Shown here: piece by piece, positions 1 through 64,000 of the stretch
How the letters are laid out: each line of letters begins with the position of its first letter
How positions within the stretch are numbered: the first letter of the stretch is position 1
From: Micrococcaceae bacterium
GTDB taxonomy: Bacteria; Actinomycetota; Actinomycetes; Actinomycetales; Micrococcaceae
Direction: 5' to 3'
DNA length: 64,000 bases
NCBI GenBank assembly: GCA_030452125.1
Contig: JAKDMV010000002.1
Coordinates: 1 to 64,000, forward strand
Notes under the pieces: generated by a model
Database searches by the model: none
Told to the model about the DNA's origin: nothing
What the model saw: only the letters and a program-made list of their open reading frames with translations
Position numbers and translations under genes: made by a program

Positions 1-96
1 GGCCGCGCCCCCGGCTGTGTGCCGGGGGGGGGGCCGCGGGGGGTGGGGGCTTTTGGGCGGGGCCGCCGCCCCGCGCCCCCCCCGCTGCCCTGGTCT
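1..96. other. G/C homopolymer-rich window edge, no gene
   Basis: Runs of up to nine G and eight C plus blocks of mixed G/C dominate this stretch, and no coding frame or RNA gene is visible. It lies just downstream of tyrS, where a terminator or an rRNA operon could begin. The composition is unlike the rest of the window and looks like a poorly resolved contig end, although a degraded GC hairpin cannot be excluded. Confidence 0.5.
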
Positions 97-1416
97 CTAG
101 GAGCCGACTTCGACCATTGCCAGGTTCTTCTTGCCACGGCGCACCAGGACATAGCGGCCATGCAACAGGGTCGATGGGTCGATGACCGCGTCGACATCTG
201 AGAACTTGACGTTGTTGACGTAGGCACCGCCCTCGCCCACGGTCCGACGAGCGGCCGACTTGGATTCGGAGAGTCCGGTCGCCACCAGCAGCTCGACGAT
301 TCCCAAGGAATCCGGTGCCACCTTCGCACTGGGCAGTTCCGCAGTGGCTGCCACCAGGAGCTCCTCGTCCAACTCGGCGAGCGCCCCTTGGCCGAACATT
401 GCCGCCGAGGCTGCGATGACCTTTTCGGTGGCGTCCACCCCGTGGACCAACGACGTGACGTCGTAGGCCAACTGGCGTTGCCCCGCCCGGGCGAAGGGAC
501 GGTCCGCCACCTCTTGTCCGATGGCTTCGATTTCTTCGCGCGTGCGGAAGGTGAAGATCTTGAAGCGATCAACCACATCGACGTCCGCGGTGTTGAGCCA
601 AAACTGGTAAAAGGCATATGGGCTGCACATCTCGGCATCGAGCCAGATGGCGTTGCCTTCACTTTTGCCGAACTTGCTTCCGTCGGAGTTGGTGATCAGC
701 GGGGTTCCGAAGGCATGGACCGTGGTGCCTTCGACCTTGCGGATCAGTTCCGTGCCGCTGGTCAGGTTGCCCCACTGGTCGGAACCGCCGGTCTGCAGAC
801 GGCAGCCGTAGTCGCGGTAGAGCTCCAGGTAGTCCATGCCCTGCAGGATCTGGTAGCTGAATTCCGTGTAGCTGATTCCCTCGTCACTGTTCAGGCGTGA
901 CGCAACAGTGTCCTTCTTGACCATCGTCCCCACCCGGAAGTGTTTACCCACCTCACGTAGGAAGTCGATGGCGCTGAGGGGGCCCGTCCAGTCCAGGTTG
1001 TTCACGATCTGCATCGCGTTCGTTCCCTCGGTGGACAGGAACCAGCTGACCTGGCGTTGCAGACGGCCAACCCATTCGTTGACGATCTCCTTGGTGTTCA
1101 GAACCCGTTCGGCGCTCTGCCGGGGATCACCGATCAGGCCGGTGGAACCGCCCACCAGGCCCAGCGGGTGGTGACCCGCCAGCTGGAGACGGCGCATGTT
1201 CAACAGCTGGACCAGGTTCCCCAGGTGCAATGAGGGCGCCGTGGGATCGAATCCGCAGTAATACGTGATCGGCTCCCCCGCGAGCATTTGCTCCAGACCG
1301 GATTCCTCCGTGGAAACGTGGACCAGGCCACGCCACTTCAGCTCCTGCCAGATGTTGGGGAAGGACGGATCATTCTGCTGTCCCGCAATGGCGGGATTCA
1401 ATTCACTTACTGACAC
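97..1416 (-). CDS. tyrS: Tyrosyl-tRNA synthetase
   Basis: Charges tRNA-Tyr with tyrosine in the cytoplasm. The protein has 439 residues, normal for the bacterial TyrS family. It shows the class I HIGH-type motif HLGN near residue 64, the KMSKS-type loop as KFGKSEG, the tyrosine-site segment LQGMDYLELYRDYG, and a C-terminal S4 RNA-binding domain ending in VLVRRGKKN. The open frame extends further upstream, but I chose GTG at 1416: the residues before it do not look like TyrS, and a -10 box (TAGATT) ends 7 bases before it, which suggests a leaderless message. It lies 31 bases downstream of helR on the same strand. Confidence 0.93.
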   Translation of the reverse strand: MSVSELNPAIAGQQNDPSFPNIWQELKWRGLVHVSTEESGLEQMLAGEPITYYCGFDPTAPSLHLGNLVQLLNMRRLQLAGHHPLGLVGGSTGLIGDPRQSAERVLNTKEIVNEWVGRLQRQVSWFLSTEGTNAMQIVNNLDWTGPLSAIDFLREVGKHFRVGTMVKKDTVASRLNSDEGISYTEFSYQILQGMDYLELYRDYGCRLQTGGSDQWGNLTSGTELIRKVEGTTVHAFGTPLITNSDGSKFGKSEGNAIWLDAEMCSPYAFYQFWLNTADVDVVDRFKIFTFRTREEIEAIGQEVADRPFARAGQRQLAYDVTSLVHGVDATEKVIAASAAMFGQGALAELDEELLVAATAELPSAKVAPDSLGIVELLVATGLSESKSAARRTVGEGGAYVNNVKFSDVDAVIDPSTLLHGRYVLVRRGKKNLAMVEVGS

Positions 1417-1423
1417 GAGGTCA

Positions 1424-1429
1424 AATCTA
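1424..1429 (-). promoter_or_regulatory. -10 box of leaderless tyrS promoter
   Basis: TAGATT on the minus strand ends 7 bases before the GTG start of tyrS, with no Shine-Dalgarno between. It sits in the 31-base gap after helR, so tyrS probably has its own promoter. Confidence 0.55.
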
Positions 1430-1447
1430 GCAGCTACACCGCGGGGA

Positions 1448-3730
1448 TCAGGCGTCCGGCTCCATTCCCGCCGGAATGTTGCCACTGGCGATGACCAGCA
1501 GACGTTGGGTGGCCCGGGTCATCGCGACATACAAGTCACCGACGGTTCCTTCGGCCTCCTCGACGATTTCCTGCGGCTCCAGCACCACCACGACGTCGAA
1601 TTCCAGGCCCTTGGCCAGCTTGGCCGTGGTCACCACGATGTCCTGGTCCAGGGCGCCCGACCCGCCCCCGACGCGACGCCCGTATTCGCCTGCGACCGCG
1701 GTGCGTACCTGATCGAGTCGTTGTGCGGGGGCAATGACTGCAACCAGTCCCCCGTCGGCGATCCCGATCTCCCGCGGCAAAGCCCTCAGCGTCGCTCCCA
1801 GGACCTCCCCGGGCTCGACCCGGTTGATCACCGGGGGCCAGTCCCCTTCGCGCACCGCCTTGGGCGTCGAGACCTGCAGGCCCGCTTCCTGGGCCATCCG
1901 GGCGGCAGCTTCGGCGATCTGGACCGGCGTGCGGTAGTTCACCGTCAGCTCCTCCAACTCGAAACGACGACCGACGAATGGTTTCATGGCCGCGGCCCAG
2001 CTGCCCACGCTCGCGGCCGAACTGGCCTGGGCGATATCGCCGACGACGGTGAAGGACTTCAAGGGGCAACGACGCACCAGCAAGCGCCACTGCATGGGAG
2101 AGAGCTCCTGGGCCTCGTCGATCACGACATGTCCGTAGGCCCAGTTGCGGTCGGTGGCCGCGCGTTCGGCAGCCGTCAGCCGGGGTCCGGTCTCCTCGTT
2201 CAGGTCGGCCAGCTGTTCGGCGCTGACGGACCCGTCGATGCCGATCTCCTCCAGTGAGGCGCTGACGTTCTTCAACGCCTGTTCGGCATTGGCCAGATCG
2301 CGTTTGCGGTTGGCTTCCGCCAGGGCTTGTTCACGCCCGACCGTCGCGTCGAAGGCACCGAGGAGTTCGGCGGCCTCGTCGAGCAGGGGGACATCCGCCT
2401 CGGTCCATGGCTCGTCCCGGCCACGTTGCAGGGTACGGCGTTCGGCGTAGCTCAGCTCGGGAGCCACCGCTTCGAGGACCTCTGGCTTGGCATACAGATC
2501 CGAGATCAACTGTTCGGGACCCATCGGCAGCCAGCACAGGTTCAAGGTGATGCGCACATCCCGGGAGGCCCGGACGTCTTCGATCAGATAGGAACGGTCG
2601 GCCGCATTGCCCGCACCGGAGGATTCCTCGAGCTTCTCCTTCAACTGGTCGGCCAGCTCGCGCAGCATGACCTTCACGAAGGTCGCGCGGGCCTCGTTAT
2701 ACGGTTTGCCCGTCGCCCGTGCCTTGTCGCCGGCCCGTTTGACCTGTCGTGGGGTGACCGTCAACGGGGTGCCTTCCACCATGACCCTGCGTGGCCCCGC
2801 GGGAACCCTCTGGCGATGCTCCACGGCCCGGGCCACCACCTCGGCCATTCCCAGCCCACCCTTGATCCGGGCGGCTTCGCGTCCGGGCTCGGGAATGGCA
2901 TTGATCCCCGGCAGGAGCTGGCCCACGGAGGACGTCACGACTCCGGTCTCGCCCAGGGAGGGCAGGACGCGTTCGATATAGCGCATGAAGGCCGTGGAGG
3001 GGCCGACCAGCAGGACGCCGGCGGTCTTCAGTCGTTCCCGGTGTTCATAGAGCAGATAGGCCGCCCGGTGGAGCGCCACCGCGGTCTTTCCGGTCCCGGG
3101 ACCGCCCTGGACGACCAGTACGCCGGCCAGCGGGGCACGGATGATCCGGTCCTGCTCCGCCTGGATGGTGCTGACGATATCCGTCATGTGTCCGGTGCGT
3201 CGGCTGGTCAGGGCAGCAAGCAGCGCCCCCTCCCCCTGGTGCGAGACCCCTTCGTTGAGGAGTTCCGGATCCAGCACGTCGTCTTCGAGGGCGACCACGT
3301 TGCGGCCCTTCAGGATCAGATGGCGCCGGCGGCGGACCCCCTGGCGTTCGAAGGCGGTGGCCTGGTAGAAGGCCCCGGCCTCCGGGGCACGCCAATCAAC
3401 CATCAACCGGGTCTGGTCCTCATCGGTCATGCCGATGCGCCCGATGTAGTGGCTGGTGGCTTCTCCATCGTCCCCGGCGGTTTCGAGGTCCAGTCGGCCG
3501 AAGACCAACCGGTCCTCCACGGCATTCAGCTGGGCCAGCCGGTCCTCGTAGAGGTTCGCGAAGGAGTCGCGTTCGGAGATGTTCTGCAGGGAACCGACCG
3601 CTCCATCGCGGCGGACCCGGGCCAGTTGCGCGGTCTTCTCCTCACGCAGGGCATCGAGGCGACGGTACAGGCGCTCGACATATGCCCGCTCGCGCTCCAG
3701 TTCAGGTGCGGGCGAGGGTGACTGCGGCAT
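1448..3730 (-). CDS. helR: HelD/HelR-family RNA polymerase recycling ATPase (UvrD-like)
   Basis: A 760-residue superfamily 1 ATPase of the actinobacterial HelD/HelR type. Family members enter the RNA polymerase channels and free stalled or rifamycin-bound polymerase. Visible features are an N-terminal charged coiled segment (LYRRLDALREEKTAQLARV), Walker A GGPGTGKTAVALHRAA, Walker B VVIDEAQELSPMQW, motif III VVGDIAQASS, and a late helicase motif VAMTRATQRL. The family, rather than UvrD/PcrA, is indicated by the N-terminal arm and the long insert between the ATPase halves. ATG at 3730 has an ideal Shine-Dalgarno (AGGAGG, 7 bases upstream), so unlike most operon heads here it is a leadered gene. 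A possible -10, TAGACT, lies about 40 bases upstream. I see no rifamycin-associated palindrome upstream. Confidence 0.88.
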   Translation of the reverse strand: MPQSPSPAPELERERAYVERLYRRLDALREEKTAQLARVRRDGAVGSLQNISERDSFANLYEDRLAQLNAVEDRLVFGRLDLETAGDDGEATSHYIGRIGMTDEDQTRLMVDWRAPEAGAFYQATAFERQGVRRRRHLILKGRNVVALEDDVLDPELLNEGVSHQGEGALLAALTSRRTGHMTDIVSTIQAEQDRIIRAPLAGVLVVQGGPGTGKTAVALHRAAYLLYEHRERLKTAGVLLVGPSTAFMRYIERVLPSLGETGVVTSSVGQLLPGINAIPEPGREAARIKGGLGMAEVVARAVEHRQRVPAGPRRVMVEGTPLTVTPRQVKRAGDKARATGKPYNEARATFVKVMLRELADQLKEKLEESSGAGNAADRSYLIEDVRASRDVRITLNLCWLPMGPEQLISDLYAKPEVLEAVAPELSYAERRTLQRGRDEPWTEADVPLLDEAAELLGAFDATVGREQALAEANRKRDLANAEQALKNVSASLEEIGIDGSVSAEQLADLNEETGPRLTAAERAATDRNWAYGHVVIDEAQELSPMQWRLLVRRCPLKSFTVVGDIAQASSAASVGSWAAAMKPFVGRRFELEELTVNYRTPVQIAEAAARMAQEAGLQVSTPKAVREGDWPPVINRVEPGEVLGATLRALPREIGIADGGLVAVIAPAQRLDQVRTAVAGEYGRRVGGGSGALDQDIVVTTAKLAKGLEFDVVVVLEPQEIVEEAEGTVGDLYVAMTRATQRLLVIASGNIPAGMEPDA

Positions 3731-3804
3731 GTACTTTCCTCCTGGTGCGAAATGGCGGACGGATCAGTCTACCGGTTTGGTGCCCGGCGGGCTCACGACC
3801 TCCG

Positions 3805-4341
3805 TCACACCAGTTGCAGGGCCTTCACCGGGTAATCCTGCAGTCGTTCCCGGCCACGGAGCTCCGCGAGCTCGAGGACGACCCCGATGCCGACGATCTC
3901 CGCCTGGGCCCGGCTCAACAGGGCGGCGGCGGAGGTGATGGTCCCTCCGGTGGCCAGGACATCATCCAACAGCAGGACCCGGGTTCCGGGCTTGATGTCG
4001 TCACGGTGCAACTCGAGCGTGGCCGTGCCGTATTCAAGGGTGTACTGCTCCGCGTGGACCGGCCGGGGCAGCTTGCCCTTCTTGCGGATGGTCACCATCC
4101 CGGTGCCGCTGGCGTAGGCCGCAGCCGCGGCCAGGACGAAGCCCCGTGCCTCGACTCCGGCGACGACGTCGAACGTCCCGGCGAAGGGGGCGATGATCTC
4201 ATCGATCATCCGGCGCAATCCGTCGGCGTCGGCGAATGCGGGGGTCAGGTCCTTGAAGGAGACCCCCGGTTGCGGATAGTCGGGAACGATCGCACAGAGG
4301 CGATCCAGGAGCTCGGGCATGGTTTCGGTCATGGATTGCAC
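3805..4341 (-). CDS. apt: Adenine phosphoribosyltransferase
   Basis: Salvages adenine: adenine plus PRPP gives AMP and pyrophosphate. The 178-residue protein has the type I PRTase PRPP loop VLLLDDVLATGGT, the VEARGFVLAAA segment and the KKGKLPRP flexible-loop region of Apt. In many actinobacteria apt sits by secDF and relA; here it stands alone between helR and a DNA glycosylase. GTG at 4341 is preferred because TAGAGT ends 6 bases before it; an internal ATG at 4332 is the alternative. The -10 box starts with the TAG stop codon of the upstream glycosylase gene. Confidence 0.92.
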   Translation of the reverse strand: MQSMTETMPELLDRLCAIVPDYPQPGVSFKDLTPAFADADGLRRMIDEIIAPFAGTFDVVAGVEARGFVLAAAAAYASGTGMVTIRKKGKLPRPVHAEQYTLEYGTATLELHRDDIKPGTRVLLLDDVLATGGTITSAAALLSRAQAEIVGIGVVLELAELRGRERLQDYPVKALQLV

Positions 4342-4347
4342 GCATCC

Positions 4348-4353
4348 ACTCTA
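4348..4353 (-). promoter_or_regulatory. -10 box of leaderless apt promoter, overlapping upstream stop codon
   Basis: TAGAGT lies 6 bases before the GTG of apt. Its first three bases (4353-4351) are the TAG stop codon of the DNA glycosylase gene. Confidence 0.5.
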
Positions 4354-5043
4354 GTCCCCATGTCCCGGGGTTCCTGCCGGTTTCCTCCCGTGACGGGGCT
4401 TGGCGGCACGATAGGCCGAGACGGTCGGCTCCTCCTCGAGCCAGAACCGCCAGGGGTAGGCATTGCTGCCCCCGGGTCCTGCCACCCCGACCCGGGGGCC
4501 GGAGCGCACCCCCGGGGGTGCGGTGGCGGGGAGCCGGGACAGGGTCGCGGCCAGCGCGGTCTCCTTCGCCGCCCGCTGCGGAGCGTCCGTCACGTCCACC
4601 CCGGTGATCAGTTCCAGTCCGTTGCAGCTCAGGTCCAGGCCCACGGCCTGGGCGAGTTTGGCGGGCCCGTTGGCCAGATCCCGTTCACGCCGTGGATTGC
4701 GTCGTCGCGCCCTGGCCGTGTCGGCACCCCCGATGATCTCCCCTCCCCGCAGCAGGACCGCTGAGGCCCTTCCTTCGGTTCCGCACACGACGTTCGCGCA
4801 ATGGTGCATCCCATAGGTGAAGTAGCAGTACAGGGTTCCGGGGGGCCCGAAGAGCGAGTCGTTGCGTGCCGTGCGTCCCCGGTAGGCGTGGGACCCGGGG
4901 TCCTCCGCACCCTCGTAGGCTTCGACCTCGGTGATCCGCACCCCCACCTGATGGCCCTCGCGTTCGACCGTCAGGACGCATCCCAGCAGCAACGGCGCGA
5001 CCTCGATCGCCGTCCGGGTGAGTTGGGGATCCGTCCCGCTCAT
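4351..5043 (-). CDS. 3-methyladenine DNA glycosylase (AAG/MPG family)
   Basis: Removes alkylated purines such as 3-methyladenine from DNA. The 230-residue protein has the AAG fold signatures: ITEVEAYEG with the catalytic glutamate, HAYRGRTARNDSLFGPPGTLYCYFTYGMHHCANVV-type core (Tyr and His intercalation/binding residues), AVLLRGGE, and NGPAKLAQA. The frame stays open upstream, but ATG at 5043 fits the family start and overlaps the stop of the preceding gene as ATGA, so the two are translationally coupled. Confidence 0.9.
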   Translation of the reverse strand: MSGTDPQLTRTAIEVAPLLLGCVLTVEREGHQVGVRITEVEAYEGAEDPGSHAYRGRTARNDSLFGPPGTLYCYFTYGMHHCANVVCGTEGRASAVLLRGGEIIGGADTARARRRNPRRERDLANGPAKLAQAVGLDLSCNGLELITGVDVTDAPQRAAKETALAATLSRLPATAPPGVRSGPRVGVAGPGGSNAYPWRFWLEEEPTVSAYRAAKPRHGRKPAGTPGHGD

Positions 5044-5777
5044 TGCGCGACGGCCGGTCCCGAGGGCCAGGGCAGCAGCTCGGGCAGGTCCGCGCCGTCG
5101 GCCGCGGCGGTCGCCCTGACGGGGCCGGAGGGGTCGCGTCCGGCAAGCCAGCCGGCCAGATCGAATTCCATGCCGGTGACCACGTACCCGGTGGGGCCCG
5201 CGCCGAGGGTCACCGGCTGGCCCCCGGTGGGTTGCAGGACCAGCCGGTAGTCGGAGGGGACCCGCGGGGCCAGGAAGTCGAAGAGGTGGGCCGAGAATTC
5301 CGCGGGCCAGTCGGCCAGCGAAACGGTGGTGCCCAGGTCGGTGGCGTGGATGAGCACTTCCCGCCAGGCGGCCTCCACGCAATCGCCCACGGTTCCTTCA
5401 CCCCGGAAGCTCGTGGTCCTGCCCCAGCCGTCGGCCGGGATGTCCGTGATCGATTCGTCCAGCAGGTCCAGTCCCTGCAGTGTGCGGGCAACCAGGGCGG
5501 ATGGCTGTTGCAGGGCCCCGAGTTCGATCCGTTCGTTGCGGCCTTCCTGGCCGCCGTCGTAGAACTCGATGCGTTCACCCCGGGCGGCATGGGCCAGCTG
5601 CCGCGCCAGGGCGCGGGCGACCCCGTCGAGGTGGGCCAGCACATGGGCTTTGCTCCACCCTGGCAGGCTCGATGGTGCGGCGAATTCCCCGGGTGGTAGC
5701 GCCTCGATCGCGGCCCGGGCGCGGGCGGTGGCATCCTGGACGGCATCGGCCAGTGACGCGGTGGAAAGCTGTGTCAT
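5040..5777 (-). CDS. Maleylpyruvate isomerase family mycothiol-dependent enzyme
   Basis: A 245-residue member of the actinobacterial DinB-like/MDMPI_N superfamily, which uses mycothiol as cofactor or thiol donor; the substrate cannot be told from sequence. The N-terminal four-helix bundle carries the metal-ligand pattern: His in SKAHVLAHLDGVA and the Glu/His pair in AWREVLIHATDLG. The C-terminal part (LFDFLAPRVPSDYRL onward) resembles the MDMPI_C/SCP2-like domain. It heads a two-gene operon with the DNA glycosylase (4-base overlap), which hints at a detoxification or alkylation-defence role, though that is inference. Start ATG 5777 follows TAGGCT by 6 bases. Confidence 0.85.
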   Translation of the reverse strand: MTQLSTASLADAVQDATARARAAIEALPPGEFAAPSSLPGWSKAHVLAHLDGVARALARQLAHAARGERIEFYDGGQEGRNERIELGALQQPSALVARTLQGLDLLDESITDIPADGWGRTTSFRGEGTVGDCVEAAWREVLIHATDLGTTVSLADWPAEFSAHLFDFLAPRVPSDYRLVLQPTGGQPVTLGAGPTGYVVTGMEFDLAGWLAGRDPSGPVRATAAADGADLPELLPWPSGPAVAQ

Positions 5778-5783
5778 GGCAGC

Positions 5784-5789
5784 AGCCTA
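5784..5789 (-). promoter_or_regulatory. -10 box of leaderless promoter for the MDMPI-family gene
   Basis: TAGGCT, 6 bases before the ATG at 5777. Its first base is also the last base of the argGH terminator stem. Confidence 0.5.
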
Positions 5790-5819
5790 CCGCCGTCGTC
5801 CGCGCTGGACGACGGCGGT
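5789..5819 (-). terminator. Hairpin terminator of argGH
   Basis: A perfect 13-bp stem (5789-5801 with 5807-5819) and a 5-base loop lie between the argH stop and the next minus-strand gene. There is no U-tract, as is common for actinobacterial hairpin terminators. Confidence 0.7.
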
Positions 5820-5840
5820 GGGCCCTGCCGGTGCTGCGCT

Positions 5841-8473
<2,633 letters not shown>

Positions 8474-8541
8474 GGGGTTTCTCCTCTGGGAATGGGGTTC
8501 GACACGTGGTCCGCGCCGATCAAGATCTGTTCTTATTCACA

Positions 8542-8569
8542 AGTCTACATAATTATGCACGCGATGCAA
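8542..8569 (-). promoter_or_regulatory. argG promoter
   Basis: Minus-strand -35-like TTGCAT (8569-8564), 16-base spacer, -10 TAGACT (8547-8542). The spacer holds the ARG box, so ArgR binding would block polymerase. Confidence 0.5.
8544..8561. promoter_or_regulatory. ARG box (ArgR operator) of argGH
   Basis: The core TACATAATTATGCA (8546-8559) is a palindrome with one mismatched pair, AT-rich in a GC-rich genome and matching the known ArgR operator form (TGAATAATTATTCA-like). It is located within the argG promoter. ArgR is encoded in this window at 9891-10406. Confidence 0.7.
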
Positions 8570-8591
8570 TGCAGCCCCCACCGGCTGGCGG

Positions 8592-8597
8592 TAGGCT
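8592..8597 (+). promoter_or_regulatory. -10 box of leaderless ankyrin-gene promoter
   Basis: TAGGCT, 7 bases before ATG 8605 with no Shine-Dalgarno. It faces away from the argG promoter; the ARG box lies about 30 bases upstream. Confidence 0.5.
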
Positions 8598-8604
8598 GGT
8601 GGGC

Positions 8605-9045
8605 ATGACAGAGCCCGCCAACCAGCCAGTGCCAGAACTCAGCGACGAAGAACTTGCCTTCCTTCATTCCACCTTCGACCTTGCCCGTCAAGGGGAAGCG
8701 GCGAAGCTGTTGGCCCTCATCGGGGAGGGCCTGCCCGTTGACTTGACGAACCCCAAGGGCGACACCCTGCTGATCCTTGCCGCCTACAACGGGCATAACG
8801 ACCTGGTGCGCGGCCTGGTCGAACTCGGCGCCACCGTGGACCGGCTCAACGACAAGGGCCAATCGGCGTTGACCTGCGCGGTGTTCCGACAGAATGCCGA
8901 CCTCACCCGCTTCCTGCTGGAGTCCGGCGCTGACCCGAAACTGGGCCCCCAGAACGCCTGGGCCGTGACCGAGATGTTCGAACTGCCCGCCATGCGCGAA
9001 GTGCTCGAGAAGCATTCGCCCTCGGGCGGGTCAGACCAGCGCTGA
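8605..9045 (+). CDS. Ankyrin-repeat protein
   Basis: A 146-residue protein built from about three ankyrin repeats: NPKGDTLLILAAYNGHNDLVRGLVELGA, DRLNDKGQSALTCAVFRQNADLTRFLLESGA and a less regular last unit containing GPQNAWAVTEMFELP. Such short soluble ankyrin proteins mediate protein-protein contact; no partner is evident. There is no signal peptide or membrane segment, so it should be cytoplasmic. It is divergent from argG and followed 79 bases later by a lipoprotein gene on the same strand. These two genes split the arginine cluster. Start ATG 8605 is chosen because the upstream frame crosses the promoter region and TAGGCT is 7 bases away. Confidence 0.82.
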   Translation: MTEPANQPVPELSDEELAFLHSTFDLARQGEAAKLLALIGEGLPVDLTNPKGDTLLILAAYNGHNDLVRGLVELGATVDRLNDKGQSALTCAVFRQNADLTRFLLESGADPKLGPQNAWAVTEMFELPAMREVLEKHSPSGGSDQR

Positions 9046-9124
9046 GGCAGCACTTCTCCTACGATGGATGACGGCGCGGCGAACCGCGCCTACCCGCATC
9101 CATTCGCACCGGAGGAAATACCTG

Positions 9125-9829
9125 TTGTTGAAATCCCGTAGGAACCCTGCCCTCATCGTCCCTGCCGCAGCCATCCTGCTGCTGGGGCTGTCCAGTTGCG
9201 GGAGTTCGGTCCCCGACGCGTCGGAGATCTTCCCGAAGACCACCGAGGCCGTGAAGAACGCCGAGAGCGTCGCCATCAACGGTGACGTCGTCCAGGACGG
9301 CAAGGACCTGTCCATCGACATCTCCGGCACCCGTGACGGATCCAACTCCTTGGCCAAGGCCACCCAGGACCAGGGCAAAGTGACCATCCTGACCGTCGAC
9401 GAGACCGCCTACCTCAAGGCCAATAAGGACTTCTGGAACGAGAACGCCGGCGAGGGTGCCGGAGAAATGCTCTCCAGCCTGGCCGGGGACAAGTGGATTT
9501 CCGTCGCCGACCCCGAGGAGTTCAATGAGTTCTCGGTCGGGTCCATGCTCGATTCACTGCTCGAGGAAGGCCCGGAGGACAGCGACCTGGAGGAGTACAC
9601 GGATAAGTCGGTCGAGGAAGTCGACGGCCAGGAGGCGTATAAGTACGCCAACGGGGACAAGGCCTTCTGGGTTGCCTCGGAAGGGGAGCCCTACCTGCTG
9701 AAGGTCGAGGGCTTCTCGGATGAGAAGGATTCCGACGACGGCGGAGCCGTGACGTTCAGCGATTGGAACGACGTCGACGAGCATGAGGCCCCGTCCAAGG
9801 ACGAGACCATGAGCATCCCGGGGCTCTAG
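9125..9829 (+). CDS. Actinobacterial lipoprotein, LppX/LprG-like
   Basis: A 234-residue predicted lipoprotein. The N-terminus has the charged KSRR segment, a hydrophobic stretch and the lipobox LGLSSC, so it is likely anchored outside the membrane. The mature part (VAINGDVVQDGKDLSIDI, VDETAYLKANKDFW, KWISVAD) resembles the LolA/LppX-like lipid-binding fold of actinobacterial lipoproteins, but similarity is loose and its cargo is unknown. The C-terminal half is very acidic. I chose TTG 9125 because GGAGGA lies 8 bases upstream; TTG 9128 is equally possible, and the ATG at 9068 would put about 20 charged residues before the signal peptide. Confidence 0.75.
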   Translation: MLKSRRNPALIVPAAAILLLGLSSCGSSVPDASEIFPKTTEAVKNAESVAINGDVVQDGKDLSIDISGTRDGSNSLAKATQDQGKVTILTVDETAYLKANKDFWNENAGEGAGEMLSSLAGDKWISVADPEEFNEFSVGSMLDSLLEEGPEDSDLEEYTDKSVEEVDGQEAYKYANGDKAFWVASEGEPYLLKVEGFSDEKDSDDGGAVTFSDWNDVDEHEAPSKDETMSIPGL

Positions 9830-9845
9830 GACGTCGGAGCCTCCC

Positions 9846-9890
9846 CGCCCACCCCGGGCCGGTCAGCACATGACCGGCCCGGGGTGGGCG
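9846..9890. terminator. Bidirectional terminator between lipoprotein gene and argR
   Basis: A perfect 20-bp stem (9846-9865 with 9871-9890) with a 5-base loop sits between two convergent genes and ends one base before the argR stop codon. Confidence 0.85.
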
Positions 9891-10406
9891 TTACTGCGTG
9901 TTGGCCAGCTCCAGGAAACGGGCGGCGATCTCCTCGCCGCCCTGGGGGTCGCGCGTTATCAACATGACGGTGTCGTCCCCCGCGATCGTGCCCAGCACAT
10001 CGGGCATGATCGAATGGTCGATCGACAAGGCCAGGAAGTTCGCCGCCCCCGGAGGGGTGCGCAGGATGACGATGTTCGCCGAGGCCTCGGCGGTGACGAT
10101 CAACTCGGCGGAGAGCTTCGCCAGCCGCGCATCGAGGACTTCCTGGGTGACACCGGTCTGCGGCGACCGGTCCCCTCCTTCGGAGCGCAAGGCGTAGACG
10201 AGCCCGCCTTCCACCCCGCGGACCCTGATCGCCCCCAGTTCCACCAGGTCACGGGACAAGGTGGCCTGGGTGACCTGGACGCCGTCGGCCGCCAGCAGCG
10301 CCGCCAGTTCGGCCTGGGACCTGACCGACCCCGCCCCGAGGATGGCCTTGATCCGCGCTTGACGGGCAATTTTCGTGGTGGGCTGGACCCCCGGCTGCAG
10401 GCTCAT
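9891..10406 (-). CDS. argR: Arginine repressor
   Basis: A 171-residue ArgR. The N-terminal winged helix contains KIARQARIKAIL and the recognition helix VTQATLSRDLVELGAIRVR; the C-terminal oligomerization and arginine-binding domain has IAGDDTVMLITRD with the paired aspartates. With arginine bound it represses the arg genes, so the operators before argG and argC are its likely targets. It is the last gene of argCJBDFR; its ATG at 10406 overlaps the argF stop as ATGA. A 20-bp hairpin follows. Confidence 0.95.
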   Translation of the reverse strand: MSLQPGVQPTTKIARQARIKAILGAGSVRSQAELAALLAADGVQVTQATLSRDLVELGAIRVRGVEGGLVYALRSEGGDRSPQTGVTQEVLDARLAKLSAELIVTAEASANIVILRTPPGAANFLALSIDHSIMPDVLGTIAGDDTVMLITRDPQGGEEIAARFLELANTQ

Positions 10407-11380
10407 CGTCGCGCCCCCTCCTCGAGGCTCGGGGCTGCTGCCAGCCCCGAGGAGGCCATCAGCCAGGCCATCAGGGCCTTCTGCGCATGCAACCGGTTTT
10501 CCGCCTCGTCCCACACCACCGATTGGTCGCCGTCGATGACCTCGGCCGCGATCTCGTATTCGCGGTAGGCCGGCAGGCAGTGCAGCACGATCGCCTCGGG
10601 TGCCGCCAACGCCATCGCGGCCTCGTCGACCCGGTAGCGGCCGAAGAGCTTCACGCGTTCGGCCTTCTCGTCTTCCTGCCCCATGGAGACCCAGGTGTCG
10701 GTGGCCACGACGTCGACACCGGAGAGCGCCTCGGACGGGTCGCTGGTGATCGTCACCGTCCCCCCGGTTTCGGCTCCACGGTCCCGGGCCGCGGCGACCA
10801 CCGCCTCGTCGGGCAGATGGCCTGCGGGCCCGGCGATGCGTACGTGCATCCCCGCGGTCACCCCGGCCAGCAGATAGGAGTTGGCCATGTTGTTCGCCGC
10901 ATCACCGAGGTAGGCCATGGAGAGTCCCGCTAGCTTTCCCTTATGCTCGCGGACGGTCAGCAGATCGGCCAGCAGCTGGCAGGGGTGGTATTCGTCGGAG
11001 AGCGAGTTGATCACCGGCACCCGGCTATGGGTTGCCATCTCCTCCAGCCCCGCTTGGGCGTAGGTGCGCCAGACGATCGTGGAGACCATGCGCCCGAGCA
11101 CCCGCGCCGAGTCGGCGATCGATTCCTTATGGCCCAATTGGGATTCACCGGGGTTGATGATCAGCGGCTGGCCACCGAGTTCGGCAACCCCTGCGGCAAA
11201 GGAGACCCTGGTCCGGGTGGAGGTCTTGTCGAAGAAGACGGCAACGGTTTGCGGTCCGGCATAGGGGTGGTATCCGTACCGGTCGGCCTTCATGGCCGCG
11301 GCCAGGTCCAGGACCTCGGTCTGTTCGGCCTGGGTGAGGTCGGTATCGACCAGGAAATGACGAATGGTTGCGGTGCTCAC
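10403..11380 (-). CDS. argF: Ornithine carbamoyltransferase
   Basis: Makes citrulline from ornithine and carbamoyl phosphate. The 325-residue protein carries the carbamoyl-phosphate motif STRTRVSFA, the HPCQLLADLLT segment and the ornithine-binding HCLPAYR. GTG at 11380 follows the argD stop codon with no intervening base, and its own stop overlaps argR, so translation is probably coupled along the operon. It is of the anabolic type by context. Confidence 0.95.
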   Translation of the reverse strand: MSTATIRHFLVDTDLTQAEQTEVLDLAAAMKADRYGYHPYAGPQTVAVFFDKTSTRTRVSFAAGVAELGGQPLIINPGESQLGHKESIADSARVLGRMVSTIVWRTYAQAGLEEMATHSRVPVINSLSDEYHPCQLLADLLTVREHKGKLAGLSMAYLGDAANNMANSYLLAGVTAGMHVRIAGPAGHLPDEAVVAAARDRGAETGGTVTITSDPSEALSGVDVVATDTWVSMGQEDEKAERVKLFGRYRVDEAAMALAAPEAIVLHCLPAYREYEIAAEVIDGDQSVVWDEAENRLHAQKALMAWLMASSGLAAAPSLEEGARR

Positions 11381-12682
11381 TTAGTTCTCCTGTGCGATGG
11401 CGGTGGCGTAGAGCCCGGGCAGGGCGTCGACGAAGCCCCTGAGCTGTTCCATGGTGATGATCAACGGCGGGGCCAGCCGCAGCGTGGCCGGGCCGGTGGA
11501 GTTGATGATGAACCCCGCCTCGAGTCCTGCCCGCACGACGGCGGGAGCCACCTCGGTGGCCAGATCGAAGCCCACCAGCAGACCGTGGGCTCGCACCGCG
11601 GTGACGCAGTCCAGCTCCTGCAGGGCCTCGGCCAGGGCGGCCGAGGTGTCGCGGACGTGGGCCAGCACGTCCTGGCCTTCCAGGACGTGCAAGGTCGCCA
11701 GCGCGGACGCCGTGGCTGCGGGGTTCCCGCCGAAGGTGGTGCCGTGTTGGCCCGGACCCAACAAGGAGGAAACGGGCTCGCCGAAGGTGATCAGCGCCCC
11801 GATCGGGAATCCGCCGCCCAGCCCCTTGGCCAGGGTGATCGCGTCGGGGATGATCTCCTCCGAGGCGAACCAGGCCCCGGTCCGCCCGATGCCGGTCTGG
11901 ACCTCGTCGATGATGAGCAGGGCCCCGGCCTCCTCGGTGATCCTCCTGGCCGCCTGCAGGTAGCCCTCGGGGTATCCGCGGACTCCGGCCTCGCCCTGGA
12001 CGGGTTCGATGAAGACCGCGGCCACGGTCTCATCCACGGCGGCCCGCAGAGCCGCCGCGTCTCCGGCCGGCACCCATTCCACCCCGCCGGGCAACGGTTC
12101 GAAGGGCTCGCGGTAAGCCTGCTTCCAGGTCAGTGCCAGCGCGCCCATGGAGCGGCCGTGGAAGGCGTTCTCCAGGGCGATGATCCGCGTCCTGGCGGTT
12201 CCGCTGCCCGCCCCGTCGTTACGCCGGGCCAGTTTGAAGGCCGCCTCGTTGGCCTCGGTCCCCGAGTTGGCGAAGAAGACCTTCGACCCGTGGGGGGCCC
12301 GGGCGAGGGAGAGTAGTTTTTCCGCCAGGGCGATCTGGGTGGGACTGGTGAAGAAGTTCGACACGTGTCCCAGGGTGGCCAGCTGGCTGGAGACCACCGA
12401 GGTGAGGAACGGGTGGGCATGGCCCAGGGCGTTGACGGCGATGCCCCCGAGCAGATCGAGGTATTCACGCCCGTCGGCATCCCAGACCACGCAACCGGAT
12501 CCGCGCACCAGGACCCGCTGGGGTGTCCCGAACACCCCCATCAGCGAGGCGTTGTAGCGGTCGGTCAGTTCGGTGGAGGCCAGCCCCTGCAGGGCCTCCA
12601 GTTCACCGGTCTGCCCCAGCGGGGAGGCCGTGTGGCGCCCGGAGGTCCGCTTCGGGCTGGATTTCTGGGGGTTCTGGCTCAC
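11381..12682 (-). CDS. argD: Acetylornithine aminotransferase
   Basis: A PLP-dependent class III aminotransferase that converts N-acetylglutamate semialdehyde to N-acetylornithine, and may also act in DAP synthesis as in other bacteria. The 433-residue protein has [17 protein letters not shown], the [13 protein letters not shown] segment, and the PLP lysine in [15 protein letters not shown]. The first ~30 residues ([16 protein letters not shown]) are an extra hydrophilic leader. Start GTG 12682 overlaps the argB stop as GTGA. Confidence 0.94.
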
Positions 12683-13626
12683 GGTTCCTCCTCGGGAACG
12701 ACCTGGGTGCCGACGCCTGCCGAGGTGAAGACCTCCAACAGCATCGAATGGGGTTGGCGTCCATCAACGATATGGGCGCGTTCGACGCCGTCATCGACCG
12801 CCTTCAGGCAGGCCTCCATCTTGGGGATCATGCCCGATTCCAGACGCGGCATCATCCGGCGCAATTCCGCCACGGTCAGCGAGGAGACCAATGAGGACCG
12901 GTCGGGCCAGTCCGAGTAGAGGCCCTCCACGTCGGTGAGGATGACCAGCTTGGAGGCTCCCAGGGCCGAGGCCACTGCGGCGGCGGCGGTATCGGCGTTG
13001 ACGTTGAGGACCTGCCCGGTGGGTTCGCCGTCGTCGTCGACCTCGGGGGCGATGGTGGAGATCACCGGGATGCGGCCGGCGCCGAGCAGGTCGACCAGGG
13101 CGCGCGGTTCGACCCCGGTCACCTCCCCGACCAGCCCCAGGTCCACCGATTCCCCGTCGATGACGGTCCCGGTCCGGACGGCCTGCAGCAGGCCGCCGTC
13201 CTCCCCGGAGAGTCCGACGGCGTAGGGGCCGTGGGAGTTGACCAGCCCGACCAGTTCGCGGCCGACCTGCCCGGTCAGCACCATGCGCACCACGTCCATG
13301 GCCTCGGGGGTGGTCACCCGCAGTCCGCCGCGGAATTCGGAGTCGATGCCCAGTCGTTCGAGCATCGAGCTGATCTGCGGCCCGCCCCCGTGGACGACGA
13401 CGGGGTGGATGCCGGCATGGTGCAGGAAGACGATGTCTTCGGCGAAGGCCCGGCGCAGCTCGTCGTTGACCATGGCGTTCCCGCCGTATTTGATGACCAT
13501 CGTGCTGCCGGCGAAGTGCTGGATCCAGGGCAGTGCCTCGATCAACGCCTCGGCCTTGCGGTGGGCTGTGTCCCAGGCGTCGCCGGTCAGTGTGCCCTCG
13601 GGGCCGTTCGGGGTGTCGGTGTTCAT
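12679..13626 (-). CDS. argB: Acetylglutamate kinase
   Basis: Phosphorylates N-acetylglutamate, usually the arginine-inhibited step. The 315-residue protein has the amino-acid kinase motifs [37 protein letters not shown] and [13 protein letters not shown]. An N-terminal helix of the arginine-sensitive type ([14 protein letters not shown]) is present, which agrees with feedback control. ATG at 13626 lies 11 bases after the argJ stop. Confidence 0.95.
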
Positions 13627-13637
13627 GCGCGGCGATC

Positions 13638-14831
13638 CTAGCTGGAGTAGGCGGAGTTCTCGTGGACGTAGTCGTGGGTGAGGTCGTTGGTCCAGATCGT
13701 CGCCTCGGCCTCGCCGGCATGCAGATCGATCTCCACCAGCACCTTCCGGCCGGTCAGGTCCACGAGCGAGCGGTCTTCGCCGATGCCTCCGGCGCGGCAG
13801 ACCTGGACGCCGTTGATGGCGACGTCGAGCTCGTCGGGGTCGAAGGCGGCGGCGGTGGTTCCCACGGCGGAGAGCACCCGGCCCCAGTTGGGGTCCTGGC
13901 CGAAGATCGCGGTCTTGAACAGGTTGGAGCGCGCCACGGAACGGGAGACCTCTTCGGCGTCGTCCTCGCTGGCGGCGTTGAAGGACCGGATGCTGATTTC
14001 GTGGGCGGCGCCCTCGGCGTCGGCGATGAGCTGATGGGCCAGGTCGGTGCACACCCCGGTGAGCCCGTCGGTGAATTCGGCGAGATCAGGCCGGATTCCC
14101 GAGGCCCCGGAGGCCAGCAGCAGGACCGTGTCGTTGGTGGACATGCAGCCATCGGAATCCGCCCGGTCGAAACTGACCCGGGTGGCGGCGCGCAGGGCGG
14201 CATCGAGTTCGGGGGCCTCGAGCGCGGCATCGGTGGTGATGACCACCAGCATCGTGGCCAGCCCCGGGGCCAGCATGCCGGCCCCCTTGGCCATGCCGCC
14301 GATGGCGTATCCGGCGCAGGAGAAACCCGCCTGTTTGGGGACCGAGTCGGTGGTCATGATCGCGGTGGCGGCATCGGCCCCGCCGTCGGGCCCGGATCCT
14401 GCCTCCAGGGCCGCGCAGGCGGTGCCGATGCCTGCGGTGATCTTGTCCATCGGTAGTTGTTCGCCGATCAGCCCCGTGGAGCAGACCAGCAGGTCCCCGG
14501 CGTCGACCCCGAGCGCGTCGGCGGTGGCCTCGGCGGTGGCCCGGGTGTTGGCGTGGCCTTCGGCGCCGGTGCAGGCATTGGCTCCCCCGGAGTTCAGGAT
14601 CACCGCCTCGGCCCGGCCGTCGGCGATCACCTTCCGGGACCAGTGGATGGGGGCCGCCGCCACCCGGTTGGTGGTGAAGACCGCTGCGGCGTTCTTGGCC
14701 GGCCCGTCATTGACCACCAGGGCCAGGTCGGGGGTGCCCGAGGCCTTCAGGCCGGCGGTGATGCCGACGGCACGGAATCCCGCGGCGGCGGTGACCCCCT
14801 GCGGGGTGTGGTGCTCAGGGGCGTGGTTCAC
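13638..14831 (-). CDS. argJ: Bifunctional ornithine acetyltransferase/N-acetylglutamate synthase
   Basis: Recycles the acetyl group from N-acetylornithine to glutamate and may also make N-acetylglutamate from acetyl-CoA. The 397-residue precursor is self-cleaved at an Ala-Thr bond, seen here as [14 protein letters not shown]; the Thr is the nucleophile. [14 protein letters not shown] and [11 protein letters not shown] are further ArgJ segments. GTG 14831 overlaps the argC stop (GTGA). No argA is seen in the window, consistent with ArgJ supplying the first step. Confidence 0.95.
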
Positions 14832-15859
14832 GGGGCTATCCCTTCCATTTCGAGTCCCCGGGTTTCGGGCAGACCCAGGGAGAGGTTCATCGATTGCACG
14901 GCCCCACCGGCGGTCCCCTTGGTGAGGTTGTCGATGGCGCAGACCACGATGACGCGGCCCGCATGGTCGTCGAAGGCCAGCTGCAGCTGGGCGTGGTTGG
15001 AGGCCTGCACGGCCTTGGTCGTGGGCCACTGGCCTTCGGGCAGCAGGTGCACGAAGGGTTCATCCGCGTAGGCGGTGGCCCAGGCGGCCCGCAGGGCGGC
15101 GGCTTCGACGCCGGGTTTGACCCGTGCGGTGGCCGTGGCCAGGATGCCGCGGGCCATCGGAGCCAGGGTCGGGGTGAAGGAGACGGTGACCGGTTCGCCG
15201 GCCGCGGCGCTGAACCCCTGTTCCATTTCCGGGGTGTGCCGGTGCATCCCGCCCACCCCGTAGGGGCTCATGCCGCCGATGACCTCGGAGCCCAGCAGGT
15301 GGGGCTTCATCGATTTGCCGGCCCCCGAGGTGCCCGAGGCCGAGATGATGACGACGTCGTCCGTCTCCAGCAGACCCGCGGTGAAACCGGGGACCAGGGC
15401 CAGTTGGGCCGAGGTCGGGTAGCACCCGGGGACGGCGATGCGGGTGGCCCCGCGCAGCTTCTCGCGGTGCCCGGGCATTTCGGGCAATCCGTAGGGCCAG
15501 TGTCCTGCGTGCTCCCCGCCGTAGTACTTCTCCCAGGCCTGGGGCGAGGAGAGCCGGTGGTCCGCCCCGGCGTCGATGACCACGGTGTCTTCGGGCAGCT
15601 CGGCGGCCAGGGCGGCGCTGGCCCCGTGCGGCAGGGCCAGGAAGACGACGTCGTGCCCGGCGAGGTTCTCCGCGGTCGTGTCCACCAGGATGCGGTCGGC
15701 GAGCGCATGCAGGTGCGGTTGCAGGCTGCCCAGTCGCTGCCCGGCATTGCTATGGGCGGTGATGGCCCCGATCGTGACGTCGGGGTGCTGCGCCAGCAGG
15801 CGCAGGACCTCTCCGCCGGCATATCCACTGGCCCCGGAAACGGCTACCGAAATACTCAT
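14828..15859 (-). CDS. argC: N-acetyl-gamma-glutamyl-phosphate reductase
   Basis: NADPH-dependent reduction of acetylglutamyl phosphate to the semialdehyde. The 343-residue protein begins with the Rossmann motif [15 protein letters not shown] and has the catalytic Cys in [13 protein letters not shown] and the His-bearing HRHTPE segment. It is the first gene of argCJBDFR. The ATG at 15859 lies 6 bases after a TAGGCT box, and an AT-rich ArgR operator covers the -35 region. Confidence 0.95.
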
Positions 15860-15865
15860 GGCCCC

Positions 15866-15871
15866 AGCCTA
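15866..15871 (-). promoter_or_regulatory. -10 box of leaderless argC promoter
   Basis: TAGGCT, 6 bases before ATG 15859. The expected -35 position (about 15889-15894) falls in the ARG box. Confidence 0.55.
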
Positions 15872-15890
15872 CAACGCTCTTATGCACCAT

Positions 15891-15908
15891 GGCTAATAAT
15901 TATTCATA
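15891..15908. promoter_or_regulatory. ARG box (ArgR operator) of argCJBDFR
   Basis: On the minus strand it reads TGAATAATTATTAG (15906-15893) and differs from the ArgR consensus TGAATAATTATTCA only in its last two bases. It overlaps the -35 region of argC and would also lie upstream of the divergent quinone oxidoreductase gene. Confidence 0.75.
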
Positions 15909-15995
15909 CATCGGGGTCATCTTCGCCCTCCGCCAAGCACCCGGCGCCCGGACCACCTAGGCTGGGCAGACCATCACGAACGAAGGAGTCTTCCC

Positions 15996-16982
15996 ATGCC
16001 CCACGCACTACGGATCCCCCAGGCAGGCGGCCCCGAGGTCTTCGAACTGGTGGACGTCGAACGCCCCGCCCCCGGACCCGGCCAGCTGTTGGTCCGTCTG
16101 GCCGCCGTGGGAGTGAACTTCATTGAAACCTACCAGCGTTCGGGGGTCTACCCGGTCCAGTACCCGTTCGTCCCCGGCACCGAGGGCTCCGGCACCGTGG
16201 AGGCCGTCGGCGAGGGGGTCACCGACCATGCCGTCGGGGACCGGGTCGCCACCTCCGAGGGGACCGGAAGCTACGCCGAGTACATGCTGGTGGACGCCGA
16301 GAAGGCCTTCCCGGTCCCCGAGGGGGTCTCCGACGAGGTGGCCGGGGCACTCCCGCTGCAGGGCTTCACCGCCCACTACCTGATCAACAACAGCTTCAAG
16401 GTCGGCCCCGGGGACACCGTGCTGACCTATGCCGGCGCCGGCGGGGTCGGCCAACTGCTGATCCAGCTGCTCAAGCTGCGCGGAGCCACGGTCATCACCA
16501 CCACGTCGACGGAGGAAAAGGCCGAATTGGCCCGGGCCGCCGGAGCCGACCACGTGCTCTCCTACGCCGAGGTCCCCGACCGCGTGCGGGAGCTCACCGA
16601 CGGCCGCGGCGTCGACGTGGTCTACGACGGCATCGGCAAGGACACCTTCGAGGGTTCGCTGGCCTCCCTGCGCATCCGCGGCACCCTGGTGCTCTTCGGC
16701 GGCGCCTCCGGACAGGTCCCTCCCTTTGACCTGCAGCGGCTGAACTCCCACGGTTCGTTGACCGTCACCCGGCCCAAGCTCTCCGATTTCCTCCTGGACG
16801 GCCCCGAGCGCCGGTGGCGGGCCCAGGAGATGTTCTCCCTGGTGGCCGAGGGGACGCTGAAGGTGGCCATCGGCGCCCGGTTCCCGCTGGAGCAGGCCGG
16901 GCAGGCCCATACGGCCTTGGCCTCACGGGCCACGACCGGCAAGGTGATCCTGCTGCCGGATTCCAGCAACGCCAACGCCTGA
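15996..16982 (+). CDS. Quinone oxidoreductase (zinc-independent MDR family)
   Basis: A 328-residue NADPH-dependent quinone reductase of the QorA type in the medium-chain dehydrogenase superfamily. The catalytic-domain start is PQAGGPEVFELVDVERPAPGPGQ; the NADPH site is YAGAGGVGQLLIQLLKLRGA. The zinc-ligand cysteines of alcohol dehydrogenases are absent. ATG 15996 has a Shine-Dalgarno (GAAGGAG), and TAGGCT about 35 bases upstream is a possible -10. It is divergent from argC and probably co-transcribed with the DUF2087 gene 20 bases downstream. Confidence 0.9.
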   Translation: MPHALRIPQAGGPEVFELVDVERPAPGPGQLLVRLAAVGVNFIETYQRSGVYPVQYPFVPGTEGSGTVEAVGEGVTDHAVGDRVATSEGTGSYAEYMLVDAEKAFPVPEGVSDEVAGALPLQGFTAHYLINNSFKVGPGDTVLTYAGAGGVGQLLIQLLKLRGATVITTTSTEEKAELARAAGADHVLSYAEVPDRVRELTDGRGVDVVYDGIGKDTFEGSLASLRIRGTLVLFGGASGQVPPFDLQRLNSHGSLTVTRPKLSDFLLDGPERRWRAQEMFSLVAEGTLKVAIGARFPLEQAGQAHTALASRATTGKVILLPDSSNANA

Positions 16983-17002
16983 TCCACATACGCAGGAGGA
17001 AC

Positions 17003-17584
17003 ATGACACGGCACGACGACGAGGCACCGGGCCCCCAGCGGTGGCGCCCGGTGGTGGCGGCCCTGGCCAATGCCGAGCAGCGCCTGCTGCTGGCCGAGGT
17101 CATCATCGCCGAGGCCGCCCGGGAGGGAACCGTGGTTTCGGATGCCCGGCGGAGCAAGGGCCTGGACCGGCTGGCCGGCTCCGGGGTGCTGGCCGGAACG
17201 GACGGCGATTGGAGGGTCGACGCCGCCGGACTGCGCAGCCTGCTCTCGACGCCGACGCCGACGCGTTCCGGGGCCACCGGGGACGAGGTCCTGGACCGTT
17301 TCGTGGACGACGGGCGCATCCACACCTATCCGGCCAAACCCGGACCACGCCGCCGGCTGCTGGGCTGGGCCGCACTCCGGGCACTGGCCCCCGAGGAGGT
17401 CCTCACCGAGGGTGAGCTGAACCGCCGGTTGGAGGCGTTGACCTCCGATGTGGTCACGCTGCGCCGCTACCTGGTGGACGCGGGTCTGCTCACCCGTTCC
17501 CTCGATGGATCGGCCTACCGGCGGGCCGCCGGGGAGCAGACCGGGCAGGAGCCGTCCGGGCAGGATTCTCTCAGCAGGGGCTGA
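17003..17584 (+). CDS. DUF2087 domain protein with N-terminal winged-helix-like region
   Basis: A 193-residue protein. Residues ~10-75 look like a small helical DNA-binding-type domain (ANAEQRLLLAEVI, VSDARRSKGLDRLAGSGVL). Residues ~95-170 match DUF2087: DDGRIHTYPAKPGPRRRLLGW, LTEGELNRRLEAL and VTLRRYLVDAGLLTRS. DUF2087 is often attached to ArsR- or MarR-like regulators, so a regulatory role is plausible but unproven. It follows the quinone oxidoreductase by 20 bases with an AGGAGG site before ATG 17003. Confidence 0.8.
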   Translation: MTRHDDEAPGPQRWRPVVAALANAEQRLLLAEVIIAEAAREGTVVSDARRSKGLDRLAGSGVLAGTDGDWRVDAAGLRSLLSTPTPTRSGATGDEVLDRFVDDGRIHTYPAKPGPRRRLLGWAALRALAPEEVLTEGELNRRLEALTSDVVTLRRYLVDAGLLTRSLDGSAYRRAAGEQTGQEPSGQDSLSRG

Positions 17585-17608
17585 CACCCCCGGAGGCCGT
17601 CCCCCCCG

Positions 17609-17657
17609 GACGACGGCGGGGCCGGAACCCCTGCTGGGAGGTTCCGGCCCCGTCGTC
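17609..17657. terminator. Bidirectional terminator between DUF2087 gene and pheT
   Basis: A 12-bp stem (17618-17629 with 17640-17651) is extended outward by 6 more pairs (17609-17614 with 17652-17657) across a 3-base bulge. It lies between two convergent genes. Confidence 0.8.
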
Positions 17658-17672
17658 ATGCTGCGGGCTGGT

Positions 17673-20216
17673 TCAGCGCTGGACGGCACCGAACTTCTCG
17701 GCGGCCGCGGCCACGGCCGCCGCCCTCGAGGCCGAGGCCTCGTCGGCGGTCAACGTCCGGTCCTCGGCGCGGAAGCGCAAACCGAAGGCCAACGATTTCT
17801 TGCCTTCCTCGATCCCCGGGCCCTGGTATGCGTCGAACAGGGCGACGTCCTCCAGGAGTTCCCCCGCTCCCAGGCGCAGGGTTTCCAACACGTCCCCGGC
17901 GACCACGTCGCGATCCACGACCAGGGCCACGTCCTGCGTGGACAAGGGGTAGGTCGAGATGGCCCGGGCGACGACCAGGTCCGCGGCCGCCGCGAACAGC
18001 GTGTCGGCATCGAGTTCCATCGCCACCGTGCGGGCCGGTAGATCGGAGGAGGCGAGCAACCGGGGATGCAGTTCCCCGGCGATGCCGACGTATTCGCCGG
18101 TGCGCAACGACAGCCGGGCCGTACGCCCCGGGTGGAACGCCTGATGCATCCCCTGGGACACCACCAGTTCGACCCCCAGGATGTCTGCCACCAGTCGGGC
18201 CACATCCAGGGCCGAGGCCCAGTCGTGGGCCCGTGGCTCCACCCCGACGCCGGGGGCCGCATCGTTGCCGAACAACACGGCGCCGATATGCTGCGGCTGT
18301 TCGGGCAGACCGGCATCCAGTGCGTCCAGGACGTCGTCGGCGGGGCGTTCACCCAGCGGCGGGATCGTCGCGGTGCCCAGCGTTTCACCGGGCAGGTAGA
18401 CCAACCCGGCCTCGTAGAGGGCCAGATCGCGGAAGCCCCTGGAGTGGTTCCGACGCGCGGTCTCCAGCAGTCCGGGCAGGATGCTGGTGCGCAGGAACCC
18501 GAACTCGGTGGAGATCGGGTTGGCCAGCTTCACCGCCGCGACCTCGGTGCCGGCCGTTGCCGCGCCGAAGGTCTGGTTCTGCGCCAGGGACACGAACGGA
18601 TAGCTCAGCACCTCGGTCAGTCCGGCGTCGGCGAGGCCCTGGAGCACCCGGCGGCGTTGCTGCTGGGTCCGGGTCAGGCCGCGCCCGGGGGGAGCCACCG
18701 GAAGGGTCGAGGGGATCTCCTCGTAGCCGACCAGCCGGGCGATCTCCTCCACGAGGTCCTCGCGGATGCGCAGATCGGGCCGCCAGGACGGTGCGGTGAC
18801 CCGCAGCCCCGCGGTGGTCTGCTCCACGGTTGCACCCAGATCCCTCAGCGTTCCGGTGACCTGTTCGGGGGTGTAGTCGACGCCGATCAGCTTCGAGGCG
18901 AAGTCCTCGGGCAGATCGATGATGCGTGGTTCGGGCCGGGCGCCCTCGTCGGTCGCGGTGTCCTCGGCGGTTCCGCCGGCCAGTTCAACCAGGAGTTCGA
19001 CGGCGCGTTGGGCGGCTTCGTCGGCCACTTCCCAGTCGACCCCGCGCTCGAAGCGTTTGGAGGCCTCGGAGGGTAGCCTGTGCCGGCGACGGGATCTGGC
19101 CACGGCCACCGGGCTGAAGTGGGCGGCTTCGATGAGCACGTTGGCCGTGGACGTCGAGACCTCGGTCTCGGTGCCTCCCATGACCCCGGCGATGCCGATG
19201 GCTCCCCGGTCGTCGGCGATCACCACGTCCTGGGGGTCCAGCTCCCGCTGCTTGTCGTCGAGCGTCCTCAGGCGCTCCCCCGCCGTGGCACGACGCACCA
19301 CGATGTCCCCGCGCAGGACGTCGGCATCATAGAAGTGCAGCGGCTGGCCCAGTTCGAGCATCACGTAGTTGGAGATGTCCACGATCAGTGAAATCGTCCG
19401 CATTCCGGCCAGGGTCAGCCGCGAGGCCATCCAGGGAGGGGTCGGCCTCGAGGCGTCCACCCCGGTGACGGTCCGGGCCACGAACCGGTCGCAGCCGGGG
19501 GCCGCGTAGGCTCCTGCATCGTCGGCGATCCGTACCGGGTATCCGGGTCCGGTCGCGGCGGGGACGGTGACCCCCGCCGCCGGGTCGGTGAAGGTGGTGT
19601 GCGTGGCGTGGGCGTATTCGCGGGCGACGCCGCGGATCGAGAAGCAGTAGCTGCGGTCCGGGGTGACGTTGATTTCCGCCGCCTGGTCGTACAGGCCCAA
19701 CAGCTCCATGGCATCGGAGCCGATCTCGGGGTCCAGCCCCAGGCGCGAGAGCACGATGATCCCGTCGTGGTCATCACCGATGCCCAGTTCGCGGGAGGAG
19801 GCGATCATCCCTGCCGAGACATGACCGTAGGTCTTGCGGGCACTGATGGCGAAGTCGCCGGGCAGCACGGCCCCGGGAAGGGTGACCACGACCTTGTCGC
19901 CTTCGACGAAGTTGTGCGCACCGCAGACGATGCCCTGCACGCCCGAGGGGTCGATCCCGTCGTGGGTGAGGTCCTGGGTGGCCCCTTCGGGCACCACGCG
20001 GACCTGGCACCAGTTGATGGTCTTGCCGTTCGTCTGGGGTTCCTTGACCAACGATTCGACCCGGCCCACGACGATGGGACCCGAGATGGAGTCGGTGGGA
20101 CGGTGGACGTCCTCCTCCTCCAAGCCGACCCGCACGAGGTCGGCCATGACGTCTTCGGCCGTGGCGTCGGCCGGTACCTGCGCGTATTCGCGCAACCAGG
20201 AAAGGGGTATGCGCAT
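17673..20216 (-). CDS. pheT: Phenylalanyl-tRNA synthetase beta subunit
   Basis: The non-catalytic subunit of the (alpha-beta)2 enzyme that charges tRNA-Phe; it also carries the editing domain. The 847-residue protein has, in order, an EMAP-II-like tRNA-binding domain near residues 40-155 (NGKTINWCQVRV, GIVCGAHNF), the B3/B4 editing module (LELGQPLHFYDADVL, GVMGGTETEVS), the B5 domain, a catalytic-like core and a C-terminal ferredoxin-fold anticodon domain (STYPLSTQDVALVVDRDV). ATG 20216 is 2 bases after the pheS stop. Confidence 0.96.
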   Translation of the reverse strand: MRIPLSWLREYAQVPADATAEDVMADLVRVGLEEEDVHRPTDSISGPIVVGRVESLVKEPQTNGKTINWCQVRVVPEGATQDLTHDGIDPSGVQGIVCGAHNFVEGDKVVVTLPGAVLPGDFAISARKTYGHVSAGMIASSRELGIGDDHDGIIVLSRLGLDPEIGSDAMELLGLYDQAAEINVTPDRSYCFSIRGVAREYAHATHTTFTDPAAGVTVPAATGPGYPVRIADDAGAYAAPGCDRFVARTVTGVDASRPTPPWMASRLTLAGMRTISLIVDISNYVMLELGQPLHFYDADVLRGDIVVRRATAGERLRTLDDKQRELDPQDVVIADDRGAIGIAGVMGGTETEVSTSTANVLIEAAHFSPVAVARSRRRHRLPSEASKRFERGVDWEVADEAAQRAVELLVELAGGTAEDTATDEGARPEPRIIDLPEDFASKLIGVDYTPEQVTGTLRDLGATVEQTTAGLRVTAPSWRPDLRIREDLVEEIARLVGYEEIPSTLPVAPPGRGLTRTQQQRRRVLQGLADAGLTEVLSYPFVSLAQNQTFGAATAGTEVAAVKLANPISTEFGFLRTSILPGLLETARRNHSRGFRDLALYEAGLVYLPGETLGTATIPPLGERPADDVLDALDAGLPEQPQHIGAVLFGNDAAPGVGVEPRAHDWASALDVARLVADILGVELVVSQGMHQAFHPGRTARLSLRTGEYVGIAGELHPRLLASSDLPARTVAMELDADTLFAAAADLVVARAISTYPLSTQDVALVVDRDVVAGDVLETLRLGAGELLEDVALFDAYQGPGIEEGKKSLAFGLRFRAEDRTLTADEASASRAAAVAAAAEKFGAVQR

Positions 20217-20218
20217 GA

Positions 20219-21358
<1,140 letters not shown>

Positions 21359-21435
21359 CTAGTAGTTCGCCCCCGGGCTCCCGAACCCGCGCGCGGACAT
21401 TGCGCCCGCCGCGGCGTCGTTCCATATGTCCCGCC

Positions 21436-21465
21436 TTGTGATCGCGTCCACTCCCCGGCCATAAT
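21436..21465 (+). promoter_or_regulatory. Promoter of the penicillin-binding protein gene
   Basis: TTGTGA (21436-21441), 18-base spacer, CATAAT (21460-21465). The -10 ends 7 bases before ATG 21473, which supports a leaderless start there. Confidence 0.55.
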
Positions 21466-21472
21466 GACCACC

Positions 21473-23398
21473 ATGCATGTAGCCCGGCGCTTGACGCTGA
21501 CGACCGTCCTGTCCACGCTCGCCCTGGGAAGCCTCTCCGCATGCTCATCCCCGGTGCCCGATCCCGATCCGGTCGCCCAATCCGTGGCCCAGGCCCTGGA
21601 GACCTTCGATTTCTCTTCCGTGCCGCTGAAGAATGCCGACCCTGCCACGGTTTCCGAGGACCTGGCCACCGCCTTCGACTCCATGAAGGACCTGAAGCAC
21701 CGCACCACGGTGGACTCGGTCGAGCGGCCCGAGGACGAGGACGAGGACTCCCCCACGGCGACCGCCACCTTCACGACGGTCTGGGACGTGGATGACACCA
21801 AGACCGACTGGGAATACTCCACCAGCGCACAACTGGCCTACGACCAGGAGGCGGAGGCCTGGCAGGTCGACTACGACCAGGAGGAACTCACGGGGCTGGA
21901 ACCGGGCCACCATGTGGCGTTGCGGACCAAGGCCTCCGAACGCGGGCAGATCCGCAGCACCGATAAGCAGGCACTGGTCAAGGACCGCCCGGTGGTCCAC
22001 CTGGGCCTCGACAAGACGCGGCTGGAGGACGGCGAGGCAGGGGGCGCGGCGAAGAAGCTCGCGAAGCTCGCCGACGTGGACGTGTCCGACTACGTCGCCC
22101 GGGTCAAGGCCGCCGGGGACCAGGCGTTCGTCGAAGCCATCACGCTGCGCGACAACTCCAAGCGCGAGGTCACCGACGCCCAGGTCGAAGCCATCCCCGG
22201 CGGCCGGGCCATCACCGGCAGCGAGCCGTTGGCCCTGACCCGGACCTTCGCCCGACCGATCCTGGGCACCGTCGGGCAGGCCACCGCCGAAATCATCAAG
22301 GAATCCGAGGGCAAGACCAAGGCCGGGGACGTCGTGGGGCTCTCGGGGCTTCAAGCCCAATACGACGATCGGCTCTCCGGCACGGCGGGCCTGACCATCG
22401 CCAGTTACGATCCCTCCGGCCAACAGGTGGAAGAGCTCTTCGAGCGCGACCCGAAGAACGGCAAGGACCTGACCGTGACGCTGGACTCGGCCCAGCAGAA
22501 GCTGGCCGAGAAGCTACTCAAACAGGTCGACCCCACCTCGGCCCTGGTCGCCATCCGCCCCTCCGACGGCTCCGTTCTGGCCGCCGCCTCCGGCCCGGCG
22601 GAGCAGGGGATGAACACGGCGATGCTCGGCAAATATGCCCCCGGGTCCACCTTCAAGGTGGTCACCGCCCTGGCCATGCTCCGCGATGGGAAGACCCCGT
22701 CCAGCAAGGTCAAATGCCCGAAGACCACCACCATCAAGGGCAAGGAGTTCAAGAACTTCGACGCCTACCCCGCCGGCAAGCTCGGGACCATCCCGCTGTC
22801 GGAGGCCATCGCCCAGTCCTGCAACACCGTCTTCATCAACGGGGCTGCGGGCCTGAAGGCCAAGGACCTGACCACTGCCGGGGCCTCCCTGGGGCTCAAC
22901 CCCTCCCCGTCGACCGGCGCCTCCTCGTTCCTGGGCTCCATCCCGGATGATTCGACGGGGACGACCCTGGCGGCCAATGGCATCGGCCAGGGTGTCGTGG
23001 AGACCTCCCCGTTGGGCATGGCCACCGTCGCCGCTTCCGTGGCCGCCGGCCAGACGGTCTCCCCGCATCTGGTGGAGTCCCCGAGCCCGGATGCCGCCAA
23101 GGATCCGGCGAAGAAACTGGAGTCGAAGGAGGCCGACGAGCTGCAGAAGATGATGGCCGGAACCGTCACCCATGGCACCCTGGTGGGCCTGCAGAAGGTC
23201 CCCGGGCCGAAGGTCTACGGCAAATCCGGCACGGCCGAGTACGACGCCGACGAGAACGCCCATGCCTGGGTCATCGCCGTCCAGGGTGATCTGGCCGTGG
23301 CGGCATTCGTCTCCGAAGGCATCGGTGGGGCCCAGACCGCTGGACCCCTCGTCGCTGATTTCCTCACCGGGGTGCAGAAGTCCGGTGGCGGCAACTGA
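21473..23398 (+). CDS. Class B penicillin-binding lipoprotein with NTF2-like N-terminal domain
   Basis: A DD-transpeptidase that cross-links peptidoglycan at the outer membrane face, about 641 residues. It has a lipoprotein signal (LALGSLSAC), then an NTF2-like/MecA_N-type domain (VAQALETFDF to about LTGLEPGHHVALRT), a linker dimerization region (RGQIRSTDKQAL), and the transpeptidase domain with all three active-site motifs: STFK (catalytic Ser), SCN, and KSGTAE. This layout is that of class B3-like PBPs related to MecA/PBP2a and actinobacterial PbpA-like lipoproteins. ATG 21473 is preferred over ATG 21464 because of the -10 spacing; neither has a Shine-Dalgarno. It overlaps the next gene by 14 bases. 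Confidence 0.9.
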   Translation: MHVARRLTLTTVLSTLALGSLSACSSPVPDPDPVAQSVAQALETFDFSSVPLKNADPATVSEDLATAFDSMKDLKHRTTVDSVERPEDEDEDSPTATATFTTVWDVDDTKTDWEYSTSAQLAYDQEAEAWQVDYDQEELTGLEPGHHVALRTKASERGQIRSTDKQALVKDRPVVHLGLDKTRLEDGEAGGAAKKLAKLADVDVSDYVARVKAAGDQAFVEAITLRDNSKREVTDAQVEAIPGGRAITGSEPLALTRTFARPILGTVGQATAEIIKESEGKTKAGDVVGLSGLQAQYDDRLSGTAGLTIASYDPSGQQVEELFERDPKNGKDLTVTLDSAQQKLAEKLLKQVDPTSALVAIRPSDGSVLAAASGPAEQGMNTAMLGKYAPGSTFKVVTALAMLRDGKTPSSKVKCPKTTTIKGKEFKNFDAYPAGKLGTIPLSEAIAQSCNTVFINGAAGLKAKDLTTAGASLGLNPSPSTGASSFLGSIPDDSTGTTLAANGIGQGVVETSPLGMATVAASVAAGQTVSPHLVESPSPDAAKDPAKKLESKEADELQKMMAGTVTHGTLVGLQKVPGPKVYGKSGTAEYDADENAHAWVIAVQGDLAVAAFVSEGIGGAQTAGPLVADFLTGVQKSGGGN

Positions 23399-23852
23399 CC
23401 GGGCGCGTTGGCGCAGCGCGGCGAACTGGCTGAACCTGGCTACTCCGTGCGGGCTGCTGCTGGCCCGTGCCACGGGGTGCCGGGTGCGTTCGGGGCCTCG
23501 TGGCCTCTACCTCGCCCTCGGGTATCGGCTGGACCTGCCCGACGCCGCGGCCTTCACCGTGGGCAACGTCGTCCTCTGGCGGGAGGGCCTCGACGAGCCG
23601 GAGCGTTGTCCCGGACTCATCGTCCACGAGGAACGCCACGCCAGCCAATATGCCTGGTGCCTGGGACTGCCGTTCCTACCGCTCTACGCGGTGGCCGCCG
23701 GATATTCCTGGCTCCGCACCGGCGACCCCGCCTCCCGCAATGTCTTCGAACGGCAGGCCGGGCTGGCGGCTGGCGGCTACACGCAGCGCAGGAGCCGGCC
23801 GATCGGCGCCCTCCTGCCGCCGCTCAGGCGATGGTCCCGGCCCCGAGGCTGA
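23385..23852 (+). CDS. Unknown protein with HExxH-like motif
   Basis: A 155-residue protein I do not recognise by name. It contains GLIVHEERHASQYAWCLGLP, a gluzincin-like HExxH followed 30-odd residues later by NVFERQAG with an acidic residue, the pattern of minimal zinc metallopeptidase-like families. A hydrophobic stretch (LPFLPLYAVAAGYSWL) follows the motif. GTG 23385 starts 14 bases before the PBP stop, so the two genes are coupled and it may act at the envelope. Its 3' end overlaps the convergent pcp gene by 29 bases. Protease activity is a guess. Confidence 0.68.
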   Translation: MAATDRARWRSAANWLNLATPCGLLLARATGCRVRSGPRGLYLALGYRLDLPDAAAFTVGNVVLWREGLDEPERCPGLIVHEERHASQYAWCLGLPFLPLYAVAAGYSWLRTGDPASRNVFERQAGLAAGGYTQRRSRPIGALLPPLRRWSRPRG

Positions 23853-24444
23853 TATCCGCCGAGCCCTCCAGCGCCTCACGCACCACCAGGACCAGCGCCG
23901 TGGCCAGGGACTCGGGATCCACCCGGGCCACCGCCGGGAAGGGGACATGGACGAAGCCGCCACGGCGGGCCTGTCCCGAGGCCGCCAGCTCATGCATCAG
24001 CGTGTAGAAGATCTGGTTGCAGACGAAGGTGCCGGCACTCTGGGACACCTGGGCGGGGATCCCCTCCCGCTGCAACGCGGCCAGGGCCCGCTTGAGGGGC
24101 AGGGTCGTGAAATAGGCCGCAGGGGCCCCGGGAACGACGGGCACATCCACGGGTTGTTCCCCCGCGTTGTCGGGGATGCGGGCGTCGATCACGTTCAGGG
24201 CGACCCGTTCGAGCATGACGGCCCCGGCAGCGGCATTGAGCCCGGTGCAGACCACCAGTTCCGGACGGTGGTCCTGCAGGGCCCTGCGCAGGACTCCCGC
24301 GGCTTCGGAAAAGACACACGGAAGTTCGACGGCGGTGGCGGGGTGGCCGGATTCGGAGAGCAGTTCCGCGGCACGGCGTGAGGCGTCCCCCGACGGGTTC
24401 AGCGGATCCCCGCCAAAAGGTTCGAAACCGGTCAGCAGGATCAT
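23824..24444 (-). CDS. pcp: Pyrrolidone-carboxylate peptidase (pyroglutamyl peptidase I)
   Basis: Cleaves N-terminal pyroglutamate from peptides. The 206-residue protein begins with ILLTGFEPFGGDPLNPS and has the catalytic Cys in AGTFVCNQIFYTLMH and the His in GGFVHVPF, as in peptidase family C15. ATG 24444 overlaps the stop of the nudix gene as ATGA. The residues upstream of it in the same frame overlap the nudix gene and are not peptidase-like. Confidence 0.92.
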   Translation of the reverse strand: MILLTGFEPFGGDPLNPSGDASRRAAELLSESGHPATAVELPCVFSEAAGVLRRALQDHRPELVVCTGLNAAAGAVMLERVALNVIDARIPDNAGEQPVDVPVVPGAPAAYFTTLPLKRALAALQREGIPAQVSQSAGTFVCNQIFYTLMHELAASGQARRGGFVHVPFPAVARVDPESLATALVLVVREALEGSADISLGAGTIA

Positions 24445-24905
24445 GGGCGCACGATGCCCTGACCGGATACCGTCCCGGGTAGGGCACCGTGTCGGGCCAC
24501 GATCGCCTCGACGATCGGCAGATCCGCGGGAATCCACGGAACAACGTCCTTCAGGTCCCCATCGAGTTCCAGCCACCGCAGTTCGTCGTGGTCTTCCAGC
24601 GGTTCGGGGGTCCCGTCGGTGACGCAGGCGAGCCAGACGCGCATGGCCGCCGGTCCCGAGAGTTTCCAGCCCTGGTCGATCGGTCCCTCGATTTCGGCTC
24701 CGAGTTCCGCCTCGATGCCCAGTTCCTCGGCCAGTTCACGAAGCAGACCGGCCTGGCAGCCCTCCCCGGCTTCGACCTTGCCCCCGGGAAATTCCCAGAG
24801 CCCGGCCAAGGCGGGCGGACTGGTCCGGCGGGCCGCCAACAGCCGGGTCGGGGCCTGGAGCGAATCAACCAGTGCCGCGCCGACGATTTGTTTCAACGCA
24901 TTCAT
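24441..24905 (-). CDS. Nudix hydrolase, MutT-like
   Basis: A 154-residue (deoxy)nucleoside triphosphate pyrophosphohydrolase. The nudix box is complete: GGKVEAGEGCQAGLLRELAEELGIE, i.e. Gx5Ex7REUxEExGU. The N-terminal KQIVGAALVDSLQAPTRLLAARR and the GLWEFPGGK segment match MutT/NudG-type enzymes that remove oxidised or modified CTP/dGTP; the exact substrate is not decidable. Both ends overlap neighbours by 4 bases, so it is in an operon with the cation transporter and pcp. Confidence 0.88.
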   Translation of the reverse strand: MNALKQIVGAALVDSLQAPTRLLAARRTSPPALAGLWEFPGGKVEAGEGCQAGLLRELAEELGIEAELGAEIEGPIDQGWKLSGPAAMRVWLACVTDGTPEPLEDHDELRWLELDGDLKDVVPWIPADLPIVEAIVARHGALPGTVSGQGIVRP

Positions 24906-25858
24906 TCAGCGACTCCTTCGTTGGTCCCGGGACCCCCGATGTCCTCGGTCGTCCGTTCGATGTCAGGTTCGAGGTAGATCAGTGTTGCGGTCGGCACCGA
25001 GGCGCGGATCCGCGCCTCGGTCGCATCGATGGCCCTGGCGATGTCTTCACCGGAACTGCCCTTGCGGATGCCGAACTTGGCGGCAACGAGGATCTCCTCA
25101 GGGCCCAGGTGCAGGGTCTTCAGGTGGATGATGTCGGTGCCGTCGGCGCGGATGGCCGCTTCGATCCCGGCGATGTCTTCACCGGTCGCCGACTCCCCCA
25201 GCAGCAGGGATTTGGTTTCCACGGCCAGGATGACCGCGATGCAGACCAGCAGCACCCCGATCATCGCGGTCCCGGCGGCGTCGAAGAGCCCATTGCCCGT
25301 CAGCAGGGTCAACCCCACCCCCAGCAGGGCGAAGAACAGGCCCACCAGTGCCCCCAGGTCCTCCAACAGGATCACCGGTAGTTCGGGGGCCTTGGCCCGG
25401 CGAACGAACTTCACCCACCCAGTGGTCCCGCGGACCTGGTTGGATTCGCGGATGGCCGTCCTGAAGGAGAGTCCTTCGGCGATGATCGCCCCGACGAGCA
25501 CGGCGACCGGGACCCACCACCAGGGTCCTTCGATGCCATGGGGATCCTTGAACTTCTGGAAGGCCTCATAGAGGGCGAACAGCCCGCCGACGCTGAACAG
25601 GATGATGGAGACGATGAAGGCGTAGATATACCGCTCACGTCCGAACCCGAAGGGGTGTGCGGGGTTGGCTTCACGGGTGGACCTCTTCCCGCCAATCAGC
25701 AGCAGGACCTGGTTGCCCGAGTCCGCGACCGAGTGGATCGCCTCGGCCAGCATCGATGAGGACTGGGTGAGCAGCCAGGCGACGAACTTGAAGACGGCGA
25801 TCGCCAGATTGGCTGCCAGCGCCGCGACGACGGCCTTGTTCCCACCGGATGCTGCCAT
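24902..25858 (-). CDS. Cation diffusion facilitator family transporter
   Basis: A 318-residue proton-coupled divalent metal exporter of the CDF family, closest in look to the SLC30A9-like branch. Five to six membrane segments are visible; metal-site motifs are AEAIHSVADSGNQVLL in TM2 (His and Asp) and LEDLGALVGLFFALLGVG in TM5. HPFGFGRERYIYAF is a CDF signature. The cytoplasmic C-terminal domain follows residue ~215 (VETKSLLLGESATGEDIAGIE). It heads the three-gene run with nudix and pcp. ATG 25858 has a weak AGGCGG site. Confidence 0.9.
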   Translation of the reverse strand: MAASGGNKAVVAALAANLAIAVFKFVAWLLTQSSSMLAEAIHSVADSGNQVLLLIGGKRSTREANPAHPFGFGRERYIYAFIVSIILFSVGGLFALYEAFQKFKDPHGIEGPWWWVPVAVLVGAIIAEGLSFRTAIRESNQVRGTTGWVKFVRRAKAPELPVILLEDLGALVGLFFALLGVGLTLLTGNGLFDAAGTAMIGVLLVCIAVILAVETKSLLLGESATGEDIAGIEAAIRADGTDIIHLKTLHLGPEEILVAAKFGIRKGSSGEDIARAIDATEARIRASVPTATLIYLEPDIERTTEDIGGPGTNEGVAE

Positions 25859-25956
25859 GGTTACCGCCTCTGTCGGGGCGCGATGCGCGCCATTGGATAT
25901 CCTTGCGTCACGGTACTACGTCGAGGGGCTCCTCCCGCCACGCCCGGACCGTGCCC

Positions 25957-26871
25957 TCAGGCGGATGGACCGGATCTCCGGTGCGCCCGCGCCGAGGCGT
26001 AGAGGCAGACGGTGGCCGCCGTGCCCACGTTCAATGATTCCGCGACCCCGTAGAGCGGTACCGCAACCCGGTGGCCCGCGGTCGTCAGTTCCTCCTCGTC
26101 CAGTCCCTGGGCTTCGTTGCCGAAGAGCCACGCGGTGGGTGCCTCCAGCTGAGGTCCCGCAACACTCCCGCTGCTGCCAGGTCCACCCAGGCGGCGCATC
26201 GTGCTCTGGTCCTGCAGCACGTCGAGGTCGGTATCCCCGTACCCGTCGGCGGCCAGAAGCTGCACCTGCGCCTCCTGCGCCGCAGCGGCCAGGGACGTGA
26301 ACGACACCCCGGAGACGATCGGCACCTGGAAGATGGATCCGACGGTGGAGCGCACGGCCTTGGGGTTGTAGATGTCGACGCTTCCCCCGGTGAGCACGAC
26401 TGCATCGGCCCCCGCTGCCACGGCGGCGCGGAGGATCGTGCCGGCGTTGCCGGGGTCCTGGACCCGGCACAATACGGCGACAAGCCGCGTCCCGGCGTCG
26501 AACACCTCATCGAGGCTGGTCTCGGCGATGCGGCAGACGGCCATGATCCCTTGCGGGGACACGGTGTCGGCCATGGCGGCCAGCACCTCGGGGCTCGCGG
26601 TGCGCAGCCTGACCCTGGTCCGCGGCCGCGCCAGATCCGGGTGTCGCTGGAGGGCTTCAGCGGTGGCGAAGACCTCCTGGACGATCCCGCGTTCGCCCCC
26701 GGCCACCATGGTGTCGTGGCGTTGCAGTGCCTCACGGACCGCTTGGGGTCCCTCGGCCAGGAAAGCAGCCTTCTTGGCACGGCCGGGCCGGGTGGCCAAC
26801 CGGGCCACGTCGCGGACGCGTTCGGCCCGTGGGTTGGTCATTTCGATCTCAGCGTGGTGTTCGGCGCTCAT
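25957..26871 (-). CDS. TrmH-family (SPOUT) RNA 2'-O-methyltransferase
   Basis: A 304-residue S-adenosylmethionine-dependent RNA ribose methyltransferase. It has an N-terminal substrate-binding domain (RVRDVARLATRPGRAKKAAFLAEGPQAV) and the knotted SPOUT domain with motifs NAGTILRAAVAAGADAV, WLFGNEAQGL and ESLNVGTAATVCLY. The target (23S rRNA or tRNA) cannot be set from sequence, but its place after infC-rpmI-rplT suggests rRNA. ATG 26871 is 7 bases after TAAGGT. Confidence 0.9.
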   Translation of the reverse strand: MSAEHHAEIEMTNPRAERVRDVARLATRPGRAKKAAFLAEGPQAVREALQRHDTMVAGGERGIVQEVFATAEALQRHPDLARPRTRVRLRTASPEVLAAMADTVSPQGIMAVCRIAETSLDEVFDAGTRLVAVLCRVQDPGNAGTILRAAVAAGADAVVLTGGSVDIYNPKAVRSTVGSIFQVPIVSGVSFTSLAAAAQEAQVQLLAADGYGDTDLDVLQDQSTMRRLGGPGSSGSVAGPQLEAPTAWLFGNEAQGLDEEELTTAGHRVAVPLYGVAESLNVGTAATVCLYASARAHRRSGPSA

Positions 26872-26878
26872 GGGAAGA

Positions 26879-26884
26879 ACCTTA
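26879..26884 (-). promoter_or_regulatory. -10 box of leaderless RNA methyltransferase promoter
   Basis: TAAGGT, 7 bases before ATG 26871, with no Shine-Dalgarno. It lies downstream of the rplT terminator. Confidence 0.5.
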
Positions 26885-26940
26885 TCGGTGTCGGGCGCCG
26901 CAGCGCACAGGTGGTCCGGCCACCACTAGTGGTTAACGGC

Positions 26941-26977
26941 CGAGGGGACGGAATCCGCTTGGAATTCCGTCCCCTCG
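26941..26977 (-). terminator. Terminator of infC-rpmI-rplT
   Basis: A perfect 14-bp stem (26941-26954 with 26964-26977) with a 9-base loop lies after rplT. A smaller 7-bp hairpin (26984-26990 with 26993-26999) sits between it and the rplT stop. Confidence 0.8.
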
Positions 26978-27010
26978 CACCATGCGGGCCGTGGCCCGCG
27001 GCGCAGTGTC

Positions 27011-27688
27011 CTACTTGGAGAACTGCTGGCGGGACTCGCCACCTGCCGGCTCGAAACCGGCGGCCTTGGCGGCCTCGACGGAGTTGAACCAGAACTCCGG
27101 CTGCGTCTGGTCGTACCAGGTCGAATCCGGCACGTGGTACTTCATCGACTGGTTGCCCTTGATGACGTAGCCCGCGGGGGCTTCCTCGCCTTCAACGGCC
27201 TTGACCATGCCTTCACCCTCGGTGGCCTTGGCGGCCTTCGGGGCGGCGGCCTTGGGGGCGGCAGCCTTCTTGGCGGCCGGAGCAGCCGGTGCCTTCGTGG
27301 CGGGCTTCTCGGCGGCCGGGGCGTTGACGTCGGCCGGGAGGGCCTCCTTGGCGACCTTGACCAGTGCGCCGAACGCGTTGGCGTCGGACACGGCGAGATC
27401 GGCGAGCATCCGGCGATCAACCTCGACCTCAGCGGCCTTCAAGCCCTGGATCAGACGGTTGTAGGTCAGGCCGTTCGCGCGGGAAGCAGCGTTGATGCGC
27501 TGGATCCAGAGGCGACGGAAGTCACCCTTGCGCTTGCGGCGGTGGCCGTAGCTGTAGACGAACGAGTGGAGCAGCTGCTCCTTGGCCTTGCGGTACAGGC
27601 GCGAACGCTGACCGCGGTAGCCCTTGGCCCGTTCGAGAACGACCCGACGCTTCTTGTGGGCGTTGACTGCCCGCTTCACACGTGCCAC
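27011..27688 (-). CDS. rplT: Ribosomal protein L20 with C-terminal extra domain
   Basis: A large-subunit assembly protein. Residues 1 to ~118 are normal L20 ([43 protein letters not shown]). Residues ~121-170 form an Ala/Lys/Pro-rich linker. Residues ~172-225 are an extra compact domain ([36 protein letters not shown]) that resembles the short C-terminal module called the sunset domain on some actinobacterial proteins; this name is from memory. Total length 225 compares with about 120 for standard L20. The tail is in frame with the same codon style, so it is a real fusion and not a frameshift. Confidence 0.93.
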
Positions 27689-27764
27689 GTGTGTACTCCT
27701 TAATATCTTGTCCTCGGGATGCCTGCCTATCGGCGACCTGTCCGGGGGAACTCCATGGATGGAT

Positions 27765-27781
27765 GGGAACTCGTGGTTCCC
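27765..27781 (-). promoter_or_regulatory. Hairpin before rplT, copy of infC-leader hairpin
   Basis: A 6-bp stem with 5-base loop (27765-27770 with 27776-27781) in the 104-base rpmI-rplT gap. Its core GGAACTCGTGGTTCC differs by one base from the hairpin at 29239-29253 in the infC leader. A shared protein-binding site, for example for L20, is possible. Confidence 0.45.
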
Positions 27782-27792
27782 GGTGCGTGTGC

Positions 27793-27987
27793 TTAGAGGC
27801 CCAGCATCCGCTTGATGGTCTTGGTGTCCGCCTTGGCAACGATCCGTTCGCCCTTGAGCTGGCGCTTCAGGCTGGAAGGCTTGTGCTCCAGGTAGTGACG
27901 ACGATTGGCCTGCTGGCGCATGATCTTGCCGCTACCGGTGAGCTTGAAGCGCTTCTTGGCGCCACTGTGGGTCTTGAACTTCGGCAT
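27793..27987 (-). CDS. rpmI: Ribosomal protein L35
   Basis: A 64-residue basic large-subunit protein. The sequence [20 protein letters not shown] at the N-terminus, followed by [14 protein letters not shown], is the L35 signature; length is normal. It sits between infC and rplT in the standard order. The 104-base gap to rplT holds a small hairpin that could serve control of rplT. Confidence 0.95.
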
Positions 27988-28103
27988 ATCCGCCGTTCTC
28001 CTTACGTGCTCCCGTTGCCCTATCGGACCGGGGATCTTTGAGGCTTCCTGTATGGGAAACCGTGGGTCAAGTGCTGCCCCCGACAGGGGCTGGCCACACC
28101 GGG

Positions 28104-29129
28104 CTATTTACCCGGACGAGGTTTCGGAGCCGCGGTGGGCTTCGGGGCCGGCTTCGGAGCCGCGCTGGGCTTCGGTGCCGGTTTCGGCGCAGGCTTCGGG
28201 GCCGGCTTGGCGGCCGGCTTCGGAGCTGCTGCGGGCTTCGCTGCAGCGGCCGGCTTGGCTGCCGCTGCCGGCTTCGCCGCGGTCGACGGCTTGCTGGCCG
28301 CCGCTGGCTTGGTCGCTTCCGCAGGCTTGGCGGCTTCCGCAGGCTTGGTGGCCGGTTCGGCCTCGGGGGTCTGCGGGGCTGCGGCTGCCTTGGCTTCTGC
28401 TTCCTTGGCTGCTGCGGCGTCGACCTTGGCCTTTTCGGCGTTATCCGCCTCGACCTGGGCCAGACGCGCCTGGAACTCGTCCGGAAGGTTGTCACCCAAG
28501 GACTGGGTCATGGCCGGCTGCTCGTCCGAGGTATCGACGCGGTCTTCCTTGGTCGCCTTGGACTTGGCCTTGTCGTTTTCACGCTGTGCCTGACGGCGGG
28601 CTTCGGCCTTGGCCTCTGCCTTGTTCTTCAGCGGTCCGACGACCATGACCATGTTGCGGCCGTCCTGACGCGGGCTCGACTCGACGACGCCGACTTCGGC
28701 CACGTCTTCGGCGAACTTGTTCAGCAGGCGGATGCCCAGTTCGGGACGCTGCTGCTCACGACCACGGAACTGGATCATGGCCTTGACCTTGTCGCCAGCG
28801 CCGAGGAAGCGCAGGGCATGCCCGGTCTTCGTCTCGTAATCGTGCTTGTCGATCTTGAGGCGGAAGCGGACTTCCTTGAGGACCGTGTTGGTCTGGTTCT
28901 TGCGTGCCTCGCGTGCCTTCACCGCGGCTTCGTACTTGAATTTGCCGAAGTCCATCAGTTTGCACACGGGCGGCTTGGCCGTCGGCGCCACCTCGACCAG
29001 ATCAAGGTCGGACTCCGCGGCCAGACGCAACGCGTCCTCGATGCGGACAATGCCCACCTGTTCGCCGTTGGGTCCAACCAGCCGCACCTCTGGGACGCGG
29101 ATTCGATCGTTAATGCGTGGATCGCTGAT
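28104..29129 (-). CDS. infC: Translation initiation factor IF-3 with long Ala/Pro/Lys tail, probable AUC start
   Basis: IF-3 keeps ribosomal subunits apart and proofreads the start codon. Residues 1-170 are the normal factor ([35 protein letters not shown], then the C-terminal domain with [18 protein letters not shown]). Residues 171-341 are a tail: a charged helix to about 255, then degenerate KPA/AAKP repeats ending in PKPRPGK. I chose ATC at 29129: AGGAG lies exactly 6 bases before it, the conserved ISDPRINDR begins there, and no ATG/GTG is near. A rare AU-rich start is the known self-control device of infC (AUU in E. coli). TTG codons about 40 bases upstream are the alternatives. Confidence 0.9.
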
Positions 29130-29175
29130 GTGTCGCTCCTGCTTTTCGTAGTTCGAAGCCGCCAGCAACAAGAGA

Positions 29176-29206
29176 AGGCCTCCAGCTGCTGGGCAGATGG
29201 AGGCCT
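29176..29206 (-). terminator. Candidate attenuator terminator hairpin of infC
   Basis: A 9-bp stem (29176-29184 with 29198-29206), 13-base loop, then a mixed T-rich tract, about 45 bases before the infC start. Confidence 0.5.
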
Positions 29207-29237
29207 GGAAAATCGGTTCGGCTGCTCGCGCATGCCA

Positions 29238-29254
29238 CGGAACCCGTGGTTCCG
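29238..29254 (-). promoter_or_regulatory. infC-leader hairpin shared with rpmI-rplT gap
   Basis: A 7-bp stem with 3-base loop (29238-29244 with 29248-29254). Fourteen of 15 bases of its core recur in the rpmI-rplT gap. Confidence 0.45.
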
Positions 29255-29408
29255 TCCCGAAGTGACCCGGCAACCTGAAGCGGTTACTGCGGGTGGGAGT
29301 AGGCCTCCACTTGCATACTCGTTTCGTTGTTCCCGACGGATCCTTCGCCCGGTGGGGCGGAATCCGCTGAGTCAGCAAAACCAGTCGGTCTGTGAAAAGC
29401 TTAGCAGC

Positions 29409-29777
29409 ATGAGTACCCCTGAAACCAATCCGGACGCCACCTTCGGCGAGACCAACGAGGTTCGCGACATCGCTGAAGTAGCGGCCGTGGAAGTCATTAC
29501 CACCGCAGCCGTGCACCTGATGAGCGCGGCAGCCGTGAAGTGCGGACTCGCCGAAGGCGAAGACGCGGAAGACCTGCAGGACCTGGATGAAGCCCGCAAG
29601 CTCATCACCGCACTGGCGGGTCTGATCACGGCAGCAGCACCCGAAGTCGGCTCCCAGCATGCCGGCCCGCTACGCGACGGCCTGCGCTCCTTGCAGCTGG
29701 CCTTCCGTGAGGCCTCCAACTACCCGGATGCCCCGGGGCAGGGTCCCGGCGAGAAACTCACCGGGCCCGTGAACTAG
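29409..29777 (+). CDS. DUF1844 family protein
   Basis: A 122-residue small helical acidic protein. The core [28 protein letters not shown] and [21 protein letters not shown] is typical of actinobacterial DUF1844 proteins, which are regularly found beside infC. No catalytic residues or export signals are seen and the function is unknown. It is divergent from infC. The start ATG 29409 lacks a good Shine-Dalgarno and I could not place its promoter. Confidence 0.82.
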
Positions 29778-29798
29778 GGCTTCGACCACCATTCCCAG

Positions 29799-29830
29799 GG
29801 AGGTCGCCACCCCGGTGGCGGCCTCCTTTT
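29799..29830. terminator. Terminator between DUF1844 gene and sseB-like gene
   Basis: A 12-bp stem with one G-U pair (29799-29810 with 29815-29826) is followed by TTTT on the plus strand. It separates two convergent genes. Confidence 0.8.
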
Positions 29831-29874
29831 CGCTGCCCGGCCCGGGGGTCCCTGCCGCCGGGTGGCGTAGCCGT

Positions 29875-30801
29875 TCACGCGCGGGCCGGTGGTCCCTGGA
29901 GTCCGAGTTCCAACGAATCGACCCGGGCACCGAATTCCGGGTCGGCTCCCAGCGTGCGTTGCAGTCGCTCGACGGTGTCGGTGACGTCATCACGGGCCAT
30001 CCCGGAACGCAGGGAGACCTCCACGCGCAGCTCCGGGCCCGGGCCTCCCCCGGCCATGACCGTCCCATCGGCGGTGCGCGAAGCAACGCCCCGGCCCGGG
30101 GCCGCGGTGATCCCGAGGATGGCGGGATCGGCGTCGGCCGCGGCCTGCAGCAGCGGCAGCAGGGTCTCGTCGGCGTAGCTGGGGGTCCACTCCTGCTGTT
30201 GGGCCAGCGCCCACATCGCGGGCCGTCGCAGGACGAAGGTGGCCTCTGCCGCGGGGTCGATCACGAGGAGCTGGGCCTTTTCGGCCACGGCGGACAAGGC
30301 GGCCCGCGGAGCGTAGACGGCCACGGGGCGTGCTTGCCCGTGCCAGGCCTGCAACCGGTCGACACTGCTGAACACCGGCAGGGCGGGGCGGCCGTCAGGG
30401 GCGGTGATGGTCACCAGCGCCATATCGGCTTCCTTGTCTTCGGTGAATCCGTGGTCCCCGAGGCCCCCTTCGGCCAGGGTCGCGACCACGGGCACGAACA
30501 CCCTGGCGTGGGCCAACGCCTCGTGGACCATTTGTTCGGTACCGGAGCCGGCCTTCAGCGCGGTGATGGCTTCGAGGTAGCCGGGGTCGGCCGTGCCGTC
30601 GTCATCATCGAAGTGGTGCAGCGGGTTTCCCCCGCCCGACAGATCCCGTCCGGCCCAGGATTGGCCGGCGGAGTCGGTGGCTTCTCCGGCGCGGAGCAGG
30701 GCGGCCTCGATATGTCCTGGCAGGTGGCGGCCGATCGGCTGGTCCGTGGGAGCTTTCCCGCGGGGTGTTCCGGCGGCCGCGTTGGATGCGCCGTCGGTCA
30801 T
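29875..30801 (-). CDS. SseB family protein
   Basis: A 308-residue protein related to the SseB N-terminal domain. Core segments are VHEALAHARVFVPVVATL, the acidic EDKEADMALVTITAPDGRPALPVFSSVDRLQAW and RAALSAVAEKAQLLVIDPA. The C-terminal ~90 residues (WTPSYADETLLPLL onward) resemble the SseB C-terminal part. The role in actinobacteria is not known. It follows priA by 2 bases and is the last gene of the his run on this strand. Confidence 0.8.
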   Translation of the reverse strand: MTDGASNAAAGTPRGKAPTDQPIGRHLPGHIEAALLRAGEATDSAGQSWAGRDLSGGGNPLHHFDDDDGTADPGYLEAITALKAGSGTEQMVHEALAHARVFVPVVATLAEGGLGDHGFTEDKEADMALVTITAPDGRPALPVFSSVDRLQAWHGQARPVAVYAPRAALSAVAEKAQLLVIDPAAEATFVLRRPAMWALAQQQEWTPSYADETLLPLLQAAADADPAILGITAAPGRGVASRTADGTVMAGGGPGPELRVEVSLRSGMARDDVTDTVERLQRTLGADPEFGARVDSLELGLQGPPARA

Positions 30802-30803
30802 CG

Positions 30804-31541
30804 CTACCGCCGGCCGGCGACGTCGAGGGCCTGGGGCAGGGTGAACTGCCCGGAATACAGGGCCTTGCCCACGATTGCGCCCTCGACCCCGTCGGGCACC
30901 AAGGCACGTAGTTCGCGCAGGTCATCGAGGCTGGAGATCCCGCCGGAGGCGATCACGGGTCGACTGGTTCGGGTGCACATTTCACGCAGCAGGTCCACGT
31001 TCGGACCGCGCAGTGTTCCGTCCTTGGTCACATCGGTCACGACGTAGCGGGCGCATCCGGCGTCTTCGAGCCGGGCCAGCACGTCCCAGAGGTCTCCCCC
31101 TTCGCTGGTCCACCCGCGGCCGGCCAACGTGGTTCCCCGCACATCGAGTCCGACGGCGATCTTGTCTCCGTGCCGGGCGATGGCGCGGGCCGTCCAGTCG
31201 GGGGCTTCCAGGGCAGCGGTACCCAGGTTGACCCGGGCGGCACCGAATTCCAGCGCCCGTTCCAAGGATTCGTCGTCCCGGATTCCGCCGGAGAGTTCGA
31301 TCTTGATTCCCAGTTCACGGGAAATCCGGGCGACGGCCTGGGTGTTGTTCCCCCTCCCGAATGCGGCGTCCAGGTCCACCAGGTGCACCCACTCGGCGCC
31401 GTCTTGTTGCCAGGCCAGGGCCGCTTCAAGCGGGTCACCGTACCCGGTCTCGCTGCCGGCTTCGCCCTGGACGAGGCGGACGGCTTGCCCGTCGGCGATG
31501 TCCACCGCGGGCAGGAGTTCGAGGATGCTGTTGCTGGTCAC
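30804..31541 (-). CDS. priA: PriA/HisA-type isomerase
   Basis: A 245-residue (beta-alpha)8 barrel acting in histidine synthesis on ProFAR. Actinobacterial PriA also isomerises phosphoribosylanthranilate in tryptophan synthesis, replacing TrpF; that extra activity is family knowledge and not visible here. Motifs: [19 protein letters not shown] with the catalytic Asp, [33 protein letters not shown] with the second catalytic Asp, and [14 protein letters not shown] 31541 is chosen because the family starts there; the upstream open frame is unrelated. Confidence 0.93.
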
Positions 31542-31612
31542 GGGGATCTTCTCCGGTCTTCGTCGAATAGGTCGTGGGGGGTGGTACGCGGCGTCTTGCC
31601 GGGAGGGGAAGA

Positions 31613-31765
31613 CTACTTCAGGGTCATGATGTAGGCGGAAAGCAGGGCCATCGCCGCCAGGACCCAGGTCGCGATGATCCAGGAGATATGGGCCTTTTGC
31701 TGACGCAGCGACAACGCACCACCGGCGAGGATGCCGCCGACCGCCATGAGGATGAGACTCCACAT
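31613..31765 (-). CDS. Small two-helix membrane protein in the his operon
   Basis: A 50-residue protein with two hydrophobic segments, [17 protein letters not shown] and [19 protein letters not shown], joined by a short basic loop RQQKAHIS, ending in LTLK. Its ATG shares one base with the hisH stop (TGATG), so it is translationally coupled, and priA follows 71 bases later. The reading frame is tightly packed and its composition is clearly that of a membrane protein. I do not know a function; a link to histidine synthesis is only by position. Confidence 0.7.
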
Positions 31766-32403
31766 CAGGACAGGGTTCCCAACCAGTTGGATAGCAGTTT
31801 CGCCCCTGCTTCGCCTGACTTCTCCGGGTGGAACTGCACGGCCGACAACGGCCCGTTCTCCACGGCGGCGATGAAGGGGCCCCCGTGATCGGACCAGGTC
31901 ACTGCCGGGGGGCTCATACGCGGTTGGGCCACCGGGAAATCCCAATGCTGGACCGCATAGGAGTGTACGAAGTAGAACCGCTCGTCCTCGAGACCGGCAA
32001 AGAGCCTGGACCCTTCGGCCGCCGTGACGGTGTTCCAGCCCATATGCGGGACCACCGGCGCCTTGAGCCGCTCGACGGTTCCGGGCCATTCCCCGAAACC
32101 GGCGGTCCGGATACCGTGTTCGACCCCCTCATCGAAGAAGACCTGGTGGCCGACGCAGATCCCCAGGACCGGACGGCCCCCGGCGATCCGGCGCCCGATC
32201 AACGGTCCTGCCCCGACCTCGCCGAGGGCCTTCATCACGCTGGCGAAGGCGCCGACTCCTGGAACGACGAGACCATCGGCCCCACGAATGTCATCCGGTT
32301 TGTTGCTCAGGGTGACTTCGGCTCCGACGTGTTCGAGCGCGCGGACCGCGGAACGGATGTTGCCCGATCCGTAATCCAGCACGGTGATCCGGGGCCCGGC
32401 CAT
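31765..32403 (-). CDS. hisH: Imidazole glycerol phosphate synthase, glutaminase subunit
   Basis: A 212-residue class I glutamine amidotransferase that feeds ammonia to HisF. It has [21 protein letters not shown] at the N-terminus, the nucleophile region [13 protein letters not shown] with Cys, and the His-Glu pair in [15 protein letters not shown] 32403 directly follows the hisB stop with no gap. hisF is not in the window. Confidence 0.95.
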
Positions 32404-33024
32404 CTACAGGGCACCCTTCGTGGAGGGGATCATCCCGGCGTTGCGGGGGTCTGGTTCCACGGCCTGGCGCAAGGCGCGGGCGAAGGCCTTGAACTGCGCT
32501 TCGACGATGTGGTGCGGGTCCCTGCCGCACACCAGTCGCATGTGCAGGCAGATCTGTGCGTGCAGCGTGATCGATTCGAAGACGTGGCGGGTGAGCGAGC
32601 CGGTGAAGTGCCCGCCGATCAAGTGGTATTCCTGACCTGCCGGCTCACCCCCGTGGACCAGATAGGGCCGTCCCGAGATGTCGACGACCGCGTGGGCCAG
32701 GGCCTCATCGAGCGGGACCGAAGCTTCGCCGAAGCGGCGGATCCCCGCCTTGTCGCCCAGGGCGGTGCGCAGGACCTCGCCGATGGTGATGGCCACGTCC
32801 TCCACCGTGTGGTGGGCGTCGATGTGGGTGTCGCCGGTCGCCTGGACCGTCAGGTCGATCAGCGAGTGCTTTGCCAGCGCCGTGAGCATGTGGTCGTAGA
32901 ACGGGACGCTGGTGCTGATGTTCGCGACACCCGTGCCGTCCAGGTCGAGTTCGACGGTGACGGTGGACTCGCTGGTGGCACGCTCCATGCGGGCTCGGCG
33001 ACCGCCGAGCAATTCTGCAGACAT
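32404..33024 (-). CDS. hisB: Imidazoleglycerol-phosphate dehydratase
   Basis: The 206-residue monofunctional enzyme that dehydrates IGP to imidazole acetol phosphate. Two metal-binding repeats are seen: [15 protein letters not shown] and [27 protein letters not shown]-type segment, with [17 protein letters not shown] before the first. No HisB phosphatase domain is attached, as expected for actinobacteria. ATG 33024 has a GAAGGAA site. hisC ends 58 bases upstream. Confidence 0.95.
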
Positions 33025-33082
33025 GGGTATTCCTTCGGTGTGGGTGGGGCGGGCGGCGACGGTGGCGGCCCGCAGGTTAAGT

Positions 33083-34213
33083 CTAGCTGTCGTGCCCGGA
33101 GCCGGTATCCGCGGCGGGGCTCAGGAGGCCCTCCAAGGCCTGGAGGAATGCGGTCGTCTCGGTCTCGGTTCCAGCGGTGACCCGCAGATGACCGGCGATG
33201 CCCACATCTCGGATGAGTACCCCGGCCTCGAGCAGACCCTGCCAGATGGCACGGGAATGCTCGAGCCCGCCGAAAAAGACGAAATTGGAGTCACTGACTG
33301 CCGGTTCCAACCCCAACCGGGTGAGTTCGCGGACGATCCTGTCGCGTTGGCCCTTGATGTCCTCGACCGTGGCCAGCAGCGCATCGACCTGTTTCAAGGC
33401 GGCATTGGCGGTGGCTTGGGTGACGGCCGAGAGGTGGTAAGGCAGACGGACCAGGCGCAGCGCATCGGCGATTTCCGGGGCCGCCGCGAGATAGCCCAGC
33501 CGGGCCCCGGCCAGCGCGAAGGCCTTGCTCATGGTCCGGGTGACGATCAGTCGTTCGCGGCCGGGCAGCAGTGTCAGCGCGGATCCGGTCCCGCTGAGTG
33601 CGAATTCGGCGTAGGCCTCATCGACGATGACGATCGCCTGGCTGGCACGCCCTGCCTCGTATACCGCTTCCACGACGTCCAGTCCCAGGGCGGTACCCGT
33701 CGGGTTGTTCGGCGAACAGAGGATCACGATATCCGGCGCCGCCTCCGTGACCTGGTCCGCTGCGGATCGCGCGCTGAGTCCGAAGTCACCGCTCCGCTCT
33801 CCGGCGAGGTAGGTGGTGTCGGTCCCGCTGGCCAGCAACGGGTACATCGAATACGTGGGCGGGAAGCTCATCACGGTGCGTCCCGGCCCTCCGAAGGCCT
33901 GGAGGATCTGCTGCAGGACCTCGTTGGATCCGTTGGCGGCCCACATGTTCGCCGCATCCAGCCCGTGTCCCAAATAGTCGGCGAGGCGTTCGCGGAGTTC
34001 GGTGAATTCACGATCCGGGTAACGGTTCAGGGACGCAGCGGCGGCACTGACCTCTTCGGAGATGGCCCGGCTTACTGCCTCGGGCAACGGATGGGTGTTC
34101 TCGTTGACGTTCAACAGGATGGGCACGTCCAGTTGCGGTGCGCCGTAGGGTTCGATGCCACGCAGGTTTTCACGCAGGGGCAATTTGGCCAGTCGTTCCA
34201 GCTGATCACTCAC
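33083..34213 (-). CDS. hisC: Histidinol-phosphate aminotransferase
   Basis: A 376-residue class I/II PLP aminotransferase making histidinol phosphate. Motifs: [54 protein letters not shown] and the PLP lysine in [18 protein letters not shown]. It heads hisC-hisB-hisH-priA; hisD, often upstream, is absent here and a LysM gene takes that place. GTG 34213 follows TAGAAT by 6 bases. Confidence 0.94.
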
Positions 34214-34219
34214 GACCCC

Positions 34220-34225
34220 ATTCTA
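34220..34225 (-). promoter_or_regulatory. -10 box of leaderless hisC promoter
   Basis: TAGAAT, 6 bases before GTG 34213, in the 67-base gap after the LysM gene. Confidence 0.55.
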
Positions 34226-34280
34226 TTGCCCGTGCCCCGCAGTCGGGAATCGGACCGGGTGACAGGGTCATAAAGCGGGC

Positions 34281-34679
34281 CTAATCGCCCGTGGGGACGA
34301 AGATCTCCTGGCCCGGGACGAGGACCGATCCGTTCAGGTCGTTCATTTCCGTGATTTCCGCCATGACGTCACGGCGGTCGCGCTGCGGGGCGAACTCCTC
34401 GGCCAGCGCCCAGACCGTGTCGCCCTCCATGACGGAGACGGTCGTGGCTTCCACCGCGGTCGTATCCGATGCGTCCGAGGCCATGACCGGGGCGGTGAAG
34501 ATGCCAGCGAGGACGAGCAGGGCGGTGGCTGCCAGCATGACCGGCAGGCCAATAAGGATGAAGCGCCCCCGGCGCGTCAGCTCCAGCCGGCCCCGAGGGG
34601 TGGAGGCATGGGCCGGGGCGGTGGTCGGAACGGAGTCCGCCTTGAGGGACACCGGGGCTGCGAGTGCGATCTGCGCCAT
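34281..34679 (-). CDS. LysM membrane protein divergent from lexA, probable SOS division inhibitor
   Basis: A 132-residue protein: basic cytoplasmic N-terminus (ELTRRGRFILIG), one membrane segment at about residues 40-62, then an external LysM domain (VMEGDTVWALAEEF to VPGQEIFVP). The same size, layout and position beside lexA are found in YneA of Bacillus, DivS of Corynebacterium and Rv2719c/ChiZ of Mycobacterium, which block septation during the SOS response. A good SOS box (34740-34755) lies 61 bases upstream of its ATG. I infer the same role; there is no direct sequence proof. Confidence 0.8.
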   Translation of the reverse strand: MAQIALAAPVSLKADSVPTTAPAHASTPRGRLELTRRGRFILIGLPVMLAATALLVLAGIFTAPVMASDASDTTAVEATTVSVMEGDTVWALAEEFAPQRDRRDVMAEITEMNDLNGSVLVPGQEIFVPTGD

Positions 34680-34739
34680 GGTCTGACCTTCCTGTTGTCC
34701 GCCGAAGCGGGTTCTCGTTGCGGGTGTCGAACCCGATCT

Positions 34740-34755
34740 TCGAACTCATATTCGA
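34740..34755. promoter_or_regulatory. SOS box (LexA operator) between LysM gene and lexA
   Basis: TCGAACTCATATTCGA fits the actinobacterial LexA consensus TCGAACN4GTTCGA with one mismatch. It lies on the LysM side of the 263-base divergent region. Confidence 0.7.
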
Positions 34756-34816
34756 ACTTCTATCTCATTTTTAGCATCTATGTACGAAGATTGTCGAGAC
34801 ACGTTCGAATAAATCT

Positions 34817-34845
34817 TTGAATGAAGTCCGTGACTGCCCTAGAGT
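34817..34845 (+). promoter_or_regulatory. lexA promoter
   Basis: TTGAAT (34817-34822), 17-base spacer, TAGAGT (34840-34845); about 95 bases before the lexA ATG. A degenerate SOS half-pair (34794-34808, one base short) precedes the -35. Confidence 0.6.
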
Positions 34846-34942
34846 GGAAGCCATCGGCTGGATGGATGAGAGTCCACCAGTTGCATCCGACACATTGCGC
34901 ACAGCCCCGGTACGCCGGCGATTTACCAGGACGGGATGGATC

Positions 34943-35677
34943 ATGAGCTCAGCGGAGAATCCGGCGCCGAAGAAGGCACCGAAGGGGTTGACTGTCCGGC
35001 AGAGGCGGATCCTGGAAACCATCCAGGAGGCCGTGACCGCCAAGGGGTATCCGCCGTCCATGCGCGAAATCGGCGATACGGTCGGGCTGGCGAGCTTGTC
35101 CAGCGTCACCCACCAGCTCGCCCAGCTGGAGAAGCTCGGCTACATCCGGAGGGATCCACGCCGCCCCCGGGCCATGGAGATCCTGCGCCCGCTGGCCCCC
35201 GAGGTCACCGGGACCCCGGAGGCCTCGCAGCCGGCTCCCGCCCCGCGGGAACCGGAGCAGCTTCGGCCCCGGCTGACCGTGGTGGACTCGGATGATTCCG
35301 ACGAGGTGGCCCGGGTTCCGCTGGTGGGCCGCATCGCCGCCGGTGGACCAATCCTGGCGGACCAGGCGGTCGAGGATGTCATGTCATTGCCACGCCAACT
35401 CGTCGGGCACGGTGAACTGTTCATGCTCAAGGTCAGCGGGGATTCGATGGTCGAGGCAGCCATCTGTGACGGGGACTGGGTCGTCGTCCGCCGTCAGCAA
35501 CATGCGGAGAACGGCGATGTCGTCGCGGCGCTGCTCGATGACGAGGCCACGGTGAAGACCTTCAGGCAGCGCGACGGCCACACGTGGCTGCTGCCACAGA
35601 ACCGCCAGTACGAGCCGATCCTGGGCGATCATGCCACCGTCATGGGCAAGGTCGTTTCGGTGATGCGTTCGATCTAG
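34943..35677 (+). CDS. lexA: SOS repressor LexA
   Basis: A 244-residue repressor-protease. The N-terminal winged helix ([36 protein letters not shown]) binds SOS boxes. The self-cleavage site is Ala133-Gly134 in GRIAAGGP; catalytic Ser168 is in SGDSMVEA and Lys205 in EATVKTF. The linker (residues ~82-125) is longer and more Pro/acid-rich than in E. coli LexA. ATG 34943 is taken because [16 protein letters not shown] fits actinobacterial LexA; the frame upstream runs into the promoter. A strong terminator follows. Confidence 0.95.
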
Positions 35678-35693
35678 GCCGCGGTGTACTTCC

Positions 35694-35723
35694 AGGAGGG
35701 CCCGTCCGCGGACGGGCCCTCCT
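35694..35723. terminator. Bidirectional terminator between lexA and dinG
   Basis: A perfect 14-bp stem (35694-35707 with 35710-35723), followed by TT, between convergent genes. Confidence 0.85.
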
Positions 35724-35730
35724 TTCATGT

Positions 35731-37749
35731 CTAGTCCTCGCTCGCCGCCAGACGCCTCAGCGACCCCAGCACGACGTCCTTGTCCGTGGTCGACCACATC
35801 GGGGGCAGCGACGCACGCAGGTAGTTTCCATAGCGTTCGGTGGCCAGCCGTGAATCCAAGACGGCCACCACGCCACGGTCCCCCGTGGAACGGATCAACC
35901 GGCCTGCCCCCTGGGCCAGACGGACTGCTGCATGGGAGGCGGAGACGGCCATGAAACCGTTGCCCCCATGTCGGGCAACGTCGCGGCTGCGTGCCGTGGA
36001 CAGCGGGTCGTCGGGGCGTGGGAAAGGGATCCTGTCGATGACCACCACCCGGCATGACTGACCCGGCACGTCGACTCCCTGCCAGAGGGTCATGGTCCCG
36101 AACAGGCAGGTATCGCGTTCATCGGCGAACTGCCGGACCAACGTGGACATGCTCGACTCGCCCTGGCAGAGGATCTCCGGGTCCACCCGTGGCCGCAGCG
36201 CTTCGGCGGCCTCCTCGGCGGCCCGCCGGGAGGAGAACAATGCCAGTACTCCCCCGCCGGAGGCCCCGATCAGGTCGGCGAGCTCATCCAGGGCCTCGGT
36301 CGATACGTTTCGCGATGGTTTGGGCAGATGCCGCGCAACATAGAGCATCCCCTGCCGGGCATAGTCAAAGGGGCTACCGACATCGATGCCCGTCCACGCG
36401 GGAGCCCCCTCGCCGAGCAGCCCCAACGATCCGGCCACCGGTTCGAAGGCAGCACCTATGGCCAGGGTCGCGGAGGTCAGGACGACCGTGCGGCCGTCGA
36501 AGAGGCCCTCACGTAATTTGCCGGCCACCGACAGTGGAGCGACATTGATCGTCGCGGGGGCCGAGTCATCCGGGGCGCTGTAACCGGCCCCCGGGGTGAA
36601 GTTGCCTTGGCGGGATATCCAGACGACCTCGCGTTCATCGGCGGGTCCATCGAGGCGTTCGCACTGTTCCTGCAGATACATCAACTGCGAGCGGGCCATC
36701 TGGCGTCCGCCGTCAGCGGTTTCGCCATTCCCCGGTTTCGAGTCGGACAGGGCCGTACGCGCCGCTTCGCGCACGGCGGCGATGGCGGCGACCTGCTCTT
36801 CGTTCAGCCCCTTGGGCAGCAGCCCGGTCGGCACTCCCTCCAGGGAGTCGGACAGGGTCTTACCCGCCTGGTTGAGGGCTTCGACAGCGACGCCTTTGCA
36901 GTTTCTGCGGGTCGCGGTGGCCGCGGCGGCAACCAGCGCTGCCGAGATGGGGCGGGTCACCGAATTGGTGACCCGGTCCTGGAGTTCATGGGCCTCGTCG
37001 ATGATCACCGTGTCGAATTCCGGCAGCACCGCCAATCCCTCGAACGCCGAGACGGCCAGCAAGGCGTGGTTGGTGATCACGATGTCGGCATCGCCGGCCT
37101 TCTTGCGGGCCAGTTCGCTGAAGCATTCCTCGGCCATCGGGCACCGCTGGGCACCGAGGCAGTCCATGGCACTGACGGAGACCTGCCGCCAGGCACGTTC
37201 GCTGACCCCCGGGACGAGATCGTCCCGGTCCCCCGATTCGGTTTCCTCGGCCCATTCGCGTACGCGAACGACTTCCTGGCCCAGTGCCGAAGTGGGCCCC
37301 GTGCCGGCGGTCAACGGGCGGGCCGCCCCGTCATCGCCCAACGCGAAGAGCGCCCCTTCATCCTCGTCGGGGTAGCCGCCTCCCAGCTTGTACTTGCAGA
37401 CATAGTTCGATCGCCCCTTGGCCAGGGCGACATCCAGGTGCCGCGGCAGCTCGTCATCCAGGTTCTCCAGGAGCCGGGGAACGTCCCGACCGACGATCTG
37501 GGCCTGCAGGGCCAAGGTCGCGGTGGAGACGACCACCGGTTTATCTGCTTCGAGGGCGTGGGCGATCGCCGGAACCAGATAGGCCAGCGATTTACCCGTC
37601 CCGGTGCCGGCCTGCACCAGGAGGTGCTTTCCGCTTTCGAAGGCCTCCACGACCTGTTTGGTCATCTCATGCTGTCCGGGCCTGCTTTCCCCGCCCATGC
37701 GTTCGACCGCCTGATCCAGGAGGGCGACCACCTCTTGTACTTCAGCCAT
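35731..37749 (-). CDS. DinG-family ATP-dependent DNA helicase
   Basis: A 672-residue superfamily 2, XPD-like 5'-3' helicase. Motifs: SRPGQHEM, Walker A QAGTGTGKSLAYLVPAI, DEAH in VIIDEAHELQDRV, and the late motifs VLALFSSRRAAEEAAE and VRLAQGAGRLIRSTGDRG. Four Cys ligands for an iron-sulfur cluster are likely: YVCKYKL and CLGAQRCPMAEEC. No exonuclease domain is present. ATG 37749 starts 8 bases inside hflX, so the two are coupled. I chose it over the ATG 12 codons upstream because of better fit with the family. Confidence 0.92.
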   Translation of the reverse strand: MAEVQEVVALLDQAVERMGGESRPGQHEMTKQVVEAFESGKHLLVQAGTGTGKSLAYLVPAIAHALEADKPVVVSTATLALQAQIVGRDVPRLLENLDDELPRHLDVALAKGRSNYVCKYKLGGGYPDEDEGALFALGDDGAARPLTAGTGPTSALGQEVVRVREWAEETESGDRDDLVPGVSERAWRQVSVSAMDCLGAQRCPMAEECFSELARKKAGDADIVITNHALLAVSAFEGLAVLPEFDTVIIDEAHELQDRVTNSVTRPISAALVAAAATATRRNCKGVAVEALNQAGKTLSDSLEGVPTGLLPKGLNEEQVAAIAAVREAARTALSDSKPGNGETADGGRQMARSQLMYLQEQCERLDGPADEREVVWISRQGNFTPGAGYSAPDDSAPATINVAPLSVAGKLREGLFDGRTVVLTSATLAIGAAFEPVAGSLGLLGEGAPAWTGIDVGSPFDYARQGMLYVARHLPKPSRNVSTEALDELADLIGASGGGVLALFSSRRAAEEAAEALRPRVDPEILCQGESSMSTLVRQFADERDTCLFGTMTLWQGVDVPGQSCRVVVIDRIPFPRPDDPLSTARSRDVARHGGNGFMAVSASHAAVRLAQGAGRLIRSTGDRGVVAVLDSRLATERYGNYLRASLPPMWSTTDKDVVLGSLRRLAASED

Positions 37750-39316
37750 GTACGACGAACTGCTCCAATTCCGCGGCGAGTGCACCGCGTACCTTCACGG
37801 ACAGACGGGTCCCTTCATCCAGGTGCTCGGTCTCCAGGATCTCCGCGTCGGAGCCGTGCAGCCGGTGGACCAGATCACCACGGTCATAGGGAATCAGCAA
37901 TTCCATGGCCACATCCGGACGGGGGATGGCTTCGCTGATCGCCGCAAGCAGTTCGGGGATCCCCCCGCCGGTCCGGGCAGAGACCACCACATGGTTCGGT
38001 TCGCGTTGACGAATGCGTTCGACGACGAACGGATCGGCGATATCGGCCTTGTTCAACACGATGATCTCTGCAATGTCCTGCGCGTCGACCTCGGTGAGGA
38101 CCTCCCGGACCGCATGGATCTGGCCTTCGGGGTCGGGGTGGGAGGCATCGACCACGTGCAGGATCAGATCGGCGTCGGCGATTTCCTCGAGGGTCGAGCG
38201 GAAGGCCTCCACCAGTTGGGTGGGCAACGACCTGACGAATCCCACGGTATCGGCAATGGTGTACCCCAAGCCATCTTCGGTTTCCGTGCGCCGGACCGTG
38301 GGATCCAGCGTGGCGAACAGTGCGTTCTCCACCAGCGCCCCGGCGTCGGTCAAGCGGTTCAGCAGCGAGGACTTTCCCGCGTTCGTGTACCCGGCAATGG
38401 CCACCGCCGGAACGGCATTGCGTTTCCGGTTCGAGCGTTTGGCATCACGTGCCGGTTTCATGCCCTTGATCTCGCGACGGAGTTTGGCCATGCGGTCACG
38501 GATCCGTCGACGGTCCAATTCGATCTTGGTCTCGCCGGGGCCGCGTGATCCGATGCCACCGCCCGCGGTCCCGACCCGGCCACCGGCTTGGCGTGACATG
38601 GATTCGCCCCAGCCACGGAGGCGGGGAAGAAGGTATTCAAGCTGGGCCAGTTCGACCTGGGCCTTGCCCTCACGGCTCTGCGCATGTTGGGCGAAGATGT
38701 CCAGGATCAGCGAGGTCCTGTCGATGACCTTCACCCGGACGATGTCCTCCAACGCCCTGCGCTGGGATGGAGCCAGTTCGGAATCGACGACCACGGTATC
38801 GGCCCCGGTGCTGGCCACGACATCGCGCAGCTCCTGGGCCTTGCCCGAGCCCAGGAACGTGGCTGGATCCGGTTTCAAGCGGCGCTGGACCATGCCATCC
38901 AGGACTTCCGATCCCGCTGTTTCGGCCAAGGCGGCCAGTTCCCGCAGGGAGTTTTCCGCTTCCTGGGACGTTCCTTCGGTCCAGATTCCGGCGAGTACCA
39001 CCCGTTCCAGCCGAAGCTGCCGGTTTTCGACCTCGGTGACGTCTTCCAGCTCGGTGGACAATCCGGCGACGCGGCGCAGCGCATGGCGTTCGGACAGATC
39101 GCGCTGGTCGCCATCGCTTGATGAGTGTCCGTCACCCTTGCCGTCCAAGGCCAGGGCTTTGCCGCCCAGCGGCGCCTGGGCGCGCCTGTCGTCAGCACGC
39201 TGGGGCGTGGCACGGTCGGTGGCATCGTCCGTGGCCAGAATACGGTCGATGACGGATTGGATCTCGTCCTCCGGGAGGTTTCGATCGTCCGGGTTGGGCT
39301 CGTTATGAGTGGTCAT
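37742..39316 (-). CDS. hflX: GTPase HflX
   Basis: A ribosome-associated GTPase; in other bacteria HflX splits stalled ribosomes. The 524-residue protein has an HflX N-terminal domain (AALAETAGSEVLDGMVQRR, VDSELAPSQRRALED), a coiled GRGPGE-type linker (SRGPGETKIELDRRRIRDR) and the G domain with GYTNAGKSSLLNRL, DTVGFVRSLP and NKADI. An extra ~80 acidic/hydrophilic residues precede the core. ATG 39316 has an AAGGGGAA site; TAGAAT at 39345-39350 is a likely -10. Confidence 0.93.
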   Translation of the reverse strand: MTTHNEPNPDDRNLPEDEIQSVIDRILATDDATDRATPQRADDRRAQAPLGGKALALDGKGDGHSSSDGDQRDLSERHALRRVAGLSTELEDVTEVENRQLRLERVVLAGIWTEGTSQEAENSLRELAALAETAGSEVLDGMVQRRLKPDPATFLGSGKAQELRDVVASTGADTVVVDSELAPSQRRALEDIVRVKVIDRTSLILDIFAQHAQSREGKAQVELAQLEYLLPRLRGWGESMSRQAGGRVGTAGGGIGSRGPGETKIELDRRRIRDRMAKLRREIKGMKPARDAKRSNRKRNAVPAVAIAGYTNAGKSSLLNRLTDAGALVENALFATLDPTVRRTETEDGLGYTIADTVGFVRSLPTQLVEAFRSTLEEIADADLILHVVDASHPDPEGQIHAVREVLTEVDAQDIAEIIVLNKADIADPFVVERIRQREPNHVVVSARTGGGIPELLAAISEAIPRPDVAMELLIPYDRGDLVHRLHGSDAEILETEHLDEGTRLSVKVRGALAAELEQFVVHG

Positions 39317-39344
39317 GTTCCCCTTTGAAAGGATTCGTACACCA

Positions 39345-39350
39345 ATTCTA
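39345..39350 (-). promoter_or_regulatory. -10 box of hflX-dinG promoter
   Basis: TAGAAT about 28 bases before ATG 39316; this transcript would be leadered with a Shine-Dalgarno. Confidence 0.45.
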
Positions 39351-39491
39351 GTCCGGGTCACCGACAGGTGGCTGGTTTCCTCCACAGGCCGAAACCCGAG
39401 AGTGCCCGAACCGTGAGTGATTGGGATAACTCTATCACTGAAACCGTCGGGCCGGGAAGACCAGGATTCGCTTTGGCGTCACCCTGACGGT

Positions 39492-39497
39492 TAATCT
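39492..39497 (+). promoter_or_regulatory. -10 box of leaderless methyltransferase promoter
   Basis: TAATCT, 7 bases before ATG 39505, without Shine-Dalgarno. Confidence 0.5.
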
Positions 39498-39504
39498 TCA
39501 ACCC

Positions 39505-40152
39505 ATGGGTTCGGACCACTACTTCAGCGCACAACCGTCGACGCCATTCACCCGCAGGAGCGTCCGCGTGATGCTCGGCGGCACGGAACACGCCGTCAAC
39601 ACCGCCGGAGGCATCTTCAGCCCGGATGGAATCGACAAGGGAACCGCGGTCCTGCTGTCCGGGGTGCCCGCCCCGGCGGCGGAAGGCCACCTGCTCGACA
39701 TCGGCTGCGGCTGGGGTCCGATCGCCTTGAGCATGGCTCTGGCTTCCCCCTCCGCCACCGTCCATGCCGTGGACGTCAACCAGCGCAGCCTGGAACTCAC
39801 CCGCGAAAACGCGCAGGCCCTGTCCCTGGACAACGTGGTGGCCACGGCCCCCGAAGCCGTCGATGACGACCTGAGGTTCCAGACCATCTGGTCCAATCCC
39901 CCGATCCGGGTGGGCAAGGAAATCCTGCATGGGATCCTGCTCCACTGGTTGCCCCGGCTGGCTGTCGGCGGAACTGCCTGGTTGGTCGTCCAGAAGAACC
40001 TGGGCTCGGATTCACTGCAACAGTGGCTGGTTCGGGAACTCCCCACCGGGTTCATCGTCGATCGATACTCCAGCGCCAAGACCTTCCGCATCCTGAGGGT
40101 GCGCAACACCACGGATGCCTCCGGCGTGGGCACGACTCCCTCGAAGGACTAG
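39505..40152 (+). CDS. Class I SAM methyltransferase, RsmC/RlmG-like
   Basis: A 215-residue methyltransferase-small domain protein. It has the SAM loop LLDIGCGWGPIAL, the acidic VHAVDVNQRSLELTRENA and the catalytic NPPI in TIWSNPPIRVGK, the form seen in N2-guanine rRNA methyltransferases. HYFSAQPSTPF at the N-terminus is the usual start of this branch. It consists of a single domain where E. coli RsmC has two. The 3' end overlaps dapF by 4 bases (CTAG shared by both stop codons). Confidence 0.88.
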   Translation: MGSDHYFSAQPSTPFTRRSVRVMLGGTEHAVNTAGGIFSPDGIDKGTAVLLSGVPAPAAEGHLLDIGCGWGPIALSMALASPSATVHAVDVNQRSLELTRENAQALSLDNVVATAPEAVDDDLRFQTIWSNPPIRVGKEILHGILLHWLPRLAVGGTAWLVVQKNLGSDSLQQWLVRELPTGFIVDRYSSAKTFRILRVRNTTDASGVGTTPSKD

Positions 40153-41090
40153 ACCAGGGTCCCCTCGGCCACCAGTACCGCAGGTCCCTCCAGGACCACA
40201 TGCTCGCGGCCCTCGGGAGCCGTCACGAACCGTACGGAGACGGTCCCGCCGGGAACGTGCACGTCCCAGCGGCGTGCCGAGGCCCCACCGGCCCAGTGTC
40301 GGGTCGCCACGACGGCGGCGCAGGCGCCGGTGCCACACGAAAGGGTCTCGCCCACACCGCGTTCATGGACGCGCATGCGGATGGTTCCGACACCGTCGTT
40401 GACCAGCGGATCCGACGGCAACACGAACTCCACATTCGTCCCGTGCTCGGGGACGGGGTCGACCACCGGCATCCGGTGCAGATCCAGCTGGTCCAGCTCG
40501 GTCGCCTCGGAGAGCGCGACGACCGTATGCGGGTTGCCCATGTCCACGCTCAGGCCCGGGCGCGGGACCTCCAACGAGGCGTCCACGATGCTGTCCAGGG
40601 CCCGTTCATGGGCCTGGTCGGGGAAGAGGAACTCCCACGGGCCCATGTCCACCGAGTACCCGGCGGCAGAGCGGGAGACCACCTTCACCCCGGCCCGGGT
40701 GCCGATCGTCAGGGAATCGCCGTCGGCCAGGGAAACCAGAGCACGGGAGACCAGGAAATGCACGAAGACGCGCACCCCGTTCCCGCACATCTCGGAGACC
40801 GAGCCGTCGCCGTTGCGGTAATCCATGAACCATTCGGCCTCCGGGTGCCGGGCCAGCAACTCCCGCCCCTCGGCCAGGGTCTCTGAACGGATGGCACGGA
40901 TCACTCCGTCGGCTCCGAGGCCGAGATGACGGTCGCAGAGGGAAGCCACCTGCGCGGGAAGGATGTCCTGTCTGTTGTCCGGGTCCGAGAACAGGATGAA
41001 GTCATTGCCCGTTCCATGGCCCTTGGTGAAGTCCAGGCCCGAGAGGGCCGACAGGGTTCCGCTGGGGTGATCGGATTCCGTAAAGCTCAT
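40149..41090 (-). CDS. dapF: Diaminopimelate epimerase
   Basis: Converts LL- to meso-diaminopimelate for lysine and peptidoglycan. The 313-residue PLP-independent racemase shows both catalytic cysteines in EMCGNGVRVF and LSCGTGACAA, plus KGHGTGNDFIL at the N-terminus. It is the last gene of recA-recX-miaB-miaA-dapF, but a -10 box 6 bases before ATG 41090 suggests its own leaderless transcript too. Confidence 0.95.
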   Translation of the reverse strand: MSFTESDHPSGTLSALSGLDFTKGHGTGNDFILFSDPDNRQDILPAQVASLCDRHLGLGADGVIRAIRSETLAEGRELLARHPEAEWFMDYRNGDGSVSEMCGNGVRVFVHFLVSRALVSLADGDSLTIGTRAGVKVVSRSAAGYSVDMGPWEFLFPDQAHERALDSIVDASLEVPRPGLSVDMGNPHTVVALSEATELDQLDLHRMPVVDPVPEHGTNVEFVLPSDPLVNDGVGTIRMRVHERGVGETLSCGTGACAAVVATRHWAGGASARRWDVHVPGGTVSVRFVTAPEGREHVVLEGPAVLVAEGTLV

Positions 41091-41096
41091 GGTCCC

Positions 41097-41102
41097 AGCC
41101 TA
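41097..41102 (-). promoter_or_regulatory. -10 box of leaderless dapF promoter, overlapping miaA stop
   Basis: TAGGCT, 6 bases before ATG 41090. Its first three bases (41102-41100) are the TAG stop codon of miaA. Confidence 0.55.
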
Positions 41103-42014
41103 CGTGCCCGGGGATCCTTCGAATTCCCGCACGGATGCTTCCAGCGCTGCCCACAGATCCGGGTCCGCGGCATCGAACCAGTGGACCCGGGGATCGGCCC
41201 TGAACCAGGTGATTTGGCGGCGGGCGAAGCGGCGGGTGGCCACGGTGGTTGATTCGATGGCCTGCTCGATCGTCGCGGTGCCTTCCAGCACCTGAAGGAA
41301 CTGGGCGTAGCCGATGGCCCGGGAGGCGGTCCTGGTCTCGCGCAGACCGAGGGCCGCCAACGACTCCACTTCGTCCAGCAGCCCGGTTTCATGCATGGTG
41401 CGCACCCGGTGTGCCACCTTGGCGTGCAGCAGTTCGCGGTCGATGTCGAGTCCGAGTTGGAGCGTGGGTTGCCGGTAGTCGCGGCGCGGCATGTAGGAGC
41501 TGAAGGGCCGCCCGGTCAGCTCGTGGACCTCCAGGGCCCGGACCAGTCGGCGCTCGTCCAGATCCCGGGCCGATGACACCGGGTCCGCCACGGCCAGACG
41601 ACGGCGCATCCCGGCCACACCGTCCTCGGCCGCTTCGGCTTCCAGCCGCCGTCGAATCGTCGGATCGGTGGGCGGGAACTCGAGTTCGTCGATGACGGCC
41701 CGGACGTAGAGTCCGGAGCCGCCGACCAGGATCGGCAGCCGGCCACGGTCCTGGATGCCGGCGATCGCTTCCCGGGCCTGCTGTTGGAACGTGGCCACGC
41801 TGGCTTCATCGTCGATGTCCATGATGTCCAGCAGGTGGTGCGGGACCCCACCCCGCTCGGCCGGGGCCAGTTTGGCCGTGCCGATGTCCATGCCGCGGTA
41901 GAACTGCAGGGCATCGGCGTTGACGATTTCCCCGTCGAGGCGCCGGGCGAGGGCGATGGCGGCGTCGGATTTGCCGGTGGCCGTTGGCCCGACGATCGCG
42001 ATCAGTGGCCTCAT
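41100..42014 (-). CDS. miaA: tRNA dimethylallyltransferase
   Basis: Adds an isopentenyl group to A37 of UNN-reading tRNAs. The 304-residue protein has Walker A GPTATGKS (residues 9-16), the [17 protein letters not shown] segment, [16 protein letters not shown] and the tRNA-contact region [15 protein letters not shown] 42014 lies 6 bases after the miaB stop; MiaB then acts on the product, so the pair forms one modification pathway. Confidence 0.95.
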
Positions 42015-42020
42015 GCCGGG

Positions 42021-43544
42021 CTAAGCGCGCGGGGGCAGGGCGGGCATGCCCAGCGAGACGCCCTGGCCCGCTGCCCCCTGGCCGGTGCCGCAGGAGTCGG
42101 CCTGCGAGCGGTCCCAGGCGTCCCCGGCGCGTGAACGACGCAGGTGGTATTGGGCCGTGGTCGGTGGATCGGCGATCAGGTGGAAGGCTGCGGCTTCAGT
42201 GATCGTGACGTTGACCAGGTCACCCGGACGGGGGGCTTCGGCGCCGTCGGGCACGGAGAAGTGGACCAGCCGCTGGTCGCGGGCACGGCCCGTCAGCCGG
42301 TGGGTCTGCTCGGCCTTGCGTCCCGGCTGTGCGGTGACCATGACTTCGACTTCACGGCCGAGTTGCCGGGCATTCTCTTCGGCGCAGATCCTGTCCTGGA
42401 GCGCGGTCAGCCGTTCGTAGCGTTCCTGGACGACTTCCTTGGGCAGCTGATCGGCCAGTTCGGCCGCCGGGGTCCCGGGGCGCTTGGAATATTGGAAGGT
42501 GAAGGCGCTGGCGAACCGGGATTGCTCGACGACATCCAGGGTCGCCTGGAAGTCCTCTTCGGTTTCCCCGGGGAAGCCAACGATGATGTCGGTGGTGATG
42601 GCCGCCTCGGGCATGCGCTGACGTACCCGGTCCAGGATCCCCAGGAACTTCTTGGAACGATAGGAGCGGCGCATGTCCTTGAGCACCCGGTCGGACCCGG
42701 ACTGCAGGGGCATATGCAGTTGCGGCATCACATTATCGGTTTCGGCCATCGCCTCGATGACGTCGTCGGTGAAGGCCGCGGGGTGTGGGCTGGTGAATCT
42801 GACGCGTTCGAGTCCGGGGATCCGTCCGCAGGCCCGGAGCAGTTTGCCAAAGGCCAGCCGATCCCCGAATTCAACACCGTAGGAGTTCACGTTCTGGCCC
42901 AGCAGGGTGACCTCGATGGCCCCGTCGTCGACCAGGGCCTGGACTTCGGCCAGGATGTCACCGGGGCGGCGGTCCCGCTCCTTGCCACGCAGCGAGGGCA
43001 CGATGCAGAAGGTACAGGTGTTGTTGCAGCCCACCGAGATCGAGACCCAGCCGGCGTAGACCGAATCGCGTTTGGTGGGAAGGGTCGAGGGGAAGACGTC
43101 GAGGGATTCGAGGATCTCCAGCTGGGCTTCGTTGTTGTGGCGGGCACGTTCGAGCAGCGTGGGCAGGGAACCGACGTTATGGGTTCCGAAGACGACGTCG
43201 ACCCACGGGGCCCTGCGCTGGATCGTCTCGCGGTCCTTCTGTGCCAGGCACCCACCGACGGCGATCTGCATGCCTGGGTGCTGCTCCTTGACGTGCGCCA
43301 AACGCCCCAGGTTTCCGTAGAGCTTGTTATCGGCGTTCTCCCGGACGGCGCAGGTGTTGAACACGACGACGTCGGCTTCCGTGTCCGGATCGCGTCTGGG
43401 CACCATGCCGGCTTGCTCCAGCAGTCCTGCCAGTCTCTCGGAGTCGTGGACGTTCATCTGGCAGCCGTAGGTGCGCACCTCGTAGCTGCGTTGCGCTTCG
43501 TCGAGGGGCGGGGCTGTATCGGGGCTGGGCATGGTCGAACTCAC
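42021..43544 (-). CDS. miaB: tRNA-2-methylthio-N6-dimethylallyladenosine synthase
   Basis: A radical SAM methylthiotransferase acting on i6A37 made by MiaA. The 507-residue protein has the N-terminal UPF0004 cluster cysteines ([23 protein letters not shown]), the radical SAM motif CNNTCTFC and a C-terminal TRAM domain ([12 protein letters not shown]). The last ~50 residues ([17 protein letters not shown]-type tail) are extra. GTG 43544 follows TACTCT by 6 bases. Confidence 0.95.
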
Positions 43545-43550
43545 TCCCCC

Positions 43551-43556
43551 AGAGTA
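43551..43556 (-). promoter_or_regulatory. -10 box of leaderless miaB promoter
   Basis: TACTCT, 6 bases before GTG 43544, in the 61-base gap after recX. The GGGGGA before the start is too close to serve as a Shine-Dalgarno. Confidence 0.45.
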
Positions 43557-43605
43557 CCGAACGCATCATCGGTGAAGGAACCTGGGCGTTTTGGCAGGGC
43601 AGGGC

Positions 43606-44247
43606 TCAGTCGCGGTCGGCGGTCCAGATCTCGTTGACGACACGAAAGGCGGTCCCCGACCCGTACCCCTTGCGGCCGAGCATCGCCACCAGCCGCCGGA
43701 CCCCCTTGTCGTGGTCCAGTCCCGCCGGCATCGACCTGACCTTCTTCTCCACGAGTTCGCGGGCCATCTCCAACTCATCGGCCCCGCTGAGCTGTTCCAG
43801 CGCCTCATCGGAGAGCTCGTCGGCAATGCCCTTCTCCCGCAGCTCGCGGCGCAAGGCGCTGCGAGACAGTCCCCGGCTGCGGGCACGGCTACGCACCCAG
43901 GCCTCGGCGAAGGCGGCATCGTCGATGAGTTGAAGTTCCTCGAATCGATCCAGGATGCCCTCGGCCGCGTCCCGCGGGATCCCCCGCTCCGAGAGCTTGT
44001 CGGCCAACTGCCGACGACTCTTGGGCGAGCCGGTGAGCTGTCGCAGGACGATCGCCCGTGCCGCCGCCTCGGGGTCCTTCTCCGGGTCAGGACCGGGAGA
44101 CCGGTGTCCGCGCCCACCGCCTCGACCACCAGGCTCCTGCTCGGCCCGGTGGTCCTCCGCCGCGTCCAGCGGTGCGGTGTCTTCGCGGGGGAACAGGGTC
44201 TCCCGGTTCAGGTCACCGGCCTCCATGGCAGCGCTGTCTCCCTCCAC
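43606..44247 (-). CDS. recX: RecA regulator RecX
   Basis: A 213-residue helical protein that modulates RecA filaments. The core KDPEAAARAIVLRQLTGSPKSRRQLADKL followed by RGIPRDAAEGILDRFEELQLIDDAAFAEAWV is the RecX three-helix repeat; a basic segment RSRARSRGLSRSALRRELREKG follows. The N-terminal ~70 residues are acidic and variable. It is 41 bases after recA. GTG 44247 has a GGAGGGGG site; ATG 44226 is an alternative. Confidence 0.9.
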   Translation of the reverse strand: MEGDSAAMEAGDLNRETLFPREDTAPLDAAEDHRAEQEPGGRGGGRGHRSPGPDPEKDPEAAARAIVLRQLTGSPKSRRQLADKLSERGIPRDAAEGILDRFEELQLIDDAAFAEAWVRSRARSRGLSRSALRRELREKGIADELSDEALEQLSGADELEMARELVEKKVRSMPAGLDHDKGVRRLVAMLGRKGYGSGTAFRVVNEIWTADRD

Positions 44248-44288
44248 CGACGCCCCCTCCCGGCCTGTACTTCGTTGCGTTCGAACGC

Positions 44289-45344
44289 CTAGGAGTCCTT
44301 GCCCACGGCGCGTAGCTGCGCATCGCCCGGCTCCTCCGGCGGCAGGGCGCCGATACCCAGCTTCTCCTTGATGCGACGCTCCAGTTCATCGGCTAGATCC
44401 GGGTTGTCCCGCAGGAACTTACGCGCATTTTCCTTGCCCTGGCCGAGCTGGTCACCGTCGTAGGTGAACCATGCCCCCGACTTCTTCACGAAGCCTTCTT
44501 CGACGCCCATGTCGATCAGGCCACCCTCACGGGAGATCCCGACGCCGTAGAGGATGTCGAATTCAGCTTGTTTGAAGGGCGGGGCCATCTTGTTCTTGAC
44601 GATCTTGGCCCGGGTCCGGTTCCCGACCGGGTTGGTTCCCTCCTTGAGCGTCTCGATGCGACGGACGTCGATCCGCACGGAGGCGTAGAACTTCAGCGCC
44701 TTGCCACCGGTGGTGGTTTCGGGGCTGCCGAAGAAGACGCCGATCTTCTCGCGCAACTGGTTGATGAAGATCGCAGTGGTCTTCGTCTGGCTCAGCCGTC
44801 CGGCGATCTTACGTAGCGCCTGGCTCATCAGGCGGGCCTGCAAGCCGACGTGGCTATCGCCCATCTCGCCTTCGATTTCGGCGCGCGGCACCAGGGCGGC
44901 CACCGAGTCGATGACCACGACGTCCAGGGAGCCGGAACCAACGAGCATGTCCATGATCTCCAGCGCCTGCTCACCGGTGTCCGGCTGGGACACCAGCAGG
45001 GCGTCGGTGTCGACGCCGAGCTTCTTGGCGTACTCGGGATCCAGTGCGTGCTCGGCATCGATGAAGGCGGCAATGCCGCCGTTGGCCTGGGCGTTGGCGA
45101 CTGCGTGCAGCGCCAACGTGGTCTTACCGGATGATTCCGGTCCGTAGATCTCCACGACACGGCCACGCGGCAGCCCGCCGATGCCCAGGGCGATGTCCAT
45201 GGCGATCGAGCCGGTCGGGATGACTTCGATCCTGGCTCGGGTATCGTCCCCCAGACGCATCACCGAACCCTTGCCATATTGCTTGTCGATCTGTGCCAGC
45301 GCTGATTCGAGAGCCTTTTCGCGGTCCATTGCTGCGGCCATCAT
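44289..45344 (-). CDS. recA: Recombinase RecA
   Basis: The DNA strand-exchange protein and SOS co-protease. The 351-residue protein has Walker A GPESSGKT (residues 68-75), [21 protein letters not shown] (Walker B and L1 region), [10 protein letters not shown] and [19 protein letters not shown] 45344 has a GAGGTGA site; the next codon is also ATG. The promoter region carries two overlapping SOS boxes about 155-180 bases upstream, so the mRNA leader would be long if transcription starts next to them. Confidence 0.97.
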
Positions 45345-45496
45345 TCACCTCGGTTGTCTTGCGGCCCTACGGCCTGTTGTCGTCCTGTTTCACACGGTAT
45401 GCGCCGCACCGGATAATTTGGTGCGGGCCGTCGTCCCTTGTGGAGAACCGCGGTCCGCCACCCGTGCCATGTCTCTGTGGACAGCTTACAGCTGTT

Positions 45497-45524
45497 CCGA
45501 ACACATGTTCGAACGAGTGTTCGG
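45497..45524. promoter_or_regulatory. Two overlapping SOS boxes upstream of recA
   Basis: CCGAACACATGTTCGA (45497-45512) and TCGAACGAGTGTTCGG (45509-45524) each match TCGAACN4GTTCGA with one terminal mismatch and share four bases (TCGA). Two LexA dimers cannot easily occupy both at once on the same helix face (centres 12 bp apart). Confidence 0.85.
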
Positions 45525-45538
45525 CGTGTCATGGCCGA

Positions 45539-45769
45539 TTACTGCTTCGGGGCGACATCGCGTCCGAGCCGCCGTGCGGGGGGAACGTCCTGTTTCTCAC
45601 AGATGGCCCACCAGACGCGGCGGGGGTCGACGCCCGAGGACAGGGCCGCCTGGGCGCTGAGGCCGCCCAGTTCGGACAGGACCAGCTCGGAGGCCAGCAC
45701 ACGGGAGTAGCCCGCACCGAACTCGTCGTCCATCAGGCGCCAGAAATCACTGAGTCTCACGTTGTCCAT
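45539..45769 (-). CDS. DUF3046 protein
   Basis: A 76-residue protein conserved directly upstream of recA in actinobacteria. It starts RLSDFWRLMDDEFGAGYS and has LASELVLSELGGLSAQAAL and VWWAICEKQDVP, the DUF3046 pattern. The function is unknown. Its 3' end lies 14 bases before the recA SOS boxes, on the same strand as recA. ATG 45769 has a GGAAGA site; the marR gene is divergent 39 bases away. Confidence 0.85.
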   Translation of the reverse strand: MDNVRLSDFWRLMDDEFGAGYSRVLASELVLSELGGLSAQAALSSGVDPRRVWWAICEKQDVPPARRLGRDVAPKQ

Positions 45770-45796
45770 TCTTCCACGGGTTGGTCCCTCCGACCC

Positions 45797-45802
45797 TAAG
45801 AT
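45797..45802 (+). promoter_or_regulatory. -10 box of leaderless marR promoter
   Basis: TAAGAT, 6 bases before ATG 45809, without Shine-Dalgarno. Confidence 0.55.
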
Positions 45803-45808
45803 GGTGCC

Positions 45809-46288
45809 ATGAATGCACCCGATCCCGCAGATGAGGCAGTGGCCCAGCGCACCCGAGCCATCCATGACATGGAGGAGCAGCTCAGTTTCCTCTGGCGTCG
45901 GGCCCGGGCCAATGGCAATAAGGTCGCCAAGCAGGTCCACCCCGATATGGAGCCGGGAGCCTACGGCCTGTTGGCGGCGCTGCAACGTCGTGGGACCCTG
46001 AGGTTGACCGAGTTGGCTGCGGAGATCGGCGTCGGCAAACCCTCGGTGAGCCGCCAGGTCAAGATGCTCGAGGAGCTGGGGGTGCTGGCCAAGGTCGCCG
46101 ATCCCTCGGATGGCCGGGCCCAGTCGATCACCCTGACCCCGGCCGGGGCACGGCAACTGGCTGCGGCGCAGACCTCCCGCCAGCATGTCTTCCAAGACCT
46201 GCTCGCCGACTGGCCCGACGAGGAGTTGTTGTCGTTGGCCGCCTTGCTGACCAAGCTGAACGGCTCCTATTTGAATGATCGGGGCTGA
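45809..46288 (+). CDS. MarR-family transcriptional regulator
   Basis: A 159-residue winged-helix regulator. The DNA-binding core is RLTELAAEIGVGKPSVSRQVKMLEELG-type, followed by the wing VADPSDGRAQSITLTPAG. The ligand and targets are not known; there is no obvious target operon nearby, and it interrupts the usual DUF3046-clgR neighbourhood. A strong hairpin follows. I see no clear palindrome in the short 39-base region before it. Confidence 0.88.
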   Translation: MNAPDPADEAVAQRTRAIHDMEEQLSFLWRRARANGNKVAKQVHPDMEPGAYGLLAALQRRGTLRLTELAAEIGVGKPSVSRQVKMLEELGVLAKVADPSDGRAQSITLTPAGARQLAAAQTSRQHVFQDLLADWPDEELLSLAALLTKLNGSYLNDRG

Positions 46289-46306
46289 AGCACGTCGTTA
46301 ACGGAA

Positions 46307-46338
46307 AGCAGGACAGCCGTGTGAACGGCTGCCCTGCT
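46307..46338. terminator. Bidirectional terminator between marR and clgR
   Basis: A 14-base stem with one mismatch (46307-46320 with 46325-46338) and a 4-base loop, between convergent genes. Confidence 0.8.
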
Positions 46339-46366
46339 GTCATGGCGTGAGGGGATGTTCCCGGCG

Positions 46367-46711
46367 TTAGTGGGTCGGGGCCATGCCCTGGGCCAGGCCT
46401 TCGGTCCATTCCTCGGGAAGGACCGTGGCGAACTCGTTGGTGAGGTCCGACGGGACGGTGTCGGGGATGTCGACGCCCTCGGCCATCGCGACCCGGTCGC
46501 TGACCTCGCGAAGCATCAAGGACAACGGAACGTCCAATGCCCCGCAAATCGATGAGAGCAGTTCGGACGACGCTTCCTTCTGTCCACGCTCCACCTCGGA
46601 GAGGTAACCAAGGGAAACACGGGCATTATGCGAGACCTCGCGTAGGGTCCTGCCCTGACGCTGGCGGACATCCCTCAGGACGTCCCCGATCTCGTGGCGG
46701 AGTACTACCAT
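46367..46711 (-). CDS. clgR: ClgR-type transcriptional activator of Clp protease genes
   Basis: A 114-residue HTH_3 regulator. The core [20 protein letters not shown] and [21 protein letters not shown], then [18 protein letters not shown], is near-identical to actinobacterial ClgR, which turns on clp and other proteostasis genes and is itself degraded by ClpP. ATG 46711 has AAGGAG 6 bases upstream. An in-frame ATG at 46804 would add 31 residues ([18 protein letters not shown]); I cannot exclude it. Confidence 0.87.
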
Positions 46712-46972
46712 TTTGGGCTCCTTATGCTCGCGATGGGCATCTTCTGTCAGTCCCACATCGCGCCAACGGACGACGCCGTTTACGGATACGGGTTGCTTGA
46801 CCATGTGTATCGCCTTACTCCTTTTGATCCTGTGCCAGGTGTCCCTGGCCGATGGGTCCTGTCATGGACCCTGTAGTTTTTTCAACTAACGGGACCTCGA
46901 TTTTGTTCCCCAGCCCCCAGCCTAGTCACAAAACTGCCCCCACAGCCAGTATTCCGCGCCGGTGGTGGAGGC
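46712..46972. other. clgR upstream region
   Basis: This 261-base stretch contains no separate gene. It holds an inverted repeat GGGTCC-N6-GGACCC (46854-46871), a CCAGG/CCTGG pair just clgR-proximal of it, and a short TAGTT/AACTA hairpin with a T-rich stretch near 46875-46890. They may be a cinA terminator or clgR operators; I cannot assign them. Confidence 0.4.
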
Positions 46973-47461
46973 TCATTCCGCCTCGATGAGTTCCAGCAGT
47001 CGTTCCAGTGCCCTCTCACAGGCCTGGGCGCGGATGGCTTGCCGTCCTCCGGTGAACCGGAATTCGACCGCGCCGCTACCGTGGGGCCCGGCATGGCCGA
47101 TGAAGACCGTCCCGACTTCCTTGCCGTCGTGGGCATCCGGGCCGGCCACCCCGGTACTGGCAACGGCGACGTCGCTGGTGCAGATCCGGCGGGCCCCGAC
47201 CGCCATCCGACGGGCCACTTCCGCATCGACGGACCCCCTGCTCTCCAGCAGGGACGCGTCGACGCCCAGCACCTCCTGCTTGACCTGGTTGTGGTAGCTG
47301 ACCACTCCCCCGCGCAGCACGGCCGAGGCTCCGGGGACATCGGCCAACGCGGCGGAGATCCAACCTGCCGTCAGCGACTCGGCGGTCGCCACGGTGATCC
47401 CCCGCCGGGTCGCCTCGGAGATGATCCGTGCGGCCAGCGCCGGGGTGCCACCGCCGGTCAC
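46973..47461 (-). CDS. CinA C-terminal family nicotinamide-nucleotide amidohydrolase
   Basis: A 162-residue stand-alone CinA C-terminal domain (PncC), which deamidates nicotinamide mononucleotide. Signature segments are ATAESLTAGWISAALADVPGAS-type start, GGVVSYHNQVKQEVLGV, and VASTGVAGPDAHDGKEVGTV. The N-terminal CinA domain is lacking, as usual in actinobacteria. GTG 47461 overlaps the pgsA stop (GTGA), giving the pgsA-cinA pair. Confidence 0.9.
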   Translation of the reverse strand: MTGGGTPALAARIISEATRRGITVATAESLTAGWISAALADVPGASAVLRGGVVSYHNQVKQEVLGVDASLLESRGSVDAEVARRMAVGARRICTSDVAVASTGVAGPDAHDGKEVGTVFIGHAGPHGSGAVEFRFTGGRQAIRAQACERALERLLELIEAE

Positions 47462-48066
47462 GGGGTCTCGGTCCCTTGGCCGGCCGGGGCCATCCGCGCG
47501 GCCTGGATGATGTAGTCGATCCCCGTGTAGACGGTGATCAGTGCGGCCAGCAGGATCACGATCAGGGCCACGATGGACAGCCAGGTGATCGCCGGGGTGA
47601 ACGGCAGCAACAGCAGGAACAGGCCTGCCGTCTGGGTGACGGTCTTCAGCTTCCCGCCGCGCGAGGCGGCGATGACCCCGCGGCGCAGCACGGCGAAGCG
47701 CAGCAGCGTGATCCCGAGCTCGCGCACCAGGATGACGATGGTGATCCACCACCAGAGTTCGCCCAGCCACGACAGGGTCACAAGGGCGGCCCCCAGCAGG
47801 AGCTTATCGGCGATCGGGTCGGCAATCTTCCCGAAGTTGGTGATCAGCCCGCGGCTGCGGGCCAGGTCCCCGTCGAGTTTGTCCGTATACATGGCCACGA
47901 CGAAGAGGCCGACGGCCACCCATCTCAAGGCCGCGTGCTGTTGGTCATCGGCCACCAGCGCCCAGACGAAGAAGGGGACCATGATGATCCGCAGGGTCGT
48001 CAGGACGTTGGCGATGTTCAGGGTCGGGACATGGCCGGGGGCCGGTCCTGCAGGTGTATCAGTCAC
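47458..48066 (-). CDS. pgsA: CDP-diacylglycerol-glycerol-3-phosphate 3-phosphatidyltransferase
   Basis: A membrane enzyme of acidic phospholipid synthesis (phosphatidylglycerol phosphate). The 202-residue protein carries the CDP-alcohol phosphotransferase motif DGDLARSRGLITNFGKIADP with both downstream aspartates (D..G..AR..G...D...D). Four to five membrane segments are visible. GTG 48066 lies 6 bases after TAACCT, whose TAA is the ftsK stop codon. Confidence 0.92.
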   Translation of the reverse strand: MTDTPAGPAPGHVPTLNIANVLTTLRIIMVPFFVWALVADDQQHAALRWVAVGLFVVAMYTDKLDGDLARSRGLITNFGKIADPIADKLLLGAALVTLSWLGELWWWITIVILVRELGITLLRFAVLRRGVIAASRGGKLKTVTQTAGLFLLLLPFTPAITWLSIVALIVILLAALITVYTGIDYIIQAARMAPAGQGTETP

Positions 48067-48072
48067 CCTTTC

Positions 48073-48078
48073 AGGTTA
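48073..48078 (-). promoter_or_regulatory. -10 box of leaderless pgsA promoter, overlapping ftsK stop
   Basis: TAACCT, 6 bases before GTG 48066. Its TAA (48078-48076) is the ftsK stop codon. Confidence 0.5.
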
Positions 48079-50997
48079 CCGTCCAGTGAGGTTCCAGGCG
48101 TCTTCCGAACCGGAGTCGCCGTCGTCTTCATCGTGGTAGTCGGTGCTTTGGGCCCGTGAGGCGAGGTCCTCGGCCACCAGATCGGCGCCCTGGTGGTTCG
48201 CGTTGGCGTTCTCGACCAGGGCGGCCTCGGCCGGGGCCACCTCCTCGGGAGCAGCCGGAGCGGTGTCCCCGCGCATGGCGGCGAGCACGGCCGGCAGGTC
48301 GTCGGGCTGGACCAGGACGTCTCGGGCCTTGGACCCCTCGGAAGCACCGACGACGCCGCGTGATTCCAACAGGTCCATCAGTCGTCCGGCCTTGGCGAAG
48401 CCGACCCGGAGTTTGCGTTGGAGCATCGAGGTGGAACCGAACTGGGTGGTGACCACCAGTTCGGTGGCCTGCAGCAGCACCTCGAGATCATCGCCGATGT
48501 CGTCGTCGATGTCCTTCTTGGGCGCCGCCTCCACCGCGACATCCTCGCGGTAGACGGCCGTGAGCTGGCCCTTGACGTGCTCCACGACCCGGTGGATCTC
48601 GGATTCGGTGACCCAGGAGCCCTGCACACGCATCGGCTTGGAGACCCCCATGGGCAGGAACAAGGCATCGCCCTGTCCCAGCAGCTTCTCGGCTCCCGGC
48701 TGGTCCAGCACCACGCGGGAATCGGTGACCGAGGAGGTGGCGAACGCCATGCGGGAGGGCACGTTGGCCTTGATCAACCCGGTGACCACATCCACGGAGG
48801 GGCGCTGGGTGGCCAGGACCAGGTGGATGCCTGCGGCCCGGGCGAGCTGGGTGATGCGCACGATCGAGTCCTCGACGTCACGCGGGGCGACCATCATCAG
48901 ATCGGCCAGCTCATCGACGATCACCAGCAGGTACGGGTAGGGCTTCAGCACCCGCTTGGAGCCCTCGGGCGGAACCACCTTGCCGTTGCGCACCCCCTTG
49001 TTGAAGTCGTCGATGTGCTTATATCCGAAGTTCGCCAGGTCGTCGTAGCGGGTGTCCATCTCGCGCACGACCCATTGCAGGGCTTCTGCCGCCTTCTTCG
49101 GGCTCGTGATGATCGGGGTGATCAGGTGCGGAACGCCCTCGTAGGCGGTCAGTTCCACCCGCTTGGGGTCGACCATGACCATGCGCACATCGTCGGGGGT
49201 GGCCCGCATCAGGATCGAGGTGATCATCGAGTTCACGAAGGCGGACTTACCGGCACCAGTGGCACCGGCGACGAGCATATGCGGCATCTTGGCCAGGTTC
49301 GCGACCACGAACCCGCCTTCGACGTCCTTGCCGATGCCCATGACCATGGGGTGTTCGGTCTTGCGGGCCGCGTTCGAACGCAGCACGTCGCCGAGGGCAA
49401 CCACTTCCTTGTCGGTGTTGGGGATCTCGATGCCGATGGCACTCTTGCCGGGGATCGGCGAGAGGATGCGCACGTCAGAGGAGGCCACCGCATAGGAGAT
49501 GTTCTTGGACAAGGCGGTCACGCGTTCGACCTTGGTCCCCGGGGAGAGCTCGATCTCGTACCGGGTGACCGTAGGCCCACGGCTGAAACCGGTGACGTGG
49601 GCCTCGACCTTGAACTGGTCCAGGGTGTCGGTGAGTGCCTTCACGACGGCGTCGTTGGCCTCGGAACGTTCCTTCGCGGGAGGACCTGCCGGCAGGAACT
49701 CCGAGGAAGGCAGGGTGTAGGCGACGTCGCCGGAGAGCTGGAGCTGTTCGGTGCGCTGCGGGATCGGTGACAAGGGGGCCGGCTGGGCCACCGGGTTGGA
49801 GGCCACGGTGGCGGGGGCCGCCGCGCTCCCGGAGCCGGCCAGCATGCCGTTGATCGCGGTGGTATCCAGCGCCTCGGTGGCCGGTTCCCCATCCTGCCCC
49901 GCAGCGGGGGTGCCCAGTCCGACGTCGTTCTTGACCTTTTCCATGGCCTTTTCGGATGCCGTGGGCCGGCGTACACCCGGGGGGATCTGCGGTTCCGGAA
50001 CCGGTTTGGTCTGGGCATCACGGTCGTTGATGACGGCATTGTCATAGGCTTCATCGCCGGTGAGGCCTTCGCTTGCTGCTGCGGCGGCCTCCTCTTCCTC
50101 GCGTTGGCGGGCCCTGGCTGCCTTGCCGGCGCGGCGGCTGCGCTTGGGCCTGGGGGCCGCGGCACCGCGGTCGGCATAGAGGTAGCTCTGATCGTGTTCT
50201 GGATCGTTCGGGTCCTCGGGTTCACGGGGTTCGGAACCGGGCTCCGGCTGGCCCATGATCCATTCGTAGCCTTGGCGCAGACGGGCCGGGATATGGCGGA
50301 ACGGGGTGGCGGTCATGATCATCACGCTGAGCACGGCGCCGGCGATCATGATCGCCAGGGCACCCCACTGGGTCAGCAGTCCGGCCAACGGAACGGTGAT
50401 GAGGAACCCGACGACGCCGCCACCGGCTCGGAGCGCGTCGAGCGGTTCGTCCAGGGTCGGCAATCCGGCGGCGACATGGGCGATCCCGGCGATGGAGAAT
50501 GTCGCCAGGGTCAGGCCGATGCCGATGCGGTTGTTGGCGCGGTTTTCGGCGGGGCGGCGGAAGAGACGGTAGGCGCCGATGAACAGCACCAGCGGCAGCA
50601 GCGAGGCCATGAAGCCCAGGGATCCGCCGAAGACGTTGTGCACGGTGGTTCCGTACCAACCGACCCCGCGCAGTCCCCACCACTCGACGCTGCCGACGAT
50701 GACGGCGATGACGACCAGAAAGAGTCCGGTGCCGTCGCGACGAATGTCACGGTCCGGGCGCACGTCCTGGCCGATCTTGCGGAAGGCGCCGCCGATCACC
50801 CGGGCCAGGCCCATCCAGAGGCCACGGATGGCGCGTAGCGGCAGGGCGATGTCCTGGTCGGCCTCGGCGGTGTTTCCCACCGGCTTCGTCCCGCCCTGGC
50901 GCGTGGAACCGGAAGCCGGTTTTCCGCGCGCTGGAGTCTTGCCCGCCGGTTTGCGGCCGGAGGCCTTCGTCGGGGTGGGGGAAGTACGGGTCGCCAT
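48076..50997 (-). CDS. ftsK: DNA translocase FtsK
   Basis: A septal DNA pump that clears chromosomes and activates XerCD. The 973-residue protein has a basic Ala/Pro N-terminus, four membrane segments at about residues 65-200, a Pro/acid-rich linker to about 430, the alpha and beta motor domains with Walker A GATGAGKS (near residue 580), LLVIVDELADLMMVA (Walker B), and the C-terminal gamma winged helix (LQRKLRVGFAKAGRLMDLLE) that reads KOPS-type sites. ATG 50997 is preferred over the upstream ATG because TACGGT is 7 bases before it. Confidence 0.94.
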   Translation of the reverse strand: MATRTSPTPTKASGRKPAGKTPARGKPASGSTRQGGTKPVGNTAEADQDIALPLRAIRGLWMGLARVIGGAFRKIGQDVRPDRDIRRDGTGLFLVVIAVIVGSVEWWGLRGVGWYGTTVHNVFGGSLGFMASLLPLVLFIGAYRLFRRPAENRANNRIGIGLTLATFSIAGIAHVAAGLPTLDEPLDALRAGGGVVGFLITVPLAGLLTQWGALAIMIAGAVLSVMIMTATPFRHIPARLRQGYEWIMGQPEPGSEPREPEDPNDPEHDQSYLYADRGAAAPRPKRSRRAGKAARARQREEEEAAAAASEGLTGDEAYDNAVINDRDAQTKPVPEPQIPPGVRRPTASEKAMEKVKNDVGLGTPAAGQDGEPATEALDTTAINGMLAGSGSAAAPATVASNPVAQPAPLSPIPQRTEQLQLSGDVAYTLPSSEFLPAGPPAKERSEANDAVVKALTDTLDQFKVEAHVTGFSRGPTVTRYEIELSPGTKVERVTALSKNISYAVASSDVRILSPIPGKSAIGIEIPNTDKEVVALGDVLRSNAARKTEHPMVMGIGKDVEGGFVVANLAKMPHMLVAGATGAGKSAFVNSMITSILMRATPDDVRMVMVDPKRVELTAYEGVPHLITPIITSPKKAAEALQWVVREMDTRYDDLANFGYKHIDDFNKGVRNGKVVPPEGSKRVLKPYPYLLVIVDELADLMMVAPRDVEDSIVRITQLARAAGIHLVLATQRPSVDVVTGLIKANVPSRMAFATSSVTDSRVVLDQPGAEKLLGQGDALFLPMGVSKPMRVQGSWVTESEIHRVVEHVKGQLTAVYREDVAVEAAPKKDIDDDIGDDLEVLLQATELVVTTQFGSTSMLQRKLRVGFAKAGRLMDLLESRGVVGASEGSKARDVLVQPDDLPAVLAAMRGDTAPAAPEEVAPAEAALVENANANHQGADLVAEDLASRAQSTDYHDEDDGDSGSEDAWNLTGR

Positions 50998-51004
50998 ATG
51001 CGCA

Positions 51005-51010
51005 ACCGTA
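51005..51010 (-). promoter_or_regulatory. -10 box of leaderless ftsK promoter
   Basis: TACGGT, 7 bases before ATG 50997, in the 50-base gap after the RNase J gene. Confidence 0.45.
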
Positions 51011-51047
51011 CAGGATCCAGGGGTCAAAACCCCGGATTCACACGCCT

Positions 51048-52754
51048 TCAGGCCTCCAGGACAACCGGCATGATCAGTGGTTTGCGGCGCAGGGTCCGTC
51101 CGAGCCAGGACCCGATGCTCCGGCGCACGACCTGCTGCAATTGGTGGGTGGTCGCCTCCGGGTTCTTCGCCAGCGCCTCCTGCAGGGCCGTGAGGATCGC
51201 CGGTTTGATGGATTCGAGCACGTCGGCATCCTCGGCCACCCCGCGGGAGTGGATGTCGGGTCCGGAGAGCACGGTTCCGCGCTGTCGGTTGATGACCGAG
51301 ATCACGGAGATGAATCCTTCCTCGCCCAGGACGATGCGGTCCTTGAGGTCCTCCTCGGTGATGCTTCCCACTGCTGATCCGTCGACATAGACCAGCTCGC
51401 AGTCCACGGTGCCGACCCGTCGGGCCACCCCGTCTTTCAGGTCGACCACGGCCCCGTCCTCGGTGACCAGGATGTTCTGCGCGGGAACGCCGGTTTGTTC
51501 GGCAATACGGGCGTTGGCCAGCAGGTGCCGGGTTTCGCCGTGCACAGGCATGGCATGGCCCGGCCGCAGGATGTTGTAGCAGTAGAGCAGTTCCCCGGCG
51601 GAGGCGTGCCCCGAGACGTGGACCTTGGCCGTGCCCTTGTGCACGACGTCGGCCCCCAGGGCCATCAGGGAGTTGATCACCCGGAAGACGGCGTTCTCAT
51701 TGCCGGGGATCAGGGAGGAAGCCAGGATGATGGTGTCCCCGCGGCCGACGGTGACCCGGTGGTCGCCGGTGGCCATCCGGGAGAGTGCCGCCATGGATTC
51801 GCCCTGGGAGCCGGTGGACATCAAGACCACCCGCTCCTCGGGAAGCCGGTCCGCTTCCTTGAGGTCGATCAGGATGCCCTCGGGCACCTCCAGGTACCCC
51901 AGCCGGGCGGCGATGCCCATGTTCCTGACCATGGAACGCCCGACGAAGGCGACCTGGCGCCCGTGCGTGGCGGCGGAGTTGAGCACTTGTTGGACCCGGT
52001 GGACGTGGGAGGAGAAGGAGGCGACGATGATGCGTCGGGTGGCCCGGGAGAACAAATCGTCCAGGACCGGCCCGATCTCCTGTTCGGCCGTCGTGAAGCC
52101 CGGGACGTCCGCGTTGGTGGAGTCGGACATGAACAGGTCCACGCCTTCTTCGCCCAGGCGGGCGAAGGCCCGTAGGTCGGTAATGCGTCCGTCCAACGGC
52201 AACTGGTCCATCTTGAAGTCGCCGGTATGCAGCACCGTACCGGCGCTCGTGCGGATGAATACGGCCAGCGCGTCGGGGATCGAGTGGTTCACTGCCACGA
52301 ATTCGGTTTCGAAGCCGGCGAACGTGTGGCGTTGGCCTTCCTCGACGGTGACCAGCACCGGGGTGATCCGGTGTTCGAGAAGTTTGGCTTCGACCAGGGC
52401 CAGCGTCAGCTGCGATCCGATCAGCGGGATGTCCCCGCGCAACCGCAGCAGGTAGGGCACGGCCCCGATATGGTCCTCGTGCCCGTGGGTCAGTACGACG
52501 CCGACCACGTCGTCGATGCGCTCGCGGATGTAGTCGAAGTCCGGCAGGATGACGTCCACCCCGGGCTGGTGTTCCTCGGGGAAGAGGAGCCCGCAGTCCA
52601 CGATGAGCAGTTTGCCGTCGATCTCGAAGACGGCCATGTTCCGCCCGATTTCCCCGATGCCGCCGAGGGGGACGATCCGCAGGACGTCATGGGCCAATGG
52701 CGGTGGCGGGTTCGGGTACGTTTCCTGCTCCGGCACGACGCTGGTTTCGCTCAT
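51048..52754 (-). CDS. rnj: Ribonuclease J
   Basis: A 568-residue metallo-beta-lactamase/beta-CASP RNase with endo- and 5'-exonuclease activity in RNA decay and rRNA maturation. Motifs: LTHGHEDHIG (zinc site), LHTGDFKMD, the CASP segment VLMSTGSQGESMAALSRMA and VSGHASAGEL. ATG 52754 has an AGGAAAGGGG site. It is 13 bases after the dapA stop, so both are co-transcribed, a pairing seen widely in actinobacteria. Confidence 0.94.
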   Translation of the reverse strand: MSETSVVPEQETYPNPPPPLAHDVLRIVPLGGIGEIGRNMAVFEIDGKLLIVDCGLLFPEEHQPGVDVILPDFDYIRERIDDVVGVVLTHGHEDHIGAVPYLLRLRGDIPLIGSQLTLALVEAKLLEHRITPVLVTVEEGQRHTFAGFETEFVAVNHSIPDALAVFIRTSAGTVLHTGDFKMDQLPLDGRITDLRAFARLGEEGVDLFMSDSTNADVPGFTTAEQEIGPVLDDLFSRATRRIIVASFSSHVHRVQQVLNSAATHGRQVAFVGRSMVRNMGIAARLGYLEVPEGILIDLKEADRLPEERVVLMSTGSQGESMAALSRMATGDHRVTVGRGDTIILASSLIPGNENAVFRVINSLMALGADVVHKGTAKVHVSGHASAGELLYCYNILRPGHAMPVHGETRHLLANARIAEQTGVPAQNILVTEDGAVVDLKDGVARRVGTVDCELVYVDGSAVGSITEEDLKDRIVLGEEGFISVISVINRQRGTVLSGPDIHSRGVAEDADVLESIKPAILTALQEALAKNPEATTHQLQQVVRRSIGSWLGRTLRRKPLIMPVVLEA

Positions 52755-52767
52755 CGGGGCCCCTTTC

Positions 52768-53685
52768 CTAGAGGTTGATTCCCGCCTCGGCCAGATTCGC
52801 ACGAATGGGGGCCGCTTCGGCATCGGTCGGTTCCACCAGGGGCAGACGGACGATCGCGTTGGAGAGGACCCCCTGCCACTTCAGGACCGTCTTGGCGGCC
52901 ACGGCTCCTTGGATATGCGACATGACGGCACGCTGGATGGGGTCCAGTTCGAAGTGCAGGGCCCGGGCGGTGGCCAGGTCGCCGGCCAGCAGGGCGTCCA
53001 CCAGGCGGCGGTATGCGGCGGTGGCGACGTGGGCGGTCACGGAGATGACCCCCTGGGCGCCGGCGGCCATCAGCGGCAGCGTCAGCCCGTCGTCCCCGGA
53101 GTACACATCCAGGTCGGTGCTGGCCAGCACGCGGGTGGTGGCCTGGTAGTCGGCCTTCGCATCCTTCAACGCCACCACGTTGGGGTGTTCGGCCAGACGG
53201 ATCAGGGTTTCGGTGCTGATGGAGATGCCGGTGCGGCCGGGAATGTCATAGACCATGACGGGCAGATCGGTGCAGGAAGCGAGCGTCTCGACGTGGGCCC
53301 GGACGCCGGCCTGGCTGGGCTTGTTGTAATACGGTGCGGTGACCAGCAGCCCGTGCACGCCGACCTTCGCGGCGGCCTGGGAGAGCTGGATGGAGTGGGC
53401 AGTGTCGTTGGTGGTGGACCCGGCGATGATCTTCGCACGGTCGCCCACGGCTTCGACGACCGTGCGGAACATGCCCACGTTCTCCTCGTCGGTCAGCGTC
53501 GAGGTCTCCCCCGTGGTCCCGGTGACCACCAGGTTGTCGCAGCCCTCATCGACTAGTTTGGTCGCCAAGGCCGCTGCCTGGTCGTAGTCGACCTCGCCGG
53601 CGGGCGTGAACGGGGTGACCATGGCGGTCCCCAGGTTCCCGAAGATGGCATCATGACGCGGGGTATTGGATTCCGGGGTAGGCAT
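52768..53685 (-). CDS. dapA: 4-hydroxy-tetrahydrodipicolinate synthase
   Basis: The first committed step of lysine/DAP synthesis: pyruvate plus aspartate semialdehyde. The 305-residue barrel enzyme has VTGTTGETSTLTDEE, the catalytic Tyr in PYYNKPSQ and YDIPGRTG, and the Schiff-base lysine in VVALKDAKAD. ATG 53685 follows TAACGT by 6 bases. It is divergent from an integral membrane protein gene 152 bases away. Confidence 0.95.
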   Translation of the reverse strand: MPTPESNTPRHDAIFGNLGTAMVTPFTPAGEVDYDQAAALATKLVDEGCDNLVVTGTTGETSTLTDEENVGMFRTVVEAVGDRAKIIAGSTTNDTAHSIQLSQAAAKVGVHGLLVTAPYYNKPSQAGVRAHVETLASCTDLPVMVYDIPGRTGISISTETLIRLAEHPNVVALKDAKADYQATTRVLASTDLDVYSGDDGLTLPLMAAGAQGVISVTAHVATAAYRRLVDALLAGDLATARALHFELDPIQRAVMSHIQGAVAAKTVLKWQGVLSNAIVRLPLVEPTDAEAAPIRANLAEAGINL

Positions 53686-53691
53686 GGCACC

Positions 53692-53697
53692 ACGTTA
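53692..53697 (-). promoter_or_regulatory. -10 box of leaderless dapA promoter
   Basis: TAACGT, 6 bases before ATG 53685. The spacer GGTGCC is the same as at marR. Confidence 0.5.
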
Positions 53698-53824
53698 CCC
53701 CGCACGGACCCCGAAACCGCCGAGTCCACGCGCCACGTGACCAAGATGACGCGCACCCGGCCGACGATGACGACGCGGGCCCGATTCCGCCGTCGTCCCC
53801 CCTCCGGCCGGTGGCCCGCCTTGA

Positions 53825-53830
53825 TATATT
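53825..53830 (+). promoter_or_regulatory. -10 box of leaderless membrane-protein promoter
   Basis: TATATT, the closest to consensus in the window, 7 bases before GTG 53838. Confidence 0.55.
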
Positions 53831-53837
53831 CGACCGT

Positions 53838-55088
53838 GTGTCCCCGGCACCCCCGCCGCCCGATCCGATCCTCCAGGAGCCCATGCCCAGTCAGAGCGCC
53901 TCCGCCCCCGCTGGTCGGATCGCGGGGGTCGATGTGGCCCGCGGCCTCGCCCTGCTGGGCATGATGGCCACCCACATCCTGCCGTTGACCCGGGCCGATG
54001 ATTCCGGCGCCGTCCATGCCACCTGGACGGCCACCTTGTTCGCCGGGACGTCCTCGGCACTGTTCGCGATCCTGGCCGGTGTCGGCTTGGCGCTGCTGAC
54101 CGGGGGAAGCCGCCCACATACCGGGACCCGACTCAGGTCCGGGCGGCGCTCGGTCCTGATCCGGGCCGTGTTGATCACCGTCATCGGGTTGGGCTGTGGA
54201 GCGTTGAACACCAATGTCGCCGTCATCCTGGTGCACTACGGGGTGCTGTTCCTGATCGCCAGTGTGTTCCTCGGCTTGCGGTGGCGCACCCTCTGGTTCT
54301 CGGCGATCGGCTGGCTGCTGCTCTCCCCCGTCCTGTGGTACCTGCTCTTCCCGCTGGCGACGTCCCGCATCTCCCCGGCCACCGTAGGCCCCTCCCCCGG
54401 TCTGACGGACCTGCTGCGCCCGGCCTCGTTGGCCGCCGATCTGTTCATCACCGGCTACTACCCGGTCCTGGTCTGGACGGGATTCATCGTGCTGGGTCTG
54501 GCCCTGGGGCGCTGCCGGATCTCGCTGCCTCCGGTCGCCCTGGCGTTCACCGTCGGTGGTGCGTCCCTGGCGTGGGCGGCCCGGGAGCTCTCGGACCGGG
54601 TGATCGGAGCCAACGACGAGGCGCTGCGGACCTTGACGGCGATCACCGAGGGGAACGGTCTGCCCCTGGATGCTGCGTTGCTCTCCGGGCACGGCCTGGC
54701 AGGGGTCGAAGGGACCCCCTGGTGGTTCGTCCTCTCCGCACCGCATAGCAGCGCCCCCTTGGATCTGCTGCATGTGGCGGGGACCGCGATCGCCGTCCTG
54801 GGCGCCTGCCAGTTGCTGGCCATGGCACTGTCGGCGCTGCTCGGCCTGGCCGGAGAAGCACTGCTCTGGCCACTCTCTGGCGCCGGGTCCGCGACGCTGA
54901 CCCTCTATGCCGGCCACCTGGTGGCCTTGGACGCGTTGAGCACCGTCACCGCCGGAATGCCGCGGTTGGGGTTGTACCTGTACTTCGTCGTCGGTTCCCT
55001 GCTGGTGGGCATCGGACTGAAGTGGGCCGGCCGGAGGGGCCCGCTGGAAGCCGGGGTGCATGCGCTCGCCCGCAGCGGCACCGGCTGA
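53838..55088 (+). CDS. Polytopic membrane protein, DUF418/DUF1624-like
   Basis: A 416-residue membrane protein with about ten hydrophobic segments. The opening RIAGVDVARGLALLGMMATH is shared by DUF418 and heparan-acetyltransferase-like (DUF1624) families, which may move acyl groups across the membrane; I cannot decide between them. GTG 53838 is preferred because TATATT ends 7 bases before it. The usual choice would be ATG 53883, but its AGGAG is only 3 bases away. It converges with the GAP-family gene (6-base gap). Confidence 0.78.
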   Translation: MSPAPPPPDPILQEPMPSQSASAPAGRIAGVDVARGLALLGMMATHILPLTRADDSGAVHATWTATLFAGTSSALFAILAGVGLALLTGGSRPHTGTRLRSGRRSVLIRAVLITVIGLGCGALNTNVAVILVHYGVLFLIASVFLGLRWRTLWFSAIGWLLLSPVLWYLLFPLATSRISPATVGPSPGLTDLLRPASLAADLFITGYYPVLVWTGFIVLGLALGRCRISLPPVALAFTVGGASLAWAARELSDRVIGANDEALRTLTAITEGNGLPLDAALLSGHGLAGVEGTPWWFVLSAPHSSAPLDLLHVAGTAIAVLGACQLLAMALSALLGLAGEALLWPLSGAGSATLTLYAGHLVALDALSTVTAGMPRLGLYLYFVVGSLLVGIGLKWAGRRGPLEAGVHALARSGTG

Positions 55089-55094
55089 TCCGGC

Positions 55095-55880
55095 TTAGAG
55101 CCCACCGACGGCGAAGCGCAGCAGCAGGAACCCGCCGACTCCCATGATCCACAACACCGCTTCGGCGGAGGCCTTGCCCAACCACTGGCCCAGCCGGTGC
55201 AGGGGTCCGTTGATGCGGTGGGCCAACAGCAGCCGGGCGGTCAGCAGCAACCCAGCCGGTAGCAACATGACTACGCAGTAGCCCGCCAGCAGCAGGAACG
55301 ATCCCGCCCCGGCAGGACCTGAGACGGTCAGCACGCCGATCGCCGCTACATAGGGCAGCATGGTCGGCAGCTCGAGCAAACCGGCCACCAGCGCCAAAGT
55401 AAGCAGGCCGGCCGGGGTGCCCAGGGCCCTGCCGATGCGGGTCTTCCACCGTTCCTCGGCCGCTTCCTGACGGCCCTGCGGACCGGATGGCCCCGGTTGA
55501 TCCGGTGCCGTCGCGGTTGCCCCGGTCGCGGTCGTGGCGTGCTGCGGTTTCGCCGTCCGGCGCACCGTCTTGCCGTCCTTGAGCGCGAACCACAGAAGCC
55601 CGGCGCCGCCGGCAAGCGCCACCCAATGGGCCGGGCGTGAGTCGATGAACATCCGGGCTCCGTCACCCCATACCTGGAGCACCGTGGTGGCCGAGGTCAG
55701 CATCAGCACGCCGATGAGGAAGTAGAAGACCCCGATCGTCACCAGGTAGATGCCGATCCGTCCGGCGATGCGCCCGACGTCGCGGCGCAACAGCAACCAC
55801 ACGGGGATCACCAGGGTGCCGATGCTGGTGCTGTCCACCAGGGCCAGGACGAGGAGTTTGAGCAGATTCTCAGAGGTCAT
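55095..55880 (-). CDS. GAP family (sulfolipid-1-addressing-like) membrane protein
   Basis: A 261-residue protein with six hydrophobic segments in two groups of three, separated by a hydrophilic loop (about residues 105-150, rich in Ala/Thr/Pro/Gln). LVLALVDSTSIGTLVIPVWLLL and GTPAGLLTLALVAGLLELPTMLPYVAA are the LysE-like repeats of the GAP/Sap family, linked in mycobacteria to glycolipid export. ATG 55880 is chosen because the added upstream residues are hydrophilic and unlike the family. It is divergent from the histidine kinase gene. Confidence 0.75.
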   Translation of the reverse strand: MTSENLLKLLVLALVDSTSIGTLVIPVWLLLRRDVGRIAGRIGIYLVTIGVFYFLIGVLMLTSATTVLQVWGDGARMFIDSRPAHWVALAGGAGLLWFALKDGKTVRRTAKPQHATTATGATATAPDQPGPSGPQGRQEAAEERWKTRIGRALGTPAGLLTLALVAGLLELPTMLPYVAAIGVLTVSGPAGAGSFLLLAGYCVVMLLPAGLLLTARLLLAHRINGPLHRLGQWLGKASAEAVLWIMGVGGFLLLRFAVGGL

Positions 55881-56005
55881 GACCCCACACTCGTCGGATC
55901 CCGGCTGCCGCGCGTCCTGCCATCGATGCACCGGAGGTCATCCCTTCGTCCCATCAGGTGGCCTCCCGCCTTGGAACCACGGGCGGGGACGGGCACGATG
56001 AAACC

Positions 56006-57295
56006 ATGAACGATACCGAACGGCCCGTTCTCCGGGTGCTGAGTGCCATCCGGCGCGAGGACATCCTGCTGGCCCTGGGCTATCCGGCGATGATGTGGTT
56101 GCTGTTGACCGTGAACAACGATGGCGACTGGGCCTGGTTCCCACCAGCTTTCTCGGCCTGGTGGCCCGCAGTGGCAGCCGTGGGGTCTGTGGGCATCCTC
56201 TTCCGGCGTGGGACGACGTTCCTGATGGCCTCCATGACCGGGACGGCGGTACTGGTGCTGTTGCTGATGGGCCAGACGACGGCGCTGTTCCTGCTCTGGG
56301 AAACCGTCTTCTCGCTGGTGCTCTTTGCCGGCGACCGGGTCTCCCGAATGACCGAAATCGCCTCCCTGGTCCTCACGGCCGTCGCCACTCTTTCCGTCCT
56401 GGCGGTCACGGCCGAGCTGCCTGCTGCCGTTCTGACGGCACTGATTGCCGGAATGTCGTTGCTGCTGCCGGCCGAATGGGCCAGCAATGTGCGCAAGGAA
56501 CGCAAGCTGTCCGCGGCGGAGGCCACCCGTGCTCAGGCTGCGGAGGATGCCGTCAGGCAACAAGCCACCCTGGAAGCAGCCCGTCACGAATTGGCGGTGG
56601 CCTCCGAGCGCCAACGCATGGCCCACGAACTCCACGATGTCCTCTCGGCCCGCCTCTCGGCGATCGCCCTGCAGACCGGCGCTGCGCTGAGCACCGGGAC
56701 CCGTGAACTCGCCGCCGAGGTCCTGTCCCATGTCCGGAAGGAAAGCGTCGCGGGGCTGAACGAGCTGACTTCGATGATCCGGATCCTGTCTTCGGGTGAT
56801 GCCCAGGAAGCTGCGGGGTTCCTCGCGGACCTTGATTCGCTGGTCGCCGCCCATGCTGCTTCGGGGACCCGGATCACCCTGTCCAGCACGGTGTCGGGAA
56901 CCGCGTCGATCCCCTCGGCACAACAGACTGCCGTCTACCGGGTCGTGGCCGAGTCGCTGGTCAACGCGCTGAGACATGCCCCCGGTGCCAATATCGCCGT
57001 CGTCGGGCAGGGTGGTCCCGCCGCCGGGCTGCTCCACGTCCGCGTCACCAACAGCCCACCACCGGCCGGACCTGGGTCCGCGGCAGATGCCGGGGAACCC
57101 GGGACCGGCACCGGGTTGCGGAGTCTTCGCCTGCGGGTGGAGCAGCTCGGCGGGGAACTGACGGCAGCAGTGCACGACGGCGGCTGGCAGGTCTCGGTTC
57201 GGCTGCCGGTTCGCGCCTCGGAGGAAGATTTGGAGCACTCTGGCGCTGGGCTCGCCGGCCGGGCCTCGGTTCCGCCGGCTGAGGGCCCGGCATGA
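56006..57295 (+). CDS. Sensor histidine kinase (HisKA_3, NarL-type partner)
   Basis: A 429-residue membrane sensor with five to six hydrophobic segments in residues ~20-165, a short coiled linker, then the DHp helix with the phospho-accepting His in ERQRMAHELHDVLSARLSA and the ATPase domain (VVAESLVNALRHAPGAN N-box, GTGTGLRSLRLRVEQLGG G-box). No large external sensor loop is seen, so it may sense the membrane. Its stop overlaps the response regulator start (ATGA). The GAP-family gene is divergent. Confidence 0.88.
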   Translation: MNDTERPVLRVLSAIRREDILLALGYPAMMWLLLTVNNDGDWAWFPPAFSAWWPAVAAVGSVGILFRRGTTFLMASMTGTAVLVLLLMGQTTALFLLWETVFSLVLFAGDRVSRMTEIASLVLTAVATLSVLAVTAELPAAVLTALIAGMSLLLPAEWASNVRKERKLSAAEATRAQAAEDAVRQQATLEAARHELAVASERQRMAHELHDVLSARLSAIALQTGAALSTGTRELAAEVLSHVRKESVAGLNELTSMIRILSSGDAQEAAGFLADLDSLVAAHAASGTRITLSSTVSGTASIPSAQQTAVYRVVAESLVNALRHAPGANIAVVGQGGPAAGLLHVRVTNSPPPAGPGSAADAGEPGTGTGLRSLRLRVEQLGGELTAAVHDGGWQVSVRLPVRASEEDLEHSGAGLAGRASVPPAEGPA

Positions 57296-57951
57296 GCGAT
57301 ATCACGGTGTTGTTGGCTGATGACCATGCGGCCATCCGTCTGGGCATGCGCATGGTCTTGGAAACGCAGCCCGGTCTCACCGTCGTGGGCGAAGCGGCCG
57401 ACGGCGCCCGGGCGGTTCAGATGGCGCGGGCGCTGCGCCCCGACGTCGTCCTGATGGATCTGCGCATGCCGGTCGTCGACGGGATCCAGGCGACCCGGGA
57501 AATCACCGCCGAGGCCTTGTCCAAGGTCCTGGTGCTGACGACCTTCGACCAGGATGCCTACCTCTTCGGGGCGTTGGAGGCCGGGGCCGACGGGTTCCTG
57601 CTCAAATCGGCCGAACCGGCGGATATCACCGCCGCGTTGCAGCGGGTCCACGCCGGGGATTCGGTGATTTCCCCCGAGGTCACGGCACGAATCGTCAGTG
57701 CAGCGGTGGCCGCCCGGACGGCGCCACCCATCGCTGACGCCGCTTCCCTGGATGCCGCTGCCGCGGTGGAGACGCTGACCGCCCGCGAGCGTGAAGTGCT
57801 GAAGTGCCTGGGTGAGGGGTTGTCCAATCAACTGATCGGACGTCGGTTGGATATTTCGGAGACGACCGTGAAAACCCACGTTTCGCGGGTCCTGGCCAAG
57901 CTCGGCCTGCAGTCCCGCGTGCAGGCTGCCTTGTTTTCACGTCGGAGCTGA
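57292..57951 (+). CDS. NarL/FixJ-type response regulator
   Basis: A 219-residue regulator. The receiver domain has the acidic pair in LLADDHAAIRLGMRMVL, the phospho-accepting Asp in PDVVLMDLRMPVVDG, the Thr in VLVLTTFDQD and the Lys in FLLKSAEP. The C-terminal LuxR-type HTH is LTAREREVLKCLGEGLSNQLI to ETTVKTHVSRVLAKLGL. It pairs with the upstream kinase. By proximity, candidate targets are the GAP-family and DUF418-like membrane genes. Confidence 0.93.
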   Translation: MSDITVLLADDHAAIRLGMRMVLETQPGLTVVGEAADGARAVQMARALRPDVVLMDLRMPVVDGIQATREITAEALSKVLVLTTFDQDAYLFGALEAGADGFLLKSAEPADITAALQRVHAGDSVISPEVTARIVSAAVAARTAPPIADAASLDAAAAVETLTAREREVLKCLGEGLSNQLIGRRLDISETTVKTHVSRVLAKLGLQSRVQAALFSRRS

Positions 57952-57971
57952 TCGGCCCCGGGCCGGGAAGG

Positions 57972-58439
57972 TCAGCTTCCGGTGGACGCCTTCGCGTCGG
58001 GCGAGGCCCGGAACAGGTCGATGGCCCGGCGCATCATCTCGCGGGCCCGACGGCGGTCCCCCGAGGCGTCGTAGGCCAACGCCAGCCGGTGCATGCTGCG
58101 CCAGGACCCGGGGTGTTCCTCGGCTTCCTCCTGGTACTGCACGAAGTCCTCATCGGCCGATGCCTTGATGATCCGTCCGGAAGGGGTGCGCGGCAGGTTG
58201 TCCTCGGGCAGCAGCCCCTCCGATTGGAGGATCCCTGCCATGCGCTGGCTACGGGCCCCGAAAAGGACTTCACGGATGAGGATCCAGACCCCCAGCAGGG
58301 GGATCAGCAGGGCCGCGATGCCGATGCCCTTGGCCAGCGGTTCAGGTGAGCCGATGAGGGTCACCGCGCTGGAGAATGCGGCGAAGAGGTAGAGGACGAA
58401 CAGCAGCAGGATCCCGCCGACCCAGAGTTTGGTCTTCAC
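57972..58439 (-). CDS. Membrane-anchored TPR-like protein next to dapB
   Basis: A 155-residue protein with two membrane segments at residues ~7-27 and ~38-56, a linker, and a C-terminal helical pair like one tetratricopeptide unit (EHPGSWRSMHRLALAYDASG, RRRAREMMRRAIDLFRAS). It starts with GTG 58439 immediately after the dapB stop (no gap), so it is coupled to dapB. The function is unknown; TPRs suggest a protein partner. Confidence 0.75.
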   Translation of the reverse strand: MKTKLWVGGILLLFVLYLFAAFSSAVTLIGSPEPLAKGIGIAALLIPLLGVWILIREVLFGARSQRMAGILQSEGLLPEDNLPRTPSGRIIKASADEDFVQYQEEAEEHPGSWRSMHRLALAYDASGDRRRAREMMRRAIDLFRASPDAKASTGS

Positions 58440-59204
58440 TTAGGCGTTGCCTCCCAGATCGAGGTAGGAGTCCAGTCCGTAGGTCAGCCCGGGGCGTGAG
58501 CCGACGGTCCGTAGCCCCAACAGCACCCCGGGCATGAACGAGGCCCGGTCGAAGGAGTCATGGCGCAGCGTCAGCTGTTCGCCTTCGGAACCGAGCAGGA
58601 CCTCCTGGTGGGCGACGAGTCCGCGGAGCCGGACCGAATGCACGTGCACCCCCTCGACATCGGCGCCACGGGCCCCGTCCAGCAGGGTCTCGGTGGCATC
58701 GGGGCTGGCCGGGATCCCCGCCGCACGACGCTTCGCCGAGATCAGTTCGGCGGTGCGCACCGCGGTCCCCGAGGGGGCGTCGACCTTATTCGGGTGGTGC
58801 AGTTCGATGATTTCGACGGATTCGAAGTATTTGGCGGCCTGGGCGGCAAAAGCGGAGGCCAGGACGGAACCCAACGCGAAATTCGGGGCGATCAGCACCC
58901 CGGTCTGCGGGTGCGCGGCCAGTAGTTCGGTGAGTTGGGACCGGCGGTCGTCGGTCCATCCGGTGGTCCCCACCACGGCGTGCAGCCCGTGGTCGACGGC
59001 GAAACGCACATTGGTTTCAGTGCTGCCCGGAACGGTGAGATCCACGAGGTGCGTGGCCCCGGCGTCGAGCACTTCCTGCAATGGATCGTGCCGGCCCAGG
59101 GCCGCCACCAGTTCCATGTCGGTGGCGTTCTCCACGGCCTGGACGGCCTCGGAACCCATGCGCCCGGAGGCGCCGAGGATGGCAACACGAATTTGAGCAC
59201 TCAT
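58440..59204 (-). CDS. dapB: 4-hydroxy-tetrahydrodipicolinate reductase
   Basis: Second DAP-pathway step, NAD(P)H-dependent. The 254-residue protein has the Rossmann start VAILGASGRMGSEAVQAVE, VVGTTGWTDD, and the catalytic/substrate segment ELHHPNKVDAPSGTAV with the His pair and Lys. dapA lies 5 kb away on the same strand. ATG 59204 follows TATCCT by 7 bases. Confidence 0.95.
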   Translation of the reverse strand: MSAQIRVAILGASGRMGSEAVQAVENATDMELVAALGRHDPLQEVLDAGATHLVDLTVPGSTETNVRFAVDHGLHAVVGTTGWTDDRRSQLTELLAAHPQTGVLIAPNFALGSVLASAFAAQAAKYFESVEIIELHHPNKVDAPSGTAVRTAELISAKRRAAGIPASPDATETLLDGARGADVEGVHVHSVRLRGLVAHQEVLLGSEGEQLTLRHDSFDRASFMPGVLLGLRTVGSRPGLTYGLDSYLDLGGNA

Positions 59205-59211
59205 GCACCCA

Positions 59212-59217
59212 AGGATA
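59212..59217 (-). promoter_or_regulatory. -10 box of leaderless dapB promoter
   Basis: TATCCT, 7 bases before ATG 59204, just after the moaE stop codon. Confidence 0.5.
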
Positions 59218-59222
59218 TCGCC

Positions 59223-59657
59223 TCAGGCCATGCCCACCCATTCGGTGTCGCCGTCCGTGAAGTGTTGTTCCTTCCAGACCGGCACCCCGGCCTTGACTGC
59301 CTCGACCAGATCCCGGCAGGCTTCGAAGGCCTCCCCGCGGTGGGCGGAGGCGGCGGCTGCCACCAGGGCCGGATCCCCGATGGCCAACGCCCCGGTCCGG
59401 TGGGCGGCCCAGAGCCGGGTTCCGGGGTGGCGGCTCGCGACCTCGGCGGCCAGGGCGGCCATGGTGGCCTCGGCGCTGGGATGGGCGCTGTAGTCCAGCT
59501 TGTCGACCGCTCGGCCGCCGTCGTGGTTGCGCACCACCCCGCCGAAGGTGACGACGGCGCCGGTGGCGTCGGTCTCGACGGCATCCCACGCGGTCGAGAC
59601 GTCGATGGGTGCCTCCGCCATACCGGCGAAAACCACGATTCCCGGGGTATCAGGCAT
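59223..59657 (-). CDS. moaE: Molybdopterin synthase catalytic subunit
   Basis: Inserts sulfur into precursor Z, with sulfur from MoaD. The 144-residue protein has GAVVTFGGVVRNHDGG, LDYSAHPSA, AAHRTGALAIGDPALVAAAA and VWKEQHF with the catalytic lysine. I chose ATG 59657, 8 bases after GGAGG; ATG 59663 is too close to it. It overlaps the mog/moaB gene by 8 bases. Its partner moaD is not in the window. Confidence 0.9.
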   Translation of the reverse strand: MPDTPGIVVFAGMAEAPIDVSTAWDAVETDATGAVVTFGGVVRNHDGGRAVDKLDYSAHPSAEATMAALAAEVASRHPGTRLWAAHRTGALAIGDPALVAAAASAHRGEAFEACRDLVEAVKAGVPVWKEQHFTDGDTEWVGMA

Positions 59658-60141
59658 GTCCATGTCCTCCTTCAATCTGTTCGCAGAGATGGGTGATGAG
59701 CGGGTCCAGGACGCCCAGGGCATCGCGGACCCCGGAGGGCGATCCCGGAAGATTCACCACCAGCGTCCTGCCGACGGTTCCGGCATGGCCGCGGCTGAGG
59801 GCGGCATGCGGGGTCTTCGTGCGCCCGACGGCGCGGATGGCCTCCATGATCCCGGGGATCTCCCGGTCCAACAACGGGGCCGTCATCTCGGGGGTCAGGT
59901 CATCGGGGGCCAGGCCCGTCCCCCCGCTGGTGATCAGCAGCGACGGGCTCGAGGCCAGCAGTTCGCGCAAGGCGGCACCGACCGGTTCCCCATCGGGGAC
60001 GATGACCGGTTCGGTCAGCTCGAAGCCGTGCCCTTGCAACCATTCGCCGATGATCGGGGCGCTGCGGTCGGCATACCCGCCGGAGGCGGCCCGGGTGGAG
60101 GCGATGATGATTCCCGCCCGGCGGGTCGATGCGGGTCTCAC
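59650..60141 (-). CDS. MogA/MoaB family molybdopterin adenylyltransferase
   Basis: Adenylates molybdopterin before metal insertion. The 163-residue protein shows the MPT-binding motif [18 protein letters not shown] and the late segment [17 protein letters not shown]. Both MoaB and MogA names are used for this family. GTG 60141 overlaps the moaC stop (GTGA). Confidence 0.9.
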
Positions 60142-60638
60142 CGGTCCTCCCCGACGGTCCAGTCCCCGCTTTTTCCCCCGGATTTGGCCAGCACCTTGAT
60201 GTCGTCGATGGAGGCGTGCTTATCGACCGCCTTGGTCATGTCGTAGAGCGTCAATGCGGTGATCGACACGGCCGTCAGGGCCTCCATCTCCACGCCGGTC
60301 ACCCCCCGGGTGGTCACGGCGGCCTCGATGCGGATGCTTCCGGCGTCGGCATCGGGGAAGAAATCGACGGTCAGTTTCGACAGCGGCAGCGGATGGCACA
60401 GCGGAATCAGTTCCGGGGTCTTCTTCGCGCCCATGATCCCGGCGACGCGGGCCACCGCCAGGGCATCGCCCTTGGGAAGCTCCCCCGCGACGATCATCGC
60501 CAGGACGTCGGGGCGGGTGTGCAGCACTGCCTGGGCGACGGCCCGGCGCGAGGTCTCGGCCTTGGCGGAGACATCGACCATATGCGCGGATCCGTCGGCC
60601 CGGACATGGCTCAGGGCTGGTGCTTCGGGGTCGTTCAT
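60138..60638 (-). CDS. moaC: Cyclic pyranopterin monophosphate synthase
   Basis: Makes cyclic pyranopterin monophosphate with MoaA. The 166-residue protein has [38 protein letters not shown] and [20 protein letters not shown], all MoaC signatures including the active-site Lys. ATG 60638 overlaps the moeA stop. moaA is not in the window. Confidence 0.94.
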
Positions 60639-61927
60639 ATCTGCGCTCCGTAAATGAGGGTGTCGATCATTTCTCCAGCCCGGGGTGCCGCGCTTCCGGC
60701 AGGGAGCACCAGCAGGGCATTGGACCTGGCCAGGGCATGGACCAGATGGGAACCGGGCCCGCCCACCGGGGTCGCGGTCGGCGCGCCGTCGTCCCCGAGG
60801 ACGACGGCGGCCCGCCGGACCTGGAGCTTTCCCGCCGGAGGTGCCGCAAGATCGGTGGCCAGGCGGGTCGCCACCCGGGGTCGCGGCGGCGTGGCGAAGA
60901 GTTCCTCCCAGACGGGCCGGGCCAGCAGCTCGAAGCTGACGACCCCGCTGACCGGGTTTCCCGGGAAGGCCAGCAAGGGGGTCGGCGCCGCCCCCGGCAG
61001 CCGCAGCATGCCGGCGCCCTGGGGCCCTCCGGGTTGCATGGCGACGGAGCCGAACTCGATCCCGTGGCCGGCCAGGGCCAGCCGGACGACCTCGAAGGCG
61101 CCCTTGCTGATGCCCCCGCTGGTCACCACGAGATCGGCGGCCGGAGCGCCGGGCGGTCCCAGGGCGGGGGCCAGTTCGGCCATGAAGGCCTCCGGCGCGT
61201 CGGTGCTGATGCCTGCGGCGGCGACCTCGGCCCCCGCCTCGGCGAAGAGGCCCAGCAACAAGGTGGTGTTGGCATCGTGGATCTGTCCCGGAGCGAGGTC
61301 GGAGCCGGGCGCGCGCACCTCGTCCCCGGTGGCCAGGACCAGGACCCGGGGGCGCCCGGTCACGGTGAGCCGGTCCAACCCCAAGGCCGCGGCCAGTCCG
61401 AGCTGGGCCGGGCCGAGCCGGGTTCCTGCAGGCAGGGCGATGGCCCCGCGGGCGATATCGCTTCCGGCCGCGCGGATGAACTGGCCGTCGGGGGTGTCGG
61501 CGGGCAGGCGTACCGTCCAGGCCCCTGCCGGGGGGCCCGGCTGGCTGAGGGCCTCCGGGAATTCCGGGGGGTCCGCCCTTTCGATGGGTACCACGGCGTC
61601 CGCGCCGGGCGGGAGCATGGCCCCGGTCATGATGGGGGCCGCCGTTCCGGCCGGCAGGGCTTCCGCGGCATCGCCGGCGGCGATCACGGCACCGACCCGG
61701 AGTTCCTGCCCGTCAAGCAGGTCGGCTCGGCGTACGGCGAATCCGTCCATCTGCGAATTATCGAACGCCGGCAGGTTCCGGGGTGCCGGCAGATCCGCGG
61801 CCAGGATCCGTCCGCGGGCTTCGCCCAGCACCAGCTCCTGGGACCCCAGCCGTGACGGCAGTTCGGACAGCAGGGCCTTCAGCACGCCACGGTGCTCGTC
61901 GACGCTGCGTCGGAAGGGTTGCTTCAT
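60635..61927 (-). CDS. moeA: Molybdopterin molybdenumtransferase
   Basis: Inserts molybdenum into adenylated molybdopterin. The 430-residue protein has [12 protein letters not shown], the [16 protein letters not shown] segment, LATGDEV, the MPT motif [15 protein letters not shown], and [18 protein letters not shown]. Domain order is normal for MoeA. ATG 61927 is preferred over ATG 61936 because TAGGAT ends 7 bases before it. It is the first of moeA-moaC-mog-moaE, each overlapping the next. Confidence 0.94.
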
Positions 61928-61934
61928 GGCGTCC

Positions 61935-61940
61935 ATCCTA
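61935..61940 (-). promoter_or_regulatory. -10 box of leaderless moeA promoter
   Basis: TAGGAT, 7 bases before ATG 61927, in the 20-base gap after modB. Confidence 0.45.
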
Positions 61941-61947
61941 CGGGTGG

Positions 61948-62766
61948 CTACCGCCTGAAGATCCTGCCGACCCCGGCCCCGGCCACGACGAGCACGATCA
62001 GGTAGAGCCCGATCAGCATCAGGCTGATCCCCAGGGCTGCCTGCGGGTCGTTGGAGTTCAGCGCCAATTCGATCTGCAGCGGCAAGGTCCGGGTGCGTCC
62101 TGCCACGGAACCGGCGAAGGTGATGGTCGCCCCGTATTCGCCCAGGGACCGGGCGAAGGCCAGCAGCGTGCCCACGATGATCCCGGGGGCTGCCAGCGGC
62201 AGGGTGATGTGGGCCAGGATCTGTCCGGAGGAGGCCCCGGCGTTGGCCCCGGAGAATTCCAGGTCGGTGTCCACCGCTTCGATGCTGCTCAGCGCCGAGA
62301 CGACGAAGAAGGGCAGCGAGACGAACACCTGGACCAGCACGACCGCCGCCGGGCTGAAGCCCACGCCCAGGCCGATCGAGTCCAGCCAGCCCCCCACCGG
62401 TGTCTGGCGGCCCCAGAAGTAGAGCAGGGCCAGTCCCGAGACCACCGGTGAGAGCACCAGCGGCACGACCAGCAGGCCGCGCAGCACCTGCAGGACGACT
62501 CCGTGCAGGCGCGAAAGCAGCACCGCCAGGGGCAGCCCGAGCAGGAAGCACACGATGGTCGAGGCCGTCGCCGTGCCCAGGGAGAGACCCAACGCCGTGC
62601 GGGCCTCGTCGCGGGCCAGCAACTCGGGCAGGTCCTGCCAGCGGGCCGCGACGAAGAGCGCCACCAGGGGCCCGGCCAGGGCAGCGAGCCCAATGAGCGC
62701 CGGAACCCACAGCCATCCGGGGGTGGTCGCCCGCCGCATGCGGGGCGAGAGGACGGTGCGGGTCAC
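61948..62766 (-). CDS. modB: Molybdate ABC transporter permease
   Basis: A 272-residue inner-membrane permease with about six membrane segments. The ABC-coupling EAA loop is seen as ANAGASSGQILAHITLPLAAPGI. LALLYFWGRQTPVGGWL and SLGEYGATITFAGSVAGRT are ModB/CysTW-type segments. GTG 62766 overlaps the modA stop (GTGA). The ATPase gene modC, normally next, is missing: moeA follows instead. Confidence 0.93.
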   Translation of the reverse strand: MTRTVLSPRMRRATTPGWLWVPALIGLAALAGPLVALFVAARWQDLPELLARDEARTALGLSLGTATASTIVCFLLGLPLAVLLSRLHGVVLQVLRGLLVVPLVLSPVVSGLALLYFWGRQTPVGGWLDSIGLGVGFSPAAVVLVQVFVSLPFFVVSALSSIEAVDTDLEFSGANAGASSGQILAHITLPLAAPGIIVGTLLAFARSLGEYGATITFAGSVAGRTRTLPLQIELALNSNDPQAALGISLMLIGLYLIVLVVAGAGVGRIFRR

Positions 62767-63527
62767 GGCGCCGAGAAACCGGCGTCGTTCAGCAGCTTCA
62801 TGGCCGCATCCCCCTGGAGCCAGCGAGCGAAGTCCTGCGCAGGTTCGGCGGCATCGGTGGCGACCAGCAACGGATAGATGTTGGCGTCCAGCCCCGTCAG
62901 GTCGATGGCCCGGACCTGGTCCCCGGCTGCTGCGGCGTCGGTGGCATAGACGAAGCCGGCGTCGACTTGTCCCGCGGTGACCTTGGTCAGCACGGCCCGC
63001 ACGTTGTCTTCCTCGCTGACCGTGTCCAGGGAGAAACCCTGGTGGTCGAGATAGGTGTTGGCGGCCCGGCCACAAGGCACCGCCGGGGCGCATAACGCCA
63101 CCGCACCGGCCTCGGGCAACTGGTCCGCGGCGGTGATCTTCGACGTGGCGGGAACCGCGAGCACCAGGGTGTTCGAAACCAGGTCGATCGGGGGTTCGAA
63201 GGCCGTTGGATCCTCCAGCGCCTCGGGGGCCTGGGTGTCGGCGGTGATCAGCACATCGGGCTGCTGGCCGGAGTTCGCTTGCTGGACGAGCTTGGAGGAG
63301 GCGCCGAGGTTGATGTCGATCCGGGTCGTGTCCCCGGTTTCCTCGGCGTAGGCCCGGGTCAGTTCCGGGGCGACGTCGGTCAGGGAGGCTGCCGCCGCGA
63401 AGTGGATCGCCGCCCCGTCCTGCCCGCCCGGTGTCGAGGCAGTCGGGTCCGTGCCGGCGGCCGGTGTCCCGCACGCCGAGAGCAGCAACGCGGCCGCGGC
63501 CATGACGGTGATGAGGGGGTTGCGCAT
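62763..63527 (-). CDS. modA: Molybdate-binding lipoprotein
   Basis: The extracellular solute-binding protein of molybdate uptake. The 254-residue precursor has a lipobox LLLSACG, then FAAAASLTDVAPELTRAYAEE, the oxyanion-binding Ser of NLGASSKLVQQ, and LVFVYATDAAAAGD-like VDAGFVYATDAAA, as in ModA. ATG 63527 lies 2 bases after the stop of the regulator gene. Confidence 0.92.
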   Translation of the reverse strand: MRNPLITVMAAAALLLSACGTPAAGTDPTASTPGGQDGAAIHFAAAASLTDVAPELTRAYAEETGDTTRIDINLGASSKLVQQANSGQQPDVLITADTQAPEALEDPTAFEPPIDLVSNTLVLAVPATSKITAADQLPEAGAVALCAPAVPCGRAANTYLDHQGFSLDTVSEEDNVRAVLTKVTAGQVDAGFVYATDAAAAGDQVRAIDLTGLDANIYPLLVATDAAEPAQDFARWLQGDAAMKLLNDAGFSAP

Positions 63528-63529
63528 GA

Positions 63530-63925
63530 TCAGGCCTTTGTTTCGATGATGACGTTGGTTGATTTCACCACTGCCGTGGCAATGCGTCCCGGTTCCAGCC
63601 CCAGGTCCTTCACGGCTTCGCTGCTCATCAAGGACACGACGCGGAAGGGGCCGCATTGCATTTCCACCTGCGCCATGACCCGGTCGGCGGTCACCGCGGT
63701 CACCAGGCCGACGAAGCGGTTCCGGGCCGAGGAGGCCACGTGGGCCGGGTCGCTCGGCGTCTCGGCCAGACCGCGGATGTAGCCCGCCAGTTCCACCCCG
63801 TCGACGGTGATCCGCCCGGAGGCGTCCTTGCCTGCGGTCAGTTGTCCGGAGTCCAGCAGTCGGCGGACCGTATCGTCACTGACCGCCAGAAACCGAGCCG
63901 CCTCGGATACTCTCATTTGCGTCAT
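63530..63925 (-). CDS. HTH-TOBE (Mop) regulator, ModE-like
   Basis: A 131-residue two-domain protein. Residues 1-60 are a MerR/excisionase-type helix-turn-helix (RVSEAARFLAVSDDTVRRLLD, followed by the wing GRITVDGVELAGYIRGL). Residues ~65-131 are a Mop/TOBE domain (ARNRFVGLVTAVTADRVMAQVEM, GRIATAVVKSTNVII) that binds molybdate or tungstate. It heads the mod genes and probably reports molybdate. It is not the classical E. coli ModE, which has one HTH and two TOBE units. ATG 63925 follows TAGGGT by 6 bases. Confidence 0.9.
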   Translation of the reverse strand: MTQMRVSEAARFLAVSDDTVRRLLDSGQLTAGKDASGRITVDGVELAGYIRGLAETPSDPAHVASSARNRFVGLVTAVTADRVMAQVEMQCGPFRVVSLMSSEAVKDLGLEPGRIATAVVKSTNVIIETKA

Positions 63926-63950
63926 TACTAGACCCTACTCGACGCAAATG
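63914..63950. promoter_or_regulatory. Inverted repeat around the mod regulator promoter, probable operator
   Basis: CATTTGCGTC (63914-63923) and GACGCAAATG (63941-63950) form a perfect 10-bp inverted repeat with a 17-base spacer. The spacer holds the -10 box TAGGGT (63932-63937); one half-site covers codons 1-4 of the gene. A protein bound here would block initiation of its own leaderless transcript. Confidence 0.65.
63932..63937 (-). promoter_or_regulatory. -10 box of leaderless mod operon promoter
   Basis: TAGGGT, 6 bases before ATG 63925, bracketed by the inverted repeat. Confidence 0.5.
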
Positions 63951-64000
63951 CGGATATCCATACCGGTTGTTGTGGCGCGCACGGAAATCCCGGCGGTCCA

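Follow-up and report, generated by a model that had tools for sequence, protein, structure and literature searches.

A conserved sensor core in the infC leader of actinomycetes and its predicted role in transcription attenuation

Expression of the infC–rpmI–rplT operon in Bacillus is controlled by an infC leader that interacts with L20, in which ligand binding favours a terminator and which has been described as restricted to Firmicutes (PMC6097659). In the Bacillus rplJL L10(L12)4 leader, the ligand stabilizes an anti-antiterminator (PMC10931766). In Escherichia coli, IF3 autocontrol of infC acts translationally, at an AUU start codon, and IF3 represses noncanonical starts in Streptomyces (PMC5472188). 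For actinobacteria, M. tuberculosis has a long infC 5′ UTR, which exceeds the coding region 2.6–4.9-fold in abundance (PMC3207917), and Streptomyces carries Scr1601, which is filed in Rfam as an sRNA gene (RF02830) and which is reported to have been detected by RNA-seq in S. coelicolor with its expression confirmed and to lie in a UTR in S. ambofaciens (PMC8388888); SCO1600 is IF-3 (PMC6344877). The literature that we searched, mostly non-subscription papers, describes no infC attenuator in actinobacteria and states no regulatory role of Scr1601 for infC. Here, we analyse the infC leader of a Micrococcaceae bacterium, contained in a 64-kb stretch of DNA (the window), together with leaders taken first from related genomes of the same family and order and then from the class. 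The comparison points to a real, conserved transcription attenuator before infC, with a sensor core that, by sequence, recurs almost throughout the actinomycetes. Such an element would provide transcriptional feedback on infC–rpmI–rplT across the class, including Streptomyces, Rhodococcus and probably mycobacteria, and is possibly an independent answer to the problem solved in Bacillus by the L20 leader.

The operon occupies the minus strand of the window, and all features described below lie on this strand. Pfam identifies infC (28104–29129; IF3_N and IF3_C), rpmI (bL35; 27793–27987; Ribosomal_L35p) and rplT (27011–27688; Ribosomal_L20), the last encoding bL20 and being the candidate source of a feedback ligand. 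Translation of infC starts at an AUC codon at 29129, preceded by the Shine–Dalgarno sequence AGGAG (29136–29140). Upstream, an extended −10 element read from the sequence, TGCTAAGCT (29398–29406), constitutes a putative promoter; TGNTANNNT stands at the −10 position in many relatives' leaders, and we infer a transcription start near 29390–29393. The predicted transcript begins with an irregular hairpin, P1 (29317–29385 by folding), which extends from the 5′ end to a conserved AAG.

Between the putative promoter and infC lie the three 9-nt segments that an earlier note on this DNA had listed, all of them in the order given there: S1, TGGAGGCCT (29309–29301); S2, AGGCCTCCA (29206–29198); and S3, again TGGAGGCCT (29184–29176). 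As their complementarity shows, S2 can pair either with S1, forming an antiterminator, or with S3, forming a terminator together with a U-rich tail. The S2:S3 fold comprises 9 bp, a 1×1 mismatch and 4 bp (−22.5 kcal/mol) and is followed by TCTCTTGTTGCT (29164–29175), the predicted early 3′ end. The note had described this later helix as followed by a T-rich stretch; the hairpin and its tail (7 of 12 positions T) are present, but there is no strong U-run, and a simple terminator scan of the window missed the hairpin. We count this weak U-tract against an attenuator; the terminator tails of relatives reach CUUUUUU. S1–S2–S3 is the only 9-mer trio of the form X…rc(X)…X in the window. Because roughly 0.19 such trios are expected by chance per 64 kb, with both strands counted, the trio in one sequence is weak evidence, suggestive rather than compelling. 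The 9-mer TGGAGGCCT itself occurs 10 times in the window against 0.69 expected, and its additional copies outside the infC leader form no comparable trio.

The earlier note had proposed an alternation between terminator and antiterminator and had named covariation of the segments in relatives as its check. Across 73 genomes, S1 and S2 pair better within than between genomes: the mean residual is −3.4 kcal/mol (z −11.3), a value that 0 of 20,000 permutations reached. The outcome that the note had named as refuting its proposal, an absence of covariation, was thus not observed. The effect is present both inside and outside the family, with z −7.4 in the 39 genomes outside it; these permutation statistics leave shared ancestry partly in, and the z values are inflated by kinship because related genomes are not independent. 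The terminators were analysed by per-sequence folding in place of RNAalifold, which on a MAFFT alignment did not recover the hairpin, owing to misalignment. In most leaders, folding reveals a terminator-like hairpin 45–115 nt before the infC start, whose arms change yet remain complementary and which ends in a U-rich tail. Automatic calling placed terminators in 89 of 102 leaders, some of the calls being spurious, and none in the other 13; the output stage may therefore differ between lineages, acting through Rho or translation. Coevolution is also detected between the terminator loop and a downstream segment, S4 (z −8.5, against z 0.7 for a control consisting of the next 22 nt), and within P1 inside the family (z −5.7), that of P1 being weak outside it (z −1.7). 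Together, the S1:S2 coevolution, which extends to leaders outside the family, and the conserved hairpin with its U-rich tail bear out the proposed alternation, as does Streptomyces, in which the leader ends at its U-tract and corresponds to Scr1601 of Rfam. In one genome of the same family (L036), the infC leader is short and carries neither core nor terminator, a natural loss.

S1 is embedded in a conserved element, the sensor core, AAGUGGAGGCCUACUCCCACCCG…GCCGGGU (29262–29318), which lies upstream in the leader and which the earlier note had overlooked; also beyond that note were the probable transcription start near 29392, the AUC at 29129 and S4 (29169–29162). The core has the consensus AAGYGGAG…CUCCCACCYG…CGGGU, and the covariance models R1 and R2 match it in the window at 65 bits (E about 1e-13). 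It is predicted to form two abutting helices. Hairpin A (29295–29310), the candidate anti-antiterminator, holds most of S1 and is closed by G29310–C29295, with GGAG (29308–29305) pairing with CUCC (29299–29296). Its helix is kept, with at least five pairs, in 235 of 241 leaders, and in some of these compensatory changes maintain it, for example as GAAAG/CUUUC, GGAU/AUCC, GGAC/GUCC or GGAAUC/GAUUCC. Helix B (29265–29294), formed by ACCC (29294–29291) and GGGU (29268–29265), is near-invariant; its general pairing is ACCYG:CRGGU, in which the inner pair varies among CG, UG and UA. Because hairpin A draws on bases that S1:S2 also needs, the predicted pairings exclude each other.

The distribution of the core follows that of infC. 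Among related genomes, infC was located in 58 of 59, and a pattern for the core has a single match, at infC, in 34 of 39. R1, which was built from the core, finds one match each in 134 of 198 sampled genomes of the class, and every match examined is upstream of infC. R1 has no match in the other 64 class genomes; 20 of these were inspected, and all 20 have a diverged core, in which hairpin A has mostly been rebuilt with new pairs (GGAC/GUCC or GGAAUC/GAUUCC, for instance). When a species collection was scanned with a DNA pattern, at least 119 stretches were returned; the 80 matches listed are all from actinomycetes, and infC, rpmI and rplT follow the match wherever the flanking sequence sufficed. 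Sampled genomes of other classes yielded one weak match, not at infC and not counted, in a search whose insensitive prefilter loses some R1 matches, so that absence there is not proven.

In Streptomyces, the leaders match Scr1601 end to end, from the start to the U-run of the terminator, with E values down to 5e-34, and at five loci (L134, L142, L147, L190 and L208) Scr1601 lies at the infC leader with the same core, AAGUGGAGG…CUCCCACC. The Scr1601 covariance model does not match the window, nor does it reach its gathering score in 12 other actinomycete loci. By sequence, the core delineates a broad family of sensors. Its Streptomyces member was filed as an sRNA, and the attenuator would provide a function for this RNA, so far catalogued without one; neither the family across the class nor its connection with Scr1601 appears to have been reported in the mostly non-subscription literature searched. 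An Rfam search of the window and the leader, permissive thresholds included, returned nothing relevant. The leader has the genomic placement of L20_leader (RF00558), upstream of infC–rpmI–rplT, but the covariance model of that family, run with Infernal, gives no match at E ≤ 1 or E ≤ 10. The two leaders share the operon, the position and a ligand-favoured terminator (PMC6097659), in our case a predicted one; we regard them as functional analogues and do not claim homology. The rplJL L10(L12)4 leader resembles the infC leader in the anti-antiterminator logic that we propose for the latter, but belongs to another operon, has a kink-turn site and gave no match. The earlier note's statement that the leader is not a described L20- or IF3-responsive element holds to the extent that neither an L20_leader match nor a description in the literature searched was found; against it, Rfam already lists the Streptomyces form, under the heading of sRNAs, and control by IF3 at an AUC start has been described (PMC5472188).

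These data lead us to favour, as rather likely, an anti-antiterminator attenuator that gives feedback on infC–rpmI–rplT, with L20 as its likeliest ligand and IF3 autocontrol in addition. RNA polymerase would make S1 and S2 before S3, so that the antiterminator would form by default and the operon would be read. Folding from the inferred start agrees with this order: in a transcript that still lacks S3, the antiterminator is the minimum (−95.1 kcal/mol, against −84.0 kcal/mol for the closed core), whereas in one that includes S3 the minimum is the terminator form (−104.9 versus −101.8 kcal/mol). In this model, the two full-length forms are near enough in energy for ligand switching. A ligand that keeps the core closed would make S1 unavailable, since hairpin A contains S1, and leave S2 free for the terminator; S2:S3 would then form and transcription would stop near 29165. 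A bound core would in this way favour termination, so that the feedback would be negative, like that of the L20 and L10 leaders of Bacillus; we deduce both the default state and the direction in which the switch responds from the computed energies only. S4, GTTGCTGG (29162–29169), is complementary to the terminator loop (29192–29185). After read-through it would pair with this loop and keep the terminator from re-forming, and we speculate that S4 locks the read-through form; it is unable to prevent termination, because RNA polymerase reaches it only past the termination point.

Most probably, one of the operon's own products serves as the ligand. By analogy, bL20 has about an even chance of being the ligand and is preferred because L20 is the known feedback protein of infC–rpmI–rplT in Bacillus; a factor other than bL20 and IF3 seems rather unlikely, and IF3 more unlikely still. 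If a gap of one base is allowed, the best 23S match of the leader's 5′ motif is the stretch UGCUAAGUGG (25 of 102 leaders, 1.2% of shuffles), which lies at or adjoins the L20 site. This suggestive resemblance is confined to one strand, the 3′ side of the motif having no match to 23S, and we do not claim mimicry of the L20 site. Synteny is unable to separate IF3 from L20 because the genomes compared keep infC, rpmI and rplT together, with no informative unlinked case among the genomes listed. A tentative reading, which we hold to be possible though somewhat improbable, is that the core represents a new class-wide sensor family with a fold of its own (AAG and two abutting helices), unrelated to the L20 sites of Firmicutes and E. 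coli, which would bind IF3 or another translation-state signal and exert operon feedback throughout the actinomycetes.

Start codons bear on the role of IF3. AUU or AUC stands at the infC start position in the 50 loci first compared, from the family and order, and in each of the 102 core-bearing leaders; with its Shine–Dalgarno sequence, this noncanonical start has the form expected for IF3 start-codon autocontrol. IF3 autocontrol of translation through the AUC start therefore probably acts on top of the attenuator. The leaders resemble E. coli infC in this respect, but a translational mechanism at the start codon leaves the attenuator unexplained. The same attenuator could have IF3 as its ligand, which would amount to a double autocontrol, at the level of termination via the core and at that of translation via rejection of the AUC or AUU start. 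In every case examined, infC is the gene immediately downstream of the core, and the repression of noncanonical starts by IF3 in Streptomyces (PMC5472188) adds to the case made by the start codons, yet a sufficient route of autocontrol is already present, and the precedent for this operon, in Bacillus, is RNA-binding feedback by L20 (PMC6097659); we consider this version unlikely.

Three further explanations fare worse than L20-directed or IF3-directed attenuation. That the leader releases a trans-acting, Scr1601-like sRNA, with termination constitutive rather than regulated, accords with the Rfam typing of Scr1601 as an sRNA gene, but constitutive termination would have no need of an S1:S2 pairing that excludes both the terminator and hairpin A and is kept by coevolution, and the place before infC and the linkage to the operon are fixed; such a role is very improbable. 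It is harder still to sustain a leader-peptide attenuator, in which ribosomes on a short upstream ORF would choose between the hairpins, a mechanism known for other actinobacterial operons (PMC2965389): a start preceded by a Shine–Dalgarno sequence occurs in only 39 of 102 leaders, at scattered positions and with unrelated peptides, none occurs in the window, and the conserved feature is RNA structure rather than an ORF. A conserved short ORF overlapping the switch was not found in the 102 leaders or the window, which disfavours a leader peptide. Functionless chance repeats in a high-GC genome, to which the expected trio number and the abundance of the 9-mer in the window lend some colour, have a negligible probability given the conservation and class-wide occurrence, and are refuted by the S1:S2 coevolution test.

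Both candidate ligand proteins carry additions to their conserved domains in the window. The bL20 of 225 amino acids has its Pfam L20 domain at residues 3–109, beyond which come a linker rich in alanine and a tail (27011–27350), and IF3 has a long C-terminal extension, rich in alanine, proline and lysine, past IF3_C (28104–28560). A DUF1844 gene diverges from infC at 29409, and the extended −10 of infC, TGCTAAGCT, abuts the start codon of that gene (29398–29409). This layout is repeated in many relatives and suggests that infC and the divergent DUF1844 gene have a promoter region in common.
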